Below are positions 1 to 64,000 of a stretch of 64,000 bases of DNA, piece after piece. Positions within the stretch are counted from its first letter, which is position 1. Every line of letters starts with the position of its first letter. The stretch is from the NCBI RefSeq assembly GCF_001618865.1, contig NZ_CP015136.1, positions 6,917,001 to 6,981,000 on the forward strand, in the 5' to 3' direction. A program made the translations under genes and the position numbers. Under the pieces are notes generated by a model. That model saw nothing but the letters and a program-made list of their open reading frames with translations, was not told the DNA's origin and made no database searches. This DNA is from Luteitalea pratensis (GTDB lineage: Bacteria; Acidobacteriota; Vicinamibacteria; Vicinamibacterales; Vicinamibacteraceae).

Positions 1-711
1 GCTCCGCGGCCGCCCCTGGGCGTCCAGCACCGCGGTAGCCAGGCCGTCGTAACTGCGCAGGGCGGTCAGCGCGATCAGGCCACGCCGCACGGCCTCGGCC
101 TCGCCGCTGCCGCGTGGCTCGTCGTCGGGCGGCGGCGTCGCGATCGCACCGCCGTCTACCAGCAACTTCACCATCTGCGCGATCGCGGGCGCGGCCCTGG
201 CAGCCTTTTCCGTGCCGAGCAACCCGAGAGCATGCGCGGCGCGTCCCTTCACCAGCACGCTCGGGTCACCGAGGGCCGTAATCAGCGGCTCGACGCCGGC
301 GGCGTCGCCGATCAGGCCCAGCCCGAACGCCACCATCGCACGCACCTCGGCATCGGGATCCTGCAGGCGGCCCGCAAGCGCGGTCCCACCAGAGGCGAGG
401 CCGACGCGACCAATGGCCAGGGCAGCGCGACGACGGACACGCGCGTCGGTGTCGCCGAGGAGGCTGACCAGATCCATCGCCGGAGGCGGCGGGGGCGCAG
501 GCACCGGGCGCCCTCGACGATCCACGGCTGGTGGCGGCGCCGGGGCCGGCCGCGACCGTTCGTCCTCGAGCACGCGGTGATCCTCCAGGCGCAGGATGCT
601 GGCGATTTTGGGTTCGTACGGAGGGGCGACAACCGGGGCTGGCGGCGGCGGCGCCGACGCACAAGCGGTAGCCACCGCCAGTGAGGCGAGGGGCAGCAAG
701 CGACGCGTCAT
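1..711 (-). CDS. HEAT-repeat lipoprotein, 3' end outside window
   Basis: The reading frame runs leftward from an ATG at 709-711 and is still open at base 1 (237 codons visible). It begins with a short basic and hydrophobic segment ending LAVATAC, a lipobox-like signal, so the mature protein is probably lipid-anchored. A Pro/Ala-rich linker (about residues 20-75) is followed by at least three HEAT-type repeats, recognisable by recurring D-x-x-x-x-V-R and A-x-x-A-L-G patterns. HEAT scaffolds usually mediate protein-protein contacts; no enzymatic motif is visible. The gene is divergent from the kinase gene at 780, with 68 bases between the two starts. Its specific role is unknown. Confidence 0.8.
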   Translation of the reverse strand, partial: MTRRLLPLASLAVATACASAPPPPAPVVAPPYEPKIASILRLEDHRVLEDERSRPAPAPPPAVDRRGRPVPAPPPPPAMDLVSLLGDTDARVRRRAALAIGRVGLASGGTALAGRLQDPDAEVRAMVAFGLGLIGDAAGVEPLITALGDPSVLVKGRAAHALGLLGTEKAARAAPAIAQMVKLLVDGGAIATPPPDDEPRGSGEAEAVRRGLIALTALRSYDGLATAVLDAQGRPRS

Positions 712-739
712 CACTCGGGCGCATGCTAGCACGCGCGAC

Positions 740-769
740 TTGCTGCCCTTTGAAGCGCGTCGATATACT
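740..769 (+). promoter_or_regulatory. candidate promoter of the deoxynucleoside kinase gene
   Basis: TTGCTG at 740-745 and TATACT at 764-769 are separated by 18 bases and match sigma-70 consensus well for such GC-rich DNA. The likely GTG start of the kinase is only 10 bases after the -10 box, so the transcript would have almost no 5' leader. Confidence 0.45.
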
Positions 770-779
770 GCGCGCCATC

Positions 780-1418
780 GTGGACGCGCGCTACCTCGCG
801 ATCGAGGGTCCTCCAGGCGTCGGTAAGGCCGTACTCGCCGAACGCCTCGGTCAGCAACTCGATGCGAGCCTCGTCCTCGACGAGGTCGAGAACCCGTTTG
901 CCGCCGACCGCAACGCCCGCGGCACGGGCGCCGCCTTCCAGGCCCAGCTGTTCCACCTGCTGGCCAGGCATCGTCAGCAGGAGACGCTCCGCCAGGGCGA
1001 CCTCTTCAGCCAGGCGACGGTGTGCGATTACCTGTTCGACAAGGACAAGATCCTCGCGTACCTCACCCTCGACGACAACGAGCTGTTCATCTACCAGCGC
1101 CTCTACGACCTGCTCGCGCGCGACCTGCCCACTCCCGATGTGGTCGTCTACCTCCAGTGCCCGACCGACAGGCTCCGGAAGCGCCTGAGGGACCGGGCAC
1201 GGCGTTCGCCGGATCGCCGCAGCGTCGACGACGAGAATCTCCGCGAACTGAACGACGCGTTCAACCACTTCTTCTTTCACTACGCTGGCGCGCCACTGCT
1301 GGTGGTCGAGACGTCCTCGCTGGACCTCGACTGGCAGGACGAGGACGTCGAGGACCTGTTGCGCCAGATCGAGCACATGCAGCAGGGGACGCAGTACTAC
1401 GTGCCGCGCCAGCGCTGA
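780..1418 (+). CDS. deoxynucleoside kinase family protein (variant P-loop)
   Basis: 212 residues from a GTG at 780. An upstream in-frame ATG at 723 would add 19 residues ahead of the usual family start. The family phosphorylates deoxyadenosine or deoxyguanosine for nucleotide salvage in the cytoplasm. Visible features are the N-terminal strand and P-loop (YLAIEGPPGVGKA), the E-N-P-F segment, the Q-x-Q-L-F-x-L-L helix, the CDYLFDKD motif and an Arg-rich lid (about residues 135-150). The last P-loop residue, normally Ser or Thr, is Ala here, which would remove a Mg-ATP ligand. The fold assignment is firm, but catalytic competence is uncertain. Confidence 0.85.
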   Translation: MDARYLAIEGPPGVGKAVLAERLGQQLDASLVLDEVENPFAADRNARGTGAAFQAQLFHLLARHRQQETLRQGDLFSQATVCDYLFDKDKILAYLTLDDNELFIYQRLYDLLARDLPTPDVVVYLQCPTDRLRKRLRDRARRSPDRRSVDDENLRELNDAFNHFFFHYAGAPLLVVETSSLDLDWQDEDVEDLLRQIEHMQQGTQYYVPRQR

Positions 1419-1497
1419 ACGGCCTGAGGCTTGCGTTCGCCCGACGGGCTGACTACTCTTGCTCCTTCGCCCGGTACGATTTGGGGCGCCGATTCCC

Positions 1498-2343
1498 ATG
1501 GCCTGGTTCAAGCGCGTCCCCAAACCCATCACCGCAGCGCAGAAGACGAGCCGCATCCCGGAAGGCGTCTGGGTCAAGTGCCCCGACTGCGGCCAGGCGC
1601 TCTACAAGAAAGACCTCGACGGCAATCTCCAGGTGTGCCCGAAGTGCGCGCATCATTTCCGCCTCGGCGCCGCCGAGCGGCTCGCGATGCTGTTCGACGG
1701 CCCGTGGGTGGAACACGATCGCGATCTGGCTTCCACCGACCCGCTGAGCTTCATCGACACCAAGCCCTACTCGCAGCGCCTGCGCACGGCGCAGGAGTCG
1801 AGCGGCCTCAAGGACGCGATCATCTGCGGCACCGGCACGATCGACGGCACCGAGACCGAGATCGCCGCGATGGAGTACTCGTTCATCGGCGGCAGCATGG
1901 GCGTGGTCGTCGGCGAGAAGATCACGCGCGCGATTGAACGCGGCCTGCAGCATCGGCGGCCAGTGATCGTCGTCTCGTGCTCCGGTGGCGCACGCATGAT
2001 GGAGGGCACGCTGTCACTGATGCAGATGGCCAAGGTCAGCGCCGCGCTGGCCCGCCTCGATCGGGCAGGACTCCCGTACATCTCCGTGCTCACCGATCCC
2101 ACGACGGGCGGTGTGACGGCGAGCTTCGCCATGCTCGGCGACTTCAACATCGCCGAGCCGAAGGCCCTCATCGGCTTTGCCGGCCCCCGTGTCATCGAAC
2201 AGACCATCCGGCAGAAACTGCCGGAGGGCTTCCAGCGCGCCGAGTTCCTCGTGGAACATGGCATGGTCGACATGATCGTCGACCGCCGCAAGCTCAAGGC
2301 CGCGATCGCCGACGCGTTGAGGTTCATGCACACACCGGCATGA
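1498..2343 (+). CDS. accD: acetyl-CoA carboxylase carboxyltransferase subunit beta
   Basis: 281 residues. AccD forms the carboxyltransferase with AccA and transfers CO2 from carboxybiotin to acetyl-CoA, giving malonyl-CoA for fatty acid synthesis. The N-terminal four-Cys zinc ribbon is complete (C28, C31, C47, C50), followed by the crotonase-like domain with the SGGARMMEG and TGGVTASFA segments. The ATG at 1498 gives the standard MAWFKR start. A TACGAT -10-like box at 1475-1480 lies 17 bases upstream. The stop codon overlaps the folC start (ATGA), so the two are translationally coupled, as in many bacteria. Confidence 0.96.
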   Translation: MAWFKRVPKPITAAQKTSRIPEGVWVKCPDCGQALYKKDLDGNLQVCPKCAHHFRLGAAERLAMLFDGPWVEHDRDLASTDPLSFIDTKPYSQRLRTAQESSGLKDAIICGTGTIDGTETEIAAMEYSFIGGSMGVVVGEKITRAIERGLQHRRPVIVVSCSGGARMMEGTLSLMQMAKVSAALARLDRAGLPYISVLTDPTTGGVTASFAMLGDFNIAEPKALIGFAGPRVIEQTIRQKLPEGFQRAEFLVEHGMVDMIVDRRKLKAAIADALRFMHTPA

Positions 2344-3647
2344 CGCCGCAGCAACGCCTCGCCACGCGCGAGTTCTTCGGCATCAAGCTCGGGCTCGACA
2401 CCATGGCCGCCCTCGTCGAGGCGCTCGGCCATCCCGAACGTACCTTTCTTCCGGTCATCGTCGCCGGGACCAACGGCAAGGGCTCGGTCACCGCGATGGT
2501 GTCGCGTGCGCTCCGCGCCGCTGGCCTGCGCGCGGGCCGCTATACCTCTCCGCATCTCGTGCATCTCCGCGAACGCTTCGCCATCGACGATGTGGACGTC
2601 GACGATGACGTGCTGGACAACGCTTTGGACGCCGTGTTCGACGCCGAGGCGGCGCTCCTGTCGCGCGCTGCCCTGCCAGGGCCGGCAACCTACTTCGAGC
2701 TGACCACCGCCGCGGCGCTCGTCGTCTTTCGCGCGGCCGCCGTTGACGTCGCGGTTGTCGAGGTCGGGCTCGGCGGTCGTCACGATGCCACCAACATCGT
2801 GCGTGCGCCGTACGCCGCGATCACGTCCATCGCGTTCGACCACATGGCACATCTCGGCGACACTCTCGCGGCGATCGCACGCGAGAAGGCAGGCGTCATC
2901 ATGCCCGGCGCGATAGTCGTCAGCGGGGTCGGCGACCATGAAGCCGCCGCAGTCATTGCCGATACCTGCGCGGCGCAGGGAGCCAACCTCGTGCGCGCCG
3001 ACGAGGACGCGGAGGTCGACGTCACCATGCACGGCGGGGAGACGACGATTCGGCTGCGGACGCCGTTTCGTGCCTACGGCCCGGTGCGCCTTGCGCTGCG
3101 CGGCGGTCACCAGGTCACCAACGCCGTCGTCGCCGTGCGTCTGCTCGAGGCGCTCGAGTTCGCCGGTGTCGGCGGCGGTGCGAAGGCGATCACGACGGGC
3201 CTCGCCGATGCGTCATGGCCCGGACGACTCGAACGGCGGACGCTCGCGAACGGCGTCCCCCTGGTCCTCGACGGTGCCCACAATCCTGCCGGCGCCGAGG
3301 CGCTCGCTCGATGGCTGCGCGAGGCGGGATTCTGGCCGATGACGTTGGTCACTGCCTGCATGCGCGACAAGGACGTCGAGGGCCTGCTGTCGCCCCTGCT
3401 GCCTCTGGCTACTCGCATCGTCGCCACCGCGGTGGACTTCCCGCGGGCGCTCCCGGCCACGGACCTGGCGGCAACGATCCGCGCCCTCGCGCCCGGTTTG
3501 CCGGTGCAGGTCGCGCCAAGCCCGGCCGCCGCGATGGCCGCGGCGTCGGAACACCGTGCACGTGCCGTCGTGGCCGGCTCGCTGTTGCTCGTCGGTGCGG
3601 TCCGCGCATGGCTCGACGCGGCACCGGTCACGCGAGATCCCGCGTGA
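2340..3647 (+). CDS. folC: bifunctional folylpolyglutamate synthase / dihydrofolate synthase
   Basis: 435 residues. It adds glutamate to dihydropteroate and extends the polyglutamate tail of folates. The Mur-ligase-type P-loop GTNGKGSV is near residue 43. The TSPHLVHLRERF folate and ATP-binding segment, the EVGLGGRHDATN motif, the carbamylated-Lys region (AREKAGVI) and the C-terminal LDGAHNPAGAEAL motif are all present. The ATG overlaps the accD stop codon by four bases. The end lies 40 bases before the lptD start, so all three genes could be co-transcribed. Confidence 0.95.
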   Translation: MTPQQRLATREFFGIKLGLDTMAALVEALGHPERTFLPVIVAGTNGKGSVTAMVSRALRAAGLRAGRYTSPHLVHLRERFAIDDVDVDDDVLDNALDAVFDAEAALLSRAALPGPATYFELTTAAALVVFRAAAVDVAVVEVGLGGRHDATNIVRAPYAAITSIAFDHMAHLGDTLAAIAREKAGVIMPGAIVVSGVGDHEAAAVIADTCAAQGANLVRADEDAEVDVTMHGGETTIRLRTPFRAYGPVRLALRGGHQVTNAVVAVRLLEALEFAGVGGGAKAITTGLADASWPGRLERRTLANGVPLVLDGAHNPAGAEALARWLREAGFWPMTLVTACMRDKDVEGLLSPLLPLATRIVATAVDFPRALPATDLAATIRALAPGLPVQVAPSPAAAMAAASEHRARAVVAGSLLLVGAVRAWLDAAPVTRDPA

Positions 3648-3687
3648 TATTCTGCGGGTCGCCACGCCCGACCTTCCTGCCCAGCCC

Positions 3688-6000
3688 GTGCACTCATTTC
3701 TGACGCTCCGTGTCCTCACGCTCTTGTTCGCCCTGAGCGTGGTGCCGTGCGCCGCGATCGCGCAGCAGGTCCCTGGCTTCAAGCTGTCGCGGCAGCTGAA
3801 AATCGAGATCGAAGGCTCGAAGTTCCACTTCCTCGGCGAGGTGGAGATGACCGACGACGGCGGCAAGCAGAAGTTCTTCGCCGACCGGGTCGACTACGAC
3901 ACCGAGACGCGCCTGATGGTCGCGACCGGCAACGTCGTCTACACGTCGCCGCAGACGCGCATTGCTGCCGAGAAACTCGAGTTCGACCTCGACACCAAGG
4001 TCGGCACCTTCTACAACGCCACCGGATCGAGCTACCTCGGCGACAAGGTCGACAAGAGCTTCTTCGGTACGCAGGAGGCCGACGCGCTGTTCTACGGTGA
4101 GGTGATCGAGAAGGTCGGGCCCAAACGCTACAAGATCACGCACGGCGGGTTCACGAGCTGCGTGCAGCCGACGCCTCGCTGGGAACTCGTGTCGAGCACC
4201 TCGACGGTCGAGCTCGACGAGTACGCCCTGCTCAAGAACACGGTGCTGAAGGTGAAGGGCGTGCCGATGTTCTACCTGCCGGTGATGTACTACCCGATCC
4301 AGGCCGACGATCGCGCCACCGGCTTCCTGCTGCCGACCTATGGCTCCTCGATCGTGCGCGGGCCGAGCATCAGCAACGCGTTCTTCTGGGCGATCAATCG
4401 CAGCCAGGACGCGACCGTCTACCACGACTGGTTTACCAAGCGCGGCCAGGGCCTCGGCGCCGAGTACCGCTACGTGGCCGGCACGGGCTCGCAGGGCAAC
4501 TTCACGACCTACTACCTGAAGGAAAAGGAAGCCACGTACACGAGCTCGTCGGGCACGGTGACCACGCCGGCGGCGACCAACTACGAGGTGCGCGCGAACG
4601 TCGCGCAGGTGCTGCCGCTCAACCTGCGGGCGCGCGGGAACGTCGACTACTTCTCCAGCATCGTCACCCGGTCGACGTTCAACCAGAACCCCTACGACTG
4701 GTCGTCGCGCACGCGCAGCATGCGCGGCAACCTGTCGGGCAACTGGGGTCGGCAGAGTGTCAGCGCCAGCTACGACACCACGGAGTTGTTCTATTCGGAA
4801 ACCGCGTCCAGCCTGCAGGGCGGCACGCCGCGCCTGGCGTACAGCCTCGCCCAGAGCCGTATCGGGGAAACGCCGCTGTACTACAGCTTCAACAGCGAGT
4901 ACGTCTCGATGGCACGCCTCGACACCGATGGTGACCGCGAGATCGACCAGGGACTGAACCGGTTCGACGTGAACCCGACGCTGCGGGTGCCGTTCAACAA
5001 GCTGCCGTACCTGACGTTCAACTCGTCGGTGTCCTATCACTACACGCGCTACAGCGAGAGCTACGTCAAGGATCTCACCAACCGCGACGTGCAGGCCGAG
5101 GTGCCGCTGACGCGCAGCTACTGGGACCTGCGTACCGACATCGTCGGACCGAAGTTCACCAAGGTGTGGGACACGCCCGACAACGGTTACGCGGAGAAGT
5201 TCAAGCACACGATCGAGCCGACGTTCACCGTGCAGCGCCTGACCGCCTTCGACGACTTCGATCGGATCGTCAAGCTCGAGGGCTACGACTTCACCTACGG
5301 TGGCACGACCCGCATCGCGTACGGGATCGTCAACCGGTTCACGGCCAAGCGGCGCAGCGGGGCGTCATCGGCGCGGACGAAGGACTTCCTGACCATCGGT
5401 GTCACCCAGAGCTACTACAGCGACCCGCAGGCGAGCCTCTATGACTTCGGGGCGTACCCGCTGAACTACTACGGGCGGGCGCCGAGCAAGTTCTCGCCGA
5501 TCGCCCTCGGCGCCACGCTCGCTTTGGCCGAGAAGACCTCGATCAGCACGCGCCTCGACTGGGACGATCGGGCCGGCGAGTTCCAGAGCATCCGCCTGAA
5601 CGGCTCCTACGCGCTGCGCGAGTGGCTCGACGTGAACGGCGGCTGGAGCCAGCGCAAGATCTCGTTCTTCCCGGATCGGCCCGACAAGTTCTTCAACGCG
5701 AGCACCAACTTCAAGACGAAGACGAACCGGTTTGGCGGCACCTACGCGTTCTACTACGACCTCGGTCGCAAGGTGATGATGGACCAGCGCATCGTCGGCT
5801 ACTACAACGCGCAGTGCTGCGGGGTGGTCGTGGAATACCAGCAGTACAACTATCCGCAGTACTCGACGTACGCGGTGCCGCAGGACCATCGGTTCAACAT
5901 CGGGTTCACGCTGGCCGGGCTCGGCACGTTCTCGAACTTCCTGGGCGCCTTCGGCGGCAACACCGGCCAGTCCGGCGGCTTCGGGAGCCGCTCCTTCTAG
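3688..6000 (+). CDS. lptD: LPS-assembly protein LptD
   Basis: 770 residues from a GTG at 3688, chosen because a signal peptide follows at once (basic start, hydrophobic core, cleavage near AIAQQ). LptD is the outer-membrane beta-barrel that inserts lipopolysaccharide into the outer leaflet. An OstA/LptA-like N-terminal domain (about residues 25-180) is followed by a Tyr- and Asn-rich beta-barrel. Only three cysteines remain after the signal peptide: one in a TSCVQP motif and an adjacent pair near the C terminus (QCCG), placed like Cys173 and Cys724-725 of E. coli LptD. No counterpart of E. coli Cys31 is seen. Its presence implies a diderm envelope with LPS. Confidence 0.93.
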   Translation: MHSFLTLRVLTLLFALSVVPCAAIAQQVPGFKLSRQLKIEIEGSKFHFLGEVEMTDDGGKQKFFADRVDYDTETRLMVATGNVVYTSPQTRIAAEKLEFDLDTKVGTFYNATGSSYLGDKVDKSFFGTQEADALFYGEVIEKVGPKRYKITHGGFTSCVQPTPRWELVSSTSTVELDEYALLKNTVLKVKGVPMFYLPVMYYPIQADDRATGFLLPTYGSSIVRGPSISNAFFWAINRSQDATVYHDWFTKRGQGLGAEYRYVAGTGSQGNFTTYYLKEKEATYTSSSGTVTTPAATNYEVRANVAQVLPLNLRARGNVDYFSSIVTRSTFNQNPYDWSSRTRSMRGNLSGNWGRQSVSASYDTTELFYSETASSLQGGTPRLAYSLAQSRIGETPLYYSFNSEYVSMARLDTDGDREIDQGLNRFDVNPTLRVPFNKLPYLTFNSSVSYHYTRYSESYVKDLTNRDVQAEVPLTRSYWDLRTDIVGPKFTKVWDTPDNGYAEKFKHTIEPTFTVQRLTAFDDFDRIVKLEGYDFTYGGTTRIAYGIVNRFTAKRRSGASSARTKDFLTIGVTQSYYSDPQASLYDFGAYPLNYYGRAPSKFSPIALGATLALAEKTSISTRLDWDDRAGEFQSIRLNGSYALREWLDVNGGWSQRKISFFPDRPDKFFNASTNFKTKTNRFGGTYAFYYDLGRKVMMDQRIVGYYNAQCCGVVVEYQQYNYPQYSTYAVPQDHRFNIGFTLAGLGTFSNFLGAFGGNTGQSGGFGSRSF

Positions 6001-6001
6001 C

Positions 6002-6955
6002 ATGGCGGGGGTCCTCGTCACGGGCGCGGCCGGCTTCGCAGCCGGTCACCTGCTGTCGCTGTTGCGGCACGAGGGGCCTGTCGAGGGCTGGTACCGACCT
6101 GACGTGCCGCCGCCACCTGACGCGCCAACGCCGGAGCAGGGCGTGAACTGGCGCGCCGTCGACCTGCGCGATGATCAGGCGGTCAACAGCGCGATCGCGC
6201 ACCTGCGGCCCGCGGCGGTCTACCATCTCGCCGGCGCGGCCAACCAGGGCGCGGCGTGGGCCAATACCGACGTCGCGCTGGAACTGAATGCGCTCGTGAC
6301 CCACGTCCTGCTGCGTGCGGTCGCGCAGCACAGCCCACACGCGCGCGTGCTCGTGACGACGTCAGCGGCCGTCTACGCCGCGTCCGAGGCGCCACAGCGC
6401 GAGGATTCGCGATTGGCGCCCGCCACGCCCTACGGTGTCAGCAAGCTGGCGCAGGAGATGGTGGCCCTGCAGGCCGCCCGCAACGAGCATCTCGACGTCG
6501 TCGTCGTGCGGCCCTTCAACCACATCGGGCCGGGGCAGGATCTCGGGTTTTTCGCACCGGCATTCGCGCGCCAGCTGGCGCGCATCGAGGCGGGGCTCGA
6601 GGCAGGACCGATGCGGGTGGGCAACCTCACGCCTCGCCGTGACTTCTGCGACGTACGCGACACGGTACGTGCCTATCACCTGCTGATGCGGCATGGCGCC
6701 CGGGGCGAGGTCTACAACGTGTGCCGCGGCGAGGCCGTCGAGATCGGCATGCTGCTGGACATGCTGCGGTCCGAGGTGACCACGCCGGTGGAGGTGATGG
6801 TGGACCCGGAAAAGCTGCGCCCCGTCGACATGCCCTTGCTCGTCGGCGATCGCACCCGGCTCACGAGCAGTACCGGCTGGGAGCCGGAGATGCCGCTCGC
6901 CCGGACGCTGCACGATATCCTGGCCGAGCAGCGAGCGCTCGTCGGCAACACGTAA
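6002..6955 (+). CDS. NAD-dependent epimerase/dehydratase (sugar-nucleotide SDR)
   Basis: 317 residues, starting one base after the lptD stop, so probably in the same operon. It is an extended short-chain dehydrogenase/reductase with an N-terminal Rossmann motif (TGAAGFAAGH), the DLRDD acidic segment, a TTSAAVY catalytic-Ser region and the YGVSK catalytic motif (Tyr about 144, Lys about 148). The RPFNHIGPGQ and NVCRGEAV segments resemble GDP-4-keto-6-deoxymannose reductase (Rmd) and GDP-mannose 4,6-dehydratase. A role in making a deoxyhexose for LPS or exopolysaccharide fits the lptD neighbour. The exact substrate is not decided by sequence. Confidence 0.88.
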   Translation: MAGVLVTGAAGFAAGHLLSLLRHEGPVEGWYRPDVPPPPDAPTPEQGVNWRAVDLRDDQAVNSAIAHLRPAAVYHLAGAANQGAAWANTDVALELNALVTHVLLRAVAQHSPHARVLVTTSAAVYAASEAPQREDSRLAPATPYGVSKLAQEMVALQAARNEHLDVVVVRPFNHIGPGQDLGFFAPAFARQLARIEAGLEAGPMRVGNLTPRRDFCDVRDTVRAYHLLMRHGARGEVYNVCRGEAVEIGMLLDMLRSEVTTPVEVMVDPEKLRPVDMPLLVGDRTRLTSSTGWEPEMPLARTLHDILAEQRALVGNT

Positions 6956-6956
6956 G

Positions 6957-7063
6957 TTCAGAATTCCACAATTGCAGAATTTCATTACCACCGCCAACCT
7001 TCGCAGGGACGTGCACAAGAGGTGGGGTGAAATTCTGCATTCTGAACTTCTGCAATTTCCTAG
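6957..7063. repeat. AT-rich imperfect inverted repeat between convergent genes
   Basis: The left arm (TTCAGAATT...GCAGAATTTCA...CCACC) and right arm (GGTGGGGTGAAATTCTGCA...) are imperfect reverse complements. Each arm is built of 7-8-base words such as CAGAATTC, CACAATTG and AATTCTG. The element fills the gap between the convergent epimerase and acyltransferase genes, and its CTAG end supplies the stop codon of the minus-strand gene. A clearly related copy lies at 9969-10070, also between convergent genes. It may act as a bidirectional transcription barrier. Confidence 0.7.
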
Positions 7064-8175
7064 ACTCGCAGGAACGTCCCGTTCCTGTAGAGGTACCGCA
7101 ACAGAAGCCACCGCAGGGCCGTCGCGCCGACGGCCAGCACCACTGCCGCCGCGGCTCCCGTCAGCATCGCCACGCCGCCAAACAGGTACTTGGCCATCTC
7201 CGGGAAGCTGACGAATTCCTGCAGCACGTAAATCGTGAGCGCGTTGACGCCAATCACGACGAACGGGAACGCCCACCGCGTTTTGCCGCTGATGTCGATC
7301 ACGAAGTAGAAGGCGGCAACGAGCAGCAGGCTCCAGCCCGCGGCGATCATCACGTACGAACTGGTCCACAGGTTCTTGATGATCGGGAACAGCGGCGCCC
7401 ACGCGACGCCGATGATCAGGCTCGCCACCCCGGCGAGCACGAGTCCCTGGAACTTCCGCATCACCGGCCGGGGCTGCGTCAGCCACCACCCGGTGAGCGC
7501 GCCGAACAGGCAGGTCGCGATCGCCGGGATGTTCGACAGCAGGCCTTCGTTGTCGCCGAAGGGATAGCAGCAGAACTTGCCCGGGATGAGAAGCCGATCG
7601 AGATAGCCGACCAGGTTGCCTTCCGGGGAGAGGTCGTAGGCGCGGAAGCCCGGCGCCGGGACGAAGGCGAGTAGCGCCCAGTAGCCGAGCAGCAGCGCGG
7701 TCGCGAGGATGGCCTGACCTCGCGCCTTCAGGTGCTGAACGGCGATGGCCGTGAACAGATAGCTGATGGCGATGCGCTGAAGCACGCCAGGCCATCGCAT
7801 CTGGGCGAAGTCCAATTGCAGCAGCCCGCCATGAATCCAGCCGAGCAGGAGCAGGAGCACGAACCGCCGCAGGATGCGGGGGTAGGCCGCCGAGGGACGG
7901 CCCTCGTACTTCTTGAGCGACATCGGCAGCACGATGCCGACGATGAACACGAACAGCGGGAAGATCAGGTCATAGAACACGAACCCTTCCCAGGGCCGGT
8001 GTTCCATGTGGTGGCCTAGCCACGTCCACCCGAGCCAGACCGCAAGGGCGCGGCAGATGTCGTCGCCGCCCGTGATCCAGAACATGTCGAAGCCTCGCAG
8101 GGCGTCGATGAACAGGAGCCGTGGCGACGACCCGGCCGCGGGAGTCGTCAACACCTTGCGTGGAGAGGGGGTCAC
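7060..8175 (-). CDS. heparan-alpha-glucosaminide N-acetyltransferase-like membrane protein (DUF5009 / NagX type)
   Basis: 371 residues from a GTG at 8175. About ten hydrophobic membrane segments follow the signature RLLFIDALRGFDMFWI at residues 19-34. The EGFVFYDLIFPLFVFIVG segment that follows is typical of the transmembrane acyltransferase family around human HGSNAT and bacterial NagX, which transfers acetyl groups to amino sugars across the membrane. The start lies four bases after the stop of the secreted-protein gene 8180-8884, so the two form an operon read leftward. The acceptor substrate is unknown, but wall or exogenous amino sugars are plausible. Confidence 0.85.
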   Translation of the reverse strand: MTPSPRKVLTTPAAGSSPRLLFIDALRGFDMFWITGGDDICRALAVWLGWTWLGHHMEHRPWEGFVFYDLIFPLFVFIVGIVLPMSLKKYEGRPSAAYPRILRRFVLLLLLGWIHGGLLQLDFAQMRWPGVLQRIAISYLFTAIAVQHLKARGQAILATALLLGYWALLAFVPAPGFRAYDLSPEGNLVGYLDRLLIPGKFCCYPFGDNEGLLSNIPAIATCLFGALTGWWLTQPRPVMRKFQGLVLAGVASLIIGVAWAPLFPIIKNLWTSSYVMIAAGWSLLLVAAFYFVIDISGKTRWAFPFVVIGVNALTIYVLQEFVSFPEMAKYLFGGVAMLTGAAAAVVLAVGATALRWLLLRYLYRNGTFLRV

Positions 8176-8179
8176 GCGC

Positions 8180-8884
8180 TTATGGCTTGCGAGTGGCCGA
8201 CCACGACCCGGTGTCGCCGCCGATATCGTAGCTGCCCTTCAACACCACGCCTTCGAGCGTCGCCTTGACTTTGCCCGAGATGGAGTCGCCGGTGACGGCG
8301 AGGTCGAGTGCGTTGTTCTCGAATGTGCCCTTCAGTGGAATCTCGACGCCTTTTGGCGTCTTGGCGACGCCGCTAACGGCCGTACCTTCCTGCGCGAGCT
8401 TGAACGAGTAGCCGCCACCACCGTCACGCGTGACGTTCCACGTGCCGGTCACGCCGGCCGCTGCGGGCGTCGCTGCCGCGCCGGGAGTTGCGGCGCCAGC
8501 CTTGGCGCCCGTGAAGTCGCCCGTCGCGGCGCCGTTGGCGTAATCGACGGTGCCCTTGAGCTCTGTGCCAGTCAGCTTGCCGACCATCACGATATCAACC
8601 GGCTGCCCCTGGTAATCGACAGCGAACGACATTCGCACGCCGGCGTCACTGGTCGCCACCTTCACGTCGCCGATCGTCGGCAAACCCGTCATGGCTCCCA
8701 CCAGTTGCCCAGCGTCTTCCTTGATCGCCAGGGTGGTCGGGCGCGAGCCCTGCGGCGACGTGAGGGTGAGGTTCCAGGTGCCCACGAGGTCCTGCGTGGA
8801 GGGAGCTTGAGCCGAAGCCGCGGTCGCGCAGGCGACGACCGACGAGGCGACGAAAGCCCGGAGGATGAACTGTCTGGTGCCCAT
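8180..8884 (-). CDS. secreted protein with two lipocalin-like repeats, function unknown
   Basis: 234 residues with a clear signal peptide ending around ASAQA. The mature part contains two homologous units that each begin with GTWN (about residues 35 and 147), separated by an Ala/Gly/Pro-rich linker. Each continues as alternating short beta-strands, as in lipocalin-like or avidin-like small barrels. No catalytic residues are evident. It is the first gene of a two-gene operon with the membrane acyltransferase and is divergent from the radical SAM gene. The orthologous family is not recognised with certainty. Confidence 0.75.
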   Translation of the reverse strand: MGTRQFILRAFVASSVVACATAASAQAPSTQDLVGTWNLTLTSPQGSRPTTLAIKEDAGQLVGAMTGLPTIGDVKVATSDAGVRMSFAVDYQGQPVDIVMVGKLTGTELKGTVDYANGAATGDFTGAKAGAATPGAAATPAAAGVTGTWNVTRDGGGGYSFKLAQEGTAVSGVAKTPKGVEIPLKGTFENNALDLAVTGDSISGKVKATLEGVVLKGSYDIGGDTGSWSATRKP

Positions 8885-8928
8885 AGACGGCCCAGTTTAT
8901 CCGAACTTAGGCGGTTCAACGGCGGTGC

Positions 8929-8957
8929 TTGACGCCGTGCACGGGCTCAGTCACAAT
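8929..8957 (+). promoter_or_regulatory. sigma-70 promoter of the radical SAM gene
   Basis: TTGACG (8929-8934), a 17-base spacer and CACAAT (8952-8957) lie between the two divergent genes and read toward the radical SAM gene. This is the best consensus-like promoter in the window. The expected start of transcription is near 8964, leaving a 12-base leader. Confidence 0.6.
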
Positions 8958-8975
8958 GCGAACAAAAGGCGAAAC

Positions 8976-9968
8976 ATGGCACGACAGATCGCGCTGTTCG
9001 AAGCCCCGCTCACAACCCGGGGCGTCGCCGATATCGTCAGGACCGAAGGCGTGGCCGGCCTGCCCTCGGCGACCCGGCTCGCTGACGACGCGCACTACCA
9101 GGAGGTCGTGTGCCGCTCGGCCCTGAACCACACGAAGGGGATGCCGTTCCGCTGGACGCTCAACCCGTATCGTGGCTGCACGCATGCCTGCCAGTACTGC
9201 TTCGCCCGTCGCTACCAGACACAGCTGGAGATGGGCGTGGGCGACCAGTTCTCGTCCTACATCTTCGTCAAACGCAACGTGGCCGAGCAGCTCGCGCGCG
9301 AACTCGCGCGCCCGGCATGGCGGCCGGAACTGGTGGCCGTGGGGACGGCGACCGATCCCTACCAGCCGATCGAAGGCCGCTACCGCCTGACGCGCACATG
9401 CCTCGCGCATCTCGACGCCGCGAACACGCCGATTGGCCTCGTCACCAAGGGGCCGATGGTCGTGCGAGACACCGACATCCTTGCGAGGATGTCGCAGCGT
9501 GGACTGGCGACCGTGTACGTCAGCGTGCCGACGGTCGACGCCGTCTGGGAGCGCCTCGAACCCGGCACGGCACCGCCGATACAGCGGTTGAGGGCGGTGC
9601 GCCACCTGCTCGACGCAGGCGTGCGGGCCGGAGTGCTCATGAGTCCCCTGGTCCCCGGCTTCACGACGCACCCCTCGCGAATCGAGGCAACGCTGGCGGC
9701 CATGGCGGACATGGGAGTGCCGTTGCTCGGTGGCAACGTCCTCCATCTCCAGGACGGCAGTCGCGATCACTTCCTGCATTTCCTCGAGACGGAGGCACCA
9801 CACCTGCGCGAGAAGTACGCGCGCCTGTACGTGGCCAAGTATCCCGACCCGTCCTACACGGCGCAGGTGAAGGGCATCCTCGCGGCCCTGCGCGCCCGAT
9901 ATGCAAACCGCCGCACGCCCGGTGAGGACGTACGGCGGAAAACGGACTGGATAGACGATGAACTCTGA
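8976..9968 (+). CDS. radical SAM protein, Rv2578c / SplB-like family
   Basis: 330 residues from the ATG at 8976. The radical SAM cluster motif CTHACQYC (Cys-x3-Cys-x2-Cys) follows the NPYRGC signature of the Rv2578c group, distant relatives of spore photoproduct lyase. The following segments (SYIFVKRN, GTATDPYQPIE, TKGPMVVRD) are typical of that family. The protein should bind a [4Fe-4S] cluster and cleave S-adenosylmethionine, but no substrate is established for the family. It is a single-gene unit: divergent on the left, and convergent with htpX on the right across an inverted repeat. Confidence 0.88.
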   Translation: MARQIALFEAPLTTRGVADIVRTEGVAGLPSATRLADDAHYQEVVCRSALNHTKGMPFRWTLNPYRGCTHACQYCFARRYQTQLEMGVGDQFSSYIFVKRNVAEQLARELARPAWRPELVAVGTATDPYQPIEGRYRLTRTCLAHLDAANTPIGLVTKGPMVVRDTDILARMSQRGLATVYVSVPTVDAVWERLEPGTAPPIQRLRAVRHLLDAGVRAGVLMSPLVPGFTTHPSRIEATLAAMADMGVPLLGGNVLHLQDGSRDHFLHFLETEAPHLREKYARLYVAKYPDPSYTAQVKGILAALRARYANRRTPGEDVRRKTDWIDDEL

Positions 9969-10070
9969 GAATGTCAAATTTCAGATTTCAGAACTTCACT
10001 ACCAGCGCCACGCGTCGAACTGCCCCATGGTGGTGAAATTCTGCAATTCCTGAAATTCTGCAATTTCTAG
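9969..10070. repeat. second AT-rich imperfect inverted repeat between convergent genes
   Basis: This element is related to the one at 6957-7063. The right arm GAAATTCTGCAATTCC... (10035-10070) is nearly the same as the right arm at 7029-7063, and the left arm (9970-10008) is its imperfect reverse complement. It lies between the radical SAM gene and convergent htpX, and the CTAG at its end again contains the stop codon of the minus-strand gene. Confidence 0.7.
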
Positions 10071-10909
10071 AGGTTTCTTCCCATGAGGGCGTTGATGCGC
10101 TGCTCCGTCGGCGGGTGCGTGCTGAACAGGGAGAACAGGCCGCGGACGCTGAACGGCTTGATGATGAACATATGCGCGGTCGCGGGGTTGGCGTCCATCG
10201 GGATCCGCTGGCTGTACCCCTCGATCTTGCGCAGCGCGCTCGCGAGGCCCATCGGCGACCCGGCGATGGCGGCACCGCCCGCATCGGCGCCGAATTCGCG
10301 TGAGCGCGAGATGGCCGCCTGGATCAGCGCCGCCGCAAGGGGCGCGACGAAGATCCCCACGAGCAGCACCAGTGGGTTGGAACCCTCGCCGTCGTCGGAT
10401 CGTGAGTGACCGCCGAAGAAGCTGGCAAACTGCGCCAGCCGCGCGACCATCATGATTGCCGCCGCGATCGTGGCGGCGACCGAGCTGATGAGGATGTCGC
10501 GGTGCTTGACGTGGGCGAGTTCATGCGCCATCACGCCAGCCAGTTCGTCGCGGCTCAAGAGCCGGATGATGCCTTCGGTCGCCGCGACAGCGGCATGTTC
10601 GGGGTTGCGCCCGGTCGCGAAGGCGTTCGGGGACTGATCGGGGATCACATAGACCTTCGGCATCGGCAGCTGGGCCCGCTGCACGAGTTCGGCGGTCACC
10701 TGGTAGAGCGGGTGTCCCGGTCCGACCTCCTGCGCCCGGTACATCCGGAGCACGATCTTGTCCGAGAACCAGTACGACCCGACGTTCATGACGACGGCGA
10801 ACAGGAAGGCGGTCATCAAGCCACCCTGGCCACCGAGCAGTTGTCCGAAATAGAGAAACACGGCGCTGAGCAAGCCCAGCAGCGCGGCGGTCTTCAGTGA
10901 GCTGGTCAT
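10067..10909 (-). CDS. htpX: membrane zinc metalloprotease HtpX
   Basis: 280 residues from the ATG at 10909; upstream in-frame codons are Gly/Val-rich and overlap the divergent gene. HtpX is an inner-membrane M48 protease that degrades misfolded membrane proteins. Visible are two N-terminal membrane segments (residues 8-25 and 31-48), the conserved PNAFATGRNPEHAAVA segment, the zinc motif HELAH (129-133), two more hydrophobic segments, and SREFGADAGGA with the third zinc ligand Glu. The C-terminal STHPPTEQRI signature is intact. Length and motifs are typical of the family. Confidence 0.95.
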   Translation of the reverse strand: MTSSLKTAALLGLLSAVFLYFGQLLGGQGGLMTAFLFAVVMNVGSYWFSDKIVLRMYRAQEVGPGHPLYQVTAELVQRAQLPMPKVYVIPDQSPNAFATGRNPEHAAVAATEGIIRLLSRDELAGVMAHELAHVKHRDILISSVAATIAAAIMMVARLAQFASFFGGHSRSDDGEGSNPLVLLVGIFVAPLAAALIQAAISRSREFGADAGGAAIAGSPMGLASALRKIEGYSQRIPMDANPATAHMFIIKPFSVRGLFSLFSTHPPTEQRINALMGRNL

Positions 10910-10946
10910 TCCTTGGCCTCTTCCAGGGCGAGCGGCGCCCATCTCA

Positions 10947-10952
10947 TACAAT
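10947..10952 (+). promoter_or_regulatory. -10 box giving a probable leaderless transcript
   Basis: TACAAT ends six bases before the ATG at 10959. With the usual 6-7-base distance from -10 box to transcription start, the mRNA would begin at the start codon. No good -35 box or Shine-Dalgarno sequence is seen. Confidence 0.4.
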
Positions 10953-10958
10953 AGACGC

Positions 10959-11603
10959 ATGACGCGTGTGATCGAGCTGACCGTCTGGGTAGCGCTGGTA
11001 GCGGCGGCACCGGCGCTGGCGCAGAGTCGGCCGCAGACACCTCCACCACCGCCTCCGGGCGTGAACCCGCAACCCGTGGGCCGCGGTGGCCCGCCGGCAA
11101 CCGTACCCGGTGGCGCGACGACCACACAGGCGCCTCGTCCGCAGTCACCGCCAGCGACGCCCGACACGACGCGCAAGACGCCCGCCGCGCCGACGACCAC
11201 CCCGGCCCCCGTGAGCGTGCCGGTCGTGCCCACCGAAAAAGCGCCGACGGAGGCGGAACTCGGCGTGCCCGTCTATCCCGGCGCCACGTTCCTGCGCTCG
11301 TTCGATGCGGGCCAGGGGCAGCGGTACTACCTGTTCGGGTCCACCGCCTCGTTCGTCGAAGTCGTCAAGTACTACCGGACACAGCTCAAGGACGGGGGAG
11401 ACCTCGTGTACGACGTGCCGCCGGTGCATATGTTCGAGGTCGGCAGGTTCAAGGAGGAGACCATGGCGTTTCCTCCGGGCGTGACGGTCAAGGACTACAC
11501 GTGGGGAGGCGCGAAGGGGTACCTCAACACGACGCCCGGGGCCCACCCGAGCCGCTTCCCCAGCGTGATCCAGATCGTCCCGGTCCTGGCGGCGAACAGG
11601 TAG
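10959..11603 (+). CDS. secreted proline-rich protein, function unknown
   Basis: 214 residues. A signal peptide (VALVAAAPALAQ) is followed by a low-complexity Pro/Thr/Ala linker (about residues 22-100) and a compact C-terminal domain of about 110 residues that begins LGVPVYPGATFLRSF. The YPGA opening, the YYLFGS strand and the VVKYYRTQL helix recur in uncharacterised secreted proteins of Acidobacteria, as far as memory allows. The linker suggests a domain held away from the membrane or wall. It is divergent from htpX and convergent with thiC. No enzymatic motif is seen. Confidence 0.75.
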   Translation: MTRVIELTVWVALVAAAPALAQSRPQTPPPPPPGVNPQPVGRGGPPATVPGGATTTQAPRPQSPPATPDTTRKTPAAPTTTPAPVSVPVVPTEKAPTEAELGVPVYPGATFLRSFDAGQGQRYYLFGSTASFVEVVKYYRTQLKDGGDLVYDVPPVHMFEVGRFKEETMAFPPGVTVKDYTWGGAKGYLNTTPGAHPSRFPSVIQIVPVLAANR

Positions 11604-11631
11604 GCGGCCGGTCGACCTGAAGGTCGGCCGC
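11604..11631. repeat. hairpin with TCGACCT-AGGTCG stem
   Basis: GCGGCC at 11604-11609 pairs with GGCCGC at 11626-11631, and GACCT with AGGTC nearer the loop. The core word TCGACCTGAAGGTCG recurs in the hairpins at 30843-30897. It lies between two convergent genes; no T-run follows. Confidence 0.55.
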
Positions 11632-11639
11632 TAGGAGTA

Positions 11640-11667
11640 GGCTACAGCCTACAGCCTGCAGCCTGCC
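11640..11667. repeat. heptanucleotide array, 4 units
   Basis: Four consecutive 7-base units read GGCTACA, GCCTACA, GCCTGCA, GCCTGCC with no indels. The array lies in the gap between convergent genes, 36 bases from the thiC stop codon. Confidence 0.75.
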
Positions 11668-11703
11668 AGAGGCGTTGGGCCGGCGGAGGTGCCCCGGCCG
11701 GCC

Positions 11704-13481
<1,778 letters not shown>

Positions 13482-13571
13482 TTGGCCGGGTTCCGCCTCC
13501 GCCCGGCTGCGGCGGACAGGTCGGCGAGCCGGGCCAGACTCATGGCAGGAGACGACGCGCCACTTGGCGCT

Positions 13572-13654
13572 CCGCGCTCCCTTCGCCGGTATCAACCGGG
13601 CAGGTTCCAAGGGTGTGATCTCAATCCCTCGCGGGATACCCCTGGCGGACTCCT
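13572..13654 (-). promoter_or_regulatory. TPP riboswitch (THI element) upstream of thiC
   Basis: Read on the minus strand, the region contains the conserved thiamin-pyrophosphate aptamer words in order: a G-rich 5' stem, TTGAGAT in place of CTGAGA, ACACCCTTGGAACCTG, GGTTGATACCGGCGAAGGGA. These match the THI-box consensus closely. The aptamer ends about 135 bases before the thiC start codon. The usual outcome is repression of thiC when thiamin pyrophosphate is bound. No intrinsic terminator with a U-run is seen, so control is more likely at translation or through Rho. Confidence 0.93.
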
Positions 13655-13657
13655 CGC

Positions 13658-13687
13658 ATCATACCCGGCATCAGGCATCAGGCATTA
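13658..13687 (-). promoter_or_regulatory. thiC -10 box preceded by a heptanucleotide array
   Basis: On the minus strand TATGAT (13658-13663) would start transcription right at the riboswitch. The bases just upstream of it (13667-13687) are three exact 7-base units, GGCATCA, GGCATCA, GGCATTA on the plus strand. They occupy the spacer and -35 region, where no consensus -35 box is present. Confidence 0.45.
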
Positions 13688-13701
13688 CGTTAGGCTGAAC
13701 C

Positions 13702-16044
13702 GTGCCCGCCCTGCCTCCCCTGCCCATCGACGAGCACGTGGCGACGGTTCGCGAACAGCTGCGACGGCGTCGGGCGGCGGTGCTGGTGGCGGCGCCCGGC
13801 GCCGGCAAGACAACACGCGTGCCTCCCGCGCTGGCGGTTGACGGTACGGTGCTCGTGCTGCAGCCGCGTCGTGCCGCCGCTCGGGCGCTGGCCCGGCGCG
13901 TCGCCGAGGAACAAGGGTGGACCCTCGCACGCGAGGTCGGCTGGCACGTCCGGTTCGAAGCACGCTTCTCGCGCGAAACGCGCGTCCTGTTTGCGACCGA
14001 GGGCATCCTCACCGCCCGGCTCCAGCAGGATCCGCTGCTGAGCGGAATCACGACGGTCGTGCTGGATGAGTTCCACGAGCGCAGCGTGCATGCCGACCTC
14101 GGGCTCGCCCTCGTGCGGCAGGCATGGCTCGCGCGCGACGATCTGCGCGTGCTGGTGATGTCGGCGACGATCGACCCCGCGCCGGTCGCGCGGTTCCTCA
14201 ATCAGTGCCCCGTCGTCAATGTGGCCGGCGACCCGCACCCGCTGTCGATCGCCTACGAGCCGGATGCGCCCCTCGCCTCGGTCGTCGAGCGCGTGCTGCG
14301 CGAGCGGCCCGGCAATATCCTCTGCTTCCTGCCCGGCAGCCGTGAGATCGATCGCGCGGCACGCGAGGTCGAACCGATCGCTTGCCGCCTCGGTGCGGAA
14401 GTACGTCCGCTGCATGGCACCCTTTCCGCCGAGGAGCAGGACGACGTCCTGACGCCGGGCACGACCCGACGCATCGTCCTCGCCACCAACCTCGCGGAGA
14501 CGTCGGTCACCGTCCCCGGCGTGCGCACCGTCATCGACTCCGGCTGGCAGAAGGTCGCGCGTTACGACGCCGCGCGCGCGCTCGACACGCTCCAGACCGA
14601 ACGCGTCTCCGCCGATGCCGCCGATCAACGGGCGGGCCGCGCCGCACGACTCGGCCCGGGTGTTGCGATTCGCCTGTGGGCGGACCGCGACAAGCTGCGC
14701 CCGTTCCGGGAACCGGACATCGCGCGCATCGACCTCGCGCCGGTGCTGCTCGCCATCCTGGCCTGGGGCGGCAACGAGACGACGTTCGAGTGGTTCGAAG
14801 CGCCCGCTCAGCAACGTCGTGCGGACGCGCGGCGGCTGCTCGCGCGATTGGGTGCCGTCGACGAAACCGGCCTCACCGCGGCGGGTCGGGTGCTGGCGCG
14901 GCTGCCGTTGCCGCCGAGGCTGTCACGCATGGTCGTGGAAGCTGACGGGCATCCGGACGCCTGCCTGATCGCCGCGTTGCTGACCGATGGCCGCGCGCCG
15001 ACGGCCGACGGCCGAACGACGGCCTCCGACCTGCTGTCCCTCATTCCGGGCGCACGTGCGCTGCCACACTTGCGTCGCGCCGCCAAGGCCGTGCGTGGCG
15101 CCCTTGCCGAGAGCCAGGTCGCCCGGACGCCGGTACGCGGGCGCGATCGTCGGGCCGACGCGTCGATCGACGAAGACGTGTTGTGCCGCGCGCTGCTCTC
15201 GGGCTTCCCGGATCGCGTTGCGCAGCGGCGCACCGAGCATGGCGATGCGCTGCTACTCGCCGCAGGCACGGGTGCGCGACTGTCGCCAGCGAGCGGCGTG
15301 CGTAACGCGGCGTGGCTCGTCGCGCTGGATGTCCGCGGCATCGAAGGTCGCGACGCCGTTGTCCAACTCGCCAGTGGCGTCGAGCGCGACTGGTTGGCGC
15401 CGACCCACACGGAACGCAGGGTCTGGGTGGACGAGACCGGTCGGCTGCGGGCGGTCCGCGTGCGCCGTTACGACGCGTTGACACTGCAGGAACTCCACGA
15501 TGCGCTGCGGCCCGAGGACCGGGCCGTGCTCGCACGTGCATGGCAGGACGCGCCACGCACTCCCGGGGACCAGCAGTTGCTGGCCCGGCTTGCTTTCGCA
15601 GGCGTCGAACTCGACGTCGCCGACGTGCTCGCGTCGACAGCCGCCGACCTGACCCGCCTCGACCAGATCGATCTCGAGGGCGCCCTGCCCTGGGACATCC
15701 GTCAGCGCCTGCTGACCGATGCACCAGCGCGGCTGGCGCTGCCCAGCGGACGCACTGCCGTGCTCGTCTACGACCACGGCCGCGTCGTCCGCGCCGCCGT
15801 CAAGCTGCAGGAACTGTTCGGCCTCGCCGAGACGCCACGGATCGGGCCTCGGCGTGACCCGGTCGTGTTCGAGTTGCTCGCGCCCAACGGCCGACCGGTA
15901 CAGACCACCCAGGATCTGCGGAGCTTCTGGACGACCACCTACGCGGAGGTCCGCAGGGAACTGCGGGCCCGCTACCCGAGGCACCCATGGCCCGAGGACC
16001 CCTGGACCGCCACACCAACACATCGCCCGCGGCCAAGAACATGA
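13702..16044 (+). CDS. hrpB: ATP-dependent RNA helicase HrpB
   Basis: 780 residues from a GTG at 13702. It is a DEAH/RHA-family helicase with motif I APGAGKT (31-37), motif II DEFH, motif III SAT, and the helicase C motifs LATNLAETS and QRAGRAAR. The HrpB-specific C-terminal tail ends with the diagnostic RYPRHPWPEDP. HrpB is widespread, but its cellular substrate is poorly defined. The gene stands alone: thiC is divergent on its left and the methyltransferase gene convergent on its right. A TACGTT box ends ten bases before the start codon. Confidence 0.95.
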   Translation: MPALPPLPIDEHVATVREQLRRRRAAVLVAAPGAGKTTRVPPALAVDGTVLVLQPRRAAARALARRVAEEQGWTLAREVGWHVRFEARFSRETRVLFATEGILTARLQQDPLLSGITTVVLDEFHERSVHADLGLALVRQAWLARDDLRVLVMSATIDPAPVARFLNQCPVVNVAGDPHPLSIAYEPDAPLASVVERVLRERPGNILCFLPGSREIDRAAREVEPIACRLGAEVRPLHGTLSAEEQDDVLTPGTTRRIVLATNLAETSVTVPGVRTVIDSGWQKVARYDAARALDTLQTERVSADAADQRAGRAARLGPGVAIRLWADRDKLRPFREPDIARIDLAPVLLAILAWGGNETTFEWFEAPAQQRRADARRLLARLGAVDETGLTAAGRVLARLPLPPRLSRMVVEADGHPDACLIAALLTDGRAPTADGRTTASDLLSLIPGARALPHLRRAAKAVRGALAESQVARTPVRGRDRRADASIDEDVLCRALLSGFPDRVAQRRTEHGDALLLAAGTGARLSPASGVRNAAWLVALDVRGIEGRDAVVQLASGVERDWLAPTHTERRVWVDETGRLRAVRVRRYDALTLQELHDALRPEDRAVLARAWQDAPRTPGDQQLLARLAFAGVELDVADVLASTAADLTRLDQIDLEGALPWDIRQRLLTDAPARLALPSGRTAVLVYDHGRVVRAAVKLQELFGLAETPRIGPRRDPVVFELLAPNGRPVQTTQDLRSFWTTTYAEVRRELRARYPRHPWPEDPWTATPTHRPRPRT

Positions 16045-16054
16045 GGGCGGCGTT

Positions 16055-16171
16055 CAAGGGACAAGGGACAACGAAGAAGTCAGCCTCTCCCTTGTGTCTT
16101 CTTGGGCGACGAGCTTGTCCCTTGTGTCTTGACGCCCTTGTCACGTCTTCCCTGTCCCTTGTCCCTTGATC
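16055..16171. repeat. CAAGGGA-type inverted heptanucleotide repeat, copy 1
   Basis: The left arm starts with 7-base units CAAGGGA, CAAGGGA, CAACGAA, GAAGTCA. The right arm is the imperfect reverse complement (CTGTCCC, TTGTCCC, TTGATCA). The middle holds two copies of CCCTTGTGTCTT 30 bases apart. Both ends recur almost unchanged at 32074-32265. The right end contains the stop codon of the minus-strand methyltransferase gene. Confidence 0.75.
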
Positions 16172-17357
16172 ACGCGGCTCTGCGAAGCACGAAGCATTTC
16201 AGATAGTACGTCTCCGGGACGCTGAGCAGCACCGGGTGATCCCGTGCCTGCATGCGCTTCTCGACGACGACGACCGGTACCTGCGCGTCGGTGGCGGCCG
16301 CGAGGATGATGCCGCCGAACATGCCCTCGTCCACGTGTGCCGAGCACGTGCACGTGATGAGGTGGCCGCCCGGATTCAGCAGCCGCAGCGCCCGCAGGTT
16401 GATGTCCTTGTAGCCACTCATCGCCTTGGGGATGGCGCCCTTGTGCTTGGCGAACGCGGGTGGGTCGAGCACGATCGTGTCGAACCGGGCGTCGGCGCGC
16501 TCGAACTCGCGCAAGGCGTCGAAGACGTTCGCCTCACGCGCCTCGACGTTGGCCAGTCCGTGACGCGCCGCGTTGGCGGTGATCGCGGCGACGGCATCGG
16601 CCGAAGCATCGAGTGCCAGCACGTGTTGGACGAGCGGGGCCATGCGCAAGGCAAAACCACCCTGGTAGCTGAAGGCGTCGAGGGCGCGGCCTCGCGCGTA
16701 GGAGGCCGCCGCTTTATGGTTCTCGCTCTGATCGAGGAACAGGCCGGTCTTCTGCCCGTGCCATGGATCGACCCGGTAGGTCAGCGGCCCCTCACGCACC
16801 TCGACGACGTCGGGCACTTCGCCGTACGCGAGCACCACTTCCTGGGGCAGCCCCTCCAGCGTGCGCACCTTCGGGTCGTTGCGCAGCAGGACGCCGCGCG
16901 GCTGCAAGAGTTCCACGAGCAACTCGACGATCAGGTCGCGGTTCGCCTCGGTGCCCTGCGACAGCGTCTGCACGACGAGCACGTCGGCATAACGGTCGAC
17001 GATGAGCGACGGCAGCAGGTCGGCTTCACCGTGGACGAGCCGCACTGCCGTCGCGTCGAACTGCAACCGTTCACGCACCGCGATCGCCGACACGAGCCGC
17101 TCGCGCCAGAACGCTCGATCGACTATGGTCGCATCACGGGTGAGCATCCGCAGCGTGATCTGCGACTCGTTGGACGACAGCGCACGGCCGAGCAGGGCGC
17201 CTCGGCCGTCGCGCACCTCGACGACGTCGCCGCGATCGGCGTGGAATTCCGTGACGTCCGAGCGATAGATCCAGGGATGGCCGGCGCGCACGCGGTCCAC
17301 CCCCTTGCGGGAGATGACGGCGGTCGGAAGGCGGGGCGGAGCGTCGGAGGCTGACAT
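16170..17357 (-). CDS. rlmI: class I SAM-dependent rRNA (cytosine-C5) methyltransferase, RlmI-like
   Basis: 395 residues from the ATG at 17357. An N-terminal PUA domain (GHPWIYRSDVTEF) precedes a linker domain and a Rossmann methyltransferase domain with DAFSYQGGFAL, VLALDASADAV and the DPPAF motif. The late TCTCSAHV segment carries the catalytic-Cys region of this group. The architecture matches RlmI/YccW, which methylates 23S rRNA C1962 in E. coli; equivalence of the target site is inferred. The gene is divergent from rpiB with 51 bases between the starts. Confidence 0.88.
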   Translation of the reverse strand: MSASDAPPRLPTAVISRKGVDRVRAGHPWIYRSDVTEFHADRGDVVEVRDGRGALLGRALSSNESQITLRMLTRDATIVDRAFWRERLVSAIAVRERLQFDATAVRLVHGEADLLPSLIVDRYADVLVVQTLSQGTEANRDLIVELLVELLQPRGVLLRNDPKVRTLEGLPQEVVLAYGEVPDVVEVREGPLTYRVDPWHGQKTGLFLDQSENHKAAASYARGRALDAFSYQGGFALRMAPLVQHVLALDASADAVAAITANAARHGLANVEAREANVFDALREFERADARFDTIVLDPPAFAKHKGAIPKAMSGYKDINLRALRLLNPGGHLITCTCSAHVDEGMFGGIILAAATDAQVPVVVVEKRMQARDHPVLLSVPETYYLKCFVLRRAA

Positions 17358-17394
17358 AGGGTGAACCGGCCGGAATCGGGCGGAATGCGTATAG

Positions 17395-17400
17395 TACAAT
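17395..17400 (+). promoter_or_regulatory. -10 box of rpiB, near-leaderless
   Basis: TACAAT ends eight bases before the rpiB ATG. A start of transcription 6-7 bases downstream would leave at most one or two leader bases. No Shine-Dalgarno sequence is visible. Confidence 0.4.
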
Positions 17401-17408
17401 TCGCCTCT

Positions 17409-17858
17409 ATGCGCGTGGCGCTGGGCGCCGATCATGCGGGTGTCCATCTCAAGGATGCCGTCCGTTCCCTGCTGGAGGCCCGGGGCGTCGAGGTGCAGGA
17501 TTTCGGTACCGTCGACGAGACCTCGGTGGACTATCCCGACTACGCAGCGCAGGTAGGACGCGCAGTGGCCGCGGGCGAGGTCGATCGCGGCATTCTGGCG
17601 TGCGGGACCGGCCTCGGGATGGCGATTGCGGCCAACAAGATCGACGGCGTGCGTGCCGCACCGGTGGTCGATCTCGAGAGCGCCCGCCTGTCACGCGAAC
17701 ACAACGACGCCAATATCCTCGCGCTCGGCGCGCGGGTGACGTCGTCGGACATGGCGCTGCAGATCGTGTCGACGTTCCTCGACACGCCCTTCGCCGGTGG
17801 GCGCCACCAGAGGCGCATCGACAAGATCACGGCGCTCGAGCACGAGCGCCGCACGTAG
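17409..17858 (+). CDS. rpiB: ribose-5-phosphate isomerase B
   Basis: 149 residues from the ATG at 17409, giving the standard MRVALGADHAG start. RpiB interconverts ribose-5-phosphate and ribulose-5-phosphate in the pentose phosphate pathway. Visible are the GADHAG phosphate-binding motif, the DYPDYA segment, the catalytic-Cys region LACGTGLGM and the REHNDANILALG signature. It lies 18 bases upstream of glyA, and the pair is a common operon in bacteria. Confidence 0.95.
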   Translation: MRVALGADHAGVHLKDAVRSLLEARGVEVQDFGTVDETSVDYPDYAAQVGRAVAAGEVDRGILACGTGLGMAIAANKIDGVRAAPVVDLESARLSREHNDANILALGARVTSSDMALQIVSTFLDTPFAGGRHQRRIDKITALEHERRT

Positions 17859-17876
17859 CCCGCAGGTTCTGACACG

Positions 17877-19145
17877 ATGTATCACCTCACGCCCCAACAC
17901 CTGCGCACGCTGGCCCAGGTCGACCCAGACATCGCCCAGGCGATCGCCGACGAAACCTCGCGGCAGAACCTCGGCCTCGAGCTGATCGCCTCCGAGAACT
18001 TCGCGAGTGTGGCCGTCATGGCCGCCGCGGGCTCGGTGATGACCAACAAGTACGCGGAGGGATATCCGGGCAAGCGCTACTACGGCGGCTGCGAGTTCGT
18101 GGACGTCGCCGAGTCGCTGGCCATCCAGCGGGCGCTCGAACTGTTCCAGGCCGAGCACGCCAACGTGCAGCCCCACTCGGGTGCGCAGGCCAACATGGCG
18201 GTGATGCTGTCGTTCCTGAACCCGGGCGACACCATCCTCGGCATGAACCTGGCCCACGGCGGGCACCTGACGCACGGCCACCCGCTGAACTTCTCGGGCA
18301 AGCTGTACAAGGTAGTGCCGTACGGCGTGCGCGAGGACGACGAGCGCCTCGATTACGACGAGCTCGAGCGCCTTGCGCACGAACACAAGCCGAAGCTGAT
18401 CGTGGTCGGGGCCAGCGCCTACCCGCGCGTCATCGATTTCGAACGCATCGCGACCGTGGCCAGGTCGGTGGGCGCGCGCCTGCTCACCGACATGGCGCAC
18501 ATCGCCGGACTCGTGGCCGCCGGCGTGCATCCGAGCCCGGTGCCCCACAGCGATTACGTGACGACGACCACGCACAAGACGCTGCGCGGTCCGCGCGGCG
18601 GGTTGATTCTCTGCCGGCAGGCGTACGCGAAGGAGATCGATCGCGCCGTGTTTCCGGGCGTGCAGGGTGGCCCCCTGATGCACATCATCGCCGCCAAGGC
18701 GGTGTGCTTCCGCGAGGCACTCGAGCTGCCGTTCCGGGCCTACCAGGCGCAGGTGGCAAGCAACGCCAGGCGGCTTGCGCAGGCGCTGCGCGACGAGGGC
18801 TTCCGCCTGGTCAGCGGCGGCACCGACAACCACCTGATGCTCGTGGACGTGTTCTCGAAGGGCATCACCGGGAAGCAGGCCGAAGCGGCGCTCGGCCGGG
18901 CCGCCATCACCGTCAACAAGAACGCGATTCCGTTTGACAAGAATCCGCCGATGGTAGCCTCCGGCATCCGCATCGGCACACCGGCCGTCACCACGCGCGG
19001 GATGGGCGAGGCAGAGATGGATCGCATCGCCGACCTGATCTCGGCTGCGCTCACCGAGCCCGAGAACGAGACCGCGCTCGCCAGGATCAAGGGCGAAGTG
19101 GAAGACCTGTGCCGGGAGTTCCCGCTGTACCCACTCCCGGCCTGA
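17877..19145 (+). CDS. glyA: serine hydroxymethyltransferase
   Basis: 422 residues. This PLP enzyme converts serine and tetrahydrofolate to glycine and methylene-tetrahydrofolate, feeding one-carbon metabolism; folC elsewhere in the window serves the same cofactor pool. Diagnostic segments are [27 protein letters not shown], the HGGHLTHG motif, [12 protein letters not shown] and the PLP-lysine loop [14 protein letters not shown] (Lys about 232). Its 3' end overlaps the likely dinG start by 37 bases. Confidence 0.97.
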
Positions 19146-21109
19146 TCGACGGCGTTCGGCGCGTCCTCGGCACCGGGGGCGCGCTCGCCTCGGTCCTCGA
19201 CGGCTTCGAGCCGCGTGCCAGCCAGCAACAGATGGCCGAGGCCGTCGCCCGCGTCGTCACCGACAGCGGCGTACTGCTGGCCGAGGCGGGCACGGGGACC
19301 GGCAAGACGCTCGCGTATCTCGTGCCGGCCATCCTGTCGGGCCGGAAGGTGCTCGTCTCGACGGGTACGCGCAACCTCCAGCAACAGCTGATCGACAAGG
19401 ACGTGCCGCTCCTGCAGCGGGCACTCGGGCCGTTCCGTGCCGCGTGCATGAAGGGGCGCGCCAACTACCTGTGCCTGCATCGCTTCGAGCAGGCGCTGCA
19501 CGACGACCGGCCGCGCGACGACGACACCCGCGTGGCGATGACGCTCATAGAGCATTGGGCGCCCCGCACGCAGACCGGCGATCGCGCCGAACTGGCCGAC
19601 CTGCCGGAGGACCTCCCGTTCTGGCACGGCATTGCCGCGACCACCGAGAACTGCCTCGGGAACGAGTGTCCGCGCTACACCGACTGCTTCGTCACGCGCA
19701 TGCGCCAGGAGGCTGCCGACGCCGACGTGGTGATCGTCAATCACCACCTGCTCTGCGCCGACGCCGCGGTCCGACGCCATTCGTTCGGCGAGGTCATTCC
19801 CGAATGCCAGGTCGGCATCGTCGACGAAGCGCACCAGCTCGAGGACGTGGCCACGCAGTACTTCGGCGTGACCGTCAGCAACTACCGCGTCGAACAGCTG
19901 TTCACCGACGCGGCGGCGATCCGCACGTCGCCATTGTTCGTGCCGCAACAGGATGCGCAGGCAGTGGCGCGGGCGATCGAGGGACTCGCGTCTTCCTCAC
20001 GAGGGTTCTTCCTCGACCTGCAGACACGGCGTCCCGGTGTGCGCCAGTCCGCCGACCCTGGCGCGACACTGTTCGACGAGCGCCTGCGTGTCACCGGCGA
20101 GACGCTGGCCGAGGCCGCGGGCGAAAGCGGACTGCAGTTGATCGACGCGCTCACCGCCCTCGAGGAGGCGCTCGCGCTGCTGAAGGATGCGCCCGAGGAC
20201 CTGAGGGCGATCGGCAGGCGCGCCGGCGAGATTCGCGACGACATGAAGTTCCTGTTGCGGGCACGCGAGGAGGAATACGTCTACTTCCTCGAGATCCGCG
20301 GCCGCCATGTCGCGCTGCGGGCGGCGCCGATCGACGTCTCGCACATCATTCGTGACGTGCTGATCGACCGCTTGCCGGCGCTGGTGCTCACGTCGGCGAC
20401 GCTCTCGATCGGTGGCTCCTTCGGTTACGTACGCGCTCGCCTGGGCATCGGTGAGGCGCTCGAAGTGCGCGTCACGTCCGAGTTCGACTACCGCACGCAG
20501 GCGCTGGTCTACCTGCCGCGGAAGATGCCCGATCCACGGACGCGCGAGTACGCCGCCGCCTTCGCCGAGGAAGCGGCCCGGCTCCTGACCGCGAGCGAGG
20601 GCCGCGCGTTCCTCCTCTTCACCAGCTACGCGGCGTTGCGCGACGCGCATGCCCGCCTCTCGACGCGCCTGCCGTACCCGATGTTCGTGCAGGGAACGGT
20701 GCCGCGCGGCGTGCTCATCGAGCAGTTCCGGCGTACGCCCAACGCCGTGCTCTTCGGCACGTCCAGCTTCTGGCAGGGCGTCGACGTGATGGGCGACGCG
20801 CTGAGTTGCGTGATCATCGACCGGATCCCGTTCGCGTCGCCCGGCGATCCCGTCGTGGCGGCCCGGATCGAGGCACTGCAGCGGCGCGGCATCGACGCCT
20901 TCGCCGGTTTCCAGGTCCCGCTCGCGATCCTCACGCTCCTGCAGGGCGTCGGCCGCTTGATCCGGCATCGGCAGGATCGCGGCGTCATTGCGCTGCTCGA
21001 TCCGCGTCTGCAGTCGATGGGGTATGGCCGGCGCTTCCTGAACGCGCTGCCGCCCGCGCCGGTCACGCGGCGTCCTGAAGACGTCGAGCGGTTCTTCGCG
21101 GAAGTGTAG
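19109..21109 (+). CDS. dinG: DinG/YoaA-family iron-sulfur helicase
   Basis: 666 residues from a GTG at 19109 that overlaps glyA. It is an XPD-like superfamily 2 DNA helicase: Walker [11 protein letters not shown] (about 58-67), four cluster cysteines in [10 protein letters not shown] and [14 protein letters not shown], the DEAH box near residue 237, [10 protein letters not shown], and motif [18 protein letters not shown]. The family unwinds R-loops and D-loops or supports damage repair. The TAG stop at 21107-21109 lies in the GTAGGG flank of a triloop hairpin element. Confidence 0.93.
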
Positions 21110-21204
21110 GGGCGCCTCTCCGAGGCGCCCATGACCACGCCCATCATCCGTACGGCGACGATGGACGGTTCGGTGGTGGACGGCTCGAAGAGCCGTCCCT
21201 ACCA
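21107..21204. repeat. two triloop hairpin elements between dinG and the glycosyltransferase
   Basis: Hairpin A at 21111-21129 is GGCGCCTC-TCC-GAGGCGCC. Hairpin B at 21178-21198 is GGACGGCTC-GAA-GAGCCGTCC followed by CTACC. Both have perfect stems and 3-base loops but different stem sequences. The GTAGGG flank of A supplies the dinG stop codon. Confidence 0.75.
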
Positions 21205-21216
21205 TATGTCCTGGAC

Positions 21217-22761
21217 ATGGACCCAGCCTCCCGCCGCATTCCGGTTCCCGCCTGGCTCGTCGCTGGCGGCCTGTTGCTCGCGCACCTGCTGACGCTCGGC
21301 CGCTACGGCATCTTCCGCGACGAGTTCTACTACCTCGCCAACGGTCGCCACCTGGCCTGGGGCTACGTCGACCATCCGCCAATGGTCGCCGTCATCGCGT
21401 GGACCGTCGCGCACACGATCGGCACCTCCGTCTACGCACTGCGCACGCCGAGCCTGTTCGCCCTCGCCGGAGTGCTCGCCATCATGGCCGCCCTCGTACG
21501 ACGCATCGGCGGTGGCGGGCTGGCCGTCACCATCACGTGGCTGGCCTTCGCACTGAGCCCGTACTACCTGTACACGTTCCATTACCTGTCGATGAATGCG
21601 CCGGAGGTGCTGTGGTGGTCACTCGCCGCGCTGCTGCTGCTAAAGGCCACCGACGCGCACAGGGCGCCTGACCATGGCGCTCGTGCGGAGGCGTGGCCGT
21701 GGCTGGCCTTCGGTCTGGTCATGGGGATGGCCGTCCTCACGAAGGTGTCCGGATTCATCTGGGGTGCAGGCCTCGCGCTCGGCCTGCTGCTGTCGCCGGC
21801 GCGGCACCACCTGCGATCACCGTGGCCCTGGGTCGGGGTCGCCGTCACGGCGCTGGTGTTCGCCCCGCACGTGGCGTGGCAGGTGGCGCATGACTTCCCG
21901 ACCGCCGAGTTCGTCCGCAACGCGCAGGCCAACAAGATCATCCCGCTGGCCCCGGCGGCATTCCTCGGCGAACAGGTCATGTTGCTGGGGCCGATCGGCG
22001 CCCTCGTGGCGGTCGTGGGCGCGATCGCCCTGGCGGCGCGGCGACCGTCTGGTGGACGTGTCTGGCTGGTGGCCGTCGTTGCGACGCTGACAGTCTTCCT
22101 GCTGCAGCGATCGAAGGCCTACTACGTGATGCCCGCGTATCCGGTGCTGCTGGTCGCCGGGGCCGTGACCCTCGAACGCTGGCTTGCGACGCGCGTGGCG
22201 CCAAGGCGCGCCGCGATCGCGCTGATGCTCGTCATCGGGATGCCGTTGGTGCCACTGACGCTGCCGGTGCTGCCGCCGGCAGCCTTGCAGGCGTACATGG
22301 CTCGCCTCGGTCTCGGGGTGTCCTCGGCGGAGCGCCACGAGACGGGCGCGTTGCCGCAGCACTTCGCGGACATGTTCGGTTGGGAGGCACTGGCCGATGC
22401 GGTGGCGGGCGTCGTGCGTACGCTCCCGCCGGAGGAACGGGCCACGGCCCGCATCTTCGTGCAGAACTACGGGGAGGCGGGCGCGCTCGAGTACTACGGC
22501 CCCTCGCGCGGGTTGCCACCGGTGATTGCCGGGCACAACGCTTACTGGCACTGGGGGCCCGGTCCGGATTCCGGCGGCGTGGTGATCATCGTGGGTGGGG
22601 ACGCGGAGGATCACCGGCAGGCCTTCACCGAGGTCCGCGAGGCCGGTCGCACCGCATGCGACCTTTGCATGCCTTACGAGAACGACCTGCCGATTTTCGT
22701 GGCCCGCGGCCTCGTTCGACCGCTGCACGAGATTTGGCCGTCAGTGAAGCACTTCGAGTAG
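21217..22761 (+). CDS. GT-C fold glycosyltransferase, family 39-like (ArnT/PMT type)
   Basis: 514 residues with about ten to twelve membrane segments. The first periplasmic loop has the acidic FRDEFYYLANGRHLAWGYVDHPP motif typical of dolichyl- or undecaprenyl-phosphate-dependent GT39/GT83 enzymes, where the Asp-Glu pair is catalytic. A soluble C-terminal domain of about 130 residues follows the last membrane segment (HFADMFGWEALADAVA...). Likely role: transferring a lipid-linked sugar to an envelope acceptor on the periplasmic side. Donor and acceptor are not predictable here. It starts just after a triloop hairpin pair and appears monocistronic. Confidence 0.87.
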   Translation: MDPASRRIPVPAWLVAGGLLLAHLLTLGRYGIFRDEFYYLANGRHLAWGYVDHPPMVAVIAWTVAHTIGTSVYALRTPSLFALAGVLAIMAALVRRIGGGGLAVTITWLAFALSPYYLYTFHYLSMNAPEVLWWSLAALLLLKATDAHRAPDHGARAEAWPWLAFGLVMGMAVLTKVSGFIWGAGLALGLLLSPARHHLRSPWPWVGVAVTALVFAPHVAWQVAHDFPTAEFVRNAQANKIIPLAPAAFLGEQVMLLGPIGALVAVVGAIALAARRPSGGRVWLVAVVATLTVFLLQRSKAYYVMPAYPVLLVAGAVTLERWLATRVAPRRAAIALMLVIGMPLVPLTLPVLPPAALQAYMARLGLGVSSAERHETGALPQHFADMFGWEALADAVAGVVRTLPPEERATARIFVQNYGEAGALEYYGPSRGLPPVIAGHNAYWHWGPGPDSGGVVIIVGGDAEDHRQAFTEVREAGRTACDLCMPYENDLPIFVARGLVRPLHEIWPSVKHFE

Positions 22762-22907
22762 CGCGTTCGCGCGCCCGGGGGAACGGCAGGGCCGCGTTCG
22801 GAGAACGCGCCCTACCCACATAGGCCTTACCCTCGAGACTCTCCGCAAAGGTAGGGCCGGCTCACGAACGCCGACGGCCGAATGACGACGGCCGGCTGGC
22901 TGGCGCG
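22762..22907. repeat. intergenic space with triloop hairpin
   Basis: Between two convergent genes. The hairpin at 22793-22809 is CGCGTTC-GGA-GAACGCG, flanked by GGCAGGGC and CCCTACCC. A half element, GTAGGGCCGGCTC followed by ACGAACG, lies at 22851-22868. No U-rich terminator is present. Confidence 0.65.
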
Positions 22908-24707
22908 TCAGCGTGCCGACTCGCGCTTGATGAACGCGTCGATCTGATGCTCGAGCACCGGCAGGGGCACCGACCCGTTGGCGAGCACCGCATCGTGGAA
23001 GCGGCGACGATCGAACTTCGGGCCGAGCGCCTTCTCGGCGCGAGCGCGCAGTTGGCGGATCTTGAGCTCGCCGATCTTGTAGGACAGCGCCTGCCCTGGC
23101 CAGCTGATGTAGCGATCGGTTTCCGTCGTGCACTCGTGCAGCGACAACGCCGTGTTCGACGACAGGTACTCGATCGATTGCTGGCGCGTCCAGCCCTTCA
23201 CGTGCATACCGGTGTCGACGACGAGCCGCGCGGCACGCCACATGGCGTAGGTGAGGCGTCCGAAGTTGCTGTAGGGATCGGTGTAGAAGCCTGCTTCAAG
23301 GCCGAGCCACTCGGAGTACAGCCCCCAGCCCTCGCCGAACGCCGAGATGTACGAGTACCGCCGGAACTTGGCTACGTCACCTGCCTCATTGGCAAGCGCG
23401 ATCTGCAGGTGATGTCCAGGCACGGCTTCGTGCAGCGTCAACGCCTCGAGGTTGTAGAGCGGCCGCGTGTCGAGTGCGAAAGTGTTGAGCCAGTAGTACC
23501 CCGGCTCGGTGCCGTCTTGAGGGTTGCCGTTGTACCTGCCGGCCGTGTACTTGGGTGCCAGGTACGCGGGCACCGGCGCCACTCCATAGGGCTGTCTCGG
23601 CAGGCGGCCGAACAGCGACGGCAGCTTCGCGTCCATGCGCTTGGCGATCCACGAGCCTTCCTTCAGCAGTTGCTCCCCCGTCTTCGGGTAGAAGCGCGGG
23701 TCGGTGCGCAGCATCGTCAGGAACGCGGCGAAGTCGCCGGTGAAACCGGTGCTCCGCATCACGCCCTCCATCTCGGCGCGGATTCGGGCGACCTCGGCGA
23801 GGCCGGTGGCGTGCACCTGTTCGGGGGTCAGCGGCAGCGTGGTGAACCGCTTGACGAGCTGCTGGTAGAAGGCCGCGCCGTCGGGAAGGGCGCTCGCGGC
23901 GATCGTGGTCCGAGCGCCGGGGATGTATTCAGTGGTGAGAAACGCGCGGAACTTCGCGTACGCGGGCGTCACGGCATCGGCGATGGCGGTGCGGGCAGAC
24001 GACTCGAGCCTCGTGCGCTCCTCGGCGGGGAACGTCACGGGAACCGATCGGAACGGCGCATAGAGCGGGCTGGCCGTCGGGTCGGTGGGCATCAACGGGC
24101 CAACGGCGGTGTCGGCGCCGGCCAGGGCCACTTGTGGCACGGTGATCCCGGCTTTCAACCCTTCCCGCATCCTGGCGATGTGCTCGTCCATGTAGCGAGG
24201 GAACGCGCGCAGCCGGGCCAGGTAGTTGTCGTAGTCCCTGGTCGTCTCCAGCCGCAACGTCTGCGGCATCAGCGCGAAGCTGGAGTGGAAGCCGGAATCG
24301 GCGTTGATCGGCAGGAGGTATTCGCGGAACTTGAACGCCGCGAGGCGGTCCTCGAGCTCGGCGCGAAACATGTCGAGCGTGATCAGTTCCGGGCCAGGCA
24401 ACTGTGCCCGGGCGATGTTGCCGGCGTCGTCGAGGAATCGCTGCGTGTCGGCGGCACGACGCGTTTGGTCGGCGATGGATTCCTTCGACAGTTGGTCGTC
24501 GTAGCGATGGTCGCCGACGGTCGTCGCAAACTGCGGGTTCTCGCGGAGGCGCCATTCCCACTCGGTATCGAGGAGCGCGGCCAGGCCACGTTGTGCCGCC
24601 GAGCGCGCGGCCTTGCCGGCCTCACCCGAACCCGGCGCCTGGACCTCCCGGCATCCGAGACCTGCTCCCGCAATCACGACCACCAGCACTGCCGCTCGCA
24701 CGCGCAT
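22908..24707 (-). CDS. DUF885 family lipoprotein, putative metallopeptidase
   Basis: 599 residues from the ATG at 24707. The signal sequence ends in a lipobox (AGAGLGC), so it is probably a lipoprotein facing the periplasm. The DUF885 family is related to M32-like peptidases. The predicted zinc motif HEAVPGHH lies in the C-terminal third (segment LEALTLHEAVPGHHLQIAL), followed by the GEGWGLYSEWLG segment with the third ligand. Such proteins are abundant in Acidobacteria and are thought to hydrolyse peptides outside the cytoplasm; the substrate is unknown. The gene is divergent from the TPR gene at 25038. Confidence 0.9.
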   Translation of the reverse strand: MRVRAAVLVVVIAGAGLGCREVQAPGSGEAGKAARSAAQRGLAALLDTEWEWRLRENPQFATTVGDHRYDDQLSKESIADQTRRAADTQRFLDDAGNIARAQLPGPELITLDMFRAELEDRLAAFKFREYLLPINADSGFHSSFALMPQTLRLETTRDYDNYLARLRAFPRYMDEHIARMREGLKAGITVPQVALAGADTAVGPLMPTDPTASPLYAPFRSVPVTFPAEERTRLESSARTAIADAVTPAYAKFRAFLTTEYIPGARTTIAASALPDGAAFYQQLVKRFTTLPLTPEQVHATGLAEVARIRAEMEGVMRSTGFTGDFAAFLTMLRTDPRFYPKTGEQLLKEGSWIAKRMDAKLPSLFGRLPRQPYGVAPVPAYLAPKYTAGRYNGNPQDGTEPGYYWLNTFALDTRPLYNLEALTLHEAVPGHHLQIALANEAGDVAKFRRYSYISAFGEGWGLYSEWLGLEAGFYTDPYSNFGRLTYAMWRAARLVVDTGMHVKGWTRQQSIEYLSSNTALSLHECTTETDRYISWPGQALSYKIGELKIRQLRARAEKALGPKFDRRRFHDAVLANGSVPLPVLEHQIDAFIKRESAR

Positions 24708-25037
24708 CCGTTCGCCTCTCCCGATGGGCTGCTGCCGGCCGGCCCGAAGCCTATCCGATATATCGGGACAGGCGCTCCGCGACCCGCGGCACCGCGGCCT
24801 TGTTCGGCAGGGCCCGTTCTCCGAACGCGGCCGAACGAGGGCCGGGCTCGGAGAGCCGGCCCTACCCACCCACGTTCACAGGCCACCGTGCTGCGGAAAC
24901 TGTCTGAAATCGAAAGGCCTGGCGCAGTTTCCACTTGGCCGCGAAGGCGGCCCCGTGTCGCCCAAGCCCGCTGGTGATCTTGCGGGCGAAGGCGGATACA
25001 CTCTTCGGTCGGACGCTCGGACGTCCCGGAGGAACCA
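24708..25037. other. divergent intergenic region with two triloop hairpins
   Basis: 330 bases with no convincing gene. It contains hairpins CGTTC-TCC-GAACG (24815-24827) and GGCTC-GGA-GAGCC (24845-24857) with GGGCC/GGCCC outer pairs and a CCCTACCCA flank. A TACACT box at 24997-25002 and a strong GGAGGAA ribosome-binding site at 25028-25034 serve the TPR gene. A palindromic CCGATATATCGG lies near 24751-24762 on the side of the DUF885 gene. Confidence 0.6.
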
Positions 25038-25991
25038 ATGTCTGCACTCAAGTTCGGCGCACGCCTTCTGGCGGCTGCCACTCTCGCATTCTCGTTCGTC
25101 GCCGCCGGGGTCCCGGCTGATGCCCAAACCACCGGCCAGATTAAGGGCAAAGTGATCGATGGCAAGGGCCAGCCCGTGGACAAGGCGACCGTCACCATCG
25201 AGTTCAAGGGCGGCACGAACCTGAAGCGCGAGGTGAAGACCAACAAGCGCGGAGAGTTCATCCAGGTCGGCCTGCAGCCCGGCCCGTACTACGTCACTGT
25301 GCAGCACGAAGCGGGACAGGCGGCCGATCAGGTGCAGGTGGGCCTCGGCGCCGCGCCGGAAATGAGCCTGACCCTGAAGCCGGCAACAACGGGCATGTCC
25401 CCCGAAGAGACAGCCTTCCGCAAGACGTTCGACGAAGGCGTCCAGGCCATGGGCGCCAAGAATCAAGACGCCGCGATCGCCAAGTTCAACGAGGCGATCG
25501 GCATGCGGGCCGACTGCTACGCCTGCTACATGAACGTCGGCTCCATGCACTACGAGAAGAAGGAACTCGACAAGGCCGAAGCCGCGTTCAAGAAGGCCCA
25601 GGAGTTGAAGCCTGACGATGCGCGACCGGTGCAGATGCTGGCCGATCTGTACAACGGCATGGGACGCCGCGAGGAAGCCGCGGCGATGGCAACCAAGGCC
25701 GCCTCGATGGGCGCGGCCAGCGGCGGCGGTTCCCCTCAGGACGCCTACAACCAGGGCGTGATCCTGTGGAACGCCGGCAAGATCGCCGAGGCCAAGGCGC
25801 AGTTCGAGGCCGCCGTGAAGGCCGATCCGAACTACGCGGACGCCAACTACTGGGTCGGCATGGCCAACCTCAATGGCGGCAACATGGCGGAGGCCCAGAA
25901 GTATTTCGAGAACTACCTGAAGCTCGCGCCGACGGGCCCCATGGCCGCCCAGGCCAAGGGCATCCTCGATTCGATCAAGCCGAAGGAGTGA
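25038..25991 (+). CDS. secreted carboxypeptidase-regulatory-like and TPR domain protein
   Basis: 317 residues with a strong GGAGGAA ribosome-binding site. A signal peptide (cleavage near PADAQ) is followed by a CarboxypepD_reg-like beta-sandwich (GQIKGKVIDGKGQPVDKATVTIEF; about residues 33-115) and then five or so TPR motifs (about residues 125-310). It is probably a periplasmic scaffold; no catalytic site is seen. It is common in Acidobacteria, often in several copies. The stop codon overlaps the yggS start (GTGA), which suggests coupled translation, although the two functions have no obvious link. Confidence 0.85.
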   Translation: MSALKFGARLLAAATLAFSFVAAGVPADAQTTGQIKGKVIDGKGQPVDKATVTIEFKGGTNLKREVKTNKRGEFIQVGLQPGPYYVTVQHEAGQAADQVQVGLGAAPEMSLTLKPATTGMSPEETAFRKTFDEGVQAMGAKNQDAAIAKFNEAIGMRADCYACYMNVGSMHYEKKELDKAEAAFKKAQELKPDDARPVQMLADLYNGMGRREEAAAMATKAASMGAASGGGSPQDAYNQGVILWNAGKIAEAKAQFEAAVKADPNYADANYWVGMANLNGGNMAEAQKYFENYLKLAPTGPMAAQAKGILDSIKPKE

Positions 25992-26695
25992 GCACCGACG
26001 CGCTGGACACCGTCGTGGCCGGGCGGCTCGCCGCCGTCCGGACACGGATCGCCAGCGCCGCGACCCGCAGCGGACGGCTCCCCGAGGCCGTCCGTCTCAT
26101 CGCCGTCAGCAAGACCTTCGGCGCCGACGCTGTCCGTGCCGCCCACGCAGCCGGCCAGGTCGATTTCGGCGAAAACCGCGTCCAGGAAGCGTTGGGCAAG
26201 CGGGCCGACACCGCCGACCTGCCACTCCGATGGCACCTGATCGGCCCCCTCCAGTCCAACAAGGCCAACAAGATTCCGGGCGCGTTTGCCAGCGTTCAGT
26301 CGGTACACAGCGTCGATCTCGTCGAACGGTTGTCCCGCGCGTCCGTGGCCGCCGGAGTGGACCTGCCGATCCTCATCCAGGTCGACCTGGCCCACGAGGC
26401 GACCAAGTCCGGACTCGCCGAGGCCGAGTTGCGGTCCCTGCTGGCCGGGGCCCGCGAGTTGCCGGGCGTCAGGGTCGAGGGCCTCATGCTCCTGCCTCCG
26501 TACGCCGAAGACCTCGAGCAGGTACGTCCGTGGTTCCGGCGGCTTCGCGACTTGCGCGAGACGCTGCTCGCCGAGGGCACACCGGCCGACCAGCTGCGGG
26601 AACTCTCGATGGGGATGTCGCACGACTTCGAGGTCGCCATCGAGGAGGGCGCCACCATCGTTCGCGTCGGATCAGCCCTCTTCGGAAACCGTTAG
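25988..26695 (+). CDS. yggS: YggS/PLPBP family pyridoxal phosphate homeostasis protein
   Basis: 235 residues from a GTG at 25988. YggS/PLPBP is a single-domain alanine-racemase-fold protein that binds PLP and balances B6 vitamers and amino acids without known catalysis. Visible are the PLP-lysine segment RLIAVSKTF, the FGENRVQEA motif, WHLIGPLQSNK, the central IQVDLA strand and the late SMGMSHDFEVAIEEGATIVRVGSALFG signature. Length is normal. It is coupled to the upstream TPR gene by a 4-base overlap. Triloop hairpins begin immediately after its stop. Confidence 0.95.
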   Translation: MSTDALDTVVAGRLAAVRTRIASAATRSGRLPEAVRLIAVSKTFGADAVRAAHAAGQVDFGENRVQEALGKRADTADLPLRWHLIGPLQSNKANKIPGAFASVQSVHSVDLVERLSRASVAAGVDLPILIQVDLAHEATKSGLAEAELRSLLAGARELPGVRVEGLMLLPPYAEDLEQVRPWFRRLRDLRETLLAEGTPADQLRELSMGMSHDFEVAIEEGATIVRVGSALFGNR

Positions 26696-26698
26696 GTC

Positions 26699-26793
26699 GG
26701 GACGCCTCTCCGAGGCGTCCACGACCTGCGGCTCCTCTCCGAGGCGTCCATGTCCACCTCCATCGAGGCGATGGACCGCTCGGCGAGCGGTCC
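26699..26793. repeat. cluster of three triloop hairpin elements
   Basis: GGACGCCTC-TCC-GAGGCGTCC (26700-26720, perfect 9-bp stem), an imperfect GGCTCCTC-TCC-GAGGCGTCC (about 26730-26749) and GGACCGCTC-GGC-GAGCGGTCC (26773-26793, perfect 9-bp stem) followed by CTACC. Stems differ by matched changes on both sides. Confidence 0.75.
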
Positions 26794-26961
26794 CTACCAA
26801 CGTCGCGGACACCATTCCCGTCATCGATCGTCGGAGATCCGTCAGCTCCTGGTGACCGGTATCCGTGAAACCTGCAGTTTTCAAGCCGAATAGCTGCTGG
26901 TTTCCGCGTGGTACGGGATGTGCTCTTCCGAGCCGGTACTGACACGCAGGAGTCCAGGCCC

Positions 26962-27906
26962 ATGAAAGTCACCCCGCTCGATCTTCGCCAGACGCACCTC
27001 TCGACGTCCCTCCGCGGCTTCGACCGCGACGAGGTGCGCGCCCTGCTGACCGATGCCGCCGACGACTACGAGGCGGCACTCCGGGAAGTCGACCGGTTGC
27101 GACAGGACCTTCAGAAGGCCGAGAACCAGCTTGGCGAGCACCGCGACCGCGAGATCAACCTCCGGAACACGCTGCTGACGGCCCAGAAGGTCGCCGATCA
27201 GATCCGCGAGAACGCCGGCAAGGAAGCCGAGGTGTTGCTCCGGGATGCCGACGTGCGCTCGCAGGCGATGCTGCGGGAAGCCGAACTGCGCTCGGCGTCA
27301 CAGACCAGTGAGTCCGAGGCGAGGGCTCTCGCCCTTGTCAGCACGGCAGAAGCCAGGACCCTGGCGCTCACCACGGACGCGGAGTCGCGCGCGACCGCGG
27401 CAACACGCGAGGCCGACGCACGAGCCGATGCGACGCTACGCGAGGCGGACGCCCGCGCTGACGCCACGACCCGCGCCGCGGAGGCGAGGGCGGACGCCGC
27501 CCTGCGCGAATCCACGGCGCGAGCCCAGGCGACGCTGGCCGACGCGGAGTCACGGGCACACGCCATGATCACCGACGCGCAACTGCGCTCCGAATCGTCG
27601 GTCAACGAGGCGCAGGCACGGGCCGACGCCCTCGTACGTGAGGCCCAGGCGCGGGTCGACGTGCTGTTGCAGAAGGCGAACGTACGACTCGACGAACTCG
27701 AGCACGCGGTCGGCGAGATGCGCCTGCGCAAGCGCGACGTCGAGGGCACGCTCGAGCAGTCGATCGCCTCGCTCACCTATGCGCTGGAGTTCGTGCGCAC
27801 GCAGGAATCGCGCGAGGACAAGGTGCGGATGCTCCGTCCGCGCCTCGCCGAGCAGGGTCACGACACGCAGTGGTCCCAGGGCGGAGAGGCCGCCATGCTG
27901 GGCTGA
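26962..27906 (+). CDS. DivIVA-like protein with a 14-unit hendecad coiled coil
   Basis: 314 residues from the ATG at 26962. The first 60 residues match the DivIVA N-terminal domain (TPLDLRQ...F-x-R-D-E-V), which in other bacteria senses curved membrane and organises pole or septum proteins. Residues 92-245 are fourteen uninterrupted 11-residue units, for example LVREAQARVDV and TLREADARADA, coded by fourteen exact 33-base units (27235-27696). Eleven-residue periodicity predicts a long, nearly unsupercoiled helical rod rather than a normal heptad coil. Its real length in cells depends on oligomeric state, which cannot be read here. A small membrane-protein gene follows 17 bases later. Confidence 0.85.
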   Translation: MKVTPLDLRQTHLSTSLRGFDRDEVRALLTDAADDYEAALREVDRLRQDLQKAENQLGEHRDREINLRNTLLTAQKVADQIRENAGKEAEVLLRDADVRSQAMLREAELRSASQTSESEARALALVSTAEARTLALTTDAESRATAATREADARADATLREADARADATTRAAEARADAALRESTARAQATLADAESRAHAMITDAQLRSESSVNEAQARADALVREAQARVDVLLQKANVRLDELEHAVGEMRLRKRDVEGTLEQSIASLTYALEFVRTQESREDKVRMLRPRLAEQGHDTQWSQGGEAAMLG

Positions 27907-27923
27907 CGCCCGGCAGGCTCGCC

Positions 27924-28271
27924 ATGCTCCGCAACATCGTTCGTCTCGTCGTCCTCGGGCTGGTCGTACACGCGGCCGTCCGGATCGGGCCGGAGTTCTG
28001 GCACTTCCTGAAGTTCAAGGACGGGGTCACCGAGATCGCGAGTTACCCTGGCCGCAAGACCGACGAGCAGCTGCGCGATCGCATCCTGCAGCTGGCCGAC
28101 CAGAACCAGGTGCCCATCGGCGCCCGGGATGTGAGGATCACGCGCGAGGGCAACCGCGCCCTGGTCTCCACCGCGTGGACCGCGCAGCTCGAGTACCTGC
28201 CGACACGGTTCTACCCCTACGATTTTATCGTCGACGTCGAAGGCCGCCCGGAGCGGTTCAACGGGTTCTAA
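27924..28271 (+). CDS. small membrane-anchored protein, DUF4845-like
   Basis: 115 residues. One N-terminal membrane anchor (residues 4-20) is followed by a small soluble domain with the ARDVRITREGNRALVSTAW strand pattern and a final YDFIVDVEGRP. In many proteobacteria a DUF4845 protein sits beside lepA-lepB, and here lepB is immediately convergent, which supports the assignment. Its role is unknown. It is probably co-transcribed with the DivIVA-like gene (17-base gap). Confidence 0.75.
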   Translation: MLRNIVRLVVLGLVVHAAVRIGPEFWHFLKFKDGVTEIASYPGRKTDEQLRDRILQLADQNQVPIGARDVRITREGNRALVSTAWTAQLEYLPTRFYPYDFIVDVEGRPERFNGF

Positions 28272-28283
28272 GGCTTCGGAAAT

Positions 28284-28973
28284 TTATTGAATCTGCTGCC
28301 CCAGCCGTCCCCAGCGCGTCTTGGTGACGAAGCCAGTGAGCCCGGCGAGCAGCTGCTCGAGGCCGGGCCGCTCGTAGTCGGCAGCGTCGCTCTCGAACGA
28401 CCAGTACACCATCACTGCCCGCCCCTTCACGTACGACTGCGGCAGGAATCCCCAATAGCGGCTGTCCTGCGAGTTGTCGCGGTTGTCGCCCATCACGAAG
28501 AGGTGGCCTTGGGGCACGTTGACCGGGCCGTAGGTCTCGCGCTTGTCGAAGGCGGTCATCTCGCCGTCGGGACGAGGCGGCAGCAGGTAATGCACGTACG
28601 GCTCCTCGAGGGCGGCGCCGTTGATGAAGATCTTCTTGTGCCGGAGCTCGAGCGTCTCGCCCGGCAGGCCGATCACGCGCTTGATGAAGTCGCGCTCCGG
28701 GTCCTCGGGCGACTTGAACACCACGACGTCGCCGCGACGGAAGCTCCGGATCGGCAGCAGCGCCTTCTCGAAGGCCGCCGGCGCGAACAGGAACTTGTTC
28801 ACGACCAGGTGATCGCCGATGAGGAGGTTGTTCTCCATCGAACCGGTCGGGATCTTGAAGGCCTGGAAGCACCAGGTGCGCACGAACAGCGCCAGGATCA
28901 CCGCGATGACGATGGACTCGAAGTACTCGCGCGCAGTGGACTTGGGCGGTCCTGAAGGGGTGCTGGTCGTCAT
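28284..28973 (-). CDS. lepB: signal peptidase I
   Basis: 229 residues from the ATG at 28973, which overlaps the lepA stop by four bases. LepB cleaves signal peptides of exported proteins on the outer face of the inner membrane. There is one N-terminal membrane segment (about 20-36), then the catalytic Ser in PTGSMENN (Ser45) and the general-base Lys in [12 protein letters not shown] (Lys98), and the C-terminal [14 protein letters not shown] signature. The many signal peptides in this window are presumably its substrates. The lepA-lepB operon is widely conserved. Confidence 0.96.
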
Positions 28974-30775
28974 GCGTCGGTGCCCACCTTGAGGACGGCG
29001 AGGAAGGCCTCCTGCGGGATCTCGACCCGGCCGACGCGCTTCATGCGCTTCTTGCCTTCCTTCTGCTTTTCGAGCAGCTTCCGCTTGCGGGAGATGTCGC
29101 CGCCGTAGCACTTGGCAAGCACGTTCTTGCGGATCGCCTTGACCGATTCGCGGGCGATGATGCGACCGCCGATCGCGGCCTGGATGGCGACCTCGAACAT
29201 CTGGCGGGGAATCAACTCGCGCATCTTCGCGGCAAGCAGCCGGCCACGCCCATACGCGGTGTCGCGGTGCACGATGATCGAGAGTGCGTCGACGGGCTCG
29301 CCATTGACGAGGATGTCGAGCTTCACGAGCGGCGAATCCCAGTAGCCGGTGACGTGGTAGTCGAGCGACGCGTAACCGCGTGACACCGTCTTGAGGCGGT
29401 CGTAGAAATCGAGCACCACCTCGTTGAACGGCAACTCGTAGGTGATGACGACGCGGCCAGAGGTCATGTACTCGATGTTCTTCTGGGCGCCGCGCTTCTC
29501 CTGACAGAGCTGCAGGATGCCGCCCACGTACTCGGCCGGCGTCAGGATGATCGCCGTGATGATTGGCTCCTCGAGGCGCGAGATGCGGCCCGCGTCCGGC
29601 AGCTTCGACGGGTTGTCCACCTCGTGCGTCTCGCCGTCAGTCGTCGTCACGCGGTACAGCACACCCGGCGCGGTCGTGACCAGGTCGACGTCGAACTCTC
29701 GCTCGAGCCGCTCCTGCACGATCTCCATGTGCAGCAGCCCGAGGAAGCCGCATCGGAACCCGAAGCCGAGCGCCGCCGACGTCTCCGGTTCGAACGCAAA
29801 CGCCGCGTCGTTCAACTTCAGCTTCTCGAGCGCATCGCGCAACTCGGGATACTGATGGCCCTCGACCGGATAGAGTCCGGCAAAGACCATCGGCTTCATT
29901 TCCTGGAAGCCCGGGAACGGCTCGGCGGTCGGCCGCGCCGCTTCCGTGATCGTGTCGCCGATCTGCGCGTCGCCGAGGCGCTTGATGTTGGCGATGACGA
30001 AGCCGACCTCGCCGACGCCGAGACTCTCGACGGGCAGCGGCTTGGGCGAGAAGATCCCGACCTGGTCGATGTCGTACGACTGGCCGTTGATCATCATCGT
30101 CACCTTCATGCCGGCACGGATGGTGCCGTCGATGACGCGGATCTGGACGATGACGCCGCGGTAGGCGTCGTACCAGGAGTCGTAGATCAGGGCCTTGAGC
30201 GGCGCCTCGGACGACCCGGAGGGCGGCGGCACCCGTTCGACGACCGCTTCGAGGATGTCGCGGACGCCGATGCCTTCCTTGGCGCTGGCGAGGATGGCGC
30301 CGTCGGCGTCGAGCCCGATGATCTCCTCGATCTGCCGCTTGGCCTCGTCGGGCATCGCCCCCGGCAGGTCGATCTTGTTGATGACCGGGATGATCTCGAG
30401 GTTGTTGTTGGCCGCGAGGTAGGCGTTCGCGAGCGTCTGCGCCTGCACGCCCTGCGAGGCATCGACGAGGAGCAGCGCACCTTCGCACGCCGACAGCGAA
30501 CGCGTGACTTCGTACGAGAAGTCGACGTGGCCGGGCGTGTCGATGAGGTTCAGGACGTACGGCTGGCCGTCGAGCGCCGTGTAGTCGAGGCGGACCGAGT
30601 GCGCCTTGATGGTGATACCGCGCTCGCGCTCGAGGTCCATGCTGTCGAGCACCTGCGCCTCCATCTCGCGGGCCTGCAGGGCACCCGTGAGCTCGAGGAA
30701 GCGATCGGCCAGCGTCGACTTGCCGTGGTCGATGTGCGCGATGATGGAGAAGTTGCGAACGTAGCGCGGATCCAT
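28970..30775 (-). CDS. lepA: elongation factor 4 (back-translocating GTPase)
   Basis: 601 residues, full length. Domain order is GTPase (P-loop AHIDHGKST at about 14-22, switch [16 protein letters not shown]), beta-barrel domain II, two EF-G-like domains and the LepA-specific C-terminal domain ([25 protein letters not shown]). LepA acts on stalled or mis-translocated ribosomes and in initiation. It is the first gene of the lepA-lepB operon. Confidence 0.97.
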
Positions 30776-30842
30776 GAAAAGCCCTTCATTATACCGTGGA
30801 GGGTCGGCTCCGCCTCGCGGGCTGGGGTGGGGCTGGGCTTTC

Positions 30843-30897
30843 GTAGGCGTCGAGCTTCAGCTCGACGCTGACCGTCGACCTGAAGGTCGACGGCTAC
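30843..30897. repeat. double palindrome TCGAGCT / TCGACCT
   Basis: Two adjacent perfect stems: GCGTCGAGCT-TC-AGCTCGACGC and CCGTCGACCT-GA-AGGTCGACGG, bounded by CGTAGG and GGCTACG. They lie between lepA (start side) and the citrate synthase stop. They share the TCGACCT core with 11604-11631 and 40022-40251. Confidence 0.7.
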
Positions 30898-30916
30898 GAA
30901 GATCTGAAGATGACGG

Positions 30917-32050
30917 CTATCGCTGGTCGCGCGGCAGGAATCGCTGCGGGTAGGTCGGGCCCACGTAGTCCGCGCGTGGGCGGATCAGGCGGTTGTTCGC
31001 GAGCTGTTCGAGGATATGGGCGGTCCAGCCGGAGACGCGGCTGACGGCGAAGATCGGCGTGTACAGGTCGATGGGGATGCCCATCGTGTAATAGGTGGAC
31101 GCCGAGTAGAAGTCGACGTTCGGGAACAGCTTCTTCTCGCTCGTGACCACCTGCTCGATGCGCTGCGAGATCTGGAACCAGCGCGGGTGGCCGGCGCGTT
31201 CGCCGAGTTCCTTCGACATGCGGCGCAGGTGCGTGGCACGTGGGTCCTCGGTCTTGTAGACGCGGTGCCCGAAGCCGGAGATCTTTTCCTTGCGCGCCAG
31301 CTTGCCGCGCACGAACGCCTCGGCACGGTCGTCGGTCGCGTCTTCCCCGAGGTCGAGCAGCATCTTCATGACCTCGGCGTTGGCGCCGCCGTGCAGGGGC
31401 CCCTTCAACGTGCCGATTCCGGCGACGACGGCGGAGTGCACGTCACTGAGCGTGGCCGCGCAGACCCGGGCCGCGAATGTAGACGCGTTCAGCTCGTGGT
31501 CCGCGTGCAGGATCAGGCCGATGTCGAACGCCCGCACGGAGGTCGGGTCGGGTCGATTCCCCTTCAGCATGTACAGGAAATTGGCAGCCTGGCTGAGCGA
31601 CGTATCGGGAGCGATCAGGCCGCCACCCTGCAGCATCCTGCCGTAGGACGCCACCAGGGTGCCCATCTGTGCCGTCAGGCGGACCGCCTTGCGGTAGTTG
31701 GCCGCGGCGCTGTTGTCGGACGCATCCGGGTCGTAGTGCGACAGCGCGGAGGCCAGCGTCCGCAGCAAGTCCATGCCATCGCCCGGCGGCAAGCTCCGCA
31801 TCAGGCGGACGACGCCGTCCGGCAGGGCACGGGCGGCGGCGAACTGGGATTGAAGGTCGCCGAGCTCGGCGCGGTTCGGCAGGCGGCGATGCCACAGGAG
31901 GTAGCAGACCTCCTCGAACGTCGCCGACTGCGCGAGGTCGTGGACGTCGTAGCCGCAGTAGGACAGGACTCCGCGCTCGCCGTCGATGAAACAGATGGAC
32001 GACGAGGTAGCGACGACGTCTTCGAGACCACCCTTGGCAGCTGCACTCAT
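30917..32050 (-). CDS. gltA: citrate synthase (type I/II, short form)
   Basis: 377 residues from the ATG at 32050. It condenses oxaloacetate and acetyl-CoA in the TCA cycle. Segments include GYDVHDLA, HADHELNASTF with the active-site His, GPLHGGANAEV, the GFGHRVYKTEDPRA motif with His and Arg ligands, and the catalytic-Asp region FYSASTYYTMGIP. Length and the small-domain sequence resemble the citrate/2-methylcitrate synthase group of about 375 residues, so some methylcitrate activity is possible. Flanked by palindromes on both sides; apparently monocistronic. Confidence 0.93.
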   Translation of the reverse strand: MSAAAKGGLEDVVATSSSICFIDGERGVLSYCGYDVHDLAQSATFEEVCYLLWHRRLPNRAELGDLQSQFAAARALPDGVVRLMRSLPPGDGMDLLRTLASALSHYDPDASDNSAAANYRKAVRLTAQMGTLVASYGRMLQGGGLIAPDTSLSQAANFLYMLKGNRPDPTSVRAFDIGLILHADHELNASTFAARVCAATLSDVHSAVVAGIGTLKGPLHGGANAEVMKMLLDLGEDATDDRAEAFVRGKLARKEKISGFGHRVYKTEDPRATHLRRMSKELGERAGHPRWFQISQRIEQVVTSEKKLFPNVDFYSASTYYTMGIPIDLYTPIFAVSRVSGWTAHILEQLANNRLIRPRADYVGPTYPQRFLPRDQR

Positions 32051-32073
32051 GGCGGGGTCAGCATAACCGCTGA

Positions 32074-32265
32074 ACAAGGGACAAGGGACAACGAAAAAGT
32101 CACGAGCGATGACAACGGAAGAGGGATAAGGCACCCAGAAAAGCAACAAGGGAGAGGGAAACCGCCGCGGGGGCGACCATCTCCTTCTCCCTCGATATGT
32201 TCCTTGGGACTCGTCTCTTGTCCCTTGAAGCCCCTGCGACTTCTTCCCTGTCCCTTGTCCCTTGA
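32074..32265. repeat. CAAGGGA-type inverted heptanucleotide repeat, copy 2
   Basis: The left end at 32074-32101 differs from 16055-16082 by one base, and the right end (about 32241-32265) is identical to the right end of copy 1 over about 25 bases. The middle differs and is longer, with extra AAGGGA-like and CTTGTCCC-like words. It fills the space between the citrate synthase and GT2 genes. The conserved ends and variable centre look like a mobile or structure-selected element. Confidence 0.75.
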
Positions 32266-32276
32266 TCCGGCTCTGA

Positions 32277-33773
32277 TTACTCTCCGGCGATCTGCGTGCT
32301 GAGCTCGGCCTCTTCGCCGCCGAACTGCTGCAGCAGGGACATGCCGCCCATGTACAGGAAGCCGACCTGGAACAGCACGAGGAACGGCAGCGTGCCGTAG
32401 ATGCCGTTGGCGAGGGCGTAGAAGACGGTGCCGGTGAAGTAGAGCCCGAGGGCCAATTCGAGCATCGGCTGCCAGATCATCAACTGGTGGTACTTCTTGC
32501 CGATCCAGTCGTCGCCGTTGCGCTCGACGCCGTGCTTGGGCGTGCGGACAAACTCGCTCTGCTTGCCGAGGATCGCCTCGAGGACCGCGCGGGTGTTGTT
32601 GACCGAGAGGCCGATTCCCACGGCCATCAGCAGCGGCAGGTACTTCAGGCGGGTCTTCCAGTCCTGCGGATAGGCCTGCATCTGGCAGAACGCGTAGAAA
32701 TTGACCACCGAGAACGTGGCCGCGAAGAACATCGGGATGTCGATCAGCAACATCTCCGACCAGCCCATGTTGTAGCGCACGTACATGGACGGGAACATCA
32801 GGACGCAGAGCGCCACCATCAGCAGGTAGTTGAAGTTGGCGCTGAGGTGGAAGAACGCCTCGGCCTTGACGCGGAACGGCAGGTCGGCACTGAGCAGCTG
32901 CGGCAGCAGCTTGATGCAGGTCTGGATCGAGCCCTTGGCCCACCGGAACTGCTGGGACTTGAAGCTGTTCATCTCCACCGGCAGTTCGGCCGGGGTGATG
33001 ACGTCCTGCATGAACACGAAGCGCCAGCCCTTGAGCTGGGCGCGGTAGCTCAGGTCGAGGTCCTCGGTCAGCGTGTCGTGCTGCCAGCCGCCAGCCTGTT
33101 CGATGGCGTCGCGGCGCCAGATCCCCGCCGTGCCGTTGAAGTTGAAGAAGCAGCCGGCGCGATTGCGGCTGCCGTGCTCGAGCACGAAATGGCCGTCGAG
33201 CATGATCGACTGAATCCGCGTCAGCGTCGAATAGTCAGCGTTGATGTGGCCCCACCGGGCCTGGACCATCCCGACCTGCGGATCGCCGAACTGCGGCAGC
33301 GCGCGGTGCAGGAAGTCGGCCGGCGGCACGAAGTCAGCGTCGAAGATCGCGATGTAGCGGCCCTCGGCAACGTTCATGCCCGCCTCGAGCGCGCCGGCCT
33401 TGTAGCCGGTCCGGTCGGTGCGACGGAGATAGCTGATGTTGAATCCCTGGAGCTGCCAGCGACGGACCGCGAGGGCGGCGACGTCGACGGTTTCGTCTGT
33501 CGAGTCGTCCAGGACCTGGATCTCCATCAACTCCTTGGGATAGTCCATCCGGCAGACCGCGTCGATCAGGCGGTCCACCACGTACATCTCATTGAAGATC
33601 GGAAGCTGGATCGTCACGACCGGCAACGGGTCGAGTTGCGGCCGCGGCCCGGGCACGTGGTCGGCGTAGCGCTTGTACCAGTACACCATCACGTACCGGT
33701 GCCAGCCGTAGAACGCCAGGATGCTCAGGACGAAGAAGTACGCCGCAAGAGTGGCGAGTTCCGAGAGGTTCAT
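32277..33773 (-). CDS. processive family-2 glycosyltransferase (cellulose/mannan synthase-like)
   Basis: 498 residues. The GT2 core has the D-D-D-QxxRW arrangement: VLDDSTDET, FDADFVPP, TEDLDLSYR and QQFRWAKG, flanked by one N-terminal and about four or five C-terminal membrane segments. This architecture belongs to membrane synthases that polymerise beta-linked glycans (cellulose, glucomannan) or transfer glucose to lipid. No PilZ domain and no bcs partner is nearby, so the polymer cannot be named. The gene is divergent from mutS2; its promoter region contains an inverted repeat at 33790-33821. Confidence 0.88.
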   Translation of the reverse strand: MNLSELATLAAYFFVLSILAFYGWHRYVMVYWYKRYADHVPGPRPQLDPLPVVTIQLPIFNEMYVVDRLIDAVCRMDYPKELMEIQVLDDSTDETVDVAALAVRRWQLQGFNISYLRRTDRTGYKAGALEAGMNVAEGRYIAIFDADFVPPADFLHRALPQFGDPQVGMVQARWGHINADYSTLTRIQSIMLDGHFVLEHGSRNRAGCFFNFNGTAGIWRRDAIEQAGGWQHDTLTEDLDLSYRAQLKGWRFVFMQDVITPAELPVEMNSFKSQQFRWAKGSIQTCIKLLPQLLSADLPFRVKAEAFFHLSANFNYLLMVALCVLMFPSMYVRYNMGWSEMLLIDIPMFFAATFSVVNFYAFCQMQAYPQDWKTRLKYLPLLMAVGIGLSVNNTRAVLEAILGKQSEFVRTPKHGVERNGDDWIGKKYHQLMIWQPMLELALGLYFTGTVFYALANGIYGTLPFLVLFQVGFLYMGGMSLLQQFGGEEAELSTQIAGE

Positions 33774-33789
33774 AGACGGAGACAGTCTC

Positions 33790-33821
33790 TACAATTTTCG
33801 TGCCCAGGCACACGAATTGTA
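33790..33821. promoter_or_regulatory. inverted repeat with opposed TACAAT boxes (operator or promoter candidate)
   Basis: The arms ACAATTTTCGTGCC and GGCACACGAATTGT are imperfect reverse complements. TACAAT occurs at the left end on the plus strand (33790-33795) and at the right end on the minus strand (33816-33821). It sits 17 bases upstream of the GT2 start in an unusually AT-rich divergent gap. It could be a regulator site overlapping the -10 box for the GT2 gene. Confidence 0.45.
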
Positions 33822-33947
33822 AATCGTACCGTACGAACGGCTGGGTGGTCAAACCAATAACGGGTTATCACGCACGCGGCAATCTGCTTCGTGATACGCT
33901 ACGAGGTTCGTCCGCGCCGGATCCTCCAGCGTCGGCAGTCACCCACC

Positions 33948-36410
33948 ATGCACGCCACCACGCTCCGCGCTCTCGAGTTCGATCAGATCGCAGCCGTGGT
34001 GCGCTCGTACGCGGTGACCCCTCTTGGCTCGCGCGCGCTGGACCGGCTCGTGCCTTCCACTGAGCCGGTGCGCGTCGCTGAGGCCCTTGACCTGACCGGT
34101 GAGGCGGTCCTGCTGCTGCAGGACCATCAGGCCTTCCCGCTTCGCGCCGGCGAGGCTGTCAGCGCCGCCCTCGATGGGCTCGCGCTCCAGGGCCGTCCCC
34201 TCGAACCGCTCCGGTTGCTCGCGCTGGCGGACTTCTTCGACTCGGTGGATCGCACCGCCGCGCTCGTGGAACGGGCCGCCACTCGCCTGCCGGCTCTCGC
34301 GGCCGTCGCGCGCCGGACCTCGCGCTTCGTGGACGAGAACGCCCGGGTCCGCAAGGCCATCAGCCAGCACGGCGACGTCCAGGATGACGCCAGTCCGGCC
34401 CTGGCCAGCGTCCGGGACAAGCTTCGCCGCCAGCGGCAGCGCCTCCGCGGGACGCTCGAGTCCTACCTGAGAGGCAGGGACACCGCGAAGTACCTCCAGG
34501 AGCAGGTCGTCACCGAGCGCAATGGCCGGTACGTCCTCGTGGTGCGAGCCGAGCACCGCGGCTCCATCCCGGGCCTGATCCACGGAGCGTCGGCCAGCGG
34601 CGCCAGCCTTTATCTCGAGCCACTCAGCACCGTCGACGTCAACAACGACATCGTCGCGCTCGAGGAGCAGGAGGCCGAGGAAGTCCGGCGGATCCTGCTC
34701 GCCCTGACCGATGGCTACCGCGCCCGGGCGGCCGAACTGCAGGCGACGCTGGCGGCAGCCACCGACCTGGACGTGATCCAGGCCAAGGCCCGGTGCTCGA
34801 TGTCGTTCAACGGCGTCCGCCCCGCGCTCTCGCACGACGGCCGGCTCGAATTGCGATCTGCCCGCCATCCGTTGCTGATTCCGGCCGTGGCGCGCCGGCT
34901 TCCCGAGTCTGAAGGTCGCGTCGCCCGCGACACCGAGCCGGTCGCCAGCGATCTGCTCGTGGTGCCACCCGCCAAGGCGCTCGTCATCACCGGCCCGAAC
35001 ACCGGCGGCAAGACGGTGGCCCTCAAGACGGCGGGACTGCTCGTCCTGATGGCCCAGGCCGGCGTGTTCGTGCCCGCCGAAGCGGGTTCGCGCCTGCCGG
35101 TCTTCCGGAGCGTGTTCGCCGACATCGGCGATGAGCAATCCATTGCCGCCAACCTGAGCACGTTCTCGTGGCACATCACGAGCATCGTCGCGATGGAGAA
35201 GGCCCTGGCCCTGCCGGCGCTCGTGCTGCTCGACGAGGTCGGCAACGGCACCGACCCGATCGAGGGCGGCGCGCTCGGCGTGGCGATCATCGACCACTTC
35301 CGGCAGCGCGGCGCGGTCGTCGTCGCCACGACACATTACGAGACGATCAAGTCGTACGCGACCAGCACCGCTGGGGTGACCTGCGCAGCATTCGGCTTCG
35401 AGCCGGGGACGTTCGCTCCGACGTACCGCCTGATCTACGGATCGCCCGGCGGCAGCCTCGCCTTCGAGATCGCCGCACGCCTGGGGCTGCCCCGACCCGT
35501 GCTCGATGCCGCGCTCGCCTGGCGCAGCGACAACGAAGTTCGCCTCTCGGAGCAGATGGCGAAGCTGGATCGCGAGCTGCAGTCGCTCGACCACGAACGG
35601 CGCCTGACGGTGCAGGCCCGAGCCCAGGCCGAAGCGTCGGAGCGTCAACTGCGCACCCGCGAGGATGCGCTCCGTGAACGCGAGGCGCAGTTCACACGCA
35701 AGCTCGAACAGCGCCTGAACGAACAGCTCCGGGACGCCCGTGCGGAGGTCGACAAGGTCGTGGCGGATCTCCGCCAGCAGGCCGCCGCGCTCGAAAAGAC
35801 GCAGCAGAAACGTATCGCGCCGATCCCGACTGGAGTCACCGGCGACCTGCGCGTGTCCGCTCGAACGGCGCTGGACTCGATCGCCGACCGGGTCCGCGAG
35901 GGAGGGGCGACGTTGCCGTCCGAGCCGGTGATGCCGCCGACCGCCGAAGCGGCCGGCCCACTCGCTGCCGGCGATCGGGTCGAGGTCGGGATCCTGCGCT
36001 TGCACGGCGTCGTCCGTACATTGGCGGGCAAGGACGCCGAGGTGGACGTCAACGGCAAGCGGATGCGGGTGAAGGTGGCGGAGTTGCGCAAGATCGGTGG
36101 CGCCGCGACGACGGCGGCGCCGACCGTCAACGTCCGCCTCGCGTCGCGCGGCGAGAAGACCGGCGGCGGCGCGGATTTGAATGTCATCGGTTGCACGGTG
36201 GACGAAGCCATCGACCGGACGGACAAGTTCCTGGACGAGGCCGCGATGCAGGAACTGCGGACCGTCCGGGTGATCCACGGGCATGGCACCGGCCGGCTGC
36301 GGCAGGCGCTCAGCGGCTACCTGAACGCGCATCCGTTGGTGTTGCGGGCGGCGCCGGCCCCCAACGACATGGGTGGTGGCGCCGTCACGCTGGTGGAGTT
36401 GAGGGACTAG
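33948..36410 (+). CDS. mutS2: endonuclease MutS2 / ribosome-collision factor family
   Basis: 820 residues from the ATG at 33948. MutS2 has the MutS core and ATPase domains without the mismatch-recognition domain, plus a C-terminal Smr nuclease-like domain. Visible are Walker A GPNTGGKT (about 346-353), the Walker B region ALVLLDEVGNGTDP, a long coiled coil (about 525-640), a KOW-like segment and the Smr domain (about 740-820) with VIHGHGTGRLR. Proposed roles are suppressing recombination and, in Bacillus, rescuing collided ribosomes. It leads the mutS2-dnaG-rpoD cluster. Confidence 0.95.
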   Translation: MHATTLRALEFDQIAAVVRSYAVTPLGSRALDRLVPSTEPVRVAEALDLTGEAVLLLQDHQAFPLRAGEAVSAALDGLALQGRPLEPLRLLALADFFDSVDRTAALVERAATRLPALAAVARRTSRFVDENARVRKAISQHGDVQDDASPALASVRDKLRRQRQRLRGTLESYLRGRDTAKYLQEQVVTERNGRYVLVVRAEHRGSIPGLIHGASASGASLYLEPLSTVDVNNDIVALEEQEAEEVRRILLALTDGYRARAAELQATLAAATDLDVIQAKARCSMSFNGVRPALSHDGRLELRSARHPLLIPAVARRLPESEGRVARDTEPVASDLLVVPPAKALVITGPNTGGKTVALKTAGLLVLMAQAGVFVPAEAGSRLPVFRSVFADIGDEQSIAANLSTFSWHITSIVAMEKALALPALVLLDEVGNGTDPIEGGALGVAIIDHFRQRGAVVVATTHYETIKSYATSTAGVTCAAFGFEPGTFAPTYRLIYGSPGGSLAFEIAARLGLPRPVLDAALAWRSDNEVRLSEQMAKLDRELQSLDHERRLTVQARAQAEASERQLRTREDALREREAQFTRKLEQRLNEQLRDARAEVDKVVADLRQQAAALEKTQQKRIAPIPTGVTGDLRVSARTALDSIADRVREGGATLPSEPVMPPTAEAAGPLAAGDRVEVGILRLHGVVRTLAGKDAEVDVNGKRMRVKVAELRKIGGAATTAAPTVNVRLASRGEKTGGGADLNVIGCTVDEAIDRTDKFLDEAAMQELRTVRVIHGHGTGRLRQALSGYLNAHPLVLRAAPAPNDMGGGAVTLVELRD

Positions 36411-36418
36411 GGTCGGAC

Positions 36419-38178
36419 GTGCTTTACCCGCGGGAGCTCATCGACCAGATCCGGCATGCCGCGGATATCGTGCAGGTCGTTCAGGAGTACGTCCCGCTGC
36501 GCAAGGCGGGCACGACGTACAAGGGGTTGTGCCCCTTTCACGGGGAACGGACGCCGTCGTTCACGGTGAACCGGGACAAGGGGTTCTTCCACTGCTTCGG
36601 CTGCGGCCAGGGCGGTGATGTCTTCAAGTTCGTCGAACTCCAGGAGGGCGTGGGGTTCCACGATGCCGTGAAGCGGGTGGCGGCGCGGTGCGGCATCACG
36701 CTGCCCGAGGCGCCTGCATCGCCCGAGGCGCACGCGGAGGAGGCAGAGCGGGAGGCGCTGCTGAAGGCGCACGAACTGGCGCGGGCGTTCTACGCGGCCC
36801 AGCTCGCGAGTCCGGCAGGGACGGCGGCGAGGGAACTGCTGAAACGTCGGGATGTCCGATCCGAGGCGGTTGAAACGTTTGGAATCGGGTATGCCCCACC
36901 GTCGCGGGACATGCTGGTCCGGCACCTGAAGCAGCAGGGCTTCTCGCCCGGCCAACTGGTGCGAGGCGGATTGGCCGTCCAGCGCGACGACGGCAGCGTG
37001 GTGGACCGGTTCCGGCAACGTCTGTTGTTCCCGATCCACCGGGAGGGCGGGTCGGTGGTGGCTTTTGGCGGGCGGGCGATGGCCGATGATCAGGTACCCA
37101 AGTACCTGAATTCTCCGGAAACGCCGCTCTATACCAAAGGACGGGTGCTGTACGGGCTGCATTTGAGCAAGCACGCCATCAGACAGGCCGGCAGCGTCGT
37201 AATGATGGAGGGCTACTTCGACGTCCTGCAGGCGTGGCAGGGCGGAGTGGCCCACACGGTGGCGTCGAGCGGGACGGCACTGACGCAGCCGCAGGCGCAG
37301 ACGCTCCGGCGTTTCGCCTCGAAGGTGGTGTTGAGTTTCGATGCCGACGGCGCCGGCCAGAACGCGGCGGCAAAGTCGGGGGATCTGCTCGTGGCCGAGG
37401 GCTTCCAGGTCAGCGTCGCCCTGCTGCCGGAGGGTGAGGACCCCGATACGTTCGTCCGGCGCTACGGCGGGGACGCCTATCGGGAGAAGGTGTCGCAGGC
37501 GCGGCCGTACCTGGACTTCGTGCTCGACCGCGCGGCGGCGCGGCACAACGTGAAGGATCCGACCGGTCGTGTCGCGTTCCTGAACGAAATGCTGGCCGTG
37601 GCCGCCCGCATCCCGGAGGCACTGGCGCGGGATCAGTTCGCGGATCGGCTCGCCCATCGCGCGCAGGTGGGCGAGGAGACGGTCCGGCAGGAGATTCGCA
37701 AGGCCGCAGTGACCAGGCAGGAGACCCTGCCCGACACGGCGCGCCGTGCGTCGATGCCTGGCCTGAGCCAGGCGGAACGTGAGCTCATCGTCGGCGTGAT
37801 GACCACGCCGCGCGAGGCGATGCTCGCGATGGATGCGCTCGAGGATGCCGATCTCGAGCAGTTGCGCACCGGGCGGTTGTTGCGCCTGGTGCTCACCACG
37901 GACGTGCGGGACCCGGACCAGATGCCGGCACAGGTCCTGTCAGGTCTCACAGAAGAGGAGCGCCGGTGGGTCACCGGATTGACGATGAGCGCGGGCGTCG
38001 TGGCGACGCCCGAGTCGTGCGTACGAGTGATACGAACGCTGCGGCTGGAGCGGGAGCGGGCAAGCGTGCAGCGGGAGATCGACCAGCTGCAGGAGGCCGG
38101 CGGCGCGGCGAACACGGAGCGAATCCTGGCGCTATGGTTGCAAAAAAAGGCACTACTGGAACGGATCGAGGCCCTGAA

Positions 38179-38182
<4 letters not shown>
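36419..38182 (+). CDS. dnaG: DNA primase
   Basis: 587 residues from a GTG at 36419, eight bases after mutS2. DnaG makes RNA primers for replication. The N-terminal zinc-binding domain is complete (C38, H41, C59, C62), followed by the RNA-polymerase core with [13 protein letters not shown] and the TOPRIM motifs EGYFDVL and [10 protein letters not shown]-terminal helicase-interaction region with LERIEALK ends the protein. Translation is coupled to rpoD by a GTGA overlap, matching the classical dnaG-rpoD macromolecular synthesis operon. Confidence 0.96.
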
Positions 38183-39945
<1,763 letters not shown>

Positions 39946-40021
39946 CAGACGACCGCCCGCATCACGGCGGCCGGTGGAAATGCCGGAATGCCGCAATGCC
40001 GGGAATGTCGAAATCACAGGA

Positions 40022-40251
40022 TGTAGCCGTCGACCTTCCGCCTTCGCCAGAGGCTACGGCGGACAAGTCAGGTCGACGCTCAAGGGGCGCCCACACAGGG
40101 CGCCCCTTTTTCATTCACGGCGAACGCCGAATGCCGCACGCTGACCCGCCGAGAACACGTGTCCGGCGGGTAGTCGGCGCCGCCACTTTGTTTGTAGGCG
40201 TCGACCTTCCGCCTTCGCCAGACGCTACGGCGGACAAGTCAGGTCGACGCC
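40022..40251. repeat. two near-identical 59-base palindromic elements flanking a terminator
   Basis: Copies at 40022-40080 and 40193-40251 differ at only a few positions. Each has outer arms GTCGACCT / AGGTCGAC and an inner arm TCCGCCTTCGCCAGA..CTACGGCGGA. The inner arm recurs, in reverse, at 60778-60806 inside the end of the zinc-ribbon gene. The whole 39946-40369 gap (424 bases) has no gene; it also holds AATGCCG-type 8-base repeats at about 39976-40008. Confidence 0.75.
40083..40111 (+). terminator. intrinsic terminator of the rpoD operon
   Basis: A perfect 10-bp stem AGGGGCGCCC / GGGCGCCCCT with loop ACACA is followed by five T residues. It is the only clear Rho-independent terminator in the window and closes the mutS2-dnaG-rpoD cluster. 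Confidence 0.92.
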
Positions 40252-40332
40252 TCCCGACTGGTTCTCGACCTGTCGCCAGATAGTTCGTCCCAACTTTCAT
40301 TGTTCTGCCTGCCTTTTCTCCACTAGATCATC

Positions 40333-40362
40333 TTGTGGAGAGGCCTGTGGTCGGGCTACGCT
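40333..40362 (+). promoter_or_regulatory. candidate promoter of padR, leaderless
   Basis: TTGTGG at 40333-40338 and TACGCT at 40357-40362 are 18 bases apart. The padR ATG follows seven bases after the -10 box, so the transcript probably starts at the start codon. Confidence 0.45.
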
Positions 40363-40369
40363 TCGACAC

Positions 40370-40729
40370 ATGCCGCGCCGCTCGTCCGCTTCGCTCGACG
40401 CTGATCTCCTTCAGGGCACGCTGGATCTGCTGATCCTGCAGACGTTGCAGCCCGGTCCGGCGCACGGCCACACGATTGCCCACGTCATCGAGCACCGCTC
40501 CGACGCGCTGCTCCAGGTCCAGCACGGGTCGCTCTACCCCGCCCTGCACCGCCTCGAGGACCGTGGCTGGGTCGCCTCGTTCTGGGGCACGTCCGAGAAC
40601 AACCGCAAGGCCCGCTACTACCGCCTCACGCCCACGGGACGCGAGCAATTGGCCACGCGCACCAGTCGCTGGCAGGAGCTCGTCGCCGCGGTCAACCAGG
40701 TCCTGAAGCCCGTCGAGGAGTCGCGATGA
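40370..40729 (+). CDS. PadR family transcriptional regulator
   Basis: 119 residues, a typical short PadR protein: a winged helix ([53 protein letters not shown]) and a single C-terminal dimerisation helix. In Acidobacteria a short PadR gene is very often placed immediately before an ADOP permease gene, as here. It presumably represses this pair, and the ligand is unknown. The 63-base gap to the permease contains a triloop hairpin element. Confidence 0.93.
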
Positions 40730-40763
40730 ACCAGGTCGTCCTCAGTCGCGCCGAGGAGCGACG

Positions 40764-40786
40764 GTAGGGCCGGCTCTCCGAGCCCG
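40764..40786. repeat. triloop hairpin between padR and the permease
   Basis: GTAGGGCC then GGCTC-TCC-GAGCC (40772-40784) and CGACC. It is the reverse complement of the elements at 13454-13481 and 24838-24867. It ends only a few bases before the permease start codon. Confidence 0.75.
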
Positions 40787-40792
40787 ACCAAC

Positions 40793-43438
40793 ATGACCAT
40801 GGCGTGGCGACGCTTCTTTCGGCGGGCGTGGTGGGACGACGAGCGGACTCGTGAACTCGAGTCGTACCTCGAGCTGGAAACCGACGAGAACATCGCGCGC
40901 GGCATGACGCCCGACGACGCCAGGGCCGCCGCCCGACGCAAGCTCGGGAACACCGGGCGGATTCGCGAAGAGATCTACGCCATGAACACCGTCACGCTGC
41001 TCGACTGGATTGGACAGGACATCCGCTACGCCGCCCGCGTCCTGCGGCGCAACCCGGGGTTCACTATCGCGGCCGTGCTCACGCTCGCGCTCGGTATCGG
41101 CGGTGTCACCGTCATCTACAGCGCGCTTCGCAACATCCTGCTCGATCCGTTCCCGTACGCGAAGTCGGATCGGATGGTGAACGTGTGGGTCGTCGACACC
41201 GAGACGGGCCGCCGCTGGAGCGGCGGGGCGATGGGCCAGGACGAGTTGCTCGACTTCTGGCAACAGCAGACCGTGTTCGAAACCGTCGTGGCCAGCGCGA
41301 CCGACAACGCGATGATGCGTACCGGGACGGGCTCGGACATCGTGTCCCTCTCCGAGATGACGCCGAACACGTTTCCGTTTCTCGGCGTGCCACCGCTCAA
41401 GGGCCGCGTGTTCACCGAGGACGATGCCGGGCCCGGCGCGGGCCCGGTCGTCGTCCTCGACCATGGCGCCTGGATCGAGAAGTTCGGCGGCCGCGAAGAC
41501 ATCCTCGGGCAGGTCGTGACCGTGGCCGACGTGCCGCGCACCATCATCGGCGTGATGCCGCCCCGTTTCGCGTGGCAGGCGCCCCACATGTGGGCCCCGT
41601 TGACGCTGCGGCGCGGCGCCACGCCACCGGACGACCGGCGATGGTGGTACCAGGCCCACCTCAAGCCCGGCGTCACGCTGGCGGAGGCATCGGAGCGCAT
41701 GACGGCCGTCGCGCAGCGTCGTGCCGCCCTGCATCCCGACGAATATCCGCCGCATCTGCGCATGGAGGTCCTCGACCTGAGGTACCGGGTGGTTGGCCCC
41801 TTCAGCCGGGTGCTCTACACGCTGCTGGCCGCGGTCGTCCTGCTGCTGCTCATCGCCTGCTGCAACGTGTCCAACATGCTGCTCGCGCGGGCGACAACGC
41901 GTGAGCGGGAGATGACACTACGGGCCGCGCTCGGTGGCGGACGCCTGCGCATCATGGCGCACCTGTTGACCGAATCCGGCCTGCTTGCGCTGTGTGGCGC
42001 CATCGGCGGTTGCATCCTGGCATGGGCTGGCATCCGCGCGGTGGCGACGATCCTGCCGCGGCAGGGCGTGGCCTTCGAAGTGCAACTACGGCTCGTGCCC
42101 GAAGCACTCGTCGCGAGCCTCGCGTTGGCGGTATTCACGACGATGATCGTCGGGATCGTGCCGGCATGGAACGCTTCGCGGCAGGACCTCGTGAACGGGA
42201 TGAGGGAATCGGGCAAGGGCTCCGGCGCCAGCAACAAGCACGGATGGCTGCGGCATGGGCTTGTGGTCGCCGAGGTCGCCACCTCGCTGGTCCTGCTGCT
42301 TGGCGCGGGCATGCTGATCCGGAACTTTGCCTCGCTGGTGTCGGCCGATCTCGGCGTGAACCCCAAGGGGCTTGCCTCCGTTGCCCCCCGGTTCGAGAAA
42401 CGCGATGAGCCCGGCCCCGCCCTGCGACATCAGTACTACGTCGATGCGGTCGCCCGCGCCCGAGCGGTCAATGGGGTCACCGGTGCGGCACAGGTGTCGA
42501 ACTGGCCGTACGGAGGTTGGCAGATGACGGCCAACCGCCCCGGCATGCGGGCACCTGGCGGGGCGGAGTTGGTCGTGACCCAACTCTGCGACGAGCACTA
42601 CCTCGGGCTCGTGCGCCTCGAGCCTCTCAGGGGCCGCACCCTGGCTGCGGCCGACGTGAGCAGCGCCGCGCGCGTGGCGGTCATCAGCCGCTCACTCGCG
42701 GAGCGATACTTCGGCAATGAAGACCCGATTGGGCAGTATCTCGACCTGCCAGATCTGGCGAGAGCACCTGCTTACCTGAACGATTCGCGCTTCAGCATCA
42801 TCGGCGTCGTGAACGATGTCCGTAACCAAGGTCCAGGTGACGTCCCGTTGCCGGGCGTCTACTTGCCAACCACCACCACTCTGTTCGGCAACACGGCGCG
42901 GCAGATCCTGGTGCGCACGACGGGTGATGCCGCAGCCGTGCTCCCGGCCCTCGAACGCGCCATCCGGACTGTCGACCCCAACGTGCCGGTCCGGCCCGGG
43001 TCGACGCTCGAAAACGACCTGCGGCGCCGCTTCCACGCGCAGCCTCGTTTCAGTCTCGTGATCCTCACGGTGTTCGCTGGCGTCGGCCTGACGCTGGTGG
43101 CAGTCGGCGTCTATGGCGTCATGGCCTATGCGGTCTCGCGGCGTAAGCAGGAGTTCGCCATCCGCATGGCGCTCGGTGCGACCAGGTATGACGTCGTGCG
43201 CACGGTACTCCGGTCGGGCACCGCCTTGCTTGGCATCGGCATCATCGCCGGACTGGGGATGAGCAACATCTCCACCCGCCTGGTCATCACCAGCGTCATC
43301 GGCCCGAGTGGCCCCGACGTGCGTCTGTCCGGCATCGTCGCCGTTGCCGTGATCACGGCCGTCGGTCTCGCGGCCTGCCTGCTGCCGGCCCTGCGAGCCT
43401 CGCGCACGAATCCGATGACGGCCTTGCGTCAGGACTGA
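40793..43438 (+). CDS. ADOP-type FtsX/MacB-like ABC transporter permease
   Basis: 881 residues. The N-terminal 70 residues are the permease-prefix domain (ELESYLELETDENIARGMTPDDARAAARRKLGN) found in acidobacterial duplicated orphan permeases. Two MacB-periplasmic plus FtsX membrane modules follow: membrane segments near residues 90-110, 335-370, 385-410 and 430-455, then the second periplasmic domain and a C-terminal trio of membrane segments from about residue 760. No ATPase gene is adjacent, hence orphan. These proteins may export or signal across the envelope using a shared ATPase. An internal ATG two codons later is an alternative start. Confidence 0.92.
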   Translation: MTMAWRRFFRRAWWDDERTRELESYLELETDENIARGMTPDDARAAARRKLGNTGRIREEIYAMNTVTLLDWIGQDIRYAARVLRRNPGFTIAAVLTLALGIGGVTVIYSALRNILLDPFPYAKSDRMVNVWVVDTETGRRWSGGAMGQDELLDFWQQQTVFETVVASATDNAMMRTGTGSDIVSLSEMTPNTFPFLGVPPLKGRVFTEDDAGPGAGPVVVLDHGAWIEKFGGREDILGQVVTVADVPRTIIGVMPPRFAWQAPHMWAPLTLRRGATPPDDRRWWYQAHLKPGVTLAEASERMTAVAQRRAALHPDEYPPHLRMEVLDLRYRVVGPFSRVLYTLLAAVVLLLLIACCNVSNMLLARATTREREMTLRAALGGGRLRIMAHLLTESGLLALCGAIGGCILAWAGIRAVATILPRQGVAFEVQLRLVPEALVASLALAVFTTMIVGIVPAWNASRQDLVNGMRESGKGSGASNKHGWLRHGLVVAEVATSLVLLLGAGMLIRNFASLVSADLGVNPKGLASVAPRFEKRDEPGPALRHQYYVDAVARARAVNGVTGAAQVSNWPYGGWQMTANRPGMRAPGGAELVVTQLCDEHYLGLVRLEPLRGRTLAAADVSSAARVAVISRSLAERYFGNEDPIGQYLDLPDLARAPAYLNDSRFSIIGVVNDVRNQGPGDVPLPGVYLPTTTTLFGNTARQILVRTTGDAAAVLPALERAIRTVDPNVPVRPGSTLENDLRRRFHAQPRFSLVILTVFAGVGLTLVAVGVYGVMAYAVSRRKQEFAIRMALGATRYDVVRTVLRSGTALLGIGIIAGLGMSNISTRLVITSVIGPSGPDVRLSGIVAVAVITAVGLAACLLPALRASRTNPMTALRQD

Positions 43439-43441
43439 ACA

Positions 43442-43578
43442 GGGACCGGGCACCGGGCACCGTCGTCCGGGCCACCGGGTGCCGGGCACTGCGCCTGGAA
43501 CCCGGAACGCGGGGCAGACGTGCCGCCGTAGAAACTCGGGATTGCCGACAAGGTGTCGCGTTCAGCGTTCGGCGTTCG
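43442..43578. repeat. two heptanucleotide arrays upstream of the dipeptidase gene
   Basis: 43442-43490 is seven consecutive 7-base units (GGGACCG, GGCACCG, GGCACCG, TCGTCCG, GGCCACC, GGGTGCC, GGGCACT). 43558-43578 is three units (GCGTTCA, GCGTTCG, GCGTTCG). Both are in the gap between the permease stop and the dipeptidase start. Confidence 0.8.
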
Positions 43579-43597
43579 TTCCCTGCGGCGTCTCTGG

Positions 43598-43603
43598 CAC
43601 AAT
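43598..43603 (+). promoter_or_regulatory. -10 box of the dipeptidase gene, leaderless
   Basis: CACAAT ends eight bases before the ATG at 43612; the same hexamer is used at 8952-8957. No Shine-Dalgarno sequence is seen between them. Confidence 0.4.
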
Positions 43604-43611
43604 CGTGCGAC

Positions 43612-44877
43612 ATGAATCGCGCTCGCCGCCTCACTCTCGCATTCGCTCTCGTTGCTGTCCTCACATCCGGAAGGGTGGCGGCAGGACAAACGCCCGATGC
43701 CGCGATCGTCGGCAAGGCCAAGGCCATCCACGAGCGGGTGATCACGCTCGACACGCACGTCGACATCGACGCGCGCAACTTCACGGCTGGTCCGCGCGAC
43801 TATGCGCACGCGCTCGACACGCAGGTGAACCTGCCGAAGATGGAGAAGGGTGGCCTCGACGCCGCGTTCTTCATCGTCTATGTCGGGCAGGGCCCGCAGA
43901 CTGCCGAGGGCTACGACAAGGCGTATGCCCAGGCCATTGCCAAGTTCGACGCCATTCATCGGCTGGTCGACGTCATCGCGCCGGATCGGATCGGGCTGGC
44001 GCTCACCACCGCCGATGTCAGGAAGATCGCCGCGTCAGGGCGCAAGGTGGCGCTGATCGGTGTGGAGAACGCGTATCCCGTTGGAACGGACCTGTCGCGC
44101 ATCAAGGAGTTCTACGACCGCGGCGGTCGCTACCTGTCGCTGGCGCACAACGGGCACAGCCAGTTCGCCGACTCGAACACCGGCGAACGGGACGGCAAGT
44201 GGCAGCACAACGGGTTGAGTGATCTCGGCAAGCAGGCGATTGCCGAAATGAATCGCGTCGGCTTCATGATCGACCTTTCGCACCCGTCCAAGCAGGCGAA
44301 CCTGCAGGCCATCGCACTGTCGAAGGCCCCGGTCATCGCGTCGCATTCGTCGGCACGGGCGGTGGCCAACCACAGCCGGAACCTCGATGACGAGGAACTG
44401 ATGGCCATCAAGAAGAGTGGCGGCGTGGTGCAGACGGTGGCCTTCGACGGTTACGTCAAGATCAAGCCGCCCGACTCGCCCGAGCGTGCGGCTGCGATGG
44501 CCGAGGTGCGCAAAGCAATGCCGACGGGCGGGCCTGACGAGATGACCGACGAGCAGCGTGCGCAGTTCCGCGTGAAGATGGCGGAGGTCAACAAGGCGTT
44601 TCCAGCGTCCCGGGCGACGGTCGCCGACTTCGTGAATCACGTCGACTACCTCGTGAAGAAGGTCGGCGTTGATCACGTCGGCATGTCCTCCGACTTCGAC
44701 GGCGGCGGCGGCGTGGACGGCTGGAGCGGCGCCGACGAGACGTTCAACGTGACGCTCGAACTCGTTCGCCGTGGCTACACGGAGGAACAGATCGGGAAGT
44801 TGTGGAGCGGCAACCTGCTGCGGGTGATGGACGCAGTGCAGAGGGTCGCGGCGAACCTGCAGGCGGCGACGAAGTAG
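43612..44877 (+). CDS. membrane dipeptidase (renal dipeptidase family, peptidase M19)
   Basis: 421 residues with a signal peptide (cleavage near VAAGQ), so secreted or periplasmic. The M19 fold has a binuclear zinc site: DTHVDID near residue 47 (His and Asp), the bridging Glu in GVENAYP, then SLAHNGHS, IDLSHPS and the late MSSDFDGGGG. It probably hydrolyses dipeptides, including D-amino-acid-containing ones, for nutrition or wall turnover. Length is typical. It stands alone behind the heptanucleotide arrays; a DinB-family gene follows 39 bases later. Confidence 0.93.
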   Translation: MNRARRLTLAFALVAVLTSGRVAAGQTPDAAIVGKAKAIHERVITLDTHVDIDARNFTAGPRDYAHALDTQVNLPKMEKGGLDAAFFIVYVGQGPQTAEGYDKAYAQAIAKFDAIHRLVDVIAPDRIGLALTTADVRKIAASGRKVALIGVENAYPVGTDLSRIKEFYDRGGRYLSLAHNGHSQFADSNTGERDGKWQHNGLSDLGKQAIAEMNRVGFMIDLSHPSKQANLQAIALSKAPVIASHSSARAVANHSRNLDDEELMAIKKSGGVVQTVAFDGYVKIKPPDSPERAAAMAEVRKAMPTGGPDEMTDEQRAQFRVKMAEVNKAFPASRATVADFVNHVDYLVKKVGVDHVGMSSDFDGGGGVDGWSGADETFNVTLELVRRGYTEEQIGKLWSGNLLRVMDAVQRVAANLQAATK

Positions 44878-44916
44878 GGCCTACGCTGGCGAGTACGGGC
44901 CAGTCAGGGGGACGAC

Positions 44917-45378
44917 GTGGACGAGAAGGCGCTGTTTGTCGGCTTCTGGACCAACGAGTCACAGACGACACGCAAGGTGCTGTCGCGCATACCGGAGGGC
45001 TCGACGTACAAGCCCGATCCAAAGTCGCGCACGGCCCACGACATCGCGTGGCAGATCGTCTGCGAGGAGAAGATGCTCATCGAGGCGATGGAGAGCGGCG
45101 TCGCCGAGTGGGCGCCGCCTCCCCTGCCCGCGACCATGGCGGAAGTGCTCGCCAGCTACGACGCGCAGAGTGCCGGTCTGCCGGAACGGTGGGCAGCGCT
45201 GCCAAACGAACGCTGGACTGGCACCATGGACTTCTTCGGCAGCATACGGCCGGCGGCACCGATGGCGTGGAGTTTCCTCTTCGACATCGTCCATCACCGC
45301 GGGCAGATCAGCACGTATCTGCGTCCCATGGGATCGACCGTGCCGCAGATCTACGGACCAAGCGCCGACGAGCCCTGA
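44917..45378 (+). CDS. DinB family protein (putative metal-dependent)
   Basis: 153 residues from a GTG at 44917, preceded by AGGGGG. It is a four-helix-bundle DinB/YfiT-like protein with the His triad positions AHDIAWQI (about residue 41) and the VHHRGQIS motif (about residues 126-133) that would bind a divalent metal. Family members act as thiol-dependent transferases or are uncharacterised damage-inducible proteins. The reaction here is unknown. The gene may be co-transcribed with the dipeptidase. Confidence 0.85.
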   Translation: MDEKALFVGFWTNESQTTRKVLSRIPEGSTYKPDPKSRTAHDIAWQIVCEEKMLIEAMESGVAEWAPPPLPATMAEVLASYDAQSAGLPERWAALPNERWTGTMDFFGSIRPAAPMAWSFLFDIVHHRGQISTYLRPMGSTVPQIYGPSADEP

Positions 45379-45514
45379 GCGCGATCGACGACACGGCCTC
45401 TGGCAGCCGTTGGCGTACCGTTCGAACCGTTCCGGCATCACGGGCTGCCTTGCGACTGACGACGAACCGGCGTACGTGACACAATCGCAGAGCCGAGCGT
45501 GCCAACGGGCCGAC

Positions 45515-45549
45515 AGGCGTCAGGCGTTAAGCGTTAAGCGTTAAGCGTT
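45515..45549. repeat. heptanucleotide array, 5 units, upstream of the tRNA
   Basis: Units are AGGCGTC, AGGCGTT, AAGCGTT, AAGCGTT, AAGCGTT with exact 7-base register, ending 18 bases before the tRNA. The array covers the expected -35 and spacer region of the tRNA promoter. Confidence 0.8.
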
Positions 45550-45567
45550 GCTGTATCCACCACGAGT

Positions 45568-45643
45568 GGGCCCATAGCTCAGCGGTCAGAGCCGCCGGCT
45601 CATAACCGGCCCGTCCCAGGTTCGAATCCTGGTGGGCCCACCA
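45568..45643 (+). tRNA. tRNA with CAU anticodon (elongator Met or Ile2)
   Basis: 76 bases including an encoded CCA. The cloverleaf is complete: acceptor GGGCCCA / TGGGCCC, D-arm GCTC/GAGC, anticodon stem GCCGG/CCGGC with loop CTCATAA, and T-arm CCAGG-TTCGAAT-CCTGG. The G1-C72 pair rules out the usual initiator tRNA. CAU elongator tRNAs are either Met or lysidine-modified Ile2, and identity elements cannot be decided with certainty here. It anchors the accessory island that follows. Confidence 0.93.
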
Positions 45644-45664
45644 CTCCTCGCTTCGCTCGTCGTG

Positions 45665-46100
45665 TGGGCCCACCCGCCTTCCGCCTCACGGCTCCGCCTA
45701 CGGCTCGCCTCGAGGTCGAATCCTCACGACTGCGTCCGGTTCCGGCGCGCGCTCGTCCTGTGGGCCCACCCGCCTTCCGCCTCACGGCTCCGCCTACGGC
45801 TCGCCTCGAGGTCGAATCCTCACGACTGCGTCCGGTTCCGGCGCGCGCTCGTCGTGTGGGCCCACCCGCCTTCCGCCTCACGGCTCCGCCTACGGCTCGC
45901 CTCGAGGTCGAATCCTCACGACTGCGTCCGGTTCCGGCGCTTCGCTCGTCGGGTGGGCCCACCCGCCTTCAGGCCCTCCGGCTCCGGTCCTCCGGGCCTC
46001 GCCTACCGGGCTCGAATCCTGACGAACTGCGCCCGCCTCCGGCGCTTCGCTCGTCGGGTGGGCCACCCGCCTTCCGCCTGCGGCTCGCCTCGAGGTCGGC
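45665..46100. repeat. 96-bp tandem array containing tRNA 3'-end sequence
   Basis: Units start at 45665, 45761, 45857, 45954 and 46059 (spacings 96, 96, 97, 105; the last is partial). The first three are nearly identical. Each begins TGGGCCCACC, the 3' acceptor strand of the adjacent tRNA. Each of the first four contains a T-arm-like GAGGTCGAATCCTC or CTCGAATCCTG and ends CGCTCGTC. The array starts 21 bases after the tRNA. All six frames give only repetitive Arg/Ala/Pro-rich peptides, so it is not coding. Confidence 0.88.
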
Positions 46101-46390
46101 GATCTCGCGGGCCAACTGGTCGCGCTCGGCTTTCAGCGTCTTGATGGTCTCGCGGTAGCTCGATTCGATGTCGGAATCGGTTTCCCGTGAGAGTTTGCTC
46201 GCCAAGCCCCGGACCTCCTCGCCCTTGGCGTTGTGGCGGGCCTGCGGCGTGCGCAGGTCGCGCAGGCGGGCCTCGCGCTGCATGATGACGCCGCTCTCCT
46301 TTTCCGGAGCAGGATGGACGCGTGTTGGTTAGCGGCGACGTCAACGCAATCGACACGGTCGATGACCAGATCCACAAGACGGTTAGGCAT
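46085..46390 (-). pseudogene. phage-type structural/scaffold protein remnant, frameshifted and truncated
   Basis: From the ATG at 46390 the minus strand codes MPNRLVDLVIDRVDCVDVAA, then NQHASILLRK, the opening style (IDRVD-x-VD-x-x-AN) of phage prohead protease or scaffold-like proteins. The frame breaks at the run of four T (46300-46303 plus strand); one extra base restores K-E-S-G-V-I-M-Q-R-E and a helical stretch ending LAREIADLEAS. The C terminus then runs into the 96-bp repeat at about 46100. It looks like a decayed mobile-element gene. The family assignment is by resemblance only. Confidence 0.6.
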
Positions 46391-46679
46391 CGATCTCCCC
46401 TGTGCTTTCATCACGTGATGAAAGGTAAGAACTACATGCCCGATGGCGGGCCGAGCGCGCGCCCGCCCGTCCGGCCATCAAGGCGCACACCGAGGTCATC
46501 AGCGTGCGAGCCGAGGGGAGCAGATGTCTTCCGCAGTTGGGGTACCGGACACGCTGAGGCGAGATTCCGCCGCGGGGGCCACGCTTCGAGGAACGCATGT
46601 CGGTGAAGACACCCGACGAAACAGGCCGTCGCCAAGGGCGCATAGAATTGACTTCCAATTTTCCCGAAGAGGTGGGCAA

Positions 46680-47363
46680 ATGCCGAAGGCTAGTGCGCTC
46701 CGCTGTCTGATCGTGCTCTTGATGACGTCTCTCCCGAGGGAGGCTCCAGCCCAAGCGCCGCCGTCACCGTTTGCGGCCATCTATCCTGGCCGGTGTGAAA
46801 CGCCGGCCAGTGAGCGCACTGGGGATGCCGGTTGCTACTTGCTCACAACCGAACCCATGGACGGATTATCCGAGGCGGTCTACTGGCATCTCTACACCTA
46901 CCCGACACTGGCCATTGCGCAAGCGGCACGGTCCCGCAATGGTGTCGCGGTGCAGTCCCATGGCAAGTTCTGGGTGTTTACAGTCGCCGACCAACAATGG
47001 AAACCGGCGAATGGAGAGCGCGTGGCGGTCATTGGACCCCTCCATCTCGAGCGCGGCGCCCGATACACGGCGCGGTATATGGAATCAATCCTGCCGCCGG
47101 AGATGAGAGGGGGGGCCGGGCATACGCATTCTGGACCGGAGGCCTTCTACGTGTTGTCAGGCGCGCAGTGCCTGGAGACACCAGATGGCACAACGGTGAC
47201 CAACGCCGGCGAGAGCGTCATCATGCACACTGCCCACCCGATGACTCTGAGCGGCGTCGGGGCCGAGAACCGCAGGGCCGTGTTCATCGTTCTCCACGAC
47301 AGCGCCCAGCCGTGGATCACACGCGGGGGAACGTGGACTCCACCAGGTCGTTGTCCTCGATGA
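46680..47363 (+). CDS. secreted cupin-domain protein
   Basis: 227 residues from the ATG at 46680, preceded by AGAGGTGG. A signal peptide ends near APAQA. The second half is a cupin beta-barrel with motif 1-like HTHSGPEAFYVLSG and a motif 2-like segment around GESVIMHTAHPM, giving possible metal-binding His and Glu residues. Function is unknown; small cupins bind metals or sugars, or isomerise. The gene is visibly less GC-rich than its neighbours. It lies between the two copies of the tRNA-linked repeat, so it may be cargo of a former mobile element. Confidence 0.8.
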   Translation: MPKASALRCLIVLLMTSLPREAPAQAPPSPFAAIYPGRCETPASERTGDAGCYLLTTEPMDGLSEAVYWHLYTYPTLAIAQAARSRNGVAVQSHGKFWVFTVADQQWKPANGERVAVIGPLHLERGARYTARYMESILPPEMRGGAGHTHSGPEAFYVLSGAQCLETPDGTTVTNAGESVIMHTAHPMTLSGVGAENRRAVFIVLHDSAQPWITRGGTWTPPGRCPR

Positions 47364-47790
47364 CCTTGGAAGGGTGCCGGGAGCTGGGGCGGGTGCGTCA
47401 CGCGGCCATGCCGGCTCCCGCCATCAGGACACCCGCTGGAGCACGGCTTCCGGGTAGCGTCAGAGAGTGCTTGCAGGCCGCCCTTCGGGCAGGTGTCGCA
47501 GGCAGGTTCGTATCTGTGTGAGTACTACGGGCGCGACAGCCGATCCGAGGCGGGGATCGGCTGTCTGTCGCGGGGCTGGGCTACTTGGCGGCGGATCGGG
47601 GGGCGGATCGGCGCTGATCGGCGAGATTTCCGAGCGAACAAGTCGCTGCAGGGACGCGGCGGGGTCGGTGGCGAGGGTTTCGCGCGGGTTCGTACCGAAT
47701 CTTCACGACTGCGTCCGGTTCCGGCGCGAGCTCGTCGTGCGGGCCACCAGCATTCAGGCCCTCCCACGCTTCAGCGTTCGACGTTGGTCG
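47364..47790. other. non-coding stretch with a second copy of the tRNA-linked repeat
   Basis: No convincing gene. At 47695-47748, 54 bases match the middle of the 96-bp repeat unit (CGAATCTTCACGACTGCGTC..., then CGTCGTGCGGGCCACC) with a few mismatches and in the same orientation. This makes a direct-repeat partner of the array about 1.6 kb away. CAGCGTTCGACGTT after it resembles heptanucleotide words. Confidence 0.65.
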
Positions 47791-47960
47791 ATGTGCCGTT
47801 ACCTCGTCGGCGACACTGTCGAGACCGGCTCGGCCCGCGGCGTCGTCGAGGCGATCGAGGTCCGCACGCGCATGCTCGACGACGATGGCCGGCGCCACAT
47901 CATCCGCCATGCGGACGTGGGCCGGGTTGTTCTCGTTTCCGACAAGGAAATCGCCTGGAA
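47791..47960 (+). pseudogene. fragment resembling the MscS channel beta domain
   Basis: From the ATG at 47791 the sequence reads YLVGDTVETGSARGVVEAIE, then VRTRMLDDDGRRHII. This follows the MscS pattern VGD-x-V-x-x-G-x-x-G-x-V-E-x-I-x-x-R-T-x-x-L-x-x-x-DG. No membrane segments precede it and the match fades after about 50 residues. The frame stays open into the SnoaL-like gene at 48043 but the two parts are unrelated. It may be a remnant or a tiny soluble protein. Similarity was judged by eye. Confidence 0.4.
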
Positions 47961-48042
47961 CTCGAGGGCTATGCTGATACATCGGCACTCGCGTCGCGTC
48001 GTTTCGCGCCTCGTGAGTCAGGATCGACAGGCGAGGTCCTTC

Positions 48043-48477
48043 ATGACGAACCCGGAAGATGAACGTGCAGTACTCATGCGTGCGAGCCGCGAGTGGGCCC
48101 ACGCTGCCGCGAGCGGCGATCTGGAACGCGCGCTTGCCTATTGGACCGACGATGCCATCTTGCTGCCGCCTGATCAGCCGGCCGTCGTTGGCAAAGATGC
48201 AATCCGGGCATGGATTCGACAGGCCTCGTCCATCCCCGGATTCTCGATTACCTGGGAGCCGGAACTCGCAACGGTGTCGAACGGCGCCGACGTCGGCTAT
48301 CTGGTCGAACGCAATCGCATGACGTTCCGCGACGTGTCCGGTGAGTTGAAGACCCAGTACGGGAAGGCCGTGACCGTGTGGCGCAAGCAGGCGGATGGCG
48401 GTTGGAAGTGTGTGATCGACACATGGAACACCAGTCCGGTGGAACGAGTGCTTGCAGCCAACGGGCCAGGGACCTGA
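48043..48477 (+). CDS. SnoaL-like / DUF4440 NTF2-fold protein
   Basis: 144 residues from the ATG at 48043. It has the NTF2-like cone fold pattern: an N-terminal helix (ASREWAHAAASGDLERALAYW), TDDAILLPPDQPAVVGKDAIRAWI, then strands ending GGWKCVIDTWNTS. Such proteins are small enzymes or ligand binders; the reaction here is unknown. No signal peptide is seen. An upstream in-frame extension is the MscS-like fragment and is not part of the domain. Confidence 0.8.
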   Translation: MTNPEDERAVLMRASREWAHAAASGDLERALAYWTDDAILLPPDQPAVVGKDAIRAWIRQASSIPGFSITWEPELATVSNGADVGYLVERNRMTFRDVSGELKTQYGKAVTVWRKQADGGWKCVIDTWNTSPVERVLAANGPGT

Positions 48478-48803
48478 CTTCTCAGCGCCAGCACCCGCTG
48501 ACGATCCACGTCCGAGAGCGATTCGGCTGCGGCCCTGCCGACAAACCCTCGAGCCGACCAGTGCGTGCAGGAAATGGCGCATGCCTGGCCGCGTCGCCGA
48601 GATCGCGCGGCCGGTCAAACCAGTTACCCCTGGGGAAGCGGCATTCGCCCCAGGGACCTGTTCGCCCGGACTCACCTGATCGTTTTTCACGATGCCGGTG
48701 TGGAGGCTGGGCCCTGCCGGCCCGCTTGCGGTAAAGCGGATGTTTGGTCCGCGCACTGACGCGCCCCCTCTCCGTGGCACCGGGTTCAGAAGGAGGTACA
48801 TCC
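48478..48803. other. intergenic region, no gene seen
   Basis: 326 bases without a supported ORF. It contains an inverted repeat CCCCTGGGG / CCCCAGGGA near 48625-48660 and a short T-run at 48683-48687 that is too far from it to form a standard terminator. A strong AAGGAGG ribosome-binding site (48790-48796) serves the next gene. Confidence 0.5.
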
Positions 48804-50546
48804 ATGCAAATGAGGCTCACTCGCGCCGCCTTCCTGTCGGCCACGATCCTGCTCGGTACGATTGCCTTCGCCCAGGCGCCGGCGCCTTCGGCATCGGGTT
48901 CCCACAAGCATTACGAGTCAGGTGGTCCGGCTGCGCAGCCCGGGCCCAATGGCGAGGTTGCGCCACGGTTACAGAACCTCGGCACACATACGTTCCCGGT
49001 CAGTACCAAGAGCGCCAGCGTACAGCGCTTCATCAACCAGGGCCTCAACCTGGCGTATGCCTTCAATCATGCAGAGGCACGGCGCGCCTTTCGTGAGGCG
49101 GCCCGCCTGAGCCCGAGTCTCGCGATGGCCTACTGGGGCCAGGCGCTCGTGCTTGGACCCAACATCAATGCGCTCATGGAGCCCAATGACGAGCCGCACG
49201 CCCTCGAGCTCGTGAAGAAGGCCCAGTCGCTGAAGGGCACCGCCACACCGCGCGAACAGGCGCTGATCGACGCCCTCGCAGCGCGCTACTCCGGCACCCC
49301 CGAGCACCGCACGACCAACGATCGCGCGTACGCCGAGGCGATGCGCAAGGTGCACCAGCGTTTCCCCGACGACCCCGACATCGCGATGCTCTACGTCGAG
49401 TCGATGATGGACCTGCGCCCCTGGGGCTACTGGATGCCCGATGGGCGGCCGCACGAAGGCACCGCCCAAATCGTGGCGCTCACGGAACAGATGATCCGCA
49501 AGTACCCGAAACACCCGGGCGCACTCCACATGTACGTGCATCTGGTCGAGCCGACCAGCACGCCCGAGCGGGCCGAGAAGGCCGCCGACATCCTGCTGAC
49601 GCTGATGCCCGCGGCGGGCCACATGGTCCACATGCCATCGCACATCTACCAGCGCGTCGGTCGGTACGCGGACGCGATGGAGAGTAACCGCCTCGCTGTG
49701 GCCGCTGACGAGGACTACATCGCCCAGTGCCGCGCCCAGGGCCTGTACCCGATGGGGTACTACCCGCACAACGTGCACTTCCTGTGGTTTGCCGCCGCCG
49801 CGGACGGCCAGAGCAAGGTCGCGATCGACGCGGCACGCAAGGTCGCTTCGCGCGTCGAGGAGGCACAGCTCGCGCAGTTGCCGATGCTGGCCGGCTTCCG
49901 TGTCGTTCCGTACTGGGCCCACGTCCGGTTCGGGCACTGGCAGGAGATGCTCGCCGAACCGGAGCCGCCCGCTGGCAGCCCGTTCCTGCGCGGCGCCTGG
50001 CACTACGCGCGCGGCCAGGCCTTCGTCGCCACGGCGGATGTCGCCGCGGCAGAGCGCGAGCTCGCGGCTCTCGTCGCGGTCCTGCCCGACAAGAGCCTCG
50101 ACCAGCCGCTCTTCTCACCCAACGCCGGACGCGCCATCCTGTCCATCGGCGTGCCGGTCCTCGCTGGCGAGATTGCCGCGGCGCGTGGCGAGTTCCCCAA
50201 CGCCATTGCCCGCCTGGAGGAAGCCGTGCGCCTCGAGGACGCACTCGTGTACACCGAGCCATCCGAGTGGCATTCGCCGATGCGGCTCGCGCTCGGTGCC
50301 ATCCTGCTCGAGGCCGGTCGCCCGGCCGAGGCCGAAACGGTCTACTGGGAAGACTTGCGACGCGGGCGCGACAACGGCTGGGCGCTCTTCGGCGTCGTCC
50401 AGGCTCTCCGCGCACAGGGCAAGGACGCCCAGGCCGCGATTGCCGAGGCTCGCTTCAAGAAGGCGTGGGCACGCGCGGACATCACGCTGACCGCATCGCG
50501 CTTCGGGCGTCCCGTCAGCGTCTCCTCGCGTGCGGCAGGACGCTGA
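48804..50546 (+). CDS. secreted TPR-repeat protein
   Basis: 580 residues with a consensus AAGGAGG ribosome-binding site and a signal peptide (cleavage near AFAQA). The first TPR-like unit is NQGLNLAYAFNHAEARRAFREAARLSPSLA. Further units and conserved HMYVHLVEP and HMPSHIYQRVGRYADA segments are typical of a family of large periplasmic TPR proteins common in Acidobacteria and Bacteroidetes. Several His residues lie in the HMVHMPSHIY stretch, so metal binding is conceivable. No enzyme activity is established. It appears monocistronic. Confidence 0.88.
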   Translation: MQMRLTRAAFLSATILLGTIAFAQAPAPSASGSHKHYESGGPAAQPGPNGEVAPRLQNLGTHTFPVSTKSASVQRFINQGLNLAYAFNHAEARRAFREAARLSPSLAMAYWGQALVLGPNINALMEPNDEPHALELVKKAQSLKGTATPREQALIDALAARYSGTPEHRTTNDRAYAEAMRKVHQRFPDDPDIAMLYVESMMDLRPWGYWMPDGRPHEGTAQIVALTEQMIRKYPKHPGALHMYVHLVEPTSTPERAEKAADILLTLMPAAGHMVHMPSHIYQRVGRYADAMESNRLAVAADEDYIAQCRAQGLYPMGYYPHNVHFLWFAAAADGQSKVAIDAARKVASRVEEAQLAQLPMLAGFRVVPYWAHVRFGHWQEMLAEPEPPAGSPFLRGAWHYARGQAFVATADVAAAERELAALVAVLPDKSLDQPLFSPNAGRAILSIGVPVLAGEIAAARGEFPNAIARLEEAVRLEDALVYTEPSEWHSPMRLALGAILLEAGRPAEAETVYWEDLRRGRDNGWALFGVVQALRAQGKDAQAAIAEARFKKAWARADITLTASRFGRPVSVSSRAAGR

Positions 50547-50602
50547 CCCGAACCTGCGTTGCCTGGTCGAACGGCGCCAAGGCCGACCGACCAGGCGCGA
50601 CA

Positions 50603-50941
50603 TCAGGGAGCCGTGACCCGGATCCGGAACGGCATCCGGTAGGTGCCCTCCTGGGTCGTCACCTGTTTGCCCGAGCCGGTGGTGTAGTTGCTCAGGGACG
50701 CCACCATTTCAGCGGTCGCCTCGATGATCCACTCATTGGCGCCTGTCCTGGTAACGCTCAGGTAAGTCGACCCTGCCGCCTGACGTGGGTCGAAGCGCAC
50801 CGTCCAGTTCAGGGCCCGGCCGGACGGATCCGCGAAATTGATGAAGGACCGGGCGGGCGCCGTCTGGCCCACCATGAGGCTCTTGAAGCCGTTCGGCAAG
50901 GTGGTCCCCTGCGCGTCAACGACGGCCGTACGTGAACCAGG
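50603..50941 (-). pseudogene. truncated C-terminal fragment of a secreted beta-rich protein
   Basis: The frame is open from just after the DUF488 stop codon (50942) to the TGA at 50603, giving about 112 residues that end FRIRVTAP. No ATG or GTG start is available; only a TTG at 50899 could start a 98-residue product, and no signal peptide is present. The strand-rich sequence (NWTVRFDPRQAAGSTYLSV, NEWIIEATAEMVASLSNYTT) looks like the end of a larger exported protein. The simplest reading is a decayed gene; a short TTG-started protein is possible. Confidence 0.5.
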
Positions 50942-51334
50942 TCAGGGCTCGCGCACGATTGCACCGCGCTCGACGAGCAACTCGCGCAACACCGAGCGGT
51001 GACACCGCGCTTCGTCCTCGCAGTAGCACCCGACCGAGAGATTTGTCTGCTGCGAAAGCGCCGCGAGCAGATCGAGAAGGCGTGATGGCTCCGGGGCGTT
51101 CATTTCCGCACGGTACTTGCGCGTGAACATCGCCCACGCCTTGTCGTCGGCCGCGTTCTGCCCAACGGCGACGAGACCGTCGCTCGGGGCGAGCGTCGGC
51201 ATCCACACGTCGTAGAAATCTCGCGACGCGAATTCGGCCTTCGGTACGCCGCGCGGAGGCCGGCGTACCGTGCCGATGCGCACACCCTCTCCGGCAATCC
51301 TCGACGTTCCGAGCCGGACGATGGCAATGGGCAT
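50942..51334 (-). CDS. DUF488 family protein
   Basis: 130 residues. The C-terminal signature SVGCYCEDEARCHRSVLRELL with paired cysteines and a His-Arg is diagnostic of DUF488, and the N terminus has the typical R-x-G-T and DFYDVWMPTLAPS segments. The function of the family is not established; the Cys-rich motif suggests a redox or nucleic-acid-related activity. It is downstream of the threonine dehydratase gene (27 bases) on the same strand and could be co-transcribed. Confidence 0.88.
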   Translation of the reverse strand: MPIAIVRLGTSRIAGEGVRIGTVRRPPRGVPKAEFASRDFYDVWMPTLAPSDGLVAVGQNAADDKAWAMFTRKYRAEMNAPEPSRLLDLLAALSQQTNLSVGCYCEDEARCHRSVLRELLVERGAIVREP

Positions 51335-51361
51335 GAAATGGCTCCTGCGGTGCGGCGCGTG

Positions 51362-52315
51362 TCAGGCAAAGCGGCCGTGGTAGTCCACCCAGTCCTCCAG
51401 CGATACGTTGCCGCCGCAGATCACGAGGACCACGTGACTGTCGGACGAGAACGCCTCGCGTACCCGGCGGGCGGCGGCCAGCGTGCACGCGGCAGCGAGT
51501 TCGGCGTTGACCTTCGTCCGTTCGAGCAGGTGGCGGGCCGCTTCGTAGGCCTCGCGATCGGACACGAGGACGTAGCGCTGCGCGTGCCGCCGCACGATCA
51601 TGAGCGCGTCCTCGGCGACATACGGCGCACTCAATGTGCGTGCGAGCGACGTCGGCGTGACCTCGACCACGCGTCCGGCTTTCAGTGCCTGGCCCATCGC
51701 GTCGGCTCCCTCGGTCTCTACTCCCCAGACACGGATGCCCGGGATGAGCGCCTCGAGCGCCACAGTGATACCCGCGATCAGGCCACCTCCGCCGATGCTG
51801 ATGACGATGTCGGTCACCTGTGGCAGATCCTCGTGGACCTCGAGTCCGATCGTGCCGACGCCAGCCATCTGGTGCGGATTGTCGAACGGGTGCAGGAGGC
51901 ACGCTCCGGCCGCGCGCAGCGCCTCGGCCCTCGCAAACACTTCCGGGAACGTTGCCGCGAGCTCGACAGTCGCTCCATATCCACGTGTCGCCTCGACCGA
52001 TGCCTTCGGTGCCGTCGTCGGCATGCACACCATCGTCGGGGTGCCGAGCGTGTCTCCGGCATCGGCGAGCGCCTGGGCGAAGTTGCCGCCGCTGACGCCG
52101 ACGACGCCGTGCGCACGTTGATCGGGGGTGAGGTGGAGGATCTGGTTGAAGGCGCCTCGGGGTTTGAACGAGCCCGTGCGCTGGAAGAGCTCCAGCTTCA
52201 GGTAGACGTTCGTGCCGAGTTGGTCGCTCAACGTGCGACTGCGCTCGAGCGGCGTGCGCCGCACGTATGGCTGGACTCGTGGTCGTGCCGCCAGGATGTC
52301 GTCGAACGTGATCAT
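51362..52315 (-). CDS. threonine/serine dehydratase (PLP fold type II)
   Basis: 317 residues from the ATG at 52315. It deaminates threonine to 2-oxobutyrate, or serine to pyruvate. The PLP lysine lies in GSFKPRGAFN (about residue 54), the substrate loop is VSGGNFAQALA, and the phosphate-binding Gly loop is SIGGGGLIAG. There is no C-terminal ACT-like regulatory domain, so it resembles the short catabolic or biodegradative enzymes rather than IlvA. It may also act as a serine racemase. A 12-unit heptanucleotide array lies just upstream of its start. Confidence 0.92.
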   Translation of the reverse strand: MITFDDILAARPRVQPYVRRTPLERSRTLSDQLGTNVYLKLELFQRTGSFKPRGAFNQILHLTPDQRAHGVVGVSGGNFAQALADAGDTLGTPTMVCMPTTAPKASVEATRGYGATVELAATFPEVFARAEALRAAGACLLHPFDNPHQMAGVGTIGLEVHEDLPQVTDIVISIGGGGLIAGITVALEALIPGIRVWGVETEGADAMGQALKAGRVVEVTPTSLARTLSAPYVAEDALMIVRRHAQRYVLVSDREAYEAARHLLERTKVNAELAAACTLAAARRVREAFSSDSHVVLVICGGNVSLEDWVDYHGRFA

Positions 52316-52330
52316 CGTTAATCGCGAATC

Positions 52331-52414
52331 GGCCTTCGGCATTGGGCCTTCGGCCTTCGGGTTCAGCGCTCAGCGTTCACTGCTCGGCGTTCAGCGTTTG
52401 GCGTTCAGCGTTCG
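52331..52414. repeat. heptanucleotide array, 12 exact units
   Basis: 84 bases divide into twelve 7-base units without indel: GGCCTTC, GGCATTG, GGCCTTC, GGCCTTC, GGGTTCA, GCGCTCA, GCGTTCA, CTGCTCG, GCGTTCA, GCGTTTG, GCGTTCA, GCGTTCG. It fills the gap between the ThuA-domain gene stop (52417) and the dehydratase start (52315). It is the longest array in the window. Confidence 0.9.
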
Positions 52415-52416
52415 TC

Positions 52417-53343
52417 TCAATCCCCCTTCGGCACTTTCGACAAATCGAAGCTCTCTGGCGCGACGTAGGGACTGACGGGTGTCGCGTTGGCGCCCCCCTG
52501 CGGCACGTCCTTGCCGAGCGCCCACAGGATGCCGTTGACGACGAGGCGCCGCATCGATTCCTGCGAGAAGTCGGCAGGATGTCCGAGCGTGGTGAAGAAC
52601 ACCCGGGTGCCGTTGTGCCCGCGTGTCCAGGCAACGGGCTGATGTGGCGGATACTGCTCCGCCCTGGCCGTCTGTTGCGAGTTGATACTGTCACCTTCGA
52701 GCAGGATCGTCGCCGGCCCATTGAGCGGCAGCACGTGATACAGCCATGAGCGCGCCGGAAACGGCGTCACGCCACGCAGGATCGGGTGCCCCGCCTGGGC
52801 CTCGTTCACGGTGACCGACGTCGACGACTTGTTGCCGTGGTGCGTAATCCATTTCTGTCCGAAGACGTCGCGCCCGAAGCCGTCGTTGAGCGCCACGTGC
52901 GGACTGCCTTCCGGGTAGAGGAAGGCATGGGTACTCGTGCGCAGGCCGACCACCGGCTTGCCTGCGTCGACGTACTTCGTGATGCGTGCGAGTTGCTCGT
53001 CTGGCAGCGCCCGGAAGCGTGTGAACATGACCATCAGGTCGGCGGTCTCGAGCGCCTCGAGCCCCTCGATGTTGGTCTTGGTCTGCGGGATCGGCCTGGA
53101 GATCGCGACCGACGTGCGCATCCCGTAGTGCTTCTCGAGGATGGCCGCAATCATCGGCATCGTGATCTCGGAGCGGTACTCGTCGTCTCCGGTCACGAAC
53201 ACGACATGCGGCACGCGCCCCTGCGCGAGCACACCGGACGACGCGCCGTACGTCAACGCCGCCCCGACCACACCCATCGCCAACATCACGGCGCCCAACG
53301 TCCTGCGTGACCTGAGACCTGTGACCTGAGACCTGACGTCCAT
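52417..53343 (-). CDS. exported ThuA-domain protein
   Basis: 308 residues from the ATG at 53343. An ATG at 53379, eight bases after the upstream stop, would add 12 residues. The N terminus has RSRRTLGAVMLAMG, a twin-arginine-like signal, with cleavage near VLAQG. The ThuA-like class I glutamine-amidotransferase fold follows: VVFVTGDDEYRSE, a KPVVGLRTSTHAF core and an HHGNKSSTSV segment. ThuA-like proteins are linked to conversion of 3-keto-sugars. It is the last gene of the SGNH/propeller operon. Part of its N terminus is coded by a heptanucleotide array. Confidence 0.87.
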   Translation of the reverse strand: MDVRSQVTGLRSRRTLGAVMLAMGVVGAALTYGASSGVLAQGRVPHVVFVTGDDEYRSEITMPMIAAILEKHYGMRTSVAISRPIPQTKTNIEGLEALETADLMVMFTRFRALPDEQLARITKYVDAGKPVVGLRTSTHAFLYPEGSPHVALNDGFGRDVFGQKWITHHGNKSSTSVTVNEAQAGHPILRGVTPFPARSWLYHVLPLNGPATILLEGDSINSQQTARAEQYPPHQPVAWTRGHNGTRVFFTTLGHPADFSQESMRRLVVNGILWALGKDVPQGGANATPVSPYVAPESFDLSKVPKGD

Positions 53344-53376
53344 CCCGTAAGCCCTGAGCCGTAAGTGGTAAGCCGT
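53307..53376. repeat. heptanucleotide array, 10 exact units, overlapping the ThuA N terminus
   Basis: Units are GTGACCT, GAGACCT, GTGACCT, GAGACCT, GACGTCC, ATCCCGT, AAGCCCT, GAGCCGT, AAGTGGT, AAGCCGT. The unit sequence drifts from one type to another while the 7-base register holds for 70 bases. The array covers the start codon candidate at 53343 and the codons for about the first dozen residues. Confidence 0.85.
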
Positions 53377-53384
53377 CATATTCC

Positions 53385-56300
53385 TCACTGTGGAGACACC
53401 TGAGCGGGCGTCCTGACCACCTGGACGACGCCGTTCATCGTGCGCCAGTGCCCCGGGAACGTGCAGACGAACGGGTAACTGCCTGCCTGCGTGGGCGCGG
53501 TGAATCGCGCCTGCAGGGTTTCGCCGGGCTGCAGGAGGCGGATGGCAAACAGGACTTCCGGCGTCTTCGGGATGAAGCTCTTCCCGAAGGCATCCGGCGA
53601 AGACACCATCGCCTCGGCGGCGAGCCCGACGGTCTCGAGCGCGCCCTCCTTGGTCACCAGGAAGTTGTGCGGCATCTCGTCGCGGTTGACGAACTCGATC
53701 ACCACTTCCTCTCCGGCTGCCACAGTGATGCGCGACAGATCGAACTTCATCTGCGCGGTCACGGCTTCGATGCGGATGATGCGCACGACAAGTTCGTCGA
53801 GCGCCCTGGTGAATGCCTGTTGTTCGGCCTGCGGCAGCCTGGTCGCGAGTTCGTGCCCGAAGCCGACGGCTTCGAGAAACGCCGGACCGGTCCGATCGGC
53901 GGGTGGAATCGAACGCACGTGCGTGAGCACCGTATCGGCCAGTGCCGTAACCTCGCTTGCCGGCCATGCGCTCGGCGGCAACCGGCGAATGGCCGCAATC
54001 GCAACCTGCCGCTGCGCCGGGTCGCGCATGAAGGCCGACAGGATCGACACCGCATCGGCCTCGTGGCCCTTGAGCTGCGGCAGCACGCCCATGCCCGCGG
54101 CGTTGACGGCCAGGGTCATGTCGCCGCCGAGCGTCACCGGCTCCGGGACGCGCGTGACGCGGATCGCGTCCCTGACGAAGACCGGCGTCCGACTCGTGTC
54201 GAGCACGGCCACATAGAGGCCGGTGCGGGACTCCTGCGCTGCAGGCCACAGTTTGATCTCGTCGATCGGCTGCTCGGACCCGAGGTCCACTTCCCACCAG
54301 GGGTCCTGCTCGGCGCTCGTGAAGGCGTGCGTGCCCGCGAGCGGATCCTTGCCTGCGGTGGCTGCCATGTCGACGCCGCCGTCGATGGCACGGGGCGCAT
54401 GTCCACCGGTCGCGCCACCAGCCACGATGCTGGACTGCGTGGCGGTGCCCTTGCGCGCGACGTTCTCGCCCCGGCTCATGACCTCGACCTCCGTCACGCT
54501 CAGGACCTGCGCGCGGCCCGGACGCACGAGTCGCACGTAACGGCCGGTAATCGGCGCTGCCACCTGCCTGACGCCGCCTGCCGCTGACGCAGTTCGCAGC
54601 GTCGGCACGAGCAATGTCTGGAGGCTGTCGAGCGCTGGTCCCGGCCCGAGCTTCGACGCGCCACGCAACAGGTCGATGCGCAGCCGCGGACTCGCGGACG
54701 CGAGTTGCCACGCTGCGGTGGCATTGCCGTCGATCTGCATCAGCGCGAGGAACGCCCCTTCGCGGATGCTGTCGTTGCGCGCCTCGCGAGCGAGACGCTC
54801 GACGGCGGCCCGCTCGGGCGCCAGCTGGGCCGGCGACAACGTCGCCAGCACCTGCATGAGATCGGCCGCGGCGGCGGCGCTGCCGGGCGTGCCGTCCATG
54901 CGGTTCACCGCAGCGATGATCTCGTGCAGTACCGTGGTGCCGTTCTGCGTCGCGAGCGCGTCGAGCGCCTCGCGTCGAGCTGCAGGCGCGACGCCCTGTC
55001 GTGACAACAGCGCGAAATAGACCGGCGTGCTGCGCTTGACGCGGGCAAGGTCGGCAGGCGACAGCCGATCGAGCACGAACATGAGCCCTGCCGGATTGTC
55101 GGTCGCGAACGTGCCGCCAGTCGTGAGCACCGGCTTCCACACCGGCTCGAGCGTGCTCATCGTCGAATCGAGCACGTAGTGAAGGTAGTAGTCCATCGGC
55201 TGCGCGAGCACCTGCAGCGCCGTGCTGGCCGCTTCGGCGGTCGGCACGAAGCTGAGGGCGCGTACGGCCTCGAGCCGCACGCGCGGCTCCGGATCCTTGA
55301 CCGCCCTCGCCAGCAGCCCCATCCCATCGTCGACGCGATCGAACCAGTGCTGCAGCACGCGTACGGCCGCCGCGCGGGCCCGGAACTCCCGGGCCGCGAG
55401 CAGCTGCGCCAGCAGCGGCTGGTTCACGCGGTCGTTGTGCTCGTGTACCCAGAGCGCCTCGAGCATGTGGTGCTCGTAGGCCGGATCGGCCTTGTCGAGG
55501 CCGGTGATCCATCGTTGGACGGCCGGAATCACCTGCGCCGTCGGCCATTCGCGCAATGCGAGCCGTGCCTGGTAGCGCGTCCGGTCCTCGTAGGCCTTCA
55601 GGAGATCGAGTTGCTCGGCGATCGTCGCGCCGTCGATCTTCGGCGGCGTCAGCAGCGGCCGGCCCTTCGCGGTGATGCGCCAGACACGGCCACGCGACTT
55701 GTCGCGGCGCGGATCGCGAATCGAGTACTGCATGTGACCGATGAGCGGGTTGAACCAGTCGATCACGTAGAGCGCACCGTCGGGTCCAAACTGCATGCCG
55801 ACCGGCCGGAAGTTCGGGTCGGTGGACTGCAGCAACGGCTCGACCTCGACGCCGACGAAACCGGAGCCCTCCTCGACGGTCTTGTACTGCTTGATGCCGA
55901 GGAACCCGATGACGTTGTTGTAGAGGAAGTTGCCCTGCGCGGACTCGGGGAAGTGACGACTCTTGACGAACTCGCTGCCGCTCGTGGGCCGCACGCGCGT
56001 CAGCGTCCATTCCTGCATCGACTTCTGCTTGTTCGGATAGTCGACATGGCCCGAGAACGCCGTGCCCCAGTAGTTGTAGCCATTGGAAGCATCGGACACG
56101 AAGTTCTGGCCCCACGCGTCGATCACGTGCCCCCACGGGTTGGCGAACGGATACGACACGAACACGTCCAGCTTCTCCGTGCGCGGCTCGTAACGCCACA
56201 CGCCGGCGTACGCGAGGCGTCTCGGACCGTACGGCGTTTCCACCTGTGAGTGCAGGAACGTGCCCTCCTGGAAGTAGAGCGCGCCGTCGGGGCCCCACTG

Positions 56301-56870
56301 CCAGGCGTGAATCGAGTGGTGGCTGTCCTCGGTGCCGAAGCCATGCAGGAGGATCCGGCGCTCGTCGGCCTTGCCGTCGCCGTTGGTGTCCTTCATGAAC
56401 ATCAGCGCCGGCTGTTGCGCGATGTACACGCCGCCGTCGCCGAGCGCGAAGCCGGTGGGGATGTAGAGCTTGTCGGCAAAGACCGTGCTCTTGTCGGCCT
56501 TGCCGTCGCGGTTGGTGTCCTCGAGGACGATCAGCTTGTCGTTCGGCTTCTCGTCAGGCAGCACATGCGGGTACGTGGGTGAGGTCAGCACCCACAGCCG
56601 TCCCCGTGTGTCGAAGGTCATCGACAGCGGCTTGGCGAGATCCGGGAACTCGACCTCCGATGCAAACAGCGAGACCTCGTAGCCCTCGGCCACCTTGATG
56701 CGCGAGAGCGCGACCTTGGGATCCTGCGACGCAAGGTCGAGGGCCGCGCCGCGATTGGGCTCCTGGCCATCGGCGACCTGTGCGTGCGCGGTGGCCGCCG
56801 TCATGCAGAGGGCGCCGCCCGCCACGAAGACCGCAGCCTGTAGCCCGTAGCCTGCCGCCTGTCGTGTCAC
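53385..56870 (-). CDS. secreted propeller, HEAT, discoidin-like and cupredoxin multidomain protein
   Basis: 1161 residues from a GTG at 56870. After a signal peptide (near TAHAQ) come: a PVC-type six-bladed beta-propeller as in TIGR02604 membrane-bound dehydrogenases (about 50-440; DTNRDGKAD-type repeats), HEAT repeats (about 450-760), an F5/8-type C discoidin-like domain (about 800-900) and a C-terminal blue-copper domain. The copper ligands fit azurin spacing: H1068, C1136, H1141, M1145 (C-x4-H-x3-M). Relatives usually end in a CxxCH cytochrome c domain, which is absent here. It probably oxidises a sugar or glycan and passes electrons to copper. Confidence 0.88.
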   Translation of the reverse strand: MTRQAAGYGLQAAVFVAGGALCMTAATAHAQVADGQEPNRGAALDLASQDPKVALSRIKVAEGYEVSLFASEVEFPDLAKPLSMTFDTRGRLWVLTSPTYPHVLPDEKPNDKLIVLEDTNRDGKADKSTVFADKLYIPTGFALGDGGVYIAQQPALMFMKDTNGDGKADERRILLHGFGTEDSHHSIHAWQWGPDGALYFQEGTFLHSQVETPYGPRRLAYAGVWRYEPRTEKLDVFVSYPFANPWGHVIDAWGQNFVSDASNGYNYWGTAFSGHVDYPNKQKSMQEWTLTRVRPTSGSEFVKSRHFPESAQGNFLYNNVIGFLGIKQYKTVEEGSGFVGVEVEPLLQSTDPNFRPVGMQFGPDGALYVIDWFNPLIGHMQYSIRDPRRDKSRGRVWRITAKGRPLLTPPKIDGATIAEQLDLLKAYEDRTRYQARLALREWPTAQVIPAVQRWITGLDKADPAYEHHMLEALWVHEHNDRVNQPLLAQLLAAREFRARAAAVRVLQHWFDRVDDGMGLLARAVKDPEPRVRLEAVRALSFVPTAEAASTALQVLAQPMDYYLHYVLDSTMSTLEPVWKPVLTTGGTFATDNPAGLMFVLDRLSPADLARVKRSTPVYFALLSRQGVAPAARREALDALATQNGTTVLHEIIAAVNRMDGTPGSAAAAADLMQVLATLSPAQLAPERAAVERLAREARNDSIREGAFLALMQIDGNATAAWQLASASPRLRIDLLRGASKLGPGPALDSLQTLLVPTLRTASAAGGVRQVAAPITGRYVRLVRPGRAQVLSVTEVEVMSRGENVARKGTATQSSIVAGGATGGHAPRAIDGGVDMAATAGKDPLAGTHAFTSAEQDPWWEVDLGSEQPIDEIKLWPAAQESRTGLYVAVLDTSRTPVFVRDAIRVTRVPEPVTLGGDMTLAVNAAGMGVLPQLKGHEADAVSILSAFMRDPAQRQVAIAAIRRLPPSAWPASEVTALADTVLTHVRSIPPADRTGPAFLEAVGFGHELATRLPQAEQQAFTRALDELVVRIIRIEAVTAQMKFDLSRITVAAGEEVVIEFVNRDEMPHNFLVTKEGALETVGLAAEAMVSSPDAFGKSFIPKTPEVLFAIRLLQPGETLQARFTAPTQAGSYPFVCTFPGHWRTMNGVVQVVRTPAQVSPQ
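56836..56863. repeat. heptanucleotide array, 4 units, coding the propeller protein N terminus
   Basis: Units GCCTGTA, GCCCGTA, GCCTGCC, GCCTGTC on the plus strand. On the minus strand they encode residues 3-12 of the signal peptide n-region (RQAAGYGLQA). Confidence 0.75.
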
Positions 56871-57889
56871 TGCGCCCCCTGCTGGTCAGGCGACACGGCT
56901 GAGCCGACCGGCCGGGCCGGTTTGGTCGGCTTCGGATTCACGATGCGCGCCTGACGCCAAATCTTCTTCTCCTGCGCGGCGATGAGCTCGTCGAGGCGCT
57001 TCATCTCTGGCGGGAAGTTCACAGACCCGAACGGATCGACGCGCCGACCGACCACGTACTCGGCGTTCAGGGGACGGAAGCGCAGGAAGAACAGGCGATT
57101 CTTCTCGTTGATCAGGGCGCGCAGGTCGTCGTAGCTCTTCGAACCGGCGGGCAGTTCTTCTGGTGCCAGCCCGAGAGCGGTAAGCAGCACGACGGCGAAC
57201 ACCTTGTCGCCCCCGGCGTTCAGGTGCATGCCGTTGACCGTCAGTGGTGCCTTGGCCGATGCCATCGCCTCGCGCATCGGGGTGAAGACGTCGGCAAACG
57301 GGACGCCGAGGCGAGCCGTGACGCGACGCATCGCGTCGGTGTACCGGGCCAGTTCGCGGTTCCGTGCGTCGACGTCCACGTGGACGAGCCGCTCGATCCG
57401 CTCATGGGCGATGGGCGACGCGAACGCAAGCCGTGGTGCCTCGACGCCGTTGTACTTCGCGGCTCGGTGCTGCGCGATGTAGGCCTCCAGATCCTTCTCG
57501 AACTGCGGCAGGCCGGCCTCCCCCTCGAACGACTCGTTGGCCCCGAAGAAGACAATCATCACGTCTGCCTTCTGCGCGGTGAGGTGCTGCGTCGCGTCGC
57601 CGAAGTTGAGCGGCCGCGGTTGCAGCGTCAACGTGTCGGCGCTCCACCCGAGATTGCGGACCGAGAGCTGCAGCTGCGGGTACAAGGCGAGCAGCGTCGT
57701 CTCGAAATGGTTGAAGTACTGCTGGCGGTCGGCCAGCGTGTTCCCGATCAGGATCACGCGGTCGTTGGGCCGCAGTTCGAGACGGGGCGTCGCCGCGTCG
57801 GGCTGCGCGAGCACCGTGCCGGCCACCAGCACGGCACCGGCGACGAGCGGCAGCACCCGGAGCATGCGTGTTCGAATCGTTGCTGACAT
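56867..57889 (-). CDS. SGNH/GDSL-like protein lacking the catalytic serine
   Basis: 340 residues with a signal peptide (near VLAQP). The fold is recognisable by block I VILIGNTLADR, block III VFFGANESFEG and the late VNGMHLNAGGDKV. Block I normally reads GDS; here it is G-N-T, so the nucleophile Ser is missing and Thr is the only candidate. Proteins of this type accompany PVC-type propeller dehydrogenases and may bind rather than hydrolyse glycans. The stop codon overlaps the propeller gene start (GTGA). It is the first gene of the operon. Confidence 0.85.
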   Translation of the reverse strand: MSATIRTRMLRVLPLVAGAVLVAGTVLAQPDAATPRLELRPNDRVILIGNTLADRQQYFNHFETTLLALYPQLQLSVRNLGWSADTLTLQPRPLNFGDATQHLTAQKADVMIVFFGANESFEGEAGLPQFEKDLEAYIAQHRAAKYNGVEAPRLAFASPIAHERIERLVHVDVDARNRELARYTDAMRRVTARLGVPFADVFTPMREAMASAKAPLTVNGMHLNAGGDKVFAVVLLTALGLAPEELPAGSKSYDDLRALINEKNRLFFLRFRPLNAEYVVGRRVDPFGSVNFPPEMKRLDELIAAQEKKIWRQARIVNPKPTKPARPVGSAVSPDQQGAQ

Positions 57890-57953
57890 GGTGGGCTGCC
57901 GGCGACTCTAACTGCTTCTGCGACGACCGGCAAGGCGCCACAGGACGAGCTCT

Positions 57954-58784
57954 CTAGCGACGCGGCAGGTGGTGATCCGCCGCGGCGGCGTCGGTGGCCA
58001 CCGCCTTCATCACCGGCAGCACGAAATCGAGGAGGGCGCCGGCATCGAGCAGATGCGCGGAGGCGTCGCCGATTCGGCCGCCCGAGTTGCCGGTCTGTTG
58101 GAGGAATCCGCCCACCAGCCGCGCGAAAAAGCGATCTGGCCAGTGGGGATGGGCACGCTCGCCGGTGTCGAACTCCTCCACCCAGCGCCAGATGCGGTGG
58201 CCAGCCTCGAACACCGGGACCTGGTAGCGCACGACGATCTTGCCTGGCGCGTCGAGCACATGTTCGGCATGGTGGAGGAACGTGACGGCGTCGTGGTCGC
58301 TGCCGAGCAGGAGGATACGCCCACGGAACGATGCGAGCCGCGCCAGCGCCGATCCGTGACCGTACGCGTAGTCCCATGGCTGCGTCCCGAATATGGCAGC
58401 AGCGTGTGGTCCGCGGCAGACGAAACGGACGACGTGGTCGTTGGCGACCGTGCCCGGCCACGTCCGCAACAGCTCGACAAGCGCCCCGTTCTCGCGCTGC
58501 GAACGGGCCGTGCGCGCGTCGAACGGCGGCAGCGACGCTCGCAGGTCGGCCTCGACGTCAGCCGGAAGCGTACCCGTGCCGACCTGATCGTAGTGTTCGG
58601 GACAGCTCGCGTACATGAATAGCGAACCGGTCGCCCCGACCGCATCCGAGAGCGCGAGGTGAATCTGATCGGGTCCGCCCGCAACCGCACCCACCGCCCG
58701 GACCGACGCATGCACCATCACCAGGTCGCCAGCGTGTACCCCCATCGCCACCGCGTCACGTGCCAGCGACTCGCGTGAATGCAT
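57954..58784 (-). CDS. AAC(3)-family N-acetyltransferase
   Basis: 276 residues from the ATG at 58784. The antibiotic_NAT fold is indicated by VMVHASVRAVGAVAGGPDQI near residue 22, the RTWPGTV and DHVVRFVCRGPHA segments and the GRILLLGSDHDAVTFLHHAEH signature. Family members acetylate the 3-amino group of aminoglycosides. Environmental homologues also include YokD-like proteins of unknown substrate, so resistance cannot be assumed. It is chromosomal, with no transposase or integron feature nearby. The likely active-site His lies in FLHHAEH. Confidence 0.87.
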   Translation of the reverse strand: MHSRESLARDAVAMGVHAGDLVMVHASVRAVGAVAGGPDQIHLALSDAVGATGSLFMYASCPEHYDQVGTGTLPADVEADLRASLPPFDARTARSQRENGALVELLRTWPGTVANDHVVRFVCRGPHAAAIFGTQPWDYAYGHGSALARLASFRGRILLLGSDHDAVTFLHHAEHVLDAPGKIVVRYQVPVFEAGHRIWRWVEEFDTGERAHPHWPDRFFARLVGGFLQQTGNSGGRIGDASAHLLDAGALLDFVLPVMKAVATDAAAADHHLPRR

Positions 58785-58790
58785 CTCTTT

Positions 58791-58870
58791 GCCCTTGCAC
58801 TTCCGGCCTTCGGACCCTCGGCCTTGGGCCTTGTCTTCTTCTGCGTTCGGCGTTCAGCGTCCGCCGTTCG
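58791..58870. repeat. heptanucleotide words between the AAC(3) and YpdA genes
   Basis: GCCCTTG, CACTTCC, GGCCTTC (58791-58811), then an 8-base unit, GGCCTTG twice (58820-58833), a TCTTCTTCT patch, and GCGTTCG, GCGTTCA, GCGTCCG, CCGTTCG (58843-58870). Two word types, GGCCTTC and GCGTTCA, are shared with the array at 52331-52414. Confidence 0.75.
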
Positions 58871-58879
58871 TCGCTGGCG

Positions 58880-59908
58880 TCACTCTTCCGTTTTCCAATG
58901 AATCGACGCAAACGGGATCGCCTCGGTGCGCTGCCCCGCGAGATGCGTCGCGATCTGCCGCGCATGGAACCGACCGTTCTCGATGAACCACCGGTTGGTC
59001 TTCAGTCCGCCGCAGACGGTGCCTGCCAGGAAGAGGCCGGGCCGCGCACTCTCGAACGTCGTCTCGTCGAAGATCGGGGTCCGGAACTCGTCGCTGGCGA
59101 AGGTGATGCCGAGTGTTTCGAGAAACGGGAAGTCGGGCCGATAACCGGTCATCGCGAGCACGAAGTCGTTGGGCACGGCGATGGTTCCGCCGGGTGCGCG
59201 CACCAGCACGACGCCTTCGCGAATCTCCTCCACGGTGGAATCGAAATACGTCCGAATCGACCCTTCCTTGATCCGGTTCTCCAGGTCGGGTCGAATCCAG
59301 TACTTGACGGTCTCCGAGAGCGACGGCCCCCGGATCACCATGGTCACCTCGGCGCCATGTCGATAGCAGTCGAGCGCGGCCTTGGCGGCCGAGTTCTTGC
59401 CGCCGATGACGATGACGCGCTGCTGCACGTAGGGATAGGGCTCCCGGTAGTAGTGGGTGAGCTTGGGAAGCTCGTCGCCAGGCACGCCGAGACGGTTCGG
59501 GAGGTCGAAGAAGCCGGTAGCCACGATGACGTTCCGGCTCTTGTGCACTCCGCGGGAGGTTTCGATGCGGAAATCGCCCTGGCTGCCGTGTACCGCCAGC
59601 ACGGCTTCGTAGAGCCGCACGTCCACCTGCTCACGCGCCGTCACGCCCCGGTAGTACTCGATGCCTTCCTCGCGCGTCGGCTTGTAGCCCTGTACCGGAA
59701 AGGGATGGCCCCCGATCTCGATCAGGTCCGGCGTCGAGAAGAACTCCATCCGGGCCGGGTAGCCGACAATCGAGTTCACCAGCGCGCCCTTGTCGAGGAC
59801 ACGCGCGGTCAGGCCCGCGTGCCGCGCCTCGATGGCGCACGCCAGGCCAACGGGCCCGGCACCGATGACTACTACGTCCACGACCTGCTCTTCGCTGCGG
59901 TTCTGCAC
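58880..59908 (-). CDS. ypdA: YpdA-family FAD/NAD(P)-dependent disulfide reductase
   Basis: 342 residues from a GTG at 59908. It is thioredoxin-reductase-like without the CxxC motif: FAD motif VVVIGAGPVGLACAIEA (13-29), NADPH motif VIVIGGKNSAAKAALD, and ATGFFD. The C-terminal LFLAGTVCGGLKTNRWFIENGR is characteristic of YpdA, the proposed bacillithiol disulfide reductase. Its presence suggests bacillithiol in this organism, but no bsh genes lie in the window. The gene is preceded by a 6-unit heptanucleotide array in the divergent gap. Confidence 0.9.
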   Translation of the reverse strand: MQNRSEEQVVDVVVIGAGPVGLACAIEARHAGLTARVLDKGALVNSIVGYPARMEFFSTPDLIEIGGHPFPVQGYKPTREEGIEYYRGVTAREQVDVRLYEAVLAVHGSQGDFRIETSRGVHKSRNVIVATGFFDLPNRLGVPGDELPKLTHYYREPYPYVQQRVIVIGGKNSAAKAALDCYRHGAEVTMVIRGPSLSETVKYWIRPDLENRIKEGSIRTYFDSTVEEIREGVVLVRAPGGTIAVPNDFVLAMTGYRPDFPFLETLGITFASDEFRTPIFDETTFESARPGLFLAGTVCGGLKTNRWFIENGRFHARQIATHLAGQRTEAIPFASIHWKTEE

Positions 59909-59988
59909 GGATCCATTGTCGCCCGCCTTCGCCTGTGGCTTCGGCGGGCAGGCCCTTCAGCCTCATGAGATCCGAATCCACGTGCCCA

Positions 59989-60030
59989 GGCCCTTCCCCT
60001 TCGGCGTTCGGCGTTCGGCGTTCGGCGTTC
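59989..60030. repeat. heptanucleotide array, 6 units, in a divergent promoter region
   Basis: GGCCCTT, CCCCTTC and then four identical GGCGTTC units (60003-60030). It lies between the divergent ypdA and zinc-ribbon genes, ending 20 bases before the GTG at 60051. TGATAC at 60036-60041 could be the -10 box of the zinc-ribbon gene. Confidence 0.85.
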
Positions 60031-60050
60031 GTCAGTGATACCGTCGCCGC

Positions 60051-60824
60051 GTGCACCCCAGCCTCGAACAGCTCCATCGCCTGCAGGGACTCGAACGCCA
60101 GGCGGCAGCCCTGCGCGCCGACATCGACGCCGTGGACAAGCGGCGGCGCGAAATCGAGGCGCCCGTCCTTGACGCCCGCGCGGCACTCGACGCGCTCAAC
60201 GCGACAATCGAGGACCGTCAGGCCCAGCGACGCGCCGGCGACCGCGATGTCGCGTCGGCCCAGCAGCGGCTGACCAAGTTCAAGCAGCAGTTGATGGCGG
60301 TGACAAACGCGCGCGAATACGAGGCCGTGCAGCACGAGATCGCCACCGTCGAAGGTGAAATGAAGGTACGTGAAGACCAGACCATCTCGCTGCTGTTCGA
60401 GCTGGACGAGCTGACACCCCAGGCCGAGGCCGCCGGCCGCACGTTGGCCGATCGCCAGGATGCCGCCGGGGTCGCGCTGGCCGGGGAAGCCGACGAGACG
60501 CAGCGCCACAGGCTCGAGCTGGCGGCGGTCGAGGGCAGCATCGCGGTCCTTCGACCGACGATAGAAGCGGGCGCTCTCGCCATCTACGACCGCGCCGCGA
60601 AGCGTTACCCGCTACACGCCGTGGCCGACCTGATCGGCGAGCTGTGCGTCGGCTGCAACGTGAAGAACCGACACATGATCACATCCGAGGTGCGCCGGGG
60701 CGAGAAGCTCATACAGTGCGAGAACTGCACCCGCCTGCTGTATGCGATCAAGGCGGCACCCGGGCAGGCCGCCACGCCTGTCCGCCGTAGCGTTGGCGAA
60801 GGCGGAGCGCCCCCGGGCACGTAG
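60051..60824 (+). CDS. coiled-coil protein with C-terminal C4-type zinc ribbon
   Basis: 257 residues from a GTG at 60051. Residues 1-195 are an uninterrupted antiparallel coiled coil rich in Ala, Arg and Glu (LTKFKQQLMAVTNAREYEAV in the middle). The C-terminal zf-RING_7-type ribbon has CVGCN near 202-206 and CENC near 225-228. The family is widely conserved and is suspected to bind nucleic acid or chaperone partners; its role is not settled. The last 16 residues (PVRRSVGEGGAPPGT) are coded by a palindromic intergenic element, so they are not part of the family core. Confidence 0.9.
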   Translation: MHPSLEQLHRLQGLERQAAALRADIDAVDKRRREIEAPVLDARAALDALNATIEDRQAQRRAGDRDVASAQQRLTKFKQQLMAVTNAREYEAVQHEIATVEGEMKVREDQTISLLFELDELTPQAEAAGRTLADRQDAAGVALAGEADETQRHRLELAAVEGSIAVLRPTIEAGALAIYDRAAKRYPLHAVADLIGELCVGCNVKNRHMITSEVRRGEKLIQCENCTRLLYAIKAAPGQAATPVRRSVGEGGAPPGT

Positions 60825-60939
60825 GCGTCAACCCTGGTCGATGACATCCGGCAGGCCGGCTCTCCTTGGCCGTCGAAGCGCGTTTGCGCAAAGGTGGCTG
60901 AGCCCGGCCGCCAGGCGACCGCCAAGCACGGCCGGCGGC

Positions 60940-62121
60940 TCACCGAGCGACTGGCTCGAGCCGGACGATGCGGGTCGTTGCGCCCGCCGTGCGGCTCTCG
61001 AAGGCCACGTAGATGAAGCCGTCAGGGCTTTCTCGCACGTCGCGAATCCGCCCGCGACGCTGGACGATCTGCTCGACGTTGATCACACGACGGCCGTCGA
61101 GCGTGAGGCGCACGAGCTGCTCTCCGCCCAGCGCGCCGGCAAGGAAACTCCCGCGCCAGGCAGGGAACTTGTCGCCGGTATACCGAACCAGCCCTGACGG
61201 CGCGATCGACGGCACCCACACGTGGACGGGTGGCTCCATGCCGTCACGCAGCGTGGCGGCGTGGATGGCGGCGCCCGTGCGATACATGACACCGAAGCCG
61301 ACGACCGGCCAACCGTAGTTGCGGCCCGCCTCGACGAGATTCAGCTCGTCTCCGCCTTGCGGGCCGTGCTCGGTGAGCCAGACCTCGTTCGTGTCAGCGT
61401 CCACCACCAGGCCCTGTTCATTGCGGTGACCGTAGCTCCAGATCTCCGGCAGCGCCCCCGCCCGGCCCACGAACGGGTTGTCGGCCGGCACTCGCCCGTC
61501 GTCATGGAGCCGCAGGACCTTGCCGTGGTGGGTCGAGAGATCCTGCGCCGGATGCGTCGTCAGATCGCCCTTCGGGTAGACCTGCCTGTCGCCGATGGTC
61601 ACAAACAGGTATTCCTGCCGGTCGAAGGCGAGACGCGACCCGAAGTGTGCCTCGCCGTCGGACCAGGCCTGCGCTTCGACCACCTGCTCCACAGAATTCA
61701 GGCGGTCCTGATCGAAGCGGCCACGGATCACGGCGGTGGTATTGCGGGCGCCGTCGGGCGAGGCCTTCGAGTAGCTGAGGTAGATGAGACGGTTCTCGGC
61801 AAACCGCGGGTGTGGCACCACGTCAAGCAGGCCGCCCTGACCGCCGGCGCGTACCGGAGGAACCCCCGCGACAGGCTCGGCCACCAATTGGCCGTTGCGA
61901 ACGATGCGGAGTCGGCCGGCACGCTCGGTGACCAGCATGTCTCCGCCGGGCAGGAAGGCCATCGCCCAGGGCACCTCCAACCCGTCGGCGACGGTCACGA
62001 GACGAAAGTCGTCCAGAGCCGAGCGCTCCAGTCCCTCCTGCGCGTGCGCAAGCAGAGGCACAGCTGAGTTCAGCAGGAGCGCGAACAATGCCGAGCCGAA
62101 GTGCGAACGCTGGTACTCCAT
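60940..62121 (-). CDS. PQQ-dependent sugar dehydrogenase (aldose sugar dehydrogenase type)
   Basis: 393 residues from the ATG at 62121. Upstream in-frame codons are the heptanucleotide array and are not expected to be translated. A signal peptide (near LLAHAQ) is followed by a six-bladed propeller of the GSDH family: VPWAMAFLPGGDMLVTERAG, the catalytic-His region AHFGSRLAFD, a Ca/PQQ-binding region around YGHRNEQGL, and EHGPQGGDELNLV. It should oxidise aldoses in the periplasm using PQQ. No pqq genes are in the window. Confidence 0.93.
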   Translation of the reverse strand: MEYQRSHFGSALFALLLNSAVPLLAHAQEGLERSALDDFRLVTVADGLEVPWAMAFLPGGDMLVTERAGRLRIVRNGQLVAEPVAGVPPVRAGGQGGLLDVVPHPRFAENRLIYLSYSKASPDGARNTTAVIRGRFDQDRLNSVEQVVEAQAWSDGEAHFGSRLAFDRQEYLFVTIGDRQVYPKGDLTTHPAQDLSTHHGKVLRLHDDGRVPADNPFVGRAGALPEIWSYGHRNEQGLVVDADTNEVWLTEHGPQGGDELNLVEAGRNYGWPVVGFGVMYRTGAAIHAATLRDGMEPPVHVWVPSIAPSGLVRYTGDKFPAWRGSFLAGALGGEQLVRLTLDGRRVINVEQIVQRRGRIRDVRESPDGFIYVAFESRTAGATTRIVRLEPVAR

Positions 62122-62143
62122 GTCTGCAACCTTCCCGGACGTC

Positions 62144-62192
62144 GACTCCCGACTCCCGTTTCCCGACTCCCGATTCCCGATTCCCGATTCGC
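62144..62192. repeat. heptanucleotide array, 7 exact units, in a divergent promoter region
   Basis: GACTCCC, GACTCCC, GTTTCCC, GACTCCC, GATTCCC, GATTCCC, GATTCGC with no indel. It occupies 49 of the 91 bases between the divergent sugar dehydrogenase (62121) and RNase H (62213) genes. Confidence 0.9.
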
Positions 62193-62199
62193 GACAGGT

Positions 62200-62205
62200 T
62201 ACGAT
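62200..62205 (+). promoter_or_regulatory. -10 box of the RNase H gene, leaderless
   Basis: TACGAT ends seven bases before the ATG at 62213, directly downstream of the heptanucleotide array. The array therefore occupies the position of the -35 element. Confidence 0.4.
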
Positions 62206-62212
62206 CTTCCCG

Positions 62213-62764
62213 ATGATTACGGCGTACACGGATGGTGGCGCGCGAGGGAACCCCGGGCCGGCCGGCTACGGGGTGCACATCCTCGACGGGGACGACAACA
62301 CACTGGCGGAACTGGTAGGGCCGCTCGGACATGCCACCAACAACGTCGCCGAATATTCGGGCCTGATCGCGGCCCTGCAATGGGCGGTGGACCACGGCCA
62401 CCGGCGGGTCCGCGTGCGCATGGACTCCGAGCTGGTGATCAAGCAGATGCGCGGCGAGTACAAGGTCAAGCACGCGACGATGCAGGAGCTGCACGCGGAC
62501 GCGAAGCGGCTGATCGCGAAGCTGGAGCGGGTGACGTTCGAGCACGTCAGGCGCGAGCAGAACAAGGTCGCCGACGGGCTCTCCAACCAGGCCATGGACA
62601 TCGTCGAAGGCAAGCCACCGGCGGAAGCGCCGGCCGCGGCTGCCCCTGCCGAGCCGGCCCTGCTGGCGCCGCGCGCGATCAGCATCCCCCGTCCCCCGAA
62701 GCCGGAACAGGCCGGCAAGGGCGGGCGGCCGTCGGCGCCACGCTTCGATTTCGACCTGGAGTGA
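62213..62764 (+). CDS. ribonuclease HI family protein with Pro/Ala-rich tail
   Basis: 183 residues from the ATG at 62213. It belongs to the short RNase HI subgroup (cf. Rv2228c N-terminal domain) that cuts RNA in RNA-DNA hybrids. Catalytic acidic residues lie in YTDGGARGNPG (Asp7), NNVAEYSGL (Glu), RMDSELVIKQM (Asp) and NKVADGLSNQA (Asp). A 50-residue Pro/Ala/Lys-rich extension ends the protein (from about EGKPPAEAP to FDFDLE) and is likely disordered. The basic protrusion of E. coli RNase HI is absent. Confidence 0.92.
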   Translation: MITAYTDGGARGNPGPAGYGVHILDGDDNTLAELVGPLGHATNNVAEYSGLIAALQWAVDHGHRRVRVRMDSELVIKQMRGEYKVKHATMQELHADAKRLIAKLERVTFEHVRREQNKVADGLSNQAMDIVEGKPPAEAPAAAAPAEPALLAPRAISIPRPPKPEQAGKGGRPSAPRFDFDLE

Positions 62765-62816
62765 TTGGTCGACCTTCGCATCGGCCGGGTGCCGAATGAC
62801 GAACACCAGGAGCTGA

Positions 62817-63596
62817 TCAGGCCGGCGTTCTCACGGGCCGGATGGCGGCGACCATCCTGCCCGCTGAACTTCCGTCGACCCGATACGAGTGCAGCAGCGC
62901 CGCGTGCCTCACGGTGCACAACCCCGCCAGGTGGATGTTGGCCGGATCCAGACGCGCGGCGGCGAGTTGGTCGCGCGTGATGGTCCACAGGTCGAGGAGG
63001 TACTTGCCCGGCGGCACCCGCGGGACCCACCACGTCCCGCGCGCGGCCTCGTGCGGCCACGCGGCGGCGAACGCGTCGACGACCTCCTGCCCGACCTCGT
63101 ATGACTCGGGCCCGACACAAGGGCCGATGGCAGCGATGAGGTCTTCGGGCCGGCTCCCGAACGTCACCGCAAGTACTTCCACCATCCGAGAAGCGGCGCC
63201 AGCGACGGTTCCGCGCCAGCCGGCATGCACGGCGGCGACCACGCCCGTGCGTGGATCGGCAAACAGGAGCGGGACGCAATCGGCCGTACGGACGGCGAGT
63301 GCCACGTCGTGCTGGTCGGTGGCGAGCAGATCCCCCTCCGGCCACGTGCCGTCACATGGCGCCACGGCCTCGGTGTGCACCGTGATGCCGTGTACCTGCC
63401 GCAACCGCCAGAGGTGCGACGATTCCACGCCGAGCCAGTTCGAGAGCGTCTCCCAGCCCGCCCCCTCATCGGCATGCGGGAGGTCGAGGCCGCGCCCGGT
63501 GAAGACATGGCGGGCGTGCGGCTCGAGAGCTTCGCATCGCAGCGCCGGCCCCCACGGCGTCTCGAACCACGTGAAAGGGCTCATCGGCGCAGGCAT
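62817..63596 (-). CDS. pgeF: peptidoglycan editing factor PgeF / multicopper polyphenol oxidase family (YfiH)
   Basis: 259 residues from the ATG at 63596. An ATG four codons later is an alternative. The Cu-oxidase_4 fold is shown by LRQVHG, the RTADCVPLLFAD motif, VHAGWRGTVAGA and IGPCVGPESYEVG, with conserved His, Cys, His metal ligands. YfiH-type proteins act as purine nucleoside phosphorylases or prevent L-Ser misincorporation into peptidoglycan precursors. The gene is convergent with the RNase H gene (52-base gap). Confidence 0.93.
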   Translation of the reverse strand: MPAPMSPFTWFETPWGPALRCEALEPHARHVFTGRGLDLPHADEGAGWETLSNWLGVESSHLWRLRQVHGITVHTEAVAPCDGTWPEGDLLATDQHDVALAVRTADCVPLLFADPRTGVVAAVHAGWRGTVAGAASRMVEVLAVTFGSRPEDLIAAIGPCVGPESYEVGQEVVDAFAAAWPHEAARGTWWVPRVPPGKYLLDLWTITRDQLAAARLDPANIHLAGLCTVRHAALLHSYRVDGSSAGRMVAAIRPVRTPA

Positions 63597-64000
63597 CGTC
63601 ACGGGTCGATGATGCAACGGCAGGAGGCACACGCCAACTGCCGTTACCCGCGCGGTTCACGACGGCGGACGCCGATCATTGGACGCGGATATTCACGCAG
63701 GCCAGCCCAATCGACTTGCCGTGTGAACTGCGGTTGACAATTGCCGCTCTGTCCGCGCCTCGAGCCGACTGCCTCCCGTCGTCGCACTGGCGACCGAACC
63801 AACATGTTGGCAATGACTTACAGAGTTGCCTTGGTGACGAGGCGAGCCATGGCGCGACTCTTGAAATACAGGAGGCGGACGGCGGATCCGCACGCGTGGC
63901 GCATGTCGCCACCTGGCCAGAGGCCGGAGCGAGGTCCCCGTCCTTCCTTGCCGACGCGGCGTTCGAGTGAATCGCCGCGACGCACCAGCCGTACACGGAG
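63597..64000. other. window end without a supported gene
   Basis: About 400 bases of somewhat lower GC. Short open frames exist on both strands (for example 63716-63970 plus, 63676-63996 minus), but they have Cys/Ser/Arg-rich compositions and no recognisable motif, and none has a convincing ribosome-binding site. A TTGACA hexamer at 63734-63739 has no matching -10 box. A gene entering from beyond 64000 cannot be excluded. Confidence 0.4.

Follow-up and report, generated by a model that had tools for sequence, protein, structure and literature searches.

Within the 64,000-nt window, the whole stretch of Luteitalea pratensis DNA analysed here, ARAGORN finds a single tRNA gene, with anticodon CAT, at positions 45,568–45,643 of the plus strand (Rfam RF00005, 66.5 bits). 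The gene is annotated as Met, with a body that we take to be probably that of tRNA-Ile2. Its 3′ end, from T55 to CCA (D0; 45,622–45,643, plus strand), is identified from the sequence as the presumed template of the repeats that follow. A weak trailer hairpin, h, leads from the tRNA end to the first inverted copy and holds only 2 pairs within itself (45,644–45,661, plus strand). Behind it lie four units of 96–97 bp and a fifth, split unit, all on the plus strand. Unit 1 (45,662–45,737; 58.0 bits with covariance model R1) comprises an inverted tRNA end, I (GTGTGGGCCCACC...CTTC), a core hairpin, C, and the start of a direct tRNA end, D (GGTCGAATCC). Unit 2 (45,758–45,833) scores 56.4 bits with R1, unit 3 (45,854–45,929) 58.0 bits and unit 4 (45,951–46,024) 51.6 bits. 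Unit 4 is diverged and has a core like those of congeners (CTCGAATCC box), the nearest being the Met core of the congener G001, at 0.89. The E-values of units 1–4 range from 7.7e-14 to 5e-12 with R1, a model built partly from two of them. TRF places the array at 45,649–46,090, with a period of 96 and 4.5 copies, and together with ARAGORN confirms the original prediction, made from the letters alone, of a tandem array of about 96-bp units adjoining a tRNA gene. The near-identity of the first three units and the divergence of the later ones are likewise borne out: units 1–3, at 96 nt each, differ pairwise by 1, 1 and 2 bases, unit 4 has diverged and unit 5 is incomplete. Just upstream of the tRNA gene, at 45,524–45,549, there is a perfect heptamer repeat, GCGTTAA, in 3.7 copies.

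The fifth unit is divided by about 1.6 kb of other DNA. Its left part, I and the core (46,047–46,098, plus strand; R1 16.8 bits, E 0.025), is cut in the T-loop box and stops with GGTCG at 46,098; its right part (47,696–47,764, plus strand) resumes with CGAATC and carries D, h, I and the start of a core, so that CG is present at both junctions. The right part was recognized as a member of the repeat family, with 94% identity over 50 nt, and also by the joining of its flank and by blastn. The array had been taken to end at 46,100, and this boundary is revised by the remainder of unit 5 lying about 1.6 kb further on. The inserted segment, delimited by these junctions (46,099–47,695), holds a minus-strand gene fragment, which is coiled-coil-like, and a cupin-like ORF with a weak Cupin_2 match below cut-off. 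The ORF over 46,087–46,283 has no Pfam match at E ≤ 0.01, and the best matches of the gene fragment are at E 0.084 among PHROGs and at E 0.71 among PDB chains. The 18-base sequence that the units were said to share with the truncated end of a phage-type gene is real (46,081–46,098) and is the core of the partial unit 5, but the phage-type assignment finds no support from Pfam, PHROG or PDB. In this one case, in the T-loop box of unit 5, an array copy of D may have served as an insertion target.

In the general plan of the repeat, the tRNA end D0 is followed by hairpin h, then by the inverted end I, the core hairpin C and finally the direct end D. Arm I usually starts as the complement of CCA and extends to the T-loop, C often has the form AGGC...GCTC with an asymmetric internal loop, and D spans T55 to CCA. 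The conserved parts of the unit are the tRNA end and CTTCAGGC/GCTCGA, and I, C and D together measure about 66–90 nt. A typical example is the unit at tRNA-Arg(CCG) in G001, with D identical to the tRNA end at 22/22 positions and I matching its complement apart from small insertions. In the window, the sequence TGGGCCCACC, with which each unit restarts, was at first described as the acceptor 3′ strand. It can be read either way because GGGCCC, the acceptor sequence of the window tRNA, is self-complementary; its reading as an inverted copy follows from the congener locus L035, where the letters that come next, CACCAGGATTC, are complementary to the T-stem. The same orientation is backed by tRNAs whose acceptor is not self-complementary (Asn, Arg, Ser, Lys and Glu). 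Derivation from the tRNA 3′ end therefore stands, while the strand assignment is best replaced by an inverted copy. The T-arm-like box reported in the first four units is present in all of them and is read anew as a decayed direct copy of the tRNA end. The D copies in the window keep the T-loop part alone, the rest having decayed, and good pairing of I is thus with D0 only. When the window trailer was shuffled, 26 of 2000 shuffles reached the same number of pairs with the tRNA end and 6 of 2000 an equally low energy.

The window array belongs to a family of palindromic, tRNA-matched repeats that is widespread in Acidobacteriota. In the genome of the window, units also occur behind tRNA-Pro(TGG), Lys(TTT), Asn, Leu(TAA), Ser(GGA) and Arg(ACG), and in G001 they are found in addition at Arg(CCG), Arg(TCG), Gln(CTG), Gln(TTG), Leu(GAG), Ser(CGA) and Ser(TGA). 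A scan of named genomes with an exact pattern returned one contig, from the MAG Ga0077522, and a strict pattern that caught 5 of 162 genomes of the order was replaced by the covariance model. R1 matches 41/162 of these genomes at E ≤ 0.01, an upper count that includes a few by chance, and 20/396 genomes sampled from the phylum at E ≤ 0.001, again an upper count, 11 of them from the order. Among the genomes outside the order, six have a tRNA in front of the match (five of genus g148, plus G398) and three have chance-like matches. At the 24 loci of the order that were read closely, a tRNA lies directly upstream in 19, L180 and L196 lie behind partial tRNA ends, L198 is chance-like, and L191 and L202 were assigned to neither class; chance-like matches also include L210, L211, L212 and L214. 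Analysis of 71 of 93 R1 matches (the 22 dropped were later array copies and six of L204) gave 62 with a same-strand tRNA within 700 nt. Of those, 53 are first units, from 31 genomes and 20 tRNA species by anticodon, all of them 14–49 nt behind the tRNA. A genus outside the order has the D-h-I part behind tRNA-Glu in 19 of its 21 genomes, where, by eye, the stem of h is TCGCGCC/GGCGCGA with variable loops and C-D units number from none to about five. The literature searched, largely without subscription papers, contained no description of such tRNA-matched repeats.

The arms of a unit resemble the tRNA that the unit follows. Compared with 35 tRNA ends, D is closest to its own tRNA in 37/53 first units and identical to it at 22/22 positions in 13/53, while I is closest to its own in 26/53 and has it among the top three in 39/53; a perfect 22/22 inverted copy is seen in 0/53. 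When the segment D0-h-I is folded, D and I form a median of 16 pairs, and at least 10 in 53/53 cases, compared with a median of 10, and at least 10 in 55%, for swapped I arms. The arms also follow their tRNA as it diverges. At positions where the ends of one isoacceptor are not the same in two genomes, I agrees with its own D in both of them 23 times, in one 35 times and in neither 4 times, against 2, 12 and 48 when I is swapped (33 non-independent pairs). With no preselection, an own-specific I or D was found at 7/44 and 12/43 tRNAs of G000 and G001, where about one would be expected from swapped flanks. This survey rests on 44 tRNAs found in each genome, 44 and 43 of which were read by script, and it misses some: PMC8852301 gives 55 tRNAs for the congener Luteitalea sp. 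TBR-22. When ranks were first compared over 220 nt, the result for I was weak (own tRNA best for I at 3/44 and 5/43, and for D at 5/44 and 10/43), and the tests at the expected arm position are stronger. Partly different tRNAs carry units in G000 and G001, and orthologous tRNAs can be without them. At the window tRNA itself, arrays were read in four congeners, and a significant own-matched I or D was found at 2/25 loci of other genera. The original prediction had held that an array unchanged in distant relatives without any mobile genes would speak against it; relatives do have arrays of the same kind, but these are diverged and not unchanged.

That prediction explained the array by att junctions, left and amplified when an element integrates at the tRNA 3′ end. 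Part of this is upheld, in that the units do derive from tRNA 3′ ends and are tandemly amplified. Several loci, read by eye, resemble island ends, with a partial tRNA end followed by a unit: L006, L257 and L180 (Lys CTT), L256 (Leu), L066 (Lys TTT) and L221 (Ser). The segment of about 1.6 kb inside the T-loop of unit 5, beside a gene fragment without a family match, also fits. The unit behind the partial ends, however, looks like pre-existing flank. Integration at a tRNA 3′ end gives direct repeats of that end, whereas these units hold a tRNA-matched inverted copy, which pairs with D0 in 53/53 first units, and a core hairpin, and they occur at 20 tRNA species. The integrase that was proposed to use this tRNA as its attachment site was sought among the seven proteins around the window array, the only neighbourhood annotated for genes, and none was found there; the gene fragment in the insert matched no family. 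Like the att sites of tRNA-integrating islands, the array duplicates tRNA 3′ ends; unlike them, its 96-bp unit has an inverted copy and contains neither integrase nor cargo. We therefore regard an origin as att junctions as very improbable.

Other sequences behind tRNA genes and tRNA fragments were seen in the course of this survey. Partial tRNA-Lys(CTT) ends with units and duplicated flanks occur in G000 at C1 positions 6,110,836, 6,115,347 and 6,132,892 (L258, L006 and L257), about 4.4 and 22 kb behind the full gene, and this series is perhaps the product of island accretion. At L256, a 3′ fragment resembling tRNA-Leu(GAG) carries a unit far from the intact gene, and the intact gene is without one. 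A second trailer motif, [AG]CCTTCG-hairpin-CTTCGG[CT](C)GGCAAGCC, was seen by eye right after the CCA of Thr, Ser, Gly, Tyr and Val tRNAs (L100, L150, L156, L182 and L122), in L182 behind the D copy of a unit. AT-rich trailers with AACAACTTACG-like words follow tRNAs without units at L091, L097, L116, L149 and L106 and are perhaps ends of integrated elements.

Whether the palindrome is maintained as DNA or as RNA bears on two further explanations. A transcribed RNA device would have I pair with the tRNA’s own tail or with a decoy D, affecting folding, processing or termination. The stable alternative hairpins and the occurrence of units across many genera are consistent with this, as is the covariation in alignment A1, which comprises 28 hand-picked units (a tRNA-Asp candidate of G001, whose fold departs from the plan, was omitted). 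In A1, 19/25 pairs have changes on both sides, and covariation is 0.284 against 0.124 when shuffled, above all 500 shuffles, and at most 0.110 when slid. Such compensatory pair changes are not decisive for RNA, because DNA template switching gives the same result. The core also contains a G-T pair found in 28/28 of the hand-picked units, alongside an asymmetric internal loop and A-C and C-T mismatches that are for the most part conserved; this near-invariant G-T pair fits RNA or recognition of one strand. Against an RNA role, G-T is no commoner than A-C in the base stem (71 vs 86), and the core has 18 G-T against 10 A-C without the near-invariant pair (91 vs 10 with it). Changes in arm I show no sense bias, with 38 of the sense-wobble and 44 of the antisense-wobble type over 67 units and 1399 positions. 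The absence of a G-U bias from the variable stems therefore favours, on balance, a DNA over an RNA process. At L185, a terminator-like hairpin between the tRNA and I forms the centre of the palindrome, whose arms extend outwards on both sides; the scan found 1 such hairpin where 0.5 would be expected by chance in that stretch. L208 has a similar hairpin with a T-rich tail by eye, of which the scan called only the later repeat downstream. These hairpins, and orthologous tRNAs that exist without units, also tell against a transcribed device, which we consider quite unlikely. The original suggestion that the array is read through from the tRNA as a set of tRNA-like decoys is weakened by the same lack of strand bias and by the hairpin at L185. 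In a separate comparison with known RNA families, Rfam yields tRNA only, and a known family was rejected: tRNA alone reaches the gathering cut-off in 18 loci, and at E ≤ 5 the window stretch gives tRNA only, apart from a sub-threshold antisense match on the tRNA.

The second explanation is selection for a DNA cruciform at highly transcribed tRNA genes, acting through topology, protein binding or a replication barrier. Both strands are equally constrained, which counts in its favour, and the retention of D-h-I behind tRNA-Glu in 19/21 genomes of one genus, judged by eye, also points this way. The minority of tRNAs that carry units in the test without preselection, and their partly different sets in sister species, argue against such selection and leave it, in our view, improbable.

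The reading that we prefer, tentatively and at a little less than an even chance, is that the array consists of DNA palindromes grown at tRNA 3′ ends, with template switching during replication forming the arms and maintaining their match, and with copies amplified through D. In a first step, synthesis across the tRNA tail would turn back at the small hairpin that follows CCA, and the stretch between CCA and the T-loop would be copied as the inverted arm I. A second turn may then take place at the T-loop (TTCGAA, itself palindromic), now the site of C, and would yield the direct copy D. The tandem copies observed would subsequently be gained and lost by recombination or slippage between copies of D. 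Finally, the observed match of the arms would be kept by quasipalindrome template switching, which may rewrite I from D, while tRNA function fixes D0. The scheme would require no dedicated function.

Several known processes provide the elements of this scheme. Template switching is known to make reverse-complement copies and repair stems (PMC8794818), to render quasipalindromes more perfect in E. coli (PMC7202029) and to homogenise the arms of inverted repeats (PMC8604942). As described there, quasipalindromes share with the present units inverted copies of neighbouring sequence, homogenised arms and compensatory changes without a G-U intermediate; here too the inverted arm matches and tracks the sequence next to it. 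The units differ from them in recurring at one gene class, in their shared core and in their tandem amplification. Inverted triplications, as outlined in PMC4689423, are recognized by copies in the order direct, inverted, direct that join at small inverted repeats. Both ODIRA, as given in that text, and the present units have this order, the first junction here being hairpin h and the second the T-loop palindrome that now holds the shared core. The yeast amplicons in the same text include a replication origin and a gene, whereas the arms here are about 22 bp.

The template-switching reading is at its weakest with the shared and conserved core, which suggests either descent with conversion among loci or a moving module. 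Template switching would be expected to remove the core's mismatches, its G-T pair and its asymmetric loop, or to leave them unshared, and they are counted against it. Also counted against it are the lack of a perfect inverted copy among the first units and, in the window, the decay of the D copies. Near-identical cores do occur at differing tRNAs, at Lys and Pro of G000 (0.94) and at Leu(gag) of G113 and Leu(taa) of G048 (0.92). Those cores and the conserved core architecture speak for a non-autonomous mobile hairpin cassette (h-I-C-D, about 75–105 bp), moved by a recombinase in trans and with its arms later rewritten at each tRNA. Tandem arrays resemble repeated integration, and, as a weaker point, the Arg(ccg) flank starts exactly at CCA in both genomes. 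For 31/47 first units, however, the nearest core of another genome lies at the same anticodon (2.9 expected), and most units therefore persist by descent. Insertion alone would also leave the tRNA-specific inverted arm unexplained. None of 2.9 million viral contigs holds the one exact core pattern searched for, and the best 10 of 72 plasmid records and the best 10 of 119 phage records match the tRNA part only (query positions 1 to at most 94). The sole recombinase family tested, Y1/RAYT (PF01797), is absent at E ≤ 1e-10 from G000–G005, with one match in G006. Taken as a whole, the cassette appears unlikely.

Empty sites, compared in ten cases, are compatible with more than one history. The Arg(ccg) flanks align exactly at CCA over 22 bases, with a score of 14 against noise of 12–17; Gln(ttg) gives an offset match by about one unit (score 68); Arg(acg) is aligned throughout, with no empty site; and 7 of the 10 comparisons gave nothing usable. 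Loss by recombination between D copies accounts for the empty sites as well as gain does.

Two established repeat systems invite comparison. In E. coli, the tyrT distal repeats (rtT RNA) stand in tandem directly behind a tRNA gene, and each contains a copy of the tRNA 3′ end. Tandem repeats with 3′-end copies behind a tRNA are common to both systems, but the present units measure about 96 bp, have an inverted tRNA end and a core hairpin, occur at many tRNAs and give no rtT match in Rfam. REP elements mobilised by RAYT are described in PMC3733652 as stem-loops of 20–40 bp with a terminal GTAG or CGTC. No such terminal motif was seen in the unit alignment. As that text has it, REP elements resemble these units in being short imperfect palindromes that are grouped and strain-variable; the present units differ in their place at tRNA ends and in arms specific to the host tRNA. 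Mobilisation by RAYT was rejected on the absence of PF01797, at the threshold given above, from G000–G005.

The finding has consequences for how repeats of this kind are understood. Beside template switching at each site, it is conceivable, though on present evidence rather doubtful, that the core hairpin spreads among tRNA genes, that the inverted and direct arms are copied at each site from the tRNA 3′ end, and that the array offers spare ends for integrating elements. If true, this would amount to a new, host-templated class of repeat, an element rewritten by its target. Template switching at tRNA ends would in turn provide a natural, repeated experiment on this process in bacteria, in which dozens of inverted arms can be set against a template fixed by selection. 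Strong compensatory covariation may arise without selection on RNA, a warning for the discovery of RNA families. Recognition of these tRNA-tail repeats would also allow them to be told apart from the genomic-island att sites that they mimic.
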